NCBI GenBank assembly: GCA_029863065.1
Contig: JAOTWE010000003.1
Location: 1-36,941, forward strand
Reading direction: 5' to 3'
Length of the DNA stretch: 36,941 nt
DNA from: Betaproteobacteria bacterium
GTDB lineage: Bacteria > Pseudomonadota > Gammaproteobacteria > Burkholderiales > SG8-39
Below, piece after piece: positions 1 through 36,941 of the stretch. Made by a program: the position numbers and the translations under genes. Position 1 is the stretch's first letter; each line of letters begins with the position of its first letter. The notes beneath the pieces are model-generated. The model was not told the DNA's origin. It was given only the letters and a program-made list of their open reading frames with translations, and made no database searches.

Positions 1-412
1 GCCACTTGGCGAAGCGCGCCCCGAGCTTGAAGTATTCGGCCAGGCGCTCGCGCAGGCCGTCCAGCCCCTCGGTCACCTTCTCGCCGGGGCACAGCGCGAG
101 ATCCATCGCCCCCTTGTCCACCTTGATGCCGGGAAGAATGCCCTTGCCTGCCAGGTAGGCGGGAAACGGCACGCCATCGTTCGTCTTCTGGCGGATGGTT
201 TCGTCGAACAGGATCACGCCCGAAACGTATTGCTCGACGCCGGGCGTGGTGAAAAGCAGCCCGCGATAGGCGCGGCGATTCTCCTCGGTGCACTCGGCGT
301 TGATCGACTTGAAGCGCTTCTCGCAGGTGCCGCTCGACTCGTCGGCGGCGAGCACGCCTTTGCCACGCGCGACCATCGCCGCGGCGGTCTTGGATAGCAG
401 GGTCTTGTCCAT
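1..412 (-). CDS. Class I fructose-bisphosphate aldolase (N-terminal part, truncated by window edge)
   Basis: Minus-strand translation MDKTLLSKTAAAMVARGKGVLAADESSGTCEKRF...GVEQYVSGVILFDETIRQ...GILPGIKVDKG matches the class I FBA N-terminus. Confidence 0.9.
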   Translation of the reverse strand, partial: MDKTLLSKTAAAMVARGKGVLAADESSGTCEKRFKSINAECTEENRRAYRGLLFTTPGVEQYVSGVILFDETIRQKTNDGVPFPAYLAGKGILPGIKVDKGAMDLALCPGEKVTEGLDGLRERLAEYFKLGARFAKW

Positions 413-432
413 CAGGGGCTCTCTCGTTCGGT

Positions 433-921
433 TCAGAATTCGATGTCGTCGCGGATTGCCGCGATACCCGCCGCCGCACAGGCGTCGTCCTCCTTGCCGC
501 CGGGCGCGCCCGAGACGCCGATGGCGCCGAGAATCGAGCCCCCAGCTTCGATCAGCAGCCCGCCGCCCACGGCGGCCACGCCGGGCAGGTGGCGGATGCC
601 GCTCTGCGGGCGTCCCGCCTGCGTCGCCTCCGCCAGGTCCGTCGTATTGGTGCGGAAGCTCACCGCGCTGTAGGCCTTCGCCTGCGCCGTGTCCACCGTG
701 TGCGGCCCGGCGTAGCGATCGCGCAGCAGCACCTGCGTCACGCCCATGCGGTCCACCACGGCGATCGTCGCCTGGAAGCCGGCGTCGCGGCACTTCTTCA
801 GCGCCGCCTGCGCCGCCTTGAGCGCGGTATCGGGCGTGAGGAGCCTGATCGCGTGCGTACCTCCAGCAGAGGCGGTGACAGGAAGGGTTGCGAGACACAG
901 GAACAGCAGGGCGGCTTTCAT
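433..921 (-). CDS. GlcG/HbpS-like heme-binding domain protein with signal peptide
   Basis: MKAALLFLCLATLPVTASAGG signal peptide followed by GlcG/HbpS-type fold (AALKKCRDAGFQATIAVVDRMG...GGLLIEAGGSILGAIGVSGAPGGKEDDACAAAGIAAI). The tool ORF 433..1902 is an over-extension. Confidence 0.8.
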   Translation of the reverse strand: MKAALLFLCLATLPVTASAGGTHAIRLLTPDTALKAAQAALKKCRDAGFQATIAVVDRMGVTQVLLRDRYAGPHTVDTAQAKAYSAVSFRTNTTDLAEATQAGRPQSGIRHLPGVAAVGGGLLIEAGGSILGAIGVSGAPGGKEDDACAAAGIAAIRDDIEF

Positions 922-947
922 GTGCCCTATTTTACGATTCCGGAGCG

Positions 948-2060
948 TCAGCCGCCCATGCGCCAGTATTGATACTTCATGGTCAGGGCGGAGCCGGCAA
1001 TGATCGCGCCGAGGGCGAGGAACGAGCCCAGGGCCAGCGTCGAGATGCCGGTGATGCCCTGGCCGATGGTGCAGCCCAGCGCCGTGATGCCGCCGAAGCC
1101 CATGAGGATGCCGCCGACGACGTGGTTCGCGGTGTCCTCGGCGTCGCGAAAGCCCTCCCACCGGAAGGTGCGCGTGGCAAGAGCGTAGGCGGCCGAGCCC
1201 GCGATCACCCCCAGGCCGGAGGCGATGCCGTAGGTGACGATCTTCGACTTGTCGGTCCAGAACATGAGGTATTCGAGCGTGAAGGCCATCGGCGCGACGA
1301 AGGAGAAGGACTCCATGCGCCCGGTGTTGGTGGCGATGAAGGCTTCCTGCAGCGACTCCGGATGCTCGGCGACATATCCGACGACGCCGCTCACAACCCA
1401 TCCGCCCACCACCACCAGCCCGGTCACCACGCCGCCCAGCGTGTAGTCGAAGCTCGCGCGGAAGTCCCTGCTGGCGTACGCGAAGGCAATGAGTCCGCCG
1501 CCGATCACGGCGGCGAGCAGCGCGGTCCAGGTGGCCTTCGCCACGCCGGTTGCGGCCGCGAGCAGCGAGGGCAGGTCCTGGCCCGAGGCGAGCGTGGCCG
1601 AGGCCTTCTCCAGAACGCCCACGCGCAACGCGCCGAACAAGCCTCTCAGGGTCATGTACGCCGCGATGCCGAGGAATACGAACACGACGAGCGACTTCAG
1701 GCTGCCGCCGCCGATGCGGATCAGGGTCTTGGAGCCGCAGCCCGAACCGAGCGTCATGCCGACGCCGAACAGAAAACCGCCGACGATGTACGAAAGCCAC
1801 GTGAACCTGGGACCCGGGTAGATCGACTTGGAGAAATCCACCACGCCGGCGAGCTGCAGCGCGCTCGCGCCGAGCAGCGCCACCGCGATGGCGAGCAGCC
1901 ACATGCGCATGCGACTCGTGTCGCCCATGTTCACCCAGTCGGACACCGCGCCCATGGTGCAGAAATTGGTCTTGTTGCCGACGGCGCCGAAGATGAACGC
2001 GAGGACGAACGCGCCGCCGGCGACGTAGAGGGCGAGTTGCGCGATATCGGGTTCATTCAT
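948..2060 (-). CDS. YeeE/YedE family (TsuA/PmpA-like) sulfur-compound transporter
   Basis: 370 aa multi-TM protein with NKTNFCTMGAVSDW and GVGMTLGSGCGSKTLIR motifs typical of YeeE/YedE. Confidence 0.88.
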   Translation of the reverse strand: MNEPDIAQLALYVAGGAFVLAFIFGAVGNKTNFCTMGAVSDWVNMGDTSRMRMWLLAIAVALLGASALQLAGVVDFSKSIYPGPRFTWLSYIVGGFLFGVGMTLGSGCGSKTLIRIGGGSLKSLVVFVFLGIAAYMTLRGLFGALRVGVLEKASATLASGQDLPSLLAAATGVAKATWTALLAAVIGGGLIAFAYASRDFRASFDYTLGGVVTGLVVVGGWVVSGVVGYVAEHPESLQEAFIATNTGRMESFSFVAPMAFTLEYLMFWTDKSKIVTYGIASGLGVIAGSAAYALATRTFRWEGFRDAEDTANHVVGGILMGFGGITALGCTIGQGITGISTLALGSFLALGAIIAGSALTMKYQYWRMGG

Positions 2061-3136
2061 CGCAGATGCTCCATGGCTTTACCGTGGTCGAGCACGCCGC
2101 GCACGGCGGCGGCGGCGTCTTTCAGTGAGGCGTGGCGCCCGAGATGCCACAGGCACAGCGCGGCGCCGTAAACCAGACAGTCGCGCGTCGGGCCGCGCGC
2201 CCCGGCGAGCGCCGCCCCGCCGGCCTCGGCGGCCGCCTTCGCGACGGTGCCGGGATCGATCGGCGCTTCGCTGCCTTCCTCGTCGCTCGCGCCGGGGATG
2301 CGCGGCGCGCGCACGGACTGCTCGAAGCCCAGCTCGGCCGGCTTGAATTCCGCGGACGTCTCCTCGTCGGTGCCGTGATAGCGGAACACCTTGCCGGTCT
2401 GCGTGAGGCCGGGAATCACGCCGCCTTCGACGCCGCGCACGATGAGCGCGGAGTCGAATCCGGCGTGGCGCGCGAGCAGCGCATAAACGCGCGCATAGGG
2501 CTTGTGCACATAGCCGGTGACCAGATGCGTCTTCAGGCGGCCGCGCACCGGCCCGGCGAGTACCTCGGCGGTGGTAATGGCAGGCCGCTTGACGATGAGC
2601 GTGCGCAAGTCCGCGAGCGCGTAGAGCTTTGGGCAGAACGCCTTCTGATCGACATAGGCCCAGCCGATTGCGGGATCGCCCAGGCGCGCGGCAGCATCCT
2701 CCGGGCTCAGGTCCACCGGCAGGCCCGCGGCGCGCAGGACCTGCCGGTGCGTGACGCCGTACTTGGGACCCATGGTCTCGACGCCATGCGAGACCGCCGC
2801 GACGCCGCAGGCCGCGAGCACCGGCGGCAGGAACGGCGCGGCCGGCAGCGTGCGGTTGTAGCCGTCGTAGGGATCGCCGATGTCGAGCACTTCGTCCACC
2901 GGCGCCGTGGCACGGTGCGTCGCCTCGCGGATCGCTTCGAGCATGCCGCGATTCTCGTCGTCCGTCTCGCGCTTCATGCGCAGCGCGATGAGGAACACCG
3001 CGGCCTGCACCGGATCGACCTGCCCGTCGAGCACCAGGCGCATCCCGGCGCAGGCCTCTTCGCGCGAGATGTCCTTGCTCAACTCCGGGCCGGTGGCGAT
3101 GCGCTTGAGGATGGAATTCATCAGGGCCGCGCTCAT
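2057..3136 (-). CDS. Anthranilate phosphoribosyltransferase-like (TrpD2/YbiB-type) glycosyltransferase family protein
   Basis: ISREEACAGMRLVLDGQVDPVQAAVFLIALRMKRET... N-terminal TrpD-type helical domain; ATG at 3136; overlaps the YeeE start by 4 bp. Confidence 0.78.
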   Translation of the reverse strand: MSAALMNSILKRIATGPELSKDISREEACAGMRLVLDGQVDPVQAAVFLIALRMKRETDDENRGMLEAIREATHRATAPVDEVLDIGDPYDGYNRTLPAAPFLPPVLAACGVAAVSHGVETMGPKYGVTHRQVLRAAGLPVDLSPEDAAARLGDPAIGWAYVDQKAFCPKLYALADLRTLIVKRPAITTAEVLAGPVRGRLKTHLVTGYVHKPYARVYALLARHAGFDSALIVRGVEGGVIPGLTQTGKVFRYHGTDEETSAEFKPAELGFEQSVRAPRIPGASDEEGSEAPIDPGTVAKAAAEAGGAALAGARGPTRDCLVYGAALCLWHLGRHASLKDAAAAVRGVLDHGKAMEHLR

Positions 3137-3468
3137 GGCGTCCCCTTGTCGTCCAAGCCGACCAGGATGCGCCCGCCTTCCAGCCGCACCGGATAGGTTT
3201 TCAGGTTCTCTTCGGCCGGCTCCTCCAGCGCCTCGCCGGTGCAGACGTTGAAGCGGCTGCCGTGCAGCGGGCACTTGACCAGTTCGCCCTTGAGCACGCC
3301 CGTCGCGAGCGACGCTTCTTCGTGGGTGCAGGTATCGTCCACGGCGCAGTAGCGCCCCGCCACGTTGGCGAGCAGGATGCGCCGGCCGCGGAGATCGACG
3401 CGCTTCATGGCACCGGGCGCAAGCTCGCCCGCCTTTCCTGCGGCGACGAATTCCTGGGTCATTGACAT
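3133..3468 (-). CDS. Rieske [2Fe-2S] ferredoxin-like protein
   Basis: CTHEEASL...CPLHGSRF, i.e. the C-x-H...C-x2-H Rieske ligands in a 111 aa protein. Confidence 0.9.
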   Translation of the reverse strand: MSMTQEFVAAGKAGELAPGAMKRVDLRGRRILLANVAGRYCAVDDTCTHEEASLATGVLKGELVKCPLHGSRFNVCTGEALEEPAEENLKTYPVRLEGGRILVGLDDKGTP

Positions 3469-3469
3469 C

Positions 3470-4855
3470 TCACGCCACGGGTTCGAACCATTTTAGGCGG
3501 TCACGCAGCTTGACGACTTCGCCGATGATGATGAGCGTCGGCGCCTTGACGTCGCTCCGGCGCACGATGCCCGGCAGCGAGTCCAGGGTGCCGGTCAGCA
3601 CGCGCTGGTGCGGCGTCGTGCCCTCCTGGACCAGCGCGGCCGGCGTGCTGGCCGGCAGGCCATGCGCGGCGAGCTGGCGGCAAAGCTGATCGATGCCAAG
3701 CAGTCCCATGTAGCAGACGATGGTCTGGCGCGGCTGCGCCAGCGCCGACCAGTTCAGGTCCATGCCGCCGTCGCGCAGATGGCCGGTGACGAATACCACC
3801 GACTGCGCGTAATCGCGGTGCGTGAGTGGAATGCCGGCGTACGACGCGCAGCCTGCCGCTGCGGTGACGCCCGGCACCACCTGGAAGGGGATGCCTTCGG
3901 CGGCGAGCGAATCGATTTCCTCGCCGCCGCGCCCGAAGATGAACGGATCGCCGCCCTTGAGGCGCACCACGCGCTTGCCCTGCTTCGCGAGGCGCACCAG
4001 CAGCTGATTGATATCCTCCTGAGGCAGTGTGTGCATTGCGCGTTCCTTGCCGGCGTAGATGCGTTCGGCCTCGAGCCGCGCCAGATCCAGGATCGGCTGC
4101 GACACGAGCCGGTCGTACACGACGACGTCGGCCTGCTGCATGAGGCGCAGCGCGCGGAAGGTGAGCAGGTCCGGATCGCCCGGGCCGGCGCCGACCAGCG
4201 ACACCTCGCCGCCGCTGTAGGTGAGGCGCGTGTCCTCGAGCGTCGCCTGCAGGGCCTTGCGGGCCTCTTCGTCGCGGCCGTTGAACACCAGCTCGGCGAC
4301 CGGGCCCTGCAGCACGCGTTCCCAGAAGCGCCGCCGTTCCTTGGGCTTGATGCGCGCCTTGACCTGGTCGCGGAACGCTCCCGCCAGCGCGGCGAGACGC
4401 CCATAGCCCGCCGGGATGAGCGTTTCCAGGCGCGCGCGCAGCAGCCGCGCGAGCACCGGCGAGGCACCGCCGCTCGACACCGCCACGGTGAGCGGCGCGC
4501 GCTCGATGATCGAGGGCAGGATGAACGAGCACAGCGTGGGTTGGTCGACCACGTTCACCGGGATGCGCCGCGCCGTCGCCGCGGCGGCAACCGCGCGGTT
4601 CACTGCCTCGTCGCTGGTGGCGGCGATCGCCAGCGCATGCCCCTCCAGGTCCGCGTCGCGGAAATGTCCCGCCCGGTGCACGACGCGGCCCGCGGTCGAA
4701 TCGGCGTCGAAGGCCGCGCTCAGCGCCGGCGCGAGCACCGTCACCCGCGCGCCCGCGCGCAGCAGCAGCGCGCACTTGCGCGCGGCGACGTCGCCGCCGC
4801 CCACCACCAGGCAGGGCTGTTCGCGGAGATCGAGGAAGATCGGCAGGAAGTCCAT
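3470..4855 (-). CDS. cysG: Siroheme synthase CysG (precorrin-2 dehydrogenase/ferrochelatase + uroporphyrinogen-III C-methyltransferase)
   Basis: MDFLPIFLDLREQPCLVVGGGDVAARK...VSLVGAGPGDPDLLTFRALRLMQQADVVVYDRLVS...VRLKGGDPFIFGRGGEE. Confidence 0.95.
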   Translation of the reverse strand: MDFLPIFLDLREQPCLVVGGGDVAARKCALLLRAGARVTVLAPALSAAFDADSTAGRVVHRAGHFRDADLEGHALAIAATSDEAVNRAVAAAATARRIPVNVVDQPTLCSFILPSIIERAPLTVAVSSGGASPVLARLLRARLETLIPAGYGRLAALAGAFRDQVKARIKPKERRRFWERVLQGPVAELVFNGRDEEARKALQATLEDTRLTYSGGEVSLVGAGPGDPDLLTFRALRLMQQADVVVYDRLVSQPILDLARLEAERIYAGKERAMHTLPQEDINQLLVRLAKQGKRVVRLKGGDPFIFGRGGEEIDSLAAEGIPFQVVPGVTAAAGCASYAGIPLTHRDYAQSVVFVTGHLRDGGMDLNWSALAQPRQTIVCYMGLLGIDQLCRQLAAHGLPASTPAALVQEGTTPHQRVLTGTLDSLPGIVRRSDVKAPTLIIIGEVVKLRDRLKWFEPVA

Positions 4856-4910
4856 GGTGCTCGGGGGGGTGCGGCGTCGTCGCTATGATAGATTCAAATA
4901 CGGAAGGCGC

Positions 4911-6359
4911 ATGCCTCGGCTACTGACATTGTCCCGTGCGGCGCGCCTGGTCGGCGTCAGACGCGGCGCCCTGCAGAGCAGGATCCGCAGCGGCGAGCTG
5001 GCCGCGTTCGAAGGCATGGTGTCGGTGGATGATCTGCTGCGCGCCTATCCGCAGGCCAGGATGGAGGACAATGCCGGCCTGGAGCACTTCGAGGCGATCA
5101 AGCAGGACGCCTTCGCACGGCGCATGCGCGAGCGCCTGCTGCCCAGCACCGAAGCCCTGGTCGCGCGCCTGGCCGAATTGAGCGCGGAGCGGGCGCAGGC
5201 CCAGGCGCAGACCGAGCATTACCGGGGAATCGTCGAGCAGCTGCAGGCGAAGCTGCGCGACCAGGGCGACGCGGGACTGCTCGCCTGGCTGCAGCAGCGC
5301 CTGGCGCCCGCCGCGCAAGTCGGCCAGCCGCTGCTGGCACAGGAGAGTCTTCTGAGGATCATGAGCGCGCACGTCGAGGTCAAGCCGAGCGGCCGCGAGT
5401 TCTTCGTCGACGGCAACGACAGCCTGCTCGAGGCGGCGCTGCGCTCGGGGCTGTCGCTCGACTACGGCTGCAGCATCGGCAGCTGCGGCAAGTGCAAGGC
5501 GAGGGTCGTCTCAGGCCAAGTTTACAGAACGCGCCATGCCGATTACGGCCTCACCGCGGCCGAGAAGACTGCCGGGGTCGTGCTCATGTGCTGCCATACC
5601 GCGCTCACTGACCTCGTGATCGAGGCGCGCGAGGCGCTCGGCGCGCGCGACATGCCGCTGCAGACCATCGATGCCCGCATCAAGTCCGTGAGCCCGCTCG
5701 GCGACGAGGTGCGGCTGCTGCATCTGCAGACGCCGCGCAGCAACCGCCTGCGCTTCCTTGCCGGACAGTCGGCGACGCTTTGCCTGGCCGACGGCGTCGG
5801 CGCCTCCTTGCCGGTGGCGAGCTGTCCCTGCGACGACCGCAACCTGCAGTTCCACGTGCGGCGCGACGCGGGCGATGGCTTCGCCGCGCGCGTGTTCGGC
5901 GGGCTGAAGGGCGTGGAGACGGTACGCATCGAGGGACCGCGCGGGGAATTCGTGCTCGACGAAGCCTCGCCTCGCCCCCTCGTCTTCATCGCCGGCGAAT
6001 CCGGTTTTGCGCCCATCAAGAGCCTGATCGAGCACGCCATGGCGCTCGATGCGGCGGAAACGCTCCACCTGTACTGGATCGCCCACGGGACCGGCGGCCA
6101 CTATCTCGACAATCTGTGCCGCTCCTGGAGCGACGCTCTGGACAACTTTCGCTACGAGCCGATCGCAGCGCAGCGCGCATTGCCGGACGATGAGGCCCTG
6201 CAGGCGGCGCTGCGGCAGGTGCTGCGGGACCATCCGCGGCTGGGCGACAGCGACGTCTATGTCGCGGGGCCCGCGCCGTGGGCGAGCGCGGCCGAGTTCC
6301 AGCTGCTCGAGCACGGGTTGCCGCGCGCGCAACTGTACGTCAGTCCGCTGGCGCCCTGA
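4911..6359 (+). CDS. Fusion protein: N-terminal HTH (MerR/excisionase-like) + coiled coil + plant-type [2Fe-2S] ferredoxin + FNR-type FAD/NAD(P) reductase
   Basis: LTLSRAARLVGVRRGALQSRIRSGELAAFEGMVSVDDLLRAYP (HTH_17/MerR-like), then CSIGSCGKCKARV...C (2Fe-2S), then FNR domain PLVFIAGESGFAPIKSLIEHA. Confidence 0.82.
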   Translation: MPRLLTLSRAARLVGVRRGALQSRIRSGELAAFEGMVSVDDLLRAYPQARMEDNAGLEHFEAIKQDAFARRMRERLLPSTEALVARLAELSAERAQAQAQTEHYRGIVEQLQAKLRDQGDAGLLAWLQQRLAPAAQVGQPLLAQESLLRIMSAHVEVKPSGREFFVDGNDSLLEAALRSGLSLDYGCSIGSCGKCKARVVSGQVYRTRHADYGLTAAEKTAGVVLMCCHTALTDLVIEAREALGARDMPLQTIDARIKSVSPLGDEVRLLHLQTPRSNRLRFLAGQSATLCLADGVGASLPVASCPCDDRNLQFHVRRDAGDGFAARVFGGLKGVETVRIEGPRGEFVLDEASPRPLVFIAGESGFAPIKSLIEHAMALDAAETLHLYWIAHGTGGHYLDNLCRSWSDALDNFRYEPIAAQRALPDDEALQAALRQVLRDHPRLGDSDVYVAGPAPWASAAEFQLLEHGLPRAQLYVSPLAP

Positions 6360-7046
6360 TCACTGGGCAGCGCCTTTACGGGTCAGCGCGGCGCCCGTGA
6401 CCGCGCGCGATGCAAATACCAGGAACGCGTGCGCCAGCCTGCCGAACGGCAGCCACACGAGCAGCAGCTCTACGCTCAGCAGGTGCACCGCGACCGGCAG
6501 TGGATCGAGCGGCAGCGCGGCGGCGCTGCGCGTCGCATACGACTGGTCGAGCGTCATCATCCCTGTGAACAGCGGCAGCACCACGACGAACCAACTGAAG
6601 TAGTCGTCGAAGCCGGACAGCAGGCGTCGCACCGGGTCGTTGAGGCGCACGATGAGCGCGACGAACAGCGACACGAAAGTGAGGCCGACGAACGCGTAGA
6701 CCACGGGCTCCGGCAGCGCCGGCCAGGCGAGGCCAAGCAGGCGCTTGACGAAATCAATATGCGGCAGATAGCCGAAGACGATCACGGCCAGTCCTGCGTG
6801 GTAGACGTAGCCGTTCCACGCGGCGAGCGTGATCGTGCGCCGAAACGCCGGGTGCGGCAGCATGCGTGCGAAGGTGGCGCGCAGGGCGCCGGCGATCAGC
6901 CGCGTGCTGCGCGGCTCGGCAAGATCCGGCTTGCCGCCGAGGCGCAGGATGCCGGCAATACGCCACAGGCTGCCCGCGGCAAGCACCCCGAGCGAGACCC
7001 ACAACGCCGGCCCGCGCGCGAATTCGAGGAGCTCCAGTTCCGTCAT
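6360..7046 (-). CDS. DsrM/HdrE/NarI-like membrane cytochrome b subunit (second DsrMK-type module)
   Basis: 228 aa with several TM segments and conserved His in helices (HPAFRRTITLAAWNGYVYHAGLAVIVFGYLPH; VAVHLLSVELLLVWLPFGRLAHAFL); 4 bp overlap with an HdrD-like gene. Confidence 0.75.
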   Translation of the reverse strand: MTELELLEFARGPALWVSLGVLAAGSLWRIAGILRLGGKPDLAEPRSTRLIAGALRATFARMLPHPAFRRTITLAAWNGYVYHAGLAVIVFGYLPHIDFVKRLLGLAWPALPEPVVYAFVGLTFVSLFVALIVRLNDPVRRLLSGFDDYFSWFVVVLPLFTGMMTLDQSYATRSAAALPLDPLPVAVHLLSVELLLVWLPFGRLAHAFLVFASRAVTGAALTRKGAAQ

Positions 7047-8344
7047 CCCGTGCGCGCCTCGGGTTCGAGATACTGCGCCACCAGCTCGGTGAGTCCGAGC
7101 ACCGGCAGCGTCATGCCGTCGTGATCGATCGCCTCTTCAAGCACGTTGCGGCAGTTGGCGCACGCAGTGACCACCGCCTCCGCGCCCGTGGCTTCGATCT
7201 GCTGCTTCTTGCACGCGAACGCGGCGAAGCGCAGGCCTTCGGCGCGGTGGATCGCGCTCACCCCGCCGCCGCCGCCGCAGCAGAAGCTCGCCGCGCCGGC
7301 GCTGGGCATCTCGGCGAAATTCGCACTCACTTCGCGCATGAGCCGGTGCGGCGGCTCGCTCAGCCCACCGCGGCGCACGAGCTGGCAGGGGTCGTGAAAC
7401 GTCAGGCGCCGGGCGTCCTTGCCGCGCAGGCGCAGCCGTCCCTCGCGCACGAACCGGTCCAGCAGCTCGTCGATCTGCACCACGTCGAAGCCGAAGCGAC
7501 GGCCGAGCAGGTTGGGGCCCTCCCAGCGCAAGGCCGAGTAGGCGTGGCCGCACTCGGGACTGACGACACACTTCACCTTCAGCCGCTCGGCCGCCGCGAC
7601 GATGCGCGACACGAGCTCCGCCGCCACCTCGCGCGAACCGATCTGTACCCCGATGTTGGTCGCCTCGAACCCGGCGCTGGGAATCGTCCAGGACGCGCCC
7701 GCGTGCCGGAAGATGCGCGCCAGGGCGCCGATGATCTCGGCAAATCCCATGATCTCGATCGAGGAGAGGATCACCATGTACTCGGCGCCCTCCACGTCAA
7801 CAGGAATCCGCAGCCCCGTCTCCTGTTCCTGGAGCTCGATCTGCCGCTTGAGGGCCGGCCAGCGCACGCCGATTGGGCTGCCGGTGTCGAGCGCGCGCTC
7901 CACGGCCTTGTAGAGATCGGTCGGCGCAAAGCCGCCCGCCGCCATCGCCTCGCGCGCCCGCCGCACGAGGCCCGCGATGTCGATGCCCATGGGGCAAACG
8001 AGCGTACAGCGGCCGCACAGGTTGCACGAGTCATAGAGTAGCGCGGACCACTCTTGCAGCTCCTGAGCGGTGAGCTCGCGCGGCGCGAGGCCGAGCGCCT
8101 TCTTCACCGACGAAAAGGGGGCGGCCTCGCGCTGATAGGCCTTCAGCATCGGCTGCAATTTGTAGATCGGCGTGTACCGCGGGTCGCCGCTTACCAAGTG
8201 GAAATGGCAGGCTTCGGCGCACTGTCCGCAGTGCACGCAGGCCTCGAGCTGGAACGCGGCGTCGCGGCCCGCCTGCGCGACGAACTCGCGCGCCGCCACG
8301 CGCGCATCGGGCGACTTGAACGATCCCAGTGACGTGGTGACCAT
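7043..8344 (-). CDS. DsrK/HdrD-like (Fe-S)-binding protein with two ferredoxin-type motifs and CCG domains
   Basis: CVHCGQCAEACHF, CNLCGRCTLVCPMGID, FHDPCQLVRRGG, CCGGGGGVSAIHRAE. Confidence 0.85.
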   Translation of the reverse strand: MVTTSLGSFKSPDARVAAREFVAQAGRDAAFQLEACVHCGQCAEACHFHLVSGDPRYTPIYKLQPMLKAYQREAAPFSSVKKALGLAPRELTAQELQEWSALLYDSCNLCGRCTLVCPMGIDIAGLVRRAREAMAAGGFAPTDLYKAVERALDTGSPIGVRWPALKRQIELQEQETGLRIPVDVEGAEYMVILSSIEIMGFAEIIGALARIFRHAGASWTIPSAGFEATNIGVQIGSREVAAELVSRIVAAAERLKVKCVVSPECGHAYSALRWEGPNLLGRRFGFDVVQIDELLDRFVREGRLRLRGKDARRLTFHDPCQLVRRGGLSEPPHRLMREVSANFAEMPSAGAASFCCGGGGGVSAIHRAEGLRFAAFACKKQQIEATGAEAVVTACANCRNVLEEAIDHDGMTLPVLGLTELVAQYLEPEARTG

Positions 8345-8395
8345 GCCTGCCTCGAAGCATTGTTGCGGCCCGGCCGGCGCCCGGGTTGATCGAGG

Positions 8396-9073
8396 TCAAT
8401 CGGAACGCGGGGCGGACGCTCTCCTCGCCTTGCCCAGGCCATGCTCGACCGCGGTCACTGCGGCCTCCACACGCGAGCGCAGGCCGAGCTTGCGCAGGAT
8501 CGCCTTGACGTGCAGCTTGACGGTGCCGTCGGTGATCTCCAGGGCGCGCGCGATCATCTTGTTGCTGGAGCCGTCGGCGATGCACCTGAGGATCTCCAGC
8601 TCGCGCGGCGTGAGCTCGGCGAAGGGCGCGGCCTTGCGCTCCGCGCCCGCGGCGGCGGCATCGCCGCGCACCAGGCCTGCCAGCGACCCGACCAGCTCCT
8701 GCGCCACCACGTTGTCGCCCTGCGCCGCCGCCTCGAGCGCCGGCACCAGCTCCTCGGGCTCCATGTCCTTCAGCAGGTAGCCGCGCGCGCCGGCGCGCAG
8801 CGCGGCGCTCAGGTCGGCATCCTCGCGGCTCATGGTCAGCATCACGACCGGCGCGCGCACGCCGCTCGCGCGCAACCGCTTCAGCGTATCGATGCCGCTC
8901 ATGCCCGGCATCTTGACGTCGAGCAGGATCAGGTCGGCGGGCAGCTCGAGCGCGCGCCGCACGCCTTCCTCGCCCGAGCCGACCGCGGCCACGACCTGAA
9001 CGCCGCGGCTCTGCAGCAGTTCCTCGATCCCTTTGCGCACCAGGGCGTGGTCGTCGATGAGCAGCACGCGCAT
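8396..9073 (-). CDS. NarL/FixJ-type response regulator (REC + LuxR HTH)
   Basis: MRVLLIDDHALVRKGIEELLQ...LLDVKMPGMSGIDTL...LTPRELEILRCIADGSSNKMIARALEITDGTVKLHVKAILRKLGLRSRVEAAV. Confidence 0.95.
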   Translation of the reverse strand: MRVLLIDDHALVRKGIEELLQSRGVQVVAAVGSGEEGVRRALELPADLILLDVKMPGMSGIDTLKRLRASGVRAPVVMLTMSREDADLSAALRAGARGYLLKDMEPEELVPALEAAAQGDNVVAQELVGSLAGLVRGDAAAAGAERKAAPFAELTPRELEILRCIADGSSNKMIARALEITDGTVKLHVKAILRKLGLRSRVEAAVTAVEHGLGKARRASAPRSD

Positions 9074-9074
9074 G

Positions 9075-10289
9075 TCAGCCTCGCGCCGCCGCGGCCGGCG
9101 CGCCGGCCGGCGGCGCGTTGAACATCAGCACGATGCGCGTGCCCTCGCCGGGCTCGCTCTCGATCACGATCTGGCCGTGCAGCCGCTCGGTGCGCTCGCG
9201 CATGATGGCCAGGCCCGCGTGCGCGCCCGGCGCGCCGTCCTCGCCGGCGCCGGCCATGCCCAGGCCGTCGTCCTCGATCAGCACCGTGTACAGGTCCTCC
9301 TCGTTGTTGAGCAGGACGCGCACGTTATGCGCGCCGCTGTGCTTGCGGATGTTGGTGAGTGCTTCCTGGATGATGAAGAACACCTGGATTTCCTGGGCCG
9401 GCGTGAGCGCGAGCGCGTGGCATTCGTTCTGGAAGAACACGGCGATGCCGGTGTCGCGGCCGAAGCGCTCGACCAGGTTGGCGAGCGTCTGCGCCAGCCC
9501 GGCGTCGTCGATCTTCAGGCGGTAATTGGTCAGCAGCTCCCGCAGGTCCTCGTTCGCCTGCGTCATCGCGCGGCGCAAGCGGCTCGCTTCGTACTGGGCG
9601 CCGCCGATGTCCTTGCGCTCCAGGGACTCGCCCAGCAGCTTCAGCTGCAGGCGCATGCCGACGAGCGACTGCGCCAGCGAATCGTGAAGTTCGTTGCCAA
9701 TGAGATTGCGCTCCTCCAGGATGGCGAGGCGGCGCGCCTCGCTCTCCAGGCGCGATTTCTCGATGGCGAGGCCGAGGTGCCGCCCCACCGTGATCAGCAG
9801 GTCGGGCATGTCCTCGCCCATGGCGGCGAGCGGCCGGTCGAGAAACAGGTTGTAGACGCCGACGATGCGGTCCTGGTACTGCGCCGGAACCGCCACGAAC
9901 TCCGCGCAATCCTGCTCGAGCATCGGCCGGCCGATGAGCGCCGCGCACGGCGCGGTGCCGCGCTGGACGCGCAGCCCCCCCTGGCTCGCGGCCAGACCGC
10001 AGGGGCAGCGTCCCGCCGGCATCAGCCGGTCGCGCTCGACCACCTCCGGAGCCAGACCGCGGCTGGCGACGAGCCGGGTGCCGCCGTCGCCCGTGGCGAG
10101 CCGCACGCTCGCCGCGCGCGCGTCCACCAGCTCGATGAAGGTGTCGAGAAAGCCGTCAAGGAGCTGCTCGAGATTGCCGGGCTGGTTGAGGCTGCTGGCG
10201 ATCGCGTACAGGACGTCGAGCGATTGCGTCTTGCGCGCAAGGCGCACCGCCTGGGACTGCGCCTGCTTCGTGGACGTGGGCTCCGCCAT
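9075..10289 (-). CDS. NarX/NreB-like histidine kinase (cytosolic, GAF domain + HisKA_3 + HATPase)
   Basis: ERNLIGNELHDSLAQSLVGMRLQLKLL (HisKA_3 box), IQEALTNIRKHSGAHNVRV (N box), DDGLGMAG; N-terminal GAF-like region with a Cys cluster. Confidence 0.9.
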   Translation of the reverse strand: MAEPTSTKQAQSQAVRLARKTQSLDVLYAIASSLNQPGNLEQLLDGFLDTFIELVDARAASVRLATGDGGTRLVASRGLAPEVVERDRLMPAGRCPCGLAASQGGLRVQRGTAPCAALIGRPMLEQDCAEFVAVPAQYQDRIVGVYNLFLDRPLAAMGEDMPDLLITVGRHLGLAIEKSRLESEARRLAILEERNLIGNELHDSLAQSLVGMRLQLKLLGESLERKDIGGAQYEASRLRRAMTQANEDLRELLTNYRLKIDDAGLAQTLANLVERFGRDTGIAVFFQNECHALALTPAQEIQVFFIIQEALTNIRKHSGAHNVRVLLNNEEDLYTVLIEDDGLGMAGAGEDGAPGAHAGLAIMRERTERLHGQIVIESEPGEGTRIVLMFNAPPAGAPAAAARG

Positions 10290-10337
10290 GGCGCGAGCCA
10301 GACTAACGCCGCGCCGTTGCCGCGTCCAGCGCGCGAC

Positions 10338-10640
10338 CTAGCGCGCCGCCTTGGGTGCCTTGTGCGACGGGTCGTTCGGATTGATGAAGATGTAGCGCCA
10401 CTCGCCCGGATTGATCTCGACGTAGTCGAGCGTGGCGCCGGTCAGCAGCTCGACGCTGCCGGGCGCGACGAGGACCGTGACGCCGTTCGAGACCGCCTGC
10501 GCATCGCCCTCGGCGCGCTCGTCGAAACCCATGCCGTACTCAATGACGCCCTTGTCATCGAGGCGCGCGGCGAGGCGCAGGCCTGCGCCGTCGGCCGATT
10601 TCAGGATCTGCGCGGCGGCCTGCGGCGTGACGGTGATCAT
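10338..10640 (-). CDS. dsrR: DsrR, IscA/A-type-like protein of the dsr cluster
   Basis: 100 aa A-type carrier-like fold (MITVTPQAAAQILKSADGAGLRLAARLDDKGVIEYGMGFDE) lacking the IscA cysteines, located after dsrN as expected for dsrR. Confidence 0.82.
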   Translation of the reverse strand: MITVTPQAAAQILKSADGAGLRLAARLDDKGVIEYGMGFDERAEGDAQAVSNGVTVLVAPGSVELLTGATLDYVEINPGEWRYIFINPNDPSHKAPKAAR

Positions 10641-10954
10641 CAGCCGGTGCTCCAGGCGCGCGGCCGGCGCATGCCGGCGATCTTGCAGGCCTGCTTCACG
10701 TAGCCGTAGGGAAACAGCCGGAACAGGTCATTGCGGTCCTCGCGGCCCGCGCCGCGCCAGGCGGCCAGGTGCTTCATGACATGGCGGGCATCGGGCGCGA
10801 TGTGGTGCTCGTCGTAGTACTGCCGCATGAAGCGCAGCACCACCCAGTGCGTCTCGGTGAGCGCGACGCCCTCCTTGCGCGCCAGTTCCGCGGCGAGCGC
10901 CTCGTTCCAGTCGGCGGGATCGACGAGGTAGCCTTCTTCGTCCAGCGTCGGCAT
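10640..10954 (-). CDS. DsrC/TusE-family protein, variant C-terminus (QACKIAGMRRPRAWSTG)
   Basis: MPTLDEEGYLVDPADWNEALAAELARKEGVALTETHWVVLRFMRQYYDEHHIAPDARHVMKHL...FPYGYVKQACKIAG; penultimate Cys absent. Confidence 0.88.
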   Translation of the reverse strand: MPTLDEEGYLVDPADWNEALAAELARKEGVALTETHWVVLRFMRQYYDEHHIAPDARHVMKHLAAWRGAGREDRNDLFRLFPYGYVKQACKIAGMRRPRAWSTG

Positions 10955-12324
10955 CAGGCGTGGGTCTGGGCGGTCGCGGCGAATTCCACGAAGCGCGCTG
11001 CCCAATGGTTTGCGGCGACGTCGCGCAGGTGCGCGTAGGACGCGAGCAGGTTCTTGTAGATGATGCCGTCATGCCGGCCGTCGATGCCGTAGCCGCGCTC
11101 AACGTCGTAGGCGAACTCCAGGCCGGGCGCGAGGTTCTCGACGCTCGAATAGTGGAACTCGTGCGCGCGGATCACCCCCGCCGGGCGCGCGGGCCACGGC
11201 CCGCAGCCGGTTTCGCGCAAGTGCACGTAGCCGCGGCCTACGGGCCGCGCGTGCATGACGATGTCGGCGGGGAGCACGCCCGCCATCTCGGCGCGGCGCC
11301 CGTTCCATTCGATGCTGCGCGCGAGGTACATCAGGCCGCCGCATTCGGCATAGGCCGGCAGACCGGATTCGATCGCGTTGCGCACCTCGGCGCGCAGCGC
11401 CGCGTTCGCGGCGAGCGCCTCCATGTGCGTCTCGGGGAACCCGCCGCCGATGAACAGGGCGTCGACGCGCGGCAGGCGCTTGTCGCGCAGCGCGTCGAAC
11501 GGCACGAGCTCCGCGCCCGCGGCGCGCAGCGCCTCCAGATCGCCCGGATAGTAAAAGCCGAAGGCGGCATCGCGCGCGACACCGATGCGCACCGGCGGAC
11601 CCCCGGTTGCAGTCCTCGCCGTCTCGGCAGCTCGCAAAGGCGCTGCCTCGCGGGAAATGGCCAGCACCTGCTCCAGATCGACCTGCGCCGCGATGCGCCC
11701 GGCGATCTCCTCCACGTGTGCGCGCGCCGCTTCGGCCTCGTTGCTCGGCACCAGCCCGAGGTGGCGCTCGACGATCGTCAGGCGCTCGTCGTACTGCACG
11801 GCGCCGAGCACCGGAACGCCGGTGTAGTGGGCGATCACGGCGCGCAGCTTCGCCTCGTGGCGCGTGCCACCGAGCTGGTTCAGGATCACGCCGGCGATAC
11901 GGATGTTCGGGTCGAATGCCTGGAAGCCGAGAATCAGCGGCGCGATGCCGCGCGTCATGCCGCGCGCGTCGATCACCAGGACCACCGGGGTGCCGGTCAT
12001 CGCCGCGAGCGCGGCGTTGCTGTTGCTGCCGTCCAGGGCGAGCCCGTCGTACAGGCCCTTGTTGCCCTCGATGATGCCGAGCGAGGCGCCGCGCATGCGC
12101 TCCACGACCTCGGCGCGGATCTCGTCCGCGCTGCTCAGATAGGGATCGAGGTTGTAGCACGGCCGCCCGGCTGCGAGCCCCAGCCACAGCGGATCGATGT
12201 AGTCCGGGCCCTTCTTGAAAGGCTGCACCGCCTCGCCGCGCGCGGCGAGCGCCGCGCACAAGCCGATGCACATCGTGGTCTTGCCCGAGGACTTGTGGGC
12301 GGCGGAGATGAACAGGCGGTTCAT
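10954..12324 (-). CDS. dsrN: DsrN, cobyrinic acid a,c-diamide synthase-like amidase (siroheme amidation)
   Basis: MNRLFISAAHKSSGKTTMCIGLCAALAARGEAVQPFKKGPDYIDPLWL...FIGGGFPETHMEAL...AECGGLMYLA, in dsr context. Confidence 0.93.
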   Translation of the reverse strand: MNRLFISAAHKSSGKTTMCIGLCAALAARGEAVQPFKKGPDYIDPLWLGLAAGRPCYNLDPYLSSADEIRAEVVERMRGASLGIIEGNKGLYDGLALDGSNSNAALAAMTGTPVVLVIDARGMTRGIAPLILGFQAFDPNIRIAGVILNQLGGTRHEAKLRAVIAHYTGVPVLGAVQYDERLTIVERHLGLVPSNEAEAARAHVEEIAGRIAAQVDLEQVLAISREAAPLRAAETARTATGGPPVRIGVARDAAFGFYYPGDLEALRAAGAELVPFDALRDKRLPRVDALFIGGGFPETHMEALAANAALRAEVRNAIESGLPAYAECGGLMYLARSIEWNGRRAEMAGVLPADIVMHARPVGRGYVHLRETGCGPWPARPAGVIRAHEFHYSSVENLAPGLEFAYDVERGYGIDGRHDGIIYKNLLASYAHLRDVAANHWAARFVEFAATAQTHA

Positions 12325-13517
12325 GCCGCTGCGGCAGCGATATCGCCGTCGGCCAGGCTGCGCGGCAGGAACGGCAATACCTTGAGCGCTACGGCGGTGA
12401 GGGCGAGCGCCAGCGCCACGCCGCCCACGCCGAGCGCCACTTCCGGCAGGCTCGGCGCGTAAGACGCGACCACGCCGTCGAAGAAGCTGCTGCGGACTTC
12501 CTTTCCCGGGAACAAGAGCTGCGGGTAGGCCTGGCCGCCGATGATGAGGACGTAGACCTGCGCGAGACCGCCCACGATCACGCCCAGCGCCGCCGCGACG
12601 AGCGCGCGACGCGACGCGGTTCCGTATAGGAGCGCGAGCGGCAGGATGCCGCCGATCAGGATCTGGCCGAGCCAGAAAAGCGCGGTGTAGATGCCGCCCT
12701 CCCACAGGAGGAAGCGCTCGAGCTCGTGCTGGCGCGCGATGTACAGGTTGGTGAGGTGATGCACGGCGACGAAATAGAGCACCGTGGCGACGAACACCCC
12801 GAGCAGGTTCCTGAGCCGGTTGAGCACCACATCGCCCAGCGCACGGCCGGTCCAGCGGCAGCCGGCCATCAGCACCAGCACGAAGATCGCCAGGCCGAAC
12901 GAGAACGACATGACGATGAACAGCGGCGCGAGCAGCGCGCTGTCGTAGGGCTCGCGCGCCACCAGGAAGCCGAAGATCGACCCGGTACCGGTGGTGAGGA
13001 CCAGGCGCCAGACGAACGCGAGCAGGCCCATGCGCGCGCTGTGGCGGTTCATGCGCCGCTCGAACATCGTCCACAGGTACAGCGCGACGATGGCGAAGAA
13101 TCCGGTATAGAGAAAAATGTTCCAGGCGAAGATCGACTTGAAGTTGTAGTGCGTCATCGCCACGATCAGCCGCTCGGGGCGCCCGAGATCGAGCACCAGC
13201 ACCGCCAGGCCGCCGGCGAGCAGGGTGACGGCGAGCAGGCCCGAAAGCCGCGCGAGCGGCTTGTAGAGCTCGCGGCCGAACACCGAGGCGATCGAGGCGA
13301 CGTTGAGCGCGCCCGAGGCGGCGACGATCAGGAACACCGCGAACACGTGCGGGATGCCCCAGACGATGCGGTTGCTCATGCCGGTGATGTGATGGCCGTG
13401 GTGCTCCATGGTCCACGCGGCGGCGAGGCCCGCGATGATCAGCGCCCCGAGCACCGCGAGCAGCGCCGCGTAGCCGCCGCTGCGGCCGTCGATCTCGCGG
13501 TACTGGATGCTCGCCAC
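12321..13517 (-). CDS. dsrP: DsrP, NrfD/PsrC-family integral membrane subunit
   Basis: Multi-TM, HHITGMSNRIVWGIPHVFAVFLIVAASGALNVASIASVFGRELYKPLARLSG; GTG start inferred at 13517. Confidence 0.92.
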   Translation of the reverse strand: MASIQYREIDGRSGGYAALLAVLGALIIAGLAAAWTMEHHGHHITGMSNRIVWGIPHVFAVFLIVAASGALNVASIASVFGRELYKPLARLSGLLAVTLLAGGLAVLVLDLGRPERLIVAMTHYNFKSIFAWNIFLYTGFFAIVALYLWTMFERRMNRHSARMGLLAFVWRLVLTTGTGSIFGFLVAREPYDSALLAPLFIVMSFSFGLAIFVLVLMAGCRWTGRALGDVVLNRLRNLLGVFVATVLYFVAVHHLTNLYIARQHELERFLLWEGGIYTALFWLGQILIGGILPLALLYGTASRRALVAAALGVIVGGLAQVYVLIIGGQAYPQLLFPGKEVRSSFFDGVVASYAPSLPEVALGVGGVALALALTAVALKVLPFLPRSLADGDIAAAAA

Positions 13518-13519
13518 GG

Positions 13520-14242
13520 CTACAGGCCCTGGTAGCGCACGCCGGTGTTGAGCGCGAGGTCGGCGCGGATCTGGCTCGAGGGCTCGCTCTTCAGCCGCCG
13601 GTGGATAGCCGACGACGCGTCGTTCAGGTCGCCGAACGCCATTGCGCCGCCGCCGTCGCGGCCGCAGGCCTCGACGCAGGCCGGCGTCGCGCCGCGATCG
13701 ACGCGGTGCACGCACAGCGTGCAGGCCTCCACCGTGCCCTTGCCGCGCGGCACGTCCGCCTTCTGGCCGCTCACCGTCTCGTGGACGAAGGAGCGCGCGG
13801 CGTACGGGCAGGCCATGACGCAGTAGCGGCAGCCGATGCAGGTGTGCTTGTCGACCAGCACGATGCCGTCGGCGCGCTTGAACGAGGCGCCGGTCGGGCA
13901 CACGTCCACGCACGGCGGGTGCTCGCAGTGCTGGCACATGAGCGGCAGCGTCTGCGCGTAGCCGGTGCGCGTGTCGCGCAGGCTCACCTTGCGGATCCAC
14001 TGCGCATCGGTCGCCGGGCGAGCGTTCGAGGTGATGCCGTTTTCTTCGTGGCAGGCGGTGACGCAGGCGTCGCATTCCCCGCACTTCGTGATGTCGATCA
14101 GCAGACCCCAGCGCTGCAGCTTGGAGGCGGCCTCCTGCGGCGAGCGCGCCTGCGCGAGCTCGACCAGGCGCAGGCCCGGCGCGAGCGCCGCCGCCGTCGC
14201 CGCGGCGCCCCAAGCGAGAACCTGTCGGCGGTCCGGATTCAT
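13520..14242 (-). CDS. dsrO: DsrO, periplasmic ferredoxin-like Fe-S protein (Tat-type leader)
   Basis: MNPDRRQVLAWGAAATAAALAPG leader; CGECDACVTACHEENG, CQHCEHPPCVDVCPTGA, CIGCRYCVMACPYAAR, CTLC. Confidence 0.93.
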   Translation of the reverse strand: MNPDRRQVLAWGAAATAAALAPGLRLVELAQARSPQEAASKLQRWGLLIDITKCGECDACVTACHEENGITSNARPATDAQWIRKVSLRDTRTGYAQTLPLMCQHCEHPPCVDVCPTGASFKRADGIVLVDKHTCIGCRYCVMACPYAARSFVHETVSGQKADVPRGKGTVEACTLCVHRVDRGATPACVEACGRDGGGAMAFGDLNDASSAIHRRLKSEPSSQIRADLALNTGVRYQGL

Positions 14243-14622
14243 GGCCTGGCCGCGGCTTGCGCCTGCCGCAGCGGCGAGTGGCACTCGAAGCAGTCGATGC
14301 TCACCGCGGCATAGGCGTGACAGCTCGAGCAAAAGCCATCCTTGCCGAGGACGCTGCCGGTCTTGCGGCTGGCGTGGCAGTCAATGCAGTTCTTCAGGCT
14401 GAAGCGGGGCTCGCGAATGCCCTGGTGCAGGGTCAGGTCGCGCTGCTGCAGCAGCATCTGCATGTGGTCCCGGCGCATCTGCGCGGTCGGCGCCACGCAG
14501 GCCTCGCCTTTTTCGATCTTGATCACGGGCAGCGCGACGCGCCCTGCCGCCCGCCCGGGCGTGTCGGCGGCCCCTGCGACCGCCAGCATGGCGGCGATGA
14601 TTCCGGCGGCGATGCGCGTCAT
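14239..14622 (-). CDS. dsrJ: DsrJ, periplasmic triheme c-type cytochrome
   Basis: Three CxxCH motifs (CIDCH, CSSCH, CFECH) plus conserved GEAC near the N-terminus; located between dsrL and dsrO. Confidence 0.93.
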   Translation of the reverse strand: MTRIAAGIIAAMLAVAGAADTPGRAAGRVALPVIKIEKGEACVAPTAQMRRDHMQMLLQQRDLTLHQGIREPRFSLKNCIDCHASRKTGSVLGKDGFCSSCHAYAAVSIDCFECHSPLRQAQAAARP

Positions 14623-14638
14623 AGCGGCTCGCCGGCGC

Positions 14639-16639
14639 TCAGTGATCGCCCAGCCCCATCTTGATGTAGCCGGTGGGGCAGACGTCGGCGCAGATGTGGC
14701 AGCCGATGCACAGGTCGTAGTCGGTATAGACGTAGCGGCCCATCGTGGCCTCGGACTTGGGCGTGCGCTTGACCGCGACCTGCGGGCAATAGATCACGCA
14801 GTTGTCGCATTCGAAGCACATGCCGCAGCTCATGCAGCGCTTGGCCTCGTCCACCGCCTGCTTGTCGGTCAGGCCCACCATGCGCTCGGCGAAGTGCCCG
14901 AGCACCTCCTCGGCGGAAGGGCCGATCTCGGTGCGCTTGGTGCGCTCCTGGTAGGGGAAATGGCCGAGGAACAGCTCGTCGGACTTGCAGACCTCCGCGG
15001 CGCCGCGGTCCTCGTAGTTGTGGATGGCGAAGCCCCCCACCCCCTTGCCGGCGAGCGCGGTGCCGCGCAGTCCCTGGTCGATAAGGCGCGGGCCATTGGC
15101 CTCGGAGGATTCGTATTTCCCGGGCTCGAGGTTGACCTCGCGCAGCTTGTCGAGCAGGTTGAAATGGTGCACGTCGACCTTCGGCCGCTTCGCCATCTCC
15201 TTCTTGTTGAGATAGCGATCGATGCTGTCGGCCGCGATCGAGCCCTGGCCGATCACCGTGGTGAGCAGGTGCGGGCGGATGATGTCGCCGCAGGCGAAGA
15301 CGCCGGGGCGGTTCGGCAGCTGGTAGAACTTGTCGGCGGCGATCAGCCCCTTGCCGTTGTCGAGCTCTTCCATGCCGGTCAGGTCGCCTGCCTGTCCGAT
15401 CGCCACGACGATCAGATCGGCCTCGACGTCCATCTCGGTGCCGGGCTTCTCCTTGAAGTTGCCCTTGTCCCACTGCACCTCGATCAGCCGGAGCGCCTTG
15501 GCGCGACCGCTCTTCTCGTCGACGATCACCTTCTTGGGCAGGAGGTTCCCCTGGATCTTCACGCCCTCGCGCTGCGCGTCCTCGATCTCGTGCTTGGCAG
15601 CGTTCATCTCCTCGATCGGCTGCATGGACGTGAGCATCACGTCGGCGCCCTGGCGAGCAGCAAGCGTAGAGACGTCGTGCGCGGTGTGCCCCAGGACCAC
15701 GAATTCGGGCCGCTCGGTCTCCGTAGCGTCCTCGACGTAGCCCAGGCGCCGCGCCACCGACACCACGTCGACCGAGGTGTCGCCGCCGCCGACCACCACC
15801 ACGCGGCCGGCGACCGCCGCCAGGCGCCCCTGATTGAAGGCCTCGAGGAAGGCGACGCCGCTGATGCAGTTGGGCGCGTCGGCGCCCGGCACCTGCATCG
15901 GCTTTCCCGCCTTGCAGCCGAGGGCGAGCAGCACCGCGTCGTAGTCCTTTTCCAGGTCCTTCAGCGCCACGTCCTTGCCGATGCGCGTATTCAGGCGCAG
16001 CTCGACGCCCATGGCGATGATGCGGTTAATCTCGCCGTCGAGGTGCTTGCGCGGCAGGCGGTAGCCGGGCACGCCGTATTTCGCCATGCCGCCGAGTTCC
16101 GCATGATCCTCGAACAGGGTGACCGCGTGCCCCTTGCGGCGCAGTTGATACGCCGCGGACAGCCCCGCCGGGCCCCCGCCGACGATGGCGACGCGCTTGC
16201 CGGTCTCAGGCCCGGCCTGGAACGCAAAGTTCTGCTCCAGCGCGTAGTCGCCGATGTACTGCTCGACGGCGTTGATGCCGACGGTGTCCTCGATCTTGTT
16301 GCGGTTGCAGCCCGTCTGGCACGGCGCCGGGCACACGCGCCCCATCATCGACGGGAACGGATTGGCGTCGGTGGAGCGCCGGAACGCGTACTCCTGCATG
16401 CTCGTGTCCTTGGGCGCTTTTTCGACGCCGCGCACGATGTTGAGCCAGCCGCGGATGTCCTCGCCCGACGGGCAGCTCGCCTGGCACGGCGGCGTCTTGT
16501 GCACGTAGGTCGGGCACTTGTCGGACTCGTCGCCGCTGAAGATGCGCTCCTGCAGCGACTTCCACTCGTGATCGCCGTCCTTGAACTTGCGGAAGGTGTG
16601 CCCGCTCTTCGCTTCGGGCTTGGTCGCTGGCGCTGACAT
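14639..16639 (-). CDS. dsrL: DsrL, NAD(P)H:acceptor oxidoreductase (glutamate synthase small-subunit-like flavoprotein with C-terminal ferredoxin domain)
   Basis: GKRVAIVGGGPAGLSAAYQLRRKGHAVTLFE...GRVVVVGGGDTSVDVVSVARRLG...CMSCGMCFECDNCVIYCP...CIGCHICADVCPTGYI. Confidence 0.95.
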   Translation of the reverse strand: MSAPATKPEAKSGHTFRKFKDGDHEWKSLQERIFSGDESDKCPTYVHKTPPCQASCPSGEDIRGWLNIVRGVEKAPKDTSMQEYAFRRSTDANPFPSMMGRVCPAPCQTGCNRNKIEDTVGINAVEQYIGDYALEQNFAFQAGPETGKRVAIVGGGPAGLSAAYQLRRKGHAVTLFEDHAELGGMAKYGVPGYRLPRKHLDGEINRIIAMGVELRLNTRIGKDVALKDLEKDYDAVLLALGCKAGKPMQVPGADAPNCISGVAFLEAFNQGRLAAVAGRVVVVGGGDTSVDVVSVARRLGYVEDATETERPEFVVLGHTAHDVSTLAARQGADVMLTSMQPIEEMNAAKHEIEDAQREGVKIQGNLLPKKVIVDEKSGRAKALRLIEVQWDKGNFKEKPGTEMDVEADLIVVAIGQAGDLTGMEELDNGKGLIAADKFYQLPNRPGVFACGDIIRPHLLTTVIGQGSIAADSIDRYLNKKEMAKRPKVDVHHFNLLDKLREVNLEPGKYESSEANGPRLIDQGLRGTALAGKGVGGFAIHNYEDRGAAEVCKSDELFLGHFPYQERTKRTEIGPSAEEVLGHFAERMVGLTDKQAVDEAKRCMSCGMCFECDNCVIYCPQVAVKRTPKSEATMGRYVYTDYDLCIGCHICADVCPTGYIKMGLGDH

Positions 16640-16661
16640 GGCTATCTCCGGTTGAACCGCT

Positions 16662-18152
16662 TCATGGCTTCACACCCAGCACGATGGCGTTGCTCACCAG
16701 TCCGTGCACGCTGCCGATCATGTCCATGGGGTGCTTGTAGTAGGGCAGGACCTTGGTGAACTGGCTCTTGCAGATGGCGCAGATCGCAGCGAGGTAGTTG
16801 ACGCCGTGCTCGTCCACGACCTGCTGCAGCGCCTGCATGCGCGGCAGCGCGCCCTTCACGCGCAGCTCCACGAGGTCGTCGGTGAGCAGCCCGCCGCCGC
16901 CGCCGCAGCAGAAGGTGGCTTCGCCGATGCTCTCCGGGGCCATGTCGACGAAGCGCTCGACGCAGGCGCGGATGATGTCGCGCGGCATCGTGAACTGCCC
17001 GCCCGGCTGGTCGCCCATGCGCGAGCCGCGCGACACGTTGCAGGAATCGTGGAAGGTCACCACCTTGTCGGCGTTGGCGCTCTTGTCGAGCGTGAGCGCG
17101 CCGCGGCGGATGAGGTCCCAGGTCACCTCGCAGATGTGCTGCGGCGCCGGGTAGCGCGGGTCGAGGAAGTCGAACGGCCCGATGAGCGTGTTCCAGAAGC
17201 TGTAGGCGACGCGCCAGGCATGCCCGCACTCGCCCACCACGATGCGCTTCACGCCCAGCTCGAGCGCCGCCTCGCGGATGCGCTCGGCCACCTTCTGCAG
17301 ATTGTCGTGGTTGCCGATGAACAGCGAAAAGTTCGCCGCCTCGGAGGCGTGCGACGAGAGCGTCCACGAGATGCCCGCGGCATGAAACACCTTGGCGTAG
17401 CCGATCAGGCCGTCGATGTGCGGCTCGGCAAAAAAGTCGGCGCTCGGCGTGACGAGCAAGACTTCGGCGCCCTTCTCGTCGAGCGGGAAGCGCACGTCCA
17501 CCCCGGTCGCTTCCTTCACGTCTTCTTCCAGGCCGTCGAGCGTGTTGCGTAGCGCCGGCCCCGGCAGGCCGAGGTTGTTGCCGATCTTGTGCACCTTGGC
17601 GATGATCTCGTTCGAGTACTTCTGGCCGAGGCCGACGGCGTCCATGACGTCGCGCGCCGCCATCGTGATCTCGGCGGTGTCGATGCCGTACGGGCAGAAC
17701 ACCGCGCAGCGCCGGCACTCCGAGCACTGGTGGAAGTAGCCGTACCAGTCGTCGAGAACATCCTTGGTCATGTCGCGCGCGCCGACGAGCTTCGGGAAGT
17801 GCTTGCCGGCGAAGGTGTAGTAGCGCCGGTACACCGAGCGCAGCAGGTCCTGGCGCGCCACCGGCATGTTCTTCGGGTCGGCGGTGCCCAGGTAGTAGTG
17901 GCACTTGTCGGTGCAGGCGCCGCACTTGACGCACGCGTCGAGGAACACCTGCAGTGCACGTGACTGCGACACCAGCTCACCCAGCTTCGTCACCGCGACC
18001 TTTTCCCAGTCCGGCATCAGTTCGCCGGGAAAGCCGAGCGGCTTCTGGTGGTCGGGCTTGGCGGTGAACGGCTTGCTGTGCGCCATCGCGCCTTCGCGCA
18101 CGGCCGGAATCACCGGATATTCGCCCAGCGGCGGCGTCTCGAAATCGGCCAT
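16662..18152 (-). CDS. dsrK: DsrK, HdrD-like Fe-S catalytic subunit of the DsrMKJOP complex
   Basis: CVKCGACTDKCHYYLG, CSECRRCAVFCPYGID, FHDSCNVSRGSRMG, CCGGGGGLLTDD, AICAICKSQFTKVL. Confidence 0.96.
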   Translation of the reverse strand: MADFETPPLGEYPVIPAVREGAMAHSKPFTAKPDHQKPLGFPGELMPDWEKVAVTKLGELVSQSRALQVFLDACVKCGACTDKCHYYLGTADPKNMPVARQDLLRSVYRRYYTFAGKHFPKLVGARDMTKDVLDDWYGYFHQCSECRRCAVFCPYGIDTAEITMAARDVMDAVGLGQKYSNEIIAKVHKIGNNLGLPGPALRNTLDGLEEDVKEATGVDVRFPLDEKGAEVLLVTPSADFFAEPHIDGLIGYAKVFHAAGISWTLSSHASEAANFSLFIGNHDNLQKVAERIREAALELGVKRIVVGECGHAWRVAYSFWNTLIGPFDFLDPRYPAPQHICEVTWDLIRRGALTLDKSANADKVVTFHDSCNVSRGSRMGDQPGGQFTMPRDIIRACVERFVDMAPESIGEATFCCGGGGGLLTDDLVELRVKGALPRMQALQQVVDEHGVNYLAAICAICKSQFTKVLPYYKHPMDMIGSVHGLVSNAIVLGVKP

Positions 18153-18902
18153 TCAGCCTCCGCGCGCCCGCTCGACGCGCACGATGCGCGTCGACCAGCC
18201 CGCCACGTGCCGCTGCTCGCGCGCGTCGTCGACCTGGTTCAGGCTCGGGCTGAAGAACACCCCCGGCGCGTGCAGGAGCTTCGACACGGGAAAGACGATC
18301 ATCAGCGCCGCGACCAGCACGAGGTGCACGAGCAGCGCCGGGTCGGCGGGAAGCGCCCGCCAGTCGAAGACCATCAGCCCGAGGAAGAACGCCTTCAACG
18401 CGACGATGTCGGTGTGCGCGACGTACTTCATGGCGAGGCCGCTCGCGGCGATGGCGACGAGCAGCGCGAGCATCAGGTGGTCCGACGGGCTGCTGATGTA
18501 GCGCACGCGATCGACCAGAAAGCGCCGCGCCCAAAGTCCCGCGAGGCCGGCGAGCATGGCGAACCCCGCGTACACGCCGAACGGCTGCATCAGGTTGACC
18601 CAGCCCCACACCGGCTCGGTGAAATAGCGCAGGTGGCGCAACAGCACCAGCAGCAGCGCTGCGTGAAACGTCCAGCCGAACAGCCAGATCCACTTGTTGG
18701 ACCGGAACAGGGCGCGGAACAGCGTCACCTCGAGGAACATGCGCAGCACGACGCCGCCGCGCGTCGTCGGCGCCGGCGGGATCGGGATCTTCAGCGGCTG
18801 CGGGGTGCGCGCGTACACCCAGCACCGCCAGCCCACGCCGGCGACGAGCGCCGCCGCCGCGACGTAGAACAGCAGCGCGTAGATGAGGGTCAGCGCGGAC
18901 AC
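18153..18902 (-). CDS. dsrM: DsrM, NarI-like membrane cytochrome b subunit
   Basis: 249 aa multi-TM protein, WLFGWTFHAALLLVLLRHLRYFTEPV; immediately after dsrC and before dsrK. Confidence 0.94.
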   Translation of the reverse strand: MSALTLIYALLFYVAAAALVAGVGWRCWVYARTPQPLKIPIPPAPTTRGGVVLRMFLEVTLFRALFRSNKWIWLFGWTFHAALLLVLLRHLRYFTEPVWGWVNLMQPFGVYAGFAMLAGLAGLWARRFLVDRVRYISSPSDHLMLALLVAIAASGLAMKYVAHTDIVALKAFFLGLMVFDWRALPADPALLVHLVLVAALMIVFPVSKLLHAPGVFFSPSLNQVDDAREQRHVAGWSTRIVRVERARGG

Positions 18903-18918
18903 GGGTCCGCTCCGCCGC

Positions 18919-19251
18919 CTACACGCAGCCGGTCGGCTTGGGCAGCCCCGCGTACTTGCAGGCCTGCTTGGCGGGGCCGTACGGAAACAGCTCGTACAGG
19001 TACTTGCTGTTGCCCTTGTCCGCGCCGAGCTTCTTGCCGATGGCCTTGGTCAGCACGCGCACTGCCGGCGCGATCTGGTACTCGTCGTAGTACTCGCGCA
19101 GGAAGTTGAGCACTTCCCAGTGGTTCTGGGTCAGCTCGCAGCTGTCGAGCCGCGCCATTTCCTTCGCCACGTCCTCGCTCCAGTCGGTGCGGTTCGCGAG
19201 ATAGCCTTCCTCGTCGGTCTCGATGGTCTTGCCGTCCATTTCGATGGGCAT
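18919..19251 (-). CDS. dsrC: DsrC, canonical sulfur carrier with both C-terminal cysteines
   Basis: LFPYGPAKQACKYAGLPKPTGCV C-terminus with both conserved cysteines. Confidence 0.97.
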   Translation of the reverse strand: MPIEMDGKTIETDEEGYLANRTDWSEDVAKEMARLDSCELTQNHWEVLNFLREYYDEYQIAPAVRVLTKAIGKKLGADKGNSKYLYELFPYGPAKQACKYAGLPKPTGCV

Positions 19252-19272
19252 TTCGGAAGTTCCTCTAAAAGG

Positions 19273-19572
19273 TCAAAGCCAGGATTGCACGGCGTTGTGC
19301 TCGGCTACGAGGTCCACGAACCCTCCGTAGTCCACCAGGCGAACGCCGTCCATCACCCGGTTCTGCATGCCCCGCGCCTCGACATCGGGCTTGAGGGCGT
19401 AAATCGTCACGCTGTGCAGAGCTTTCTGCACCTGCGGCGAGACGGCCGTGTCCCGGGCCGCCGCGTACACGCCGTCCTCGATCAGCAGCACCGCGCTGCC
19501 CTGCCGCGCGAACTTCAGGCAGCTCTCCAGCGCCTTGTGCTCGAACGGCGACTTGTTGACGGTATGCAGCAT
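19273..19572 (-). CDS. dsrH: DsrH (TusB-like)
   Basis: MLHTVNKSPFEHKALESCLKFARQGSAVLLIEDGVYAA. Confidence 0.95.
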   Translation of the reverse strand: MLHTVNKSPFEHKALESCLKFARQGSAVLLIEDGVYAAARDTAVSPQVQKALHSVTIYALKPDVEARGMQNRVMDGVRLVDYGGFVDLVAEHNAVQSWL

Positions 19573-19583
19573 CGCTTGGGTCC

Positions 19584-19967
19584 TCAGAAGCTCAGGATCA
19601 CGTCCTGCGCTTCCATGATCTCGGCCATGCGTTCGGCGTCCACCACCTCGACCGGCACCACGAGGTCGGATTCGCTCAGCCCGCGTGCCTCGAGCGCCTC
19701 CTTCTCCACGTAGAGCTTGGTGACGTCGTAGTCCTCCAGGGCGCGGAACGCAGGCGAGAAGTTCTTCACTTCCAGTGCCTTGGTGTCCTGGCCCTTCGTC
19801 AGCTGGTACACGCCGTCGCCCAGGAACGCGAGGCTCACGTCCTGCTCGAACGCGGCGCCGATCAGCACCACTTCCAGCGACTCGAGCGCATAGAGGGTGC
19901 CGTAGGGCGCCCTGCGGTTCACGTACAGGAAGCGCTTGGCGACGCTGCCTGCGTTTTCCTCAGTCAC
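19584..19967 (-). CDS. dsrF: DsrF (TusC-like); GTG start inferred
   Basis: KRFLYVNRRAPYGTLYALESLEVVLIGAAFEQDVSLAFLGDGVYQL; the ORF extension to 20057 runs into dsrE and is out of frame with it. Confidence 0.93.
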   Translation of the reverse strand: MTEENAGSVAKRFLYVNRRAPYGTLYALESLEVVLIGAAFEQDVSLAFLGDGVYQLTKGQDTKALEVKNFSPAFRALEDYDVTKLYVEKEALEARGLSESDLVVPVEVVDAERMAEIMEAQDVILSF

Positions 19968-20352
19968 CGAACACCACCAACCGGTCGGACTGGATGCCGG
20001 CTTCGATGAGCTGTCCCAGGCCCGAGATGCGAAAGCCCGGCGCGATGTTGTCGGCATCCTTGCCGTTGCGCTTGGCCTCGCTCTTGTCCATCAGCCCGCG
20101 GCGCTGCGCGGCGGCGATGCACACCACGAGATCGAGCTTGTGCTCGGCGGCGAGCTCGCTCCAGCGCTTGACGATGTTGCGGTCGTCCTGCGGCGGCACG
20201 GTGAGCCGCGTGCCGTTGTTCACGCCGTCGTGATAGAAGAACACGCGGTAGATCTCGTGCCCCTTCGCCAGCGCGGCCTTGACGAACTGGTAGGCGGTGT
20301 CCGAGGCCTCGTGGGTATAGGGCCCTTCGTTCACGAGGATGCCGAATTTCAT
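19960..20352 (-). CDS. dsrE: DsrE (TusD-like) sulfurtransferase subunit
   Basis: MKFGILVNEGPYTHEASDTAYQFVKAALAKGHEIYRVFFYHDGVNNGT...LVVCIAAAQRRGL. Confidence 0.96.
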   Translation of the reverse strand: MKFGILVNEGPYTHEASDTAYQFVKAALAKGHEIYRVFFYHDGVNNGTRLTVPPQDDRNIVKRWSELAAEHKLDLVVCIAAAQRRGLMDKSEAKRNGKDADNIAPGFRISGLGQLIEAGIQSDRLVVFGD

Positions 20353-20364
20353 GCCGCCGCGCGC

Positions 20365-21459
20365 CTAGAAGCGGATGTGCGCCGAGGCGTTGAGGCTGTT
20401 CCTCGCGCCGCGCCAATTGTCGATGTGGAACTTGGTGAACGGCAGCCCCGTGAGCTCGAAAAAGCGCGGCCAGCCGATGCGCTCCACCCAGTCGCCGACG
20501 CGCTCCCAGTCGCGCGCATCCTTCTTGTACGTGTAGAGGATCTTCTTCACCACTGCGGCCACCTCGGGCCAGCGCGGCGGGTTGTTGGGCAGCCCGGCCG
20601 CCACCAGCTTCTGGAACATGGGCTTGGAGCGGGCGTTGGAATTCTTGCCGCCGACCCAGATGGCGAGCTTGGAATGCTCCGGGTCGTTGATCTGCATCGG
20701 CGGGCACGGCGGATAGCAGGCGCCGCAGCAGATGCATTTCTTCTCGTCCACCTCCAGCGAGGGCTTGCCGTTGACGATCGCCGGGCGGATCGCCGCCACC
20801 GGGCAGCGCGCCACCACGGAAGGGCGCTCGCACACGTTCGCCACGAGGTCGTGGTTGATCTTGGGGGGCTTGGTGTGCTGCACGTTGATCGCGATGTCGC
20901 CCTGGCCGCCGCAGTTGATCTGGCAGCAGGAGGTTGTGATGTGCACGCGGTTGGGCATCTCCTCCTTGATGAACTCTTCATACAGCTCGTCCATCAGCGA
21001 CTTCACCACGCCCGAGGCATCCGTCCCCGGGATGTCGCAGTGCAGCCAGCCCTGGGTGTGCGAGATCATGGTCACCGAGTTGCCGGTGCCGCCGACCGGG
21101 TAGCCCGCGTCGTTGAAGGCCTGGATCAGCGGGCCGACCTTGTCCCAGCTGGAGACCATCACCTCCAGGTTCGAGCGGATGGTGAATCGGACGAACCCCT
21201 CGCCGTACTTGTCGATGATGTCGCACAGCAGGTTGATCTCGTACGGACCGAGCTGGCGCTGCGTGCCGACGCGCACCGTCCAGATCTCGTCGCCCGAGTA
21301 GGCGACGTGGTGCAGCACGCCCGGGCGCGGTCGGTCGTGGTACTTCCAGTTGCCGAAGTTCTTGATCATCAGCGGATGCATGTACTGCATGCCGTCGGGA
21401 CACCCGCTCTCGATCGGCGCTCGCATCTGCTTCTTCTCGATTACCTGTGCTTGTGCCAC
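20365..21459 (-). CDS. dsrB: DsrB, dissimilatory sulfite reductase beta subunit (oxidative type by context)
   Basis: HITTSCCQINCGGQGDIAINVQHTKPPKI; CICCGACYPPCPPMQI; IESGCPDGMQYMHPLMIKNFGNWKYHDRPRPGVLHH. Confidence 0.97.
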   Translation of the reverse strand: MAQAQVIEKKQMRAPIESGCPDGMQYMHPLMIKNFGNWKYHDRPRPGVLHHVAYSGDEIWTVRVGTQRQLGPYEINLLCDIIDKYGEGFVRFTIRSNLEVMVSSWDKVGPLIQAFNDAGYPVGGTGNSVTMISHTQGWLHCDIPGTDASGVVKSLMDELYEEFIKEEMPNRVHITTSCCQINCGGQGDIAINVQHTKPPKINHDLVANVCERPSVVARCPVAAIRPAIVNGKPSLEVDEKKCICCGACYPPCPPMQINDPEHSKLAIWVGGKNSNARSKPMFQKLVAAGLPNNPPRWPEVAAVVKKILYTYKKDARDWERVGDWVERIGWPRFFELTGLPFTKFHIDNWRGARNSLNASAHIRF

Positions 21460-21480
21460 TGCGATCTCCTCGGTCCGGTC

Positions 21481-22785
21481 TCAGGCCGCCGACTTCTGCT
21501 GGCGATCGATCCACTTCTGCGCTTCCTTGTCCCAGTCGTCCAGGCGCACGTAGGAGCTGGTGCGCGGGTGCGTGATCATGTTCGGGTCGACCTCGACGCC
21601 GATGCCCTCGAGGAAGCTCGCCAGGCCGATGCGCTCGATCATTTCGCCGCAGCGCTCGTGCTCGAGGCCGTTCTCCGCCCAGAAATCGATCACCGTGGCG
21701 GCGAGCTCGCGCAGTTTCTCGTAGTCCTCGTCGGTCTCCATCTTCATGAACGGCACGATCACCGTGCCCATGGTGTCGCCGATCTTGAGTGTGCGCTTGC
21801 CGCCGATGAGCAGCGTGATGCCGCGGTCCTTGCCGGGCTTCAAGGCCTTGGTCATGACGTTGATGCAGTGCATGCAGCGCACGCAGCTCTTGTTGTCGAC
21901 TTCCAGCGTATCGTCGTCGTTGAGCGAGAGCGCCTTCGTCGGGCAGCGCGCGATCACGTTGTCGATCGTGTACTTGCGGCCGTGGCCCGCGACATATTCC
22001 TTCACGCCCTTCTGGTCGACCTGCATGTCGTCGCGCCAGGTGCCGATGACGGCGAAGTCGGCGCGCTGGATCGAGTTCATGCAGTCGTTGGGGCAGCCCG
22101 AGACCTTGAACTTGAACTTGTAGGGCAGCGCCGGGCGGTGCATGTCGTCGATGAAGTTGTTGACGAGCGTCCGGTGGATGCGGTGCTCGTTGGTGCACGA
22201 CTGCTCGCAGCGCGCCGCGCCGACGCAGGACATCGCGGTGCGCACGCAGGGGCCCGCGCCGCCCAGGTCGAAGCCGTACTCGTTGATCTCGTCGAAGAAA
22301 TGCTGCGTGTTCTCGCTCGTCGAGCCGATGAACATGATGTTGCCGGTCTGGCCGTGGAACGCGATCAGGCCGGAGCCCCACTTGCTCCACGAGCCCGAGA
22401 GCTGGCGCAGGAGCTTGGTCGTGTAGTGGTTGCCCGCCGGCGGCTGCACGCGCAGCGTATGAAATTCCTTGGACTCCGGGAACATGCTCGCCACTTCGGA
22501 AAAGCGCGGGATGATGCCGCCGCCATAGCCGAACACCGAGACGGTGCCGCCCTTCCAGTAGCCGAGGCGCGTCTTGTAGGAATGCTCGAGCTGGCCGAGC
22601 AGGTCGACCATCATGTTGTTGTCGTGCGCGAGGCGCTTCAGGCCGGTGACGAAGCTCGGCCAGGGGCCGCTCTCGAGCTGGTCGAGCATGGGCGTCGGAT
22701 GGAAGGCCTTGCTGGACTTCTTCTCCTTGGGCAAAAACGTGCTGTGCCGCTCAGGATTCTTGGGCGGCGTGCGGGCGTCGGACAT
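21481..22785 (-). CDS. dsrA: DsrA, dissimilatory sulfite reductase alpha subunit
   Basis: KRLAHDNNMMVDLLGQLEHSYKTRLGYWKGGTVSVFGYGGGIIPRF...CVGAARCEQSCTNEHRIHR...KVSGCPNDCMNSIQRADFAVIGTW; RBS GAGGAGGG just upstream. Confidence 0.98.
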   Translation of the reverse strand: MSDARTPPKNPERHSTFLPKEKKSSKAFHPTPMLDQLESGPWPSFVTGLKRLAHDNNMMVDLLGQLEHSYKTRLGYWKGGTVSVFGYGGGIIPRFSEVASMFPESKEFHTLRVQPPAGNHYTTKLLRQLSGSWSKWGSGLIAFHGQTGNIMFIGSTSENTQHFFDEINEYGFDLGGAGPCVRTAMSCVGAARCEQSCTNEHRIHRTLVNNFIDDMHRPALPYKFKFKVSGCPNDCMNSIQRADFAVIGTWRDDMQVDQKGVKEYVAGHGRKYTIDNVIARCPTKALSLNDDDTLEVDNKSCVRCMHCINVMTKALKPGKDRGITLLIGGKRTLKIGDTMGTVIVPFMKMETDEDYEKLRELAATVIDFWAENGLEHERCGEMIERIGLASFLEGIGVEVDPNMITHPRTSSYVRLDDWDKEAQKWIDRQQKSAA

Positions 22786-22939
22786 CGCTTCCCTCCTCAG
22801 GGTGCGGAATCGAACCCTGCAAGTGTAATGAGGACACCTTCCGCGCAGGCCTGAATTTGGGGATAGACCGCAACGGCCACCCTCCCCCTTTGGAGATATA
22901 GGGCTTGCTTATGACCCAAGCGGCGGCAAATGGGGTAGC

Positions 22940-23842
22940 GTGTCACGCGCCTTGATTGCCGTCCTGCAGAAAGAATCTCCTTACGACCTCGACCGGCCGC
23001 AGGCCTACCTGCGCTGGCGCGACGAGAAGCTCGCGCGCTACCCGCGAAGCGCCGAGGCGCTGATTGTGGAGGTACGCGACCCGCGGGCGTTGAGCGACAG
23101 CGAGGCCGCGCACATCCGCCGCGTGTGCGCCGCGGCGAACATGGCGGTCTACGCGAGCCCGCTCGCCGGCGTGGCCGACAAGGACATTCCGCGCCGTCTC
23201 GGCGCGCGGCTGGGCCTCGAGCGCCTTCAGGCCAACCCGCTCGCGGACGAGGACGGCATCAGCTCGCTCGAAGTGACGGCGGAAAAGTCCGGCCGGGGCT
23301 ACGTCCCGTACTCCAACCGGCGGCTGCTCTGGCACACCGACGGCTACTACAACCCGCCCGGGAGCCGCATCCGCGCCTTCCTCCTGCACTGCGTACGCCC
23401 CGCGGCCGCGGGCGGCGAGAACCGCCTGCTCGATCCGGAGATCGCCTACATCCTGTTGCGCGACGCCGATCCGCGATATGTCAGGGCGCTGTCGGCCCCG
23501 GACGCCATGACCGTGCCGGCGAACGAGGAGGATCCGACCTTGCAGCGCGCTGCGCAGACGGGCCCGGTCTTCTCCTTTGAAGACGGAGCGCTGCACATGC
23601 GCTACACCGCGCGCACGCGCAGCATCGAATGGCGACAGGACGCGGCCACGCAGGCCGCGGTGAAGCGCCTGCGCGAGATCCTCGACTCCGACTCGCCGTA
23701 CGTCTTCCGGCTGAGGCTCTCGGGCGGCCAGGGCCTGGTGTGCAACAACGTGCTGCACGATCGCAGCGAATTCACGGACGCGCCGGGCGCGAGCCGGCTG
23801 GTCTACCGCGCCCGTTACGCGGACCGCATCGGCCCGGCATGA
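22940..23842 (+). CDS. TauD/TfdA-family (gamma-butyrobetaine hydroxylase-like) 2OG-Fe(II) dioxygenase
   Basis: YVPYSNRRLLWHTDGYYNP (HxD), GLVCNNVLHDRSEF...RLVYRARY; likely GTG start. Confidence 0.8.
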   Translation: MSRALIAVLQKESPYDLDRPQAYLRWRDEKLARYPRSAEALIVEVRDPRALSDSEAAHIRRVCAAANMAVYASPLAGVADKDIPRRLGARLGLERLQANPLADEDGISSLEVTAEKSGRGYVPYSNRRLLWHTDGYYNPPGSRIRAFLLHCVRPAAAGGENRLLDPEIAYILLRDADPRYVRALSAPDAMTVPANEEDPTLQRAAQTGPVFSFEDGALHMRYTARTRSIEWRQDAATQAAVKRLREILDSDSPYVFRLRLSGGQGLVCNNVLHDRSEFTDAPGASRLVYRARYADRIGPA

Positions 23843-24561
23843 GGACCTTCCCGCTCAAGTACATCAAGGAAAGCGCCGCCGTCGGCAACGCCGACGACAG
23901 CAGCGACGCAGCTGAGGAGACCGGGAAGCTCAAGCGCCTGGTGGCCGGCGTGCGCGAGGAGCTCGAGGCGCTCTCCCCCGGCGCCGCGCCGCTGCGGCGC
24001 GCGGACCTTCTGCTGCAGCTCGGCCGCGCGCTCGTGCGGCTCGAGCAGCGCGCCGAGGCCTGGGCCGCCGCGCGCGAGGCGTTCGATTTCTACCTGGCCG
24101 AGCAGGCCTGGGAAGGCGCGGCGCAAGCCTGCGACATCCTGTTCCTCGCCGACCAGCCGCAATCGCTCGCCGCGCTCGGCCAAGGCATCTGGCTCGCGGT
24201 GACCTATCCGGTGGATCCCGAGCTGAGCGTCGCGCTGCTGCAGCACGTGGTGGACGAGACGCCGCCCGATGCCGACGGCGCGGCGGTGGCCGCCGTCACG
24301 GCCTGCTACCTCGTCGACCTGCGCGCGCAGGAGCCGCAGCGCGAACACCTGCTGCTCTACACCAACCAGGTGCTCGCCACGGTGGCGCGACGGCATAGCG
24401 GCGTCGACGGCCAGGATTCTTTCAACCGCTGGATCGAGGACATGGAGCTGAGCGACCCGGCGCTGTTCCTGCCGCGGCTGCGGAACGTGGTCGATGTCCT
24501 GGTGCAGGACGAGTGGTGGTTCGACCGCGATGCCCTGCAGGCGGCGCTGCCCGCGGACTGA
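23839..24561 (+). CDS. Conserved all-helical (TPR-like) hypothetical protein
   Basis: 240 aa, Ala/Leu-rich helical repeats (RRADLLLQLGRALVRLEQRAEAWAAAREAFDFYLAEQAWEGAAQACDILF); ATG overlaps the upstream stop; translationally coupled position. Confidence 0.72.
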   Translation: MRTFPLKYIKESAAVGNADDSSDAAEETGKLKRLVAGVREELEALSPGAAPLRRADLLLQLGRALVRLEQRAEAWAAAREAFDFYLAEQAWEGAAQACDILFLADQPQSLAALGQGIWLAVTYPVDPELSVALLQHVVDETPPDADGAAVAAVTACYLVDLRAQEPQREHLLLYTNQVLATVARRHSGVDGQDSFNRWIEDMELSDPALFLPRLRNVVDVLVQDEWWFDRDALQAALPAD

Positions 24562-24562
24562 G

Positions 24563-25213
24563 ATGGACGACGTCGTGGACGCGGTGTTCGCGATCGAGTG
24601 CCGCAGCCTGCCGGTCGATCATGCCTACGCGCTCTCCGCGGCGATCCAGGCGGCGCTGCCGTGGTTCGCGGACGAGCCGCAGGCCGGGCTGCACACCGTG
24701 CACGGCGCGGCTTCGGGCGCGGGCTGGGTGCGGCCCGAGGGCGAGGAGGCGGTGCTGCAGCTTTCCCGGCGCACGAGGCTCGTGCTGCGGCTCCCCGGGC
24801 ATCGCATGGCAGACGCGGCGGCGCTCACCGGGCAGACCCTGGATATCGCCGGCTGTCCGCTGCGCGTGGGCCGGCTGTCTACGCGCCCGCTCCTGCGCAT
24901 CGCGTCGCTCTTCTCGCGCAGCGTGATCTTCGAGGGCGCGGCCGACGAAGCGGCGTTCGTCGCCGCCGCGAACGAAGGACTGTGTGCGCTCGGCGTCTCG
25001 GCCTCGACGATGCTCTGCGGCCGCGAGGTCGCGCTCGCCACGCCGCAAGGTGCCTACCGCACGCGCAGCCTGATGCTGACGGTCGCGACGCCCGCGCAGT
25101 CTTTGCTGCTCCAGCGCCAAGGCCTGGGCGAGGCGCGCAAGCTCGGCTGCGGTGTCTTCATCCCCCACAAGGACGTCGGCGACCTGCGTCCCACGCCGCT
25201 GGAAGCTTTTTGA
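24563..25213 (+). CDS. Stand-alone Cas6-fold protein resembling type I-MYXAN Cas6/Cmx6
   Basis: VDHAYALSAAIQAALPWFADEPQAGLHTVHG...LRLPGHRMADAAALTGQTLDIAGCPLRVG...RPLLRIASLFSRSVI...GLGEARKLGCGVFIPHKDV; C-terminal G-h-G-x5-G-h-G loop as in Cas6. Confidence 0.75.
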   Translation: MDDVVDAVFAIECRSLPVDHAYALSAAIQAALPWFADEPQAGLHTVHGAASGAGWVRPEGEEAVLQLSRRTRLVLRLPGHRMADAAALTGQTLDIAGCPLRVGRLSTRPLLRIASLFSRSVIFEGAADEAAFVAAANEGLCALGVSASTMLCGREVALATPQGAYRTRSLMLTVATPAQSLLLQRQGLGEARKLGCGVFIPHKDVGDLRPTPLEAF

Positions 25214-25250
25214 AGATTCCCATCGTGATCCGGCTTCAGGAGAAAGGACC

Positions 25251-25592
25251 ATGACGTACGAAGTGAACGGCAAGACCCTCGAGGCGACCGAGAACGGCTA
25301 CCTGGTGAACGCCGACGACTGGGACAAGGACGTCGCGCAGGCGATCGCCGCCGCGGAAGGGCTTTCACTCACCCAGGATCACTGGGACGTGATCGAGTAC
25401 CTGCGCGACGCCTGGTTCACCCACAACGGCGAGCAGCCCAACAACCGCGCCATCCTCAAGGCCATGCAGGACAAGTGGTCCGGGCGCAAGGTGGACAACA
25501 AGACGCTGTTCGATCTCTACCCGGGCAATCCATCCAAGCAGGCGGGCAAGGTCGCGGGGCTTCCCGAGAGCCTGCGCAAGGGCGGGTACTGA
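25251..25592 (+). CDS. DsrC/TusE-family protein lacking both C-terminal cysteines (RspA-like)
   Basis: VNGKTLEATENGYLVNADDWDKDVAQAIAAAEGLSLTQDHWDVIEYLRDAWF...NPSKQAGKVAGLPESLRKGGY; RBS aggagaaagg. Confidence 0.9.
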   Translation: MTYEVNGKTLEATENGYLVNADDWDKDVAQAIAAAEGLSLTQDHWDVIEYLRDAWFTHNGEQPNNRAILKAMQDKWSGRKVDNKTLFDLYPGNPSKQAGKVAGLPESLRKGGY

Positions 25593-25613
25593 CGCGCGCC
25601 GCTCGGAGCGCGA

Positions 25614-26483
25614 TCACCTTTTCGGTCCACCCGGTCCGGATTGCGAGCCGCCTGCTGTCCCCAATCCGATGTCGCGGCGCTGATCGAACACGACGTAGGA
25701 GATGGGCGCCGTCGGCTCGTAGCCGATGCGCTTGCGACGCGATTCGGCGAGCAGGTGATAGCGTACCTGCGCCTCGATCGTCGCCGCGCGAGCAGGCACA
25801 TCAAGTGTGTAGCGTCGCCGCTCGCCCCACGCCAGGCGCGTATCCCAGAGATCCACGATGAACGGCCGCCACAGGATGGTGCGCTCAAGCGTATCGGTCG
25901 TCTCGCGCAACACCCGACCACCGGCATCGAGCGCGCGCAGTCGCACCGTCAGGTGGCGATCCGGGGTCCCTGTGGGAAGGAAATGCGCGGCGCCGGTGTT
26001 CTCCAGCACCAGCGCGGCGATGCGCCCGCCGCCAGAAGCGATTGAATCCGAAAACGAGGCAGTAAGAGCCGAGCGCACCATCTGCGGATCGTGTCCGCCG
26101 CGCCAGGTGTGACGGCGTACCAATCGCGCGCTGCCGCCTTCAACGAGCGGGCGCTCAAGCGCGGGCATGTGGCATTGCACGCAGCCCGCGGCGGCCGGAC
26201 TGCGCACCAGGTACTCCCCGCTGCGGCCTTTGAGGCGACCTTGCCCGACCTCGATCTCGGCAATGGTCCCGCAGGGCGGCAGGCGATAAAAAGTGTCCCA
26301 GCGCTCGCCTTGAACGACGTGGCAGCGCATGCACAAGGCATTGGCATCGGAGAACTTCTCGACCGGGTGCGGTGCGTTCGGGCTGCCCCTCGGCCCCAGA
26401 ATCCTGCCCTCGCGCAGATGGCAGCCGGCACAGGTGACGCCTTCCTGCTTCAGGGCCGGATCGAAATCCGGGTTCGGCGCGAG
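25614..26483 (-). pseudogene. Multiheme c-type cytochrome, 5'-truncated by an IS3-family insertion
   Basis: CAGCH, CMRCH, CVQCH in frame; host reading frame begins ...SLAPNPDFDP at the IS boundary with no start codon or leader on the host side; the IS boundary falls at 26484. Confidence 0.8.
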
Positions 26484-26511
26484 TGAACTGACCGGCCTTT
26501 TCTGTACCAGG
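26484..26511. repeat. IS left terminal inverted repeat
   Basis: tgaactgaccggccttttctgtaccagg; matches the reverse complement of 27704..27729 with a few mismatches and a 2-nt gap. Confidence 0.75.
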
Positions 26512-26552
26512 TTGAGAGTTGTAGAGTTCAACTTGGAAGAAGGATCAGGCAG

Positions 26553-26831
26553 ATGGCACACAAGAAGTTCAGTCCCGAGCAGGTGGTGGCGAAGCTGCGG
26601 CAGATCGAAGTGCGGCAGGCAGGCGGGAAGTCTATTGCACAGGCGTGTAAAGATGCCGGGGTTACGGATGTCACGTACTACCGCTGGCGCAAGGAGTACG
26701 GGGGCCTGAAGGCCAACCAGGCGAAGAAGCTGAAGGATCTGGAGCGGGAGAATCAGAGGCTGAAGAAGCTGGTGGCGGACCTGTCCCTTGAGAAGGCGAT
26801 CCTGAAGGACGTGGCCGAGGGAAACTTCTAA
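26553..26831 (+). CDS. IS3-family transposase OrfA (HTH)
   Basis: [85 protein letters not shown]. Confidence 0.95.
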
Positions 26832-26854
26832 GCCCCGAGCGGCGGCGCAAGGCC

Positions 26855-27691
26855 GTGGCACATGCTCGGGGCAAATACGGGGTGTCGGAGAGAAAGGCCT
26901 GTGCGGTGCTTGCGCAGCCGCGCGGCACGCAGCGCTATGTACCAACGGTGCGTGCCAACGAGGACCTGCTTACGCAGGCGATTGTGGGTCTTGCCTGCCA
27001 GTACGGGCGCTACGGGTACCGGATGATCACGGGAATGCTCAAGCTGGGCGGCTGGCGCGTGGGCAAGGACCGGGTGAGCCGGATCTGGAGGAAGGAAGGG
27101 CTGAAGGTGCCCAAGAAGCAAAAGCCCCGAGCAAGGCTGTGGTTGAACGACGGCAGTTGCGTGCGGCTACGGGCCGAGCAGGCGAACCACGTTTGGAGCT
27201 ATGACTTCGTGACCACCTGGACCCATGACGGTCGGCCGGTTCGCCTGCTTACGCTGATCGATGAGCATACGCGGGAGTGCCTGGCGATCCTGGTGGCAAG
27301 GAGCATCGGCGCCCAGGAGGTGATTGAGCTCTTGGCCGAGGTCATGCTCACCAGAGGAATCCCCGAGCACATCCGCTCGGACAACGGCCCTGAATTCACC
27401 GCCAAAGCGCTACGCGAGTGGCTGCAGCGGATCGGCGCCAAGACGCTCTACATCGCACCAGGCAGTCCCTGGGAGAATGGCTACTGCGAGAGCTTCAACG
27501 GCACGCTCAGGGACGAACTGCTCAATGGCGAAATCTTCTACAGCCTGAACGAGGCTCGCATCGTGATCGAGCGCTGGCGCAGCGAATACAACCAGATCAG
27601 GCCCCACAGTTCGCTTGGCTACAGGCCGCCGGCACCGGCGGCCTGTAGCCCGCACCCTCTCATGCTCGCGCAGCCGGTGATGGTGCAGTAA
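26855..27691 (+). CDS. IS3-family transposase OrfB (DDE integrase catalytic domain); probably expressed by frameshift from orfA
   Basis: [33 protein letters not shown]...[18 protein letters not shown]...[57 protein letters not shown] (DDE). Confidence 0.95.
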
Positions 27692-27703
27692 AGTAACAAT
27701 GGT

Positions 27704-27729
27704 CCTGGTACAAAAGAACGGTCAGCTCA
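27704..27729. repeat. IS right terminal inverted repeat
   Basis: cctggtacaaaagaacggtcagctca, reverse complement of the left IR with a few differences. Confidence 0.75.
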
Positions 27730-27911
27730 AGACGTTGCCAGCAAAGTTAAGTAACTAGGAGACTTTGTTTGGTTTGACGCCACGCGGCCTTTCCATACGC
27801 GCACTCCGACCCCGTCTGCGGGGTGTTACTCGCTTTAGCATTGAGGGGAGAACGACCCATATTTGCTCCGACGGCGGATGGTTAGATAATAGATTGGTAA
27901 CTCTAGTGTTT

Positions 27912-27925
27912 GGGGGTCTACCCCC
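27912..27925. promoter_or_regulatory. Perfect dyad GGGGGT-CT-ACCCCC upstream of an orphan response regulator (candidate operator)
   Basis: Direct reading of gtttgggggtctacccccgaaa; 36 bp upstream of the 27962 start. Confidence 0.4.
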
Positions 27926-27961
27926 GAAAACGCTCGGTAAGAGCCCAAACGGACGTGACCC

Positions 27962-28684
27962 ATGCGTATTGCGATCCTCGAAGACGATCCCGACCAGCTT
28001 GCTCTGCTGAAACGATTTCTCTCCGACCGTGGGCACGACCTGCACGGCTATCTGTGGGGGTGCGAGATCATGCGCGAGGCGGCGCGCGAAAGCTTCGACC
28101 TTTACGTGCTCGACTGGCAGGTCCCCGACGTCTCGGGCATCGACGTATTGCGCTGGATCCGCGGGAACGTCTCGACGACCGTGCCGATCCTATTCGTCAC
28201 GATCCGCGACACGGAAGAGGACATCGTTTTTGCACTCGAAGCCGGTGCCGACGACTACATGATCAAACCCGTGCGCAACCAAGAGCTAAACGCGCGCGTC
28301 AACGCGCTTCAGCGCCGCGCCTACCCGGCGGCCAAAGAGAATCTGATCGCTGCGCCACCATTCGAGATCGACCTGTCGAAAGGGGAGATCCGGCGCGGCG
28401 ATTTGCGGGTCGAACTGACCCCCAAGGAGTTCGACCTCGCGGCCATGCTCTTTCGCAACGTTGGCCGCCTGCTTTCGCGCGGCCATTTGCAGGAGACCGT
28501 CTGGGGGCGAATGGGCGAGCTTGCCACGCGCACCGTCGACACCCACGTCAGCCAGATCCGCAAGAAGCTCGATCTGGACTCGGCGTCGGGCTACAGGATC
28601 GCGCCGATCTACAACTACGGCTATCGTCTCGAGCGTTTGAGCGAATCCGGATCCGGCGCCGCCGTGGGAGTTGCAGCGCGGTAA
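27962..28684 (+). CDS. OmpR/PhoB-type response regulator (orphan)
   Basis: MRIAILEDDPDQLALLKRFLSDRGHDLHGY...LDWQVPDVSGIDVL...DDYMIKPV...LTPKEFDLAAMLFRNVGRLLSRGHLQETVWGR...TRTVDTHVSQIRKKL. Confidence 0.93.
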   Translation: MRIAILEDDPDQLALLKRFLSDRGHDLHGYLWGCEIMREAARESFDLYVLDWQVPDVSGIDVLRWIRGNVSTTVPILFVTIRDTEEDIVFALEAGADDYMIKPVRNQELNARVNALQRRAYPAAKENLIAAPPFEIDLSKGEIRRGDLRVELTPKEFDLAAMLFRNVGRLLSRGHLQETVWGRMGELATRTVDTHVSQIRKKLDLDSASGYRIAPIYNYGYRLERLSESGSGAAVGVAAR

Positions 28685-28752
28685 CTGTGGTCTTGCCGGG
28701 GTGACCGCGTCCCGGAAGGCTGAACGACCGCTCCTGGCCGGAAGCAGACGCT

Positions 28753-29073
28753 TCACTCGTAGTGCTTCCGCTCCGCCCGCCTCCTCCCCACCCGCTGCAC
28801 CACACCCCCGCGAATGGTGTAAGGCGGCGTCAGCTCGAAGCTGCCGTACTTGGGATTGAGAGGCTTCAAGAACCGCCGCTCGCCGTCGTACACCAACTGC
28901 CGAAAAAACACATCCCCCGCATACTCCACCACCACGTAACCCCCGTTCTTCGGCGCATACCCCGGATCGACGATGACGACGCAGCCGTCGGCGAACTCCG
29001 GCTCCATGCTGTCCCCGAGCACGCGTAGCGCGTAGGGCTCGAGCGCGCTGCAGCTGCCTTCCACCGTCGCCAC
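28753..29073 (-). CDS. S24/LexA-like peptidase-fold (signal-peptidase-like) protein; GTG start inferred
   Basis: YALRVLGDSMEPEFADGCVVIVDPGYAPKNGGYVVVEYAGDVFFRQLVYDGERRFLKPLNPKYG (GDSMEP motif). Confidence 0.82.
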   Translation of the reverse strand: MATVEGSCSALEPYALRVLGDSMEPEFADGCVVIVDPGYAPKNGGYVVVEYAGDVFFRQLVYDGERRFLKPLNPKYGSFELTPPYTIRGGVVQRVGRRRAERKHYE

Positions 29074-29075
29074 GG

Positions 29076-29360
29076 CTACTTCTCCTCCGTAGGCTTGCGC
29101 GGATGCAGCCGCACCACCGACTCCGTACGCGGCTCGTCGACATAGCGCGGCCGCGCCTCCTTCACCCCGCCCGCCGCCTCGGCCAGCTCGCGCTCGCGCG
29201 CGCTGATCAGTGCCAGGCACTGGCGCAGGTCCTCGATGGTCGAGTCCGAAAGCGGATGGCGCATGCCGTGCGGCGTCGCCGTGTCCTTGATCACCGCCGC
29301 GAGCGTCATCTTCACCGCCTGCAGGATGCGCGCCTCGACAGACTGTTGCGGATCGCTCAT
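29076..29360 (-). CDS. Small conserved hypothetical protein
   Basis: 94 aa ORF packed between the S24 and PKHD genes with tight spacing; MSDPQQSVEARILQAVKMTLAAVIKD. Confidence 0.65.
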   Translation of the reverse strand: MSDPQQSVEARILQAVKMTLAAVIKDTATPHGMRHPLSDSTIEDLRQCLALISARERELAEAAGGVKEARPRYVDEPRTESVVRLHPRKPTEEK

Positions 29361-29367
29361 TAAGGCC

Positions 29368-30042
29368 TCAGATGTCCGACCACATGCGGATCAAATTCAG
29401 GTAAGCCGCGTTCACCTGCGCGGTTTCCTCCGCCTCGGGCGCAGTGGCGAGCAGCTTCTCGCGCGCCAGGTTGAGTCCGTAAAGCAACTCGCGCCGCGCC
29501 GGATCGCGCACCAGGCTCTGCACCCAGGTCACCGCCACCAGCCGCTCGCCCCGCGTCACCGGGCTCACACGATGAATCGTGCTCGCCGGATAGAGCACCG
29601 CGTCGCCCGCCGCGCCCTTCACCTGCTGTTCCCCGGCAACCGTACTCACAACGAGCTCGCCGCCATCGTACTCTTCAGCCGAACTCAGAAACACCGTCAC
29701 CGCGACATCCGACCGGTACAGCACGCCGCCGGTACCCATGATCGGATCGTCGAGATGCTCGCCGTACACCATCCCCGGCCGGTAGCGCGCGTACATCGGG
29801 CTCGCGGCGTGCAAAGGCAGCGCGCCGCCGCGATACGCCGGGTGGCGCGTGAGCGCGCCCATCACCACTCGATCGAGGCGCTCGATCTCCGCCGCGCCGC
29901 GCGCCAGCTCTTCGTTCGCCTTCACGCGCCGCGCGGCGGCGCCGGCCGAAAGCTTGCCGTCTACGAAGGTCGCGTCCGCCAGCAGGCTGCGCGCCAGCTG
30001 CAGCTCGTCGGGCTTGAGGACAGCAGGGATTCTGAGCAGCAT
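29368..30042 (-). CDS. PKHD-type Fe(II)/2OG hydroxylase (PiuC/YbiX-like)
   Basis: MYARYRPGMVYGEHLDDPIMG (HxD)...YDGGELVVSTVAGEQQVKGAAGDAVLYPASTIHRVSPVTRGERLVAVTWVQSLVRD. Confidence 0.92.
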   Translation of the reverse strand: MLLRIPAVLKPDELQLARSLLADATFVDGKLSAGAAARRVKANEELARGAAEIERLDRVVMGALTRHPAYRGGALPLHAASPMYARYRPGMVYGEHLDDPIMGTGGVLYRSDVAVTVFLSSAEEYDGGELVVSTVAGEQQVKGAAGDAVLYPASTIHRVSPVTRGERLVAVTWVQSLVRDPARRELLYGLNLAREKLLATAPEAEETAQVNAAYLNLIRMWSDI

Positions 30043-30048
30043 TCGGCC

Positions 30049-30642
30049 TCAGGCGAAACAGACCCAGGTGGTGGCAATGTACTTGACGCCCTTCTCCAGC
30101 GTGACGCCGCGATGCACGTGGGTCCAGAACGGCGGAAACAAAAGGAGCTTCCCCTGCGCCGGCCGCACCAGAACCTCCTGCAGCGGAAACTCCGTCTCGC
30201 CGCCCGGCCCCGGAACGTCGTTCAGGTACCAGATGGCGACCATCTGCCGCGAGCTGAACTCCCCCGGCCCCGCGTCGACGTGCCAATGGTAGTACTCCCC
30301 CGGCAGGGTGCGCTGCAGGTTGTAGCCGATGTCCTTGAACTTGTTGGCGGCGAAGAAGGGAAACTCCAGCGCGAAGGCATTGAAGCTAGACACGAGCTGC
30401 TGCGAAAGAATCCGGTCGATGTCGCGCCACTCGTCGCGCCCGCTGATGCGCAGGTCGGTCGAGCGCTTGACCTGCGGCGCGATCTCGCCCGCCTGGCCGA
30501 TCCGCCCCGGCGCCTGCTGGTCGACGGAGGCCTCGAAGCGCCGGATCGCCTCCAGGCACACGTCCGCCGGCAGCGCGCGCTCCTTCTCGTAGATGAAGCT
30601 CAAGGGCTTCACCTCGCGAATGCGCGCGTCGGCGAGCGCCAT
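30049..30642 (-). CDS. 2OG-Fe(II) oxygenase (prolyl 4-hydroxylase-like)
   Basis: YYHWHVDAGPGEFSSRQMVAIWYLNDVPGPGGETEFPLQEVLVRPAQGKLLLFPPFWTHVHRGVTLEKGVKYIATTWV. Confidence 0.9.
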   Translation of the reverse strand: MALADARIREVKPLSFIYEKERALPADVCLEAIRRFEASVDQQAPGRIGQAGEIAPQVKRSTDLRISGRDEWRDIDRILSQQLVSSFNAFALEFPFFAANKFKDIGYNLQRTLPGEYYHWHVDAGPGEFSSRQMVAIWYLNDVPGPGGETEFPLQEVLVRPAQGKLLLFPPFWTHVHRGVTLEKGVKYIATTWVCFA

Positions 30643-30645
30643 CGC

Positions 30646-30969
30646 CTAGGCGTAGAGCAGCTCGGTGTTCTGCATCTCGCCGGCGGCGTCGATGTCGACG
30701 CCCACCGCCCCCGGCATGCGCAGCACGATGTAGCCGGCCATCAGCATGGCCGTCGCCTCGTTGCCCGTGGTCAGGCTGCTGAGCAGCCGGTCGGCGACGA
30801 TCTGGCAGCGCTGCAGCCGGTCGGGGCGCTCGACGAACTCGCGGCTCATCTGCCAGCCGCGGTCCATGTCGCGGTCGAGCTTGTCGTGGAACCCGGCCGA
30901 GTCGCGCAGCAGGTCGTCGGGGAGCTCGATGGCGTAGACCTGCTCGCCGATGACGACCTTGAATTGCAT
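30646..30969 (-). CDS. Conserved hypothetical protein
   Basis: MQFKVVIGEQVYAIELPDDLLRDSAGFHDKLDRDMDRGWQMSREFVERPDRLQRCQIVADRLL; tight spacing with the oxygenase gene. Confidence 0.65.
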   Translation of the reverse strand: MQFKVVIGEQVYAIELPDDLLRDSAGFHDKLDRDMDRGWQMSREFVERPDRLQRCQIVADRLLSSLTTGNEATAMLMAGYIVLRMPGAVGVDIDAAGEMQNTELLYA

Positions 30970-31004
30970 AATATCGATTCGGCCCAAAGTTTACAGGAGC
31001 ACGC

Positions 31005-31205
31005 ATGACGAACACCCCCTACTACGACGCCATCGACCAGATGCAGAAGAAGCACGTCGACCCCGAGTACATCAACGGCTGGGCGTCGGGCTTCCTGCAC
31101 AACCCCAAGCGCGAGGAGCAGCGCGTCAACGAAGCCTACGAAGCCGGCTACGCGGCCGGCATGGAGAAGAAGAAAGGCGGCTTCGAGGCCTGGATCAGGA
31201 AGTAG
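31005..31205 (+). CDS. Small conserved hypothetical protein (66 aa)
   Basis: MTNTPYYDAIDQMQKKHVDPEYINGWASGFLHNPKREEQRVNEAYEAGYAAGMEKKKGGFEAWIRK; preceded by an 'aggagc'-type RBS. Confidence 0.65.
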   Translation: MTNTPYYDAIDQMQKKHVDPEYINGWASGFLHNPKREEQRVNEAYEAGYAAGMEKKKGGFEAWIRK

Positions 31206-31626
31206 CGCGCTCGGCGAGCGCGCGCCACTTCGCGGCTTCGGCGGCGTCGGCGCCGACCCCGAGGCCCTTCTCGTACATCGTCGCGAGCATCGATTGCGAG
31301 CCGGCGAGCCCCTGCTCGGCGGCCAACCGGAACCAGCGCGCCGCTTCGGCGTGGTCGGCCTTGGTGCATTCGCCCTGGAAGTACATGAAGCCCAGGCCGT
31401 GCTGCGCCGGCCCATGACCCTGCTCGGCGGCGGCGCGCATCCACTTCACCGCGTTCGCGCAGTTCTTCACCACCCCCAGGCCGACCTGCGCCATGATCGC
31501 GACGCGGTACTGCGCCTCGGCGCTGCCGCGTTCGGCGAGCGGCTGCAGCAGCTGCAGGGCGCGCGCGAACTCCTTCGCCTCGAAGGCGGCGACGCCGCTC
31601 GCCATCTCCATATCCAGTCCTGACAT
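31195..31626 (-). CDS. Sel1-repeat (TPR-like) protein
   Basis: SAEAQYRVAIMAQVGLGVVKNCANAVKWMRAAAEQGHGPAQHGLGFMYFQGECTKADHAEAARWFRLAAEQGLAGSQSMLATMYEKGLGV. Confidence 0.92.
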   Translation of the reverse strand: MSGLDMEMASGVAAFEAKEFARALQLLQPLAERGSAEAQYRVAIMAQVGLGVVKNCANAVKWMRAAAEQGHGPAQHGLGFMYFQGECTKADHAEAARWFRLAAEQGLAGSQSMLATMYEKGLGVGADAAEAAKWRALAERATS

Positions 31627-31655
31627 GATGGGCTCCCGCGTCTATTATCCCCTGC

Positions 31656-32264
31656 ATGGCCATCCTCAGCAGCCGCCCGCAGATTGCGCTGGTCAAAACG
31701 CGCTGGCGCAAGAAGGGCGAGCGCACGCTCGCCGAGCGCGCCGGCGTCATCGGCGCCAACGTCTGGAAGATCGCGCTCGAGATCTTCAGGCACATGGAAA
31801 AGGAAGGCTTCCGCTTCGGCTCGGATCGGATGACGACCGAGGTGATCACCGAGTTCATCGCCTTTCTCGTCCAGCTCGCCGACCGCGCGGTGTACGGCAA
31901 ACTGAGCGAGGCCGAGCGTGCCGCGCTCATCGGCGAGGTGGTCCGGCACCTCGCGGCGACCATGGAGAACAATCAGCGCGACCTCGTCGGGCCCGGGGAA
32001 TACTGCAAGCCCTTCATCGACCGGCTCAACGAGCGCTTCGCGGAGTACGCCGGCTTCGAGTACCGCGGCGCGGAGCCGGGCTATCCCTGCCTGCGCTTTT
32101 TCGCCACCAAAGTCGCCGATGCCATGGCGGGCGGCGACAACAAGTGGGTGGTCGAGCAGATAATGGACATCGAGGCGCCGGAGATGGTGCGCCTCGTCGC
32201 GAAGCTCATCGAGCAGACGGTGGCAGCAGGGACGCCAGTGCCGCCTCGCGCGCAGCCGGGTTGA
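31656..32264 (+). CDS. Conserved hypothetical protein
   Basis: 202 aa with biased, protein-like composition: MAILSSRPQIALVKTRWRKKGERTLAERAGVIGANVWKIALEIFRHMEKEGFRFG. Confidence 0.7.
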   Translation: MAILSSRPQIALVKTRWRKKGERTLAERAGVIGANVWKIALEIFRHMEKEGFRFGSDRMTTEVITEFIAFLVQLADRAVYGKLSEAERAALIGEVVRHLAATMENNQRDLVGPGEYCKPFIDRLNERFAEYAGFEYRGAEPGYPCLRFFATKVADAMAGGDNKWVVEQIMDIEAPEMVRLVAKLIEQTVAAGTPVPPRAQPG

Positions 32265-33240
32265 GCGCGAGCAGGCCGCGCGCGCACTCCAGCCAGCGCT
32301 CTTTGCCCTCGCCCACGATGTGCCGCAGCCGCTCGAAGGAGCCGCAGCGCACATAATCCTCATAGGCCTCCAGCGCCTGCGGGAACAGCTGGCGGCGTGG
32401 CGCATCGAAGGTGGCGAAGTAGAAGTGCAGCGCCGGCAGGTTGGCGCGCTCGATGAGGCCCGGCAGCGTCGAGAGGCAGTCGGCCAGGAGGTCGCGCACG
32501 GCGCGTGCCACCGGCTCGTGGTGCGTGCGCGATAGCGAGAGCGCCATTTCGCCCCAGGCCTCGCCGAGCATCTCGCCCGCCATCGCCTCCCCGACCTCGT
32601 GCAGGATCATGGTCTCCATCTCGTGGTCGGCCATGCGCGCGAGCGCGCTTTCCGGGTCGGCGATGAAATCGTAGTGCGCCAGGGCGTGCGCCATGGGACC
32701 GCCCTGCTTGCGCCACTGCCACTCCTCGATCCTTTCCCACAGGTAGCGGCGCACCGACTCCAGGCGCACGAAGATGGTCCGCCCCTGCAGCATCGCCGGC
32801 GGCGCGGCGAGCTCGCGCGCGTACTCGCAGGAGGAGATGCGGATCGTGAAGCCGGCGCGCTCCTCTACGCGCAGCAGCTTGCCGAGGAAGAACATCGGCT
32901 TTTGCATGCGCCCGTAGCCCGCGCTGTAGACGCAGCCTTGCGGCAGCAGCTCGCGGTTGGCGGTTTCGGCATCGAACGGGTCGAGCGCGCCTGCGTGAAG
33001 CGGCAGCGGCGCGAATTGCTCGGCCTCGATCCGGTCCCAAGCCTGCTCGCGCGTCTTCAGCCAGTCGCCCAGTTCCTCCTTGGGCAGCGCGCGCGCGAAC
33101 GGCAGCTCGTTCTCCCAGCGGTAGTACTCGCGCATCTTCAGGAGAAAGGTGCACAGGCCATAGTCGCCCGCGTGGCGCGCATCGGAGATGTCGCAATTGC
33201 GCTGCACCACGCTCGCCAGTTGCGGAAGATTGCGCATCAT
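32206..33240 (-). CDS. Conserved hypothetical protein (possibly Sfum_1244-like family)
   Basis: 344 aa, MMRNLPQLASVVQRNCDISDARHAGDYGLCTFLLKMREYYRWENELPFARALPKEELGDWLKTREQAWDRIE; family name from memory only. Confidence 0.72.
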   Translation of the reverse strand: MMRNLPQLASVVQRNCDISDARHAGDYGLCTFLLKMREYYRWENELPFARALPKEELGDWLKTREQAWDRIEAEQFAPLPLHAGALDPFDAETANRELLPQGCVYSAGYGRMQKPMFFLGKLLRVEERAGFTIRISSCEYARELAAPPAMLQGRTIFVRLESVRRYLWERIEEWQWRKQGGPMAHALAHYDFIADPESALARMADHEMETMILHEVGEAMAGEMLGEAWGEMALSLSRTHHEPVARAVRDLLADCLSTLPGLIERANLPALHFYFATFDAPRRQLFPQALEAYEDYVRCGSFERLRHIVGEGKERWLECARGLLALNPAAREAALASLLPPSAR

Positions 33241-33288
33241 CTTGGGGCGGTTATACTTACTTTAGCATCGCTTCGTTTGCCCGCCGGT

Positions 33289-33777
33289 ATGGCCAAGTCC
33301 ACCCGCCCGAAGGCCCACGTCACGCTCGACATGAAGGGCGCCGCCTGCCCCGGGCCCATGCTCGGCGCGCGCCGAGTGCTCGACGGGTTGCTCGCGGGAG
33401 AAGTGCTGCTGCTGATTTCCGACTGCCCGGCGACCCGCGACGACCTGCATTCCTGGCCCAAGTATGCCGACGTCGAAATCCTGAAGATCGAGAAACGGGC
33501 ACGGGGCGGGACCGCGTATTACATCCGCAAGGGCAAGGCGCGGCGCATCTCGCCCAACGCCGTTCTCGACATGCGCGGCGCCACCTGTCCGGGCCCCGTC
33601 ATCGAGGCGAAGAAGCTGCTCAACGGCCTGCGCAAAGGCGAAGTGCTGCAGCTCGTCAGCGATTGCCCCGGCATCCGCGCGGACGTGCGCAGCTGGGTGA
33701 AGGCGACCGGCCTGGAACTGGCCGATGCGCGCGAGAGCGCGCCGGGCGAGTACGTGTTCCATATCCGCAAGCGCTGA
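33289..33777 (+). CDS. Tandem TusA/SirA-domain protein (two TusA-like domains in one polypeptide)
   Basis: Repeat 1: LDMKGAACPGPMLGARRVLDGLLAGEVLLLISDCPATRDDL; repeat 2: LDMRGATCPGPVIEAKKLLNGLRKGEVLQLVSDCPGIRADV. Confidence 0.92.
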   Translation: MAKSTRPKAHVTLDMKGAACPGPMLGARRVLDGLLAGEVLLLISDCPATRDDLHSWPKYADVEILKIEKRARGGTAYYIRKGKARRISPNAVLDMRGATCPGPVIEAKKLLNGLRKGEVLQLVSDCPGIRADVRSWVKATGLELADARESAPGEYVFHIRKR

Positions 33778-33801
33778 CGCGGAATCCTGGAGGATCACGA
33801 C

Positions 33802-34167
33802 ATGACCAGCCTGATGGATGAGCTCATCGGCAAGGGCGACGCCGCAAAGGACCCCCGGTTTCCGCATGCGCCGGCGGGCTGGACGGCGGCGCTCGCCGCG
33901 GAGACCGCGCGGCGCGAAGGCCTCGAGCTCGGCGAGGAGCATTGGGAGGCGCTGCGCGCGCTGCATGAGTACTACGCGAGGCACGAAGCCGCCGCCGTCA
34001 ATCTGCGCGAGCTGCACGATGCCCTGGAGGAGAAGTTCCACCGCCAGGGCGGCATCAAGCGCCTCTATCTGCTCTTTCCCGGCGGCCCCGTGGCGCAAGG
34101 CTGCCGCATCGCGGGGCTCAAGGCGCCGGCGGGCGCCACCGACAAGGGGTTCGGCAGCGTCGCCTAG
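33802..34167 (+). CDS. DsrC/TusE-family protein with divergent C-terminus
   Basis: GWTAALAAETARREGLELGEEHWEALRALHEYYARHEAAAVNLRELHDALEEKFHRQGGIKRLYLLFPGGPVAQGCRIAGLKAPAGATDKGFGSVA. Confidence 0.88.
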   Translation: MTSLMDELIGKGDAAKDPRFPHAPAGWTAALAAETARREGLELGEEHWEALRALHEYYARHEAAAVNLRELHDALEEKFHRQGGIKRLYLLFPGGPVAQGCRIAGLKAPAGATDKGFGSVA

Positions 34168-34182
34168 CGGCCGCGCAAGCGG

Positions 34183-34410
34183 CTACTTGCGCTTCAGGAA
34201 GAAGACGAATTCCTTTTCCGCCTCGGCCTGCTGCAGCAGGTCGTTGCCGGTCTGCTTGGCGAACGCCTGGAAGTCCTTCACCGACCCGGGGTCGGTGGCG
34301 ACAATCTTGAGCACCTGCCCCGACTGCATGTCGGTGAGCGCCTTCTTCGCGCGCAGGATGGGAAGCGGGCAGTTCAGCCCGCGGGCGTCGAGTTCTTTGT
34401 CGAAGTTCAT
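34183..34410 (-). CDS. tusA: TusA-family sulfur carrier
   Basis: MNFDKELDARGLNCPLPILRAKKALTDMQSGQVLKIVATDPGSVKDFQAFAKQTGNDLL (CPLP motif). Confidence 0.93.
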   Translation of the reverse strand: MNFDKELDARGLNCPLPILRAKKALTDMQSGQVLKIVATDPGSVKDFQAFAKQTGNDLLQQAEAEKEFVFFLKRK

Positions 34411-34444
34411 GGGCAAATCCTAATCGTTCAGTCCGTCAAAGTCA

Positions 34445-34720
34445 TCAGCCGAAGCGCGCCAGCAGCTCGGCCACTTCCTCGGCGTGCGCGCGGCGCGCCT
34501 TTTCGCCCGAAAACGGCTCCTGCCGGATCATGCAGGACACCATCTCGTAGAAGGCGCGGTCGAGCGCCTTGCGCGCGGCGGCGAGCTGCTGGGCGATGTC
34601 GCCGCAGGGCTCGTCCTCCGCGATCATGCGGCGCACCGCCCGCACCTGGCCCTCGATGCGCGCCAGGCGCACGTCCATCGCCTTCTTGGCTTCCGCGTCG
34701 TGCATGGTCGGCTTGGGCAT
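34445..34720 (-). CDS. CsoR/FrmR-family (DUF156) repressor, CstR-like cysteine pattern
   Basis: DVRLARIEGQVRAVRRMIAEDEPCGDIAQQLAAARKALDRAFYEMVSCMIRQ; two Cys, no CsoR-type His 4 residues before the second Cys. Confidence 0.88.
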   Translation of the reverse strand: MPKPTMHDAEAKKAMDVRLARIEGQVRAVRRMIAEDEPCGDIAQQLAAARKALDRAFYEMVSCMIRQEPFSGEKARRAHAEEVAELLARFG

Positions 34721-34730
34721 GCGCGGCAAT

Positions 34731-34746
34731 ATACACCGCCGGGTAT
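34731..34746. promoter_or_regulatory. Candidate CsoR/CstR-type operator ATAC-N8-GTAT
   Basis: atacaccgccgggtat, immediately upstream of the repressor start codon. Confidence 0.4.
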
Positions 34747-34821
34747 GCGGGCGCCTTGCGCCGTATGATGCGCTGCCGCATAAAGGATTTCCTCGCCACC
34801 ATCAGGGGAAATACTTGGCGC

Positions 34822-34838
34822 ATACTCCCACCCAGTAT
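34822..34838. promoter_or_regulatory. Candidate CsoR/CstR-type operator ATACT-N7-AGTAT
   Basis: atactcccacccagtat, upstream of the dsrE2 RBS. Confidence 0.45.
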
Positions 34839-34862
34839 TAGTCTGCCGTCAAAGGAGTATCC

Positions 34863-35459
34863 ATGTCCGACGCATCTGATCTCGACCGTCTCATCAACGA
34901 GCGCCTCGACGCGCTGCTGCCGAAGAAGCTCGCCGAGCTGCGCGCGAAGCAGACGCCCTCGATGACCATCATTGCGACGAAGGGCACGCTCGACTGGGCC
35001 TATCCGCCCTTCATTCTCGCCTCCACCGCGTCCGCGCTCGGCTGGAACGTCTCCATGTTCTTCACGTTCTACGGCCTCAACCTGCTGAAGAAGGATCTGG
35101 GCGACCTGAAGGTGAGCCCGCTCGGCAACCCCGGCATGCCGATGAAGATGCCCTTCGGCCCGGAGTGGTTCAAGCACATCAACTGGAACATCCCGAACGC
35201 CGTTCAGGCCATCGTGCCCGGGTTCGAAAGCATGGCGACGACGCTCATGAAGCAGACCATCCACAACAAGGGCGTGGCCGGCGTCGAAGAGTTGCGCAGC
35301 GCCTGCGTCGAGGGCGGCGTGATCCTGATCGGCTGCCAGATGACGGTCGACCTGTTCGGTTATTCGCGCGACGATTTCATGCCGGAAGTGAAGGACTACG
35401 TCGGCGCCGCGACGTTCCTGCCGATGGCGCGCGACGCGGATGTGAGCCTGTTTATCTGA
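34863..35459 (+). CDS. dsrE2: DsrE2-type (DsrE/F-like, peroxiredoxin-family) sulfurtransferase, probably membrane-associated
   Basis: TIIATKGTLDWAYPPFILASTASALGWNVSMFFTFYGLNLLKKDL...ELRSACVEGGVILIGCQMTVDLFGYSRDDF. Confidence 0.92.
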   Translation: MSDASDLDRLINERLDALLPKKLAELRAKQTPSMTIIATKGTLDWAYPPFILASTASALGWNVSMFFTFYGLNLLKKDLGDLKVSPLGNPGMPMKMPFGPEWFKHINWNIPNAVQAIVPGFESMATTLMKQTIHNKGVAGVEELRSACVEGGVILIGCQMTVDLFGYSRDDFMPEVKDYVGAATFLPMARDADVSLFI

Positions 35460-35470
35460 GAGGGGAAATC

Positions 35471-36799
35471 ATGAGGAAGATCCTGCTCGCCGCGGCCACC
35501 GCCGCGGCACTCGCGCCGTGCGTGGCGCTCGCCACCGATGGCTACTTTTCCCACGGCTACGGCATGAAGGCGAAGGGCCGCGCCGGCGCCTCCACCGCCA
35601 CGACCAGCGACAGCTTCGGCGGCGCGAACAACCCGGCCACCATGGTGTTTGCCGGGAGTCGCACGGACCTGGGCGTCGACTGGTTCCAGCCGGACCGCTC
35701 GGCGAGCCGCGCGGGCAGCACGGGGCTGGGTTTCGGCAACGTTGACGGTGCCGCGGACGGCAATGGCGTCAGCAGCTTTCTCATTCCAGAGTTCGGCTAC
35801 AACCGGATGATTGCGCCCGACATGTCGTTTGGCGTCACGGTGTACGGCAATGGCGGGATGAACACGGAATACTCCGGCGACACGATCCCCGCGGGACGTT
35901 GTGGGCCGGCCGCAGCGAATTTGCTATGTGGCTCTGGCAGCCTTGGCGTGGACCTGACGCAACTCATCATCGCGCCCACCCTCGCGCGCAAGATCGGCGG
36001 CGGCCAGTCATCGCTCGGCATCGCGCCGCTCATCGCCTACCAGCGCTTCAAGGCCTACGGCCTGCAGCCGTTCATGGCGATCTCTTCCGATCCCGCCAAC
36101 CTCACGAACAACGGCTACGACGACTCGTGGGGCTTCGGCGCGCGCTTCGGCTACTACGCGCAGCTCTCGCCGGATGTCTCCTTCGGCGCCGCCTACTCGA
36201 CCAAGATCAACATGCAGGAGTTCGAGAAGTACCGCGGCCTGTTCGCCGAGCACGGTGACTTCGACATCCCGGACAACTACAACCTTGGAGTCGCGTTCAA
36301 GGCCACGCCGAAGCTGACCGTCGCGGCCGACTACCAGCGCATCAACTACAGCAAGGTGGCCTCGGTCGGCAACCCGAGCAACCAGAGCGGCTGTGCGCCG
36401 ACCTTCCCGGCGGGCCCGGGCGTCGGCTCCGGCTGTCTCGGCGCCAGCGGCTCAAGTATCGGCTTTGGCTGGGACGATGTCAGCGTAATCAAGCTGGGCG
36501 TGGAGTACCAGTGGGACAGCAAGCTGCTGCTGCGCGCGGGCTACAACCGCACCGACAACCCGGTGCAGGCACGCGATGTGACCTTCAACATTCTCGCGCC
36601 GGGCGTCGTCACCGACCACCTCACACTTGGCTTCACCTATACGCTGGAACGCGGGTCGGAAATCACTATGGCGTACATGCACGCATTCGAGAATTCGACA
36701 TCGGGGCCCGCGACCAACCCCTACTTCAATGTCGGCGGCACCGAGACCCTAACGATGTCCCAGGACTCCCTCGGCATCTCGTGGGGGTGGAAGTTCTAG
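35471..36799 (+). CDS. FadL/OmpP1-family outer membrane protein
   Basis: Signal peptide MRKILLAAATAAALAPCVALATDGYFSHGYGMKAKGRAGASTATTSDSFGGANNPATM; ends in aromatic ...LGISWGWKF. Confidence 0.9.
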   Translation: MRKILLAAATAAALAPCVALATDGYFSHGYGMKAKGRAGASTATTSDSFGGANNPATMVFAGSRTDLGVDWFQPDRSASRAGSTGLGFGNVDGAADGNGVSSFLIPEFGYNRMIAPDMSFGVTVYGNGGMNTEYSGDTIPAGRCGPAAANLLCGSGSLGVDLTQLIIAPTLARKIGGGQSSLGIAPLIAYQRFKAYGLQPFMAISSDPANLTNNGYDDSWGFGARFGYYAQLSPDVSFGAAYSTKINMQEFEKYRGLFAEHGDFDIPDNYNLGVAFKATPKLTVAADYQRINYSKVASVGNPSNQSGCAPTFPAGPGVGSGCLGASGSSIGFGWDDVSVIKLGVEYQWDSKLLLRAGYNRTDNPVQARDVTFNILAPGVVTDHLTLGFTYTLERGSEITMAYMHAFENSTSGPATNPYFNVGGTETLTMSQDSLGISWGWKF

Positions 36800-36941
36800 C
36801 CGGGGTCACGAAAGCCGTCCTCCTCGACCTGGACGGCACGCTTCTCGACACCGCGCCGGATCTCGCCGCCGCGGTCAACGCGATGCTCGCCGAGCAGGGG
36901 CTCGATCCCCTGCCCGAGGGCATCGTGCGTGATTTCATCGG
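36787..36941 (+). CDS. HAD-family phosphoglycolate phosphatase-like (N-terminal part, truncated by window edge)
   Basis: GTG-initiated VEVLAGVTKAVLLDLDGTLLDTAPDLAAAVNAMLAEQGLDPLPEG; DLDGTLLDTAPDL motif. Confidence 0.85.
   Translation, partial: MEVLAGVTKAVLLDLDGTLLDTAPDLAAAVNAMLAEQGLDPLPEGIVRDFI

Follow-up and report, generated by a model that had tools for sequence, protein, structure and literature searches.

The window, meaning the whole 36,941-nucleotide stretch of DNA analysed here, contains a dsr operon on the minus strand. From dsrA (21481..22785) the operon continues through dsrB (20365..21459), dsrE, dsrF, dsrH, and a canonical dsrC encoding both cysteines (18919..19251; product ending in KQACKYAGLPKPTGCV), and then through dsrM, dsrK, and dsrL (14639..18902). 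Divergent from dsrA, and sharing with it an intergenic region of 154 bp (22786-22939), is a cluster on the plus strand. This cluster opens with a TauD/TfdA-family 2-oxoglutarate/Fe(II) dioxygenase (22940..23842), followed by a TPR-like, all-helical protein of 240 aa (23839..24561), a Cas6/Cmx6-family protein of 216 aa (24563..25213), and DsrC2, a DsrC/TusE-fold paralogue without C-terminal cysteines (25251..25592; ending in ...SKQAGKVAGLPESLRKGGY). The genes are closely packed: the TauD stop and TPR start overlap as ATGA, the TPR and Cas6 genes are 1 nt apart, and 37 nt separate Cas6 from DsrC2. A preliminary description of this DNA had reported a tight plus-strand cluster, divergent from dsrA and upstream of a DsrC-fold gene, and this is the layout found, with the Cas6 gene in third place. 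The TPR protein has no match in Pfam or NCBIfam, and a fold search returned only weak helical-repeat matches, none with an E-value under 0.001. Sigma-70 and terminator sites were sought within the cluster, and none was found above chance.

An IS3-like transposase pair (rve/HTH_21; 26553-27691 and 25614-26500) lies right after DsrC2 and seems to have broken up a minus-strand gene for a CXXCH cytochrome. In Burkholderiales dsr loci a protein of ~200 aa without a Pfam family is found directly after DsrC2 (2446-3063 in L168 and 481-1089 in L171); judged by eye, a similar protein is encoded farther along in the window (31656-32264). A DUF6866 protein is also encoded near the dsr locus (32206-33240), with both domains matched at E-values below 1e-60.

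The 216-aa product had been described as Cas6/Cmx6-like on the basis of short motifs, all of which are present in the plus-strand reading frame at 24563-25213. Profile searches bore out the assignment. The product matched the Pfam family PF09559 (‘Cas6 Crispr’) with an E-value of 1.5e-57 and 195 bits (cut-off 26.7), the NCBIfam model TIGR02807 (cas6_cmx6) with 125.5 bits (cut-off 98.85), and the PADLOC Cas6 profile with an E-value of 7.6e-56. Since proteins of this kind pass the TIGR02807 cut-off, they can be expected to receive the automatic name ‘type I-MYXAN Cas6/Cmx6’. By sequence, the closest solved structure is 8fcj_B, the Cas6 of a type I-B CRISPR-associated transposon (CAST), at 1.7e-12 with phmmer and 2.7e-28 with a profile. 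An AlphaFold2 model built with seventeen homologues (pLDDT 89.7, pTM 0.85) consists of two ferredoxin-like units, and its top Foldseek matches in the PDB were the Cas6 structures 8fcu/8fcj (E about 1e-16, best 8e-17; TM 0.78), followed by Pyrococcus furiosus Cas6, Cse3, and other Cas6 proteins. The similarity to P. furiosus Cas6 (3pkm, 3i4h) is confined to the double ferredoxin-like RAMP fold (TM about 0.6); that protein has a CRISPR function and no sequence similarity by phmmer or profile. The glycine-rich loop GLGEARKLGCGVF (residues 187-199), identified earlier as a C-terminal Cas6 signature, is kept across about 135 homologues, with GxGxxRxxGCGxF near-invariant. Profiles and structure, either of which could have told against the earlier assignment, thus gave strong matches, including the double ferredoxin-like fold, and confirm a genuine member of the Cas6/Cmx6 family.

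We compared the dsr-linked proteins with eight cyanobacterial Cas6 relatives, seven from cas operons or CAST (including 8fcj) and an eighth from Gloeobacter with no cas neighbours. Both groups have D19-H20, R76, R119, Q184, and the loop G187-x-G...G195-C-G197-x-F199. Type I-MYXAN/I-B Cas6 (Cmx6; PF09559, TIGR02807, 8fcj_B) therefore has the fold, the glycine-rich loop, and His20 in helix 1 in common with our protein, but the dsr-linked form adds a near-invariant signature of H44, H47, a GW-RP insert (54-58), R70, E129, R168, and H202-K203, the last within its C-terminal FIPHK. H20 is found in 130 of the 134 aligned sequences and in seven of the eight comparison proteins, H44 in 125 of the 134, and R70 and R76 in all 134. 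By position, H20 and H44 would be catalytic-type histidines. His44 falls where the I-B CAST Cas6 has a His, and the catalytic His of P. furiosus Cas6 likewise lies near the end of the helix-strand unit of the first fold. Both histidines are present in the window protein and in 123 of the 134 sequences. The remaining eleven are missing one or both (two Thiobacillus rows, L012 and L013, are without either), so cleavage by this His pair cannot be universal. In a maximum-likelihood tree, a single branch (SH-aLRT 99) sets off every one of the 114 dsr-linked rows, a separation that comes from a quick method with eight comparison sequences and reaches only the CRISPR-linked Cas6 sampled. A dN/dS of about 0.24 against L001 (0.095/0.387) demonstrates purifying selection in this comparison of coding sequences. 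Pairwise distances of Cas6 track those of dsrA (r 0.56; for comparison, dsrA and dsrK give 0.59).

The association with dsr genes extends well beyond the window. In 369 genomes drawn evenly from its class, PF09559 Cas6 was present in 119, in one copy each, with one of the genes broken into two parts, and dsrA (TIGR02064) in 121. The two occurred together in 113 (Fisher p 1e-76, odds ratio about 570, with phylogeny handled by even sampling over families alone). Several of the genomes with dsrA and no Cas6 are incomplete or fragmented; in G207, which is 99% complete, the absence is apparently real. Cas6 is retained beside dsrA even in genomes of ~1-1.1 Mb (L129, L136, L143, L154, L158). No Cas6 was found among forty-eight dsrA-bearing genomes from one sample of the phylum outside the class, which means that reverse Dsr as such does not need it; it belongs to the beta/gammaproteobacterial dsr locus as an accessory of that lineage, not to reverse Dsr everywhere.

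Gene order is likewise shared. A scan of genome contigs returned eighteen loci at 33-86% identity, all titled beta- or gammaproteobacteria, and most of them, where the contig was long enough, had dsrA divergent and DsrC2 directly downstream. Flanking DNA of up to 16 kb was then fetched around all 119 Cas6 genes. dsrA was found on 83 of the 119 pieces, always upstream and divergent, and DsrC2 on 95, of which 91 had it downstream on the same strand (median gap from Cas6 127 nt, counted between matched domains). Many of the remaining pieces stop short at a contig end. Where contigs allow, the layout is mostly the one seen in the window: Cas6 points away from dsrA, follows TauD- and TPR-like genes, and precedes DsrC2. 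Three further Burkholderiales from the wider phylum sample have the same dsrA-Cas6-DsrC2 arrangement. Linkage to dsr is thus general, not a local accident.

The Cas6 gene shows no such relationship to CRISPR. Cas1 was present in 133 of the 369 genomes, and in 50/119 genomes with Cas6 versus 83/250 without (p 0.11, no association). The genome from which the window comes (94% complete, with dsrA and one Cas6) had no match to Cas1 or to DevR/Cas7, and only helicase matches below the cut-off for Cas3. In the flanking pieces and in this genome, the dsr-linked gene lies outside any cas operon. A scan of the window and the dsr pieces for CRISPR arrays detected none except an unclassified three-copy repeat in L157, in agreement with the earlier remark that the window has no array; run on two CRISPR-linked Cas6 genes as positive controls, it picked up the arrays next to them. 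The repeat in L157 (from 15298) is a short one whose three copies are spaced as in a CRISPR, and a relocated Cas6 gene is nearby. The stand-alone setting first noted here holds across the class, where homologues were not found with I-MYXAN operons. The dsr-linked Cas6 is almost certainly not a CRISPR component, and differs from I-MYXAN/I-B Cas6 in its position outside a cas operon, the lack of an array nearby, its dsr linkage, and its separate branch. We also considered and rejected mobile cargo, as no phage record matched and the plasmid matches were cyanobacterial only.

DsrC2 scores as TusE/DsrC (TIGR03342), but the C-terminal carrier cysteine (CysA) is missing in 106 of 106 loci, and 99 of the 106 have neither cysteine; in the canonical DsrC of the same operons both are present in 77 of 79. 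The window DsrC2 has the DsrC fold without CysA and CysB, and so qualifies as RspA-type. The DsrC fold is there and the DsrC chemistry is not, as would suit a regulator or adaptor. RspA-type DsrC paralogues, without C-terminal cysteines, were reportedly proposed as a regulatory group by Venceslau and co-workers in 2014, and the likeness to them lies in this loss of CysA from every DsrC2 and of both cysteines from nearly all. A literature search covering few subscription journals found no description of a fixed pairing between such paralogues and a Cas6-family gene.

As a candidate Cas6 substrate shared among dsr mRNAs, intercistronic gaps were scanned for hairpins more stable than those of shuffled sequences. 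Only the dsrA-dsrB (mean z -2.7) and dsrC-dsrM (mean z -3.1) gaps were strongly structured, with GC-rich hairpins in loci that include L007, L055, L066, L082, and L087. These hairpins were rejected as a shared Cas6 repeat. The corresponding gaps in the window (21 and 16 nt) are too short to hold them, dsr loci without Cas6 carry them too, and hairpin similarity was no higher within genomes than between them (11.6 vs 12.0). The hairpins of the two gaps have no sequence in common and are possibly mRNA stabilizers or attenuators. According to a passage in PMC3397948 that cites Grimm et al. 2010, dsrEFH and dsrC transcripts of A. vinosum grown on sulfide are well above that of dsrA; the excess reported there would fit intra-operon RNA processing or post-transcriptional control, and separate promoters equally.

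The company that the gene keeps, sulfur genes rather than CRISPR genes, makes it very probable that it was recruited to a new, putatively RNA-related job in sulfur metabolism. The reading we favour, tentatively and as somewhat short of probable, is that the protein binds RNA with its Cas6 fold, has probably remained an RNase, and would act post-transcriptionally in Dsr sulfur oxidation together with a cysteine-less DsrC. In the ancestor of the beta/gammaproteobacterial sulfur oxidizers, a Cas6/Cmx6-family protein would have been fixed as an accessory of the oxidative dsr system. It would bind structured RNA through the glycine-rich loop and an arginine-rich face, and in most lineages may still cut it, as suggested by His20, common to CRISPR Cmx6, and by His44 at the CAST His position. 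It would act on at least one Dsr-pathway transcript, and we would guess at dsr mRNA or a small RNA as the target. DsrC2, which cannot carry sulfur, could dock at the DsrC site, signal from there what state the Dsr machinery is in, and so set Cas6 activity, with the TPR protein perhaps as a scaffold. The broader proposal, of a Cas6 endoribonuclease domesticated outside CRISPR that together with a cysteine-less DsrC provides RNA-level control of dissimilatory sulfur oxidation and has been kept across beta/gammaproteobacterial sulfur oxidizers, we put forward with still more reserve.

The nearest competitor keeps the RNA and drops the cutting: a regulator or chaperone with the Cas6 fold and loop would control how dsr mRNA is translated or how stable it is, by binding and nothing more. 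The greater invariance of the glycine-rich loop and of R70/R76 over the histidines points this way, as do the eleven sequences without H20, H44, or both, but the presence of both histidines in 123 of 134 suggests selection on them, and we regard this reading as unlikely, if a serious contender. The failure of the hairpin test to yield an RNA target bears on a different idea, in which the fold has been reused for a non-RNA role, for instance as a scaffold that holds DsrC2, the TPR protein, and the Dsr enzymes together, or as a metabolite sensor. All the partner genes (TauD, TPR, DsrC2) are protein- or metabolite-related, and E129, R168, W55, and H202-K203 are new relative to the CRISPR-linked Cas6 sampled. 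Set against these points, the RNA-binding hallmarks are kept (the loop, the arginines, and the His common to CRISPR Cmx6), and we consider such a reuse rather unlikely.

Two further proposals are weaker. One starts from the likeness of DsrEFH to TusBCD and of DsrC to TusE, proteins of tRNA 2-thiouridine synthesis: an RNA binder with the Cas6 fold could connect the sulfur relay with tRNA, in RNA thiolation or tRNA processing. The TIGR03342 score of DsrC2 would agree with this, and two moved loci (L159, L161) are, by eye, near RNase III- and era-like genes. The idea is nonetheless improbable, given that DsrC2 has no carrier cysteine and that Cas6 presence follows dsrA and not tRNA thiolation, which to our knowledge is near universal. 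An ordinary crRNA-processing Cas6 that serves CRISPR arrays in trans is what the family name and profiles would imply, and 50 of the 119 Cas6-bearing genomes do have a Cas1 match. This supply in trans was rejected because of the independence from cas1; it would also have to accommodate the sixty-nine Cas6-bearing genomes with no Cas1 match, a source genome with neither Cas1 nor DevR, the fixed dsr linkage, and a branch separate from that of the sampled CRISPR-linked Cas6. We give it almost no credence.

Within this class, the majority of ‘Cas6/Cmx6’ calls seem to mark genes of sulfur metabolism, so that CRISPR surveys are likely led astray by counting them. A full-text literature search that included papers on dsr evolution and CRISPR classification, with most subscription journals outside it, returned no mention of a dsr-linked Cas6. 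Should the RNA function be real, a Cas6 protein would have been retained for a purpose outside immunity, and dsr would be controlled in part at the level of RNA, which has not been suspected; the dsr pathway is itself of central importance in the sulfur cycle and in animal symbioses. Allochromatium vinosum is a model host with dsr genetics.

A few Cas6 genes are found in other settings. The relocated genes of L159 and L161 come from genomes of 1.5-1.6 Mb, and in both H44 is replaced by Phe and H20 is kept. In L094 and L096, the relocated gene is beside membrane proteins that by eye resemble sulfur transporters. Finally, a PF09559-type gene on plasmid pGMOR1 of Gloeobacter morelensis (L177, 3971-4762) has no cas genes around it but a member of the PAPS-reductase family, a cupin, and unknown genes, and is possibly a second non-CRISPR use of the family.
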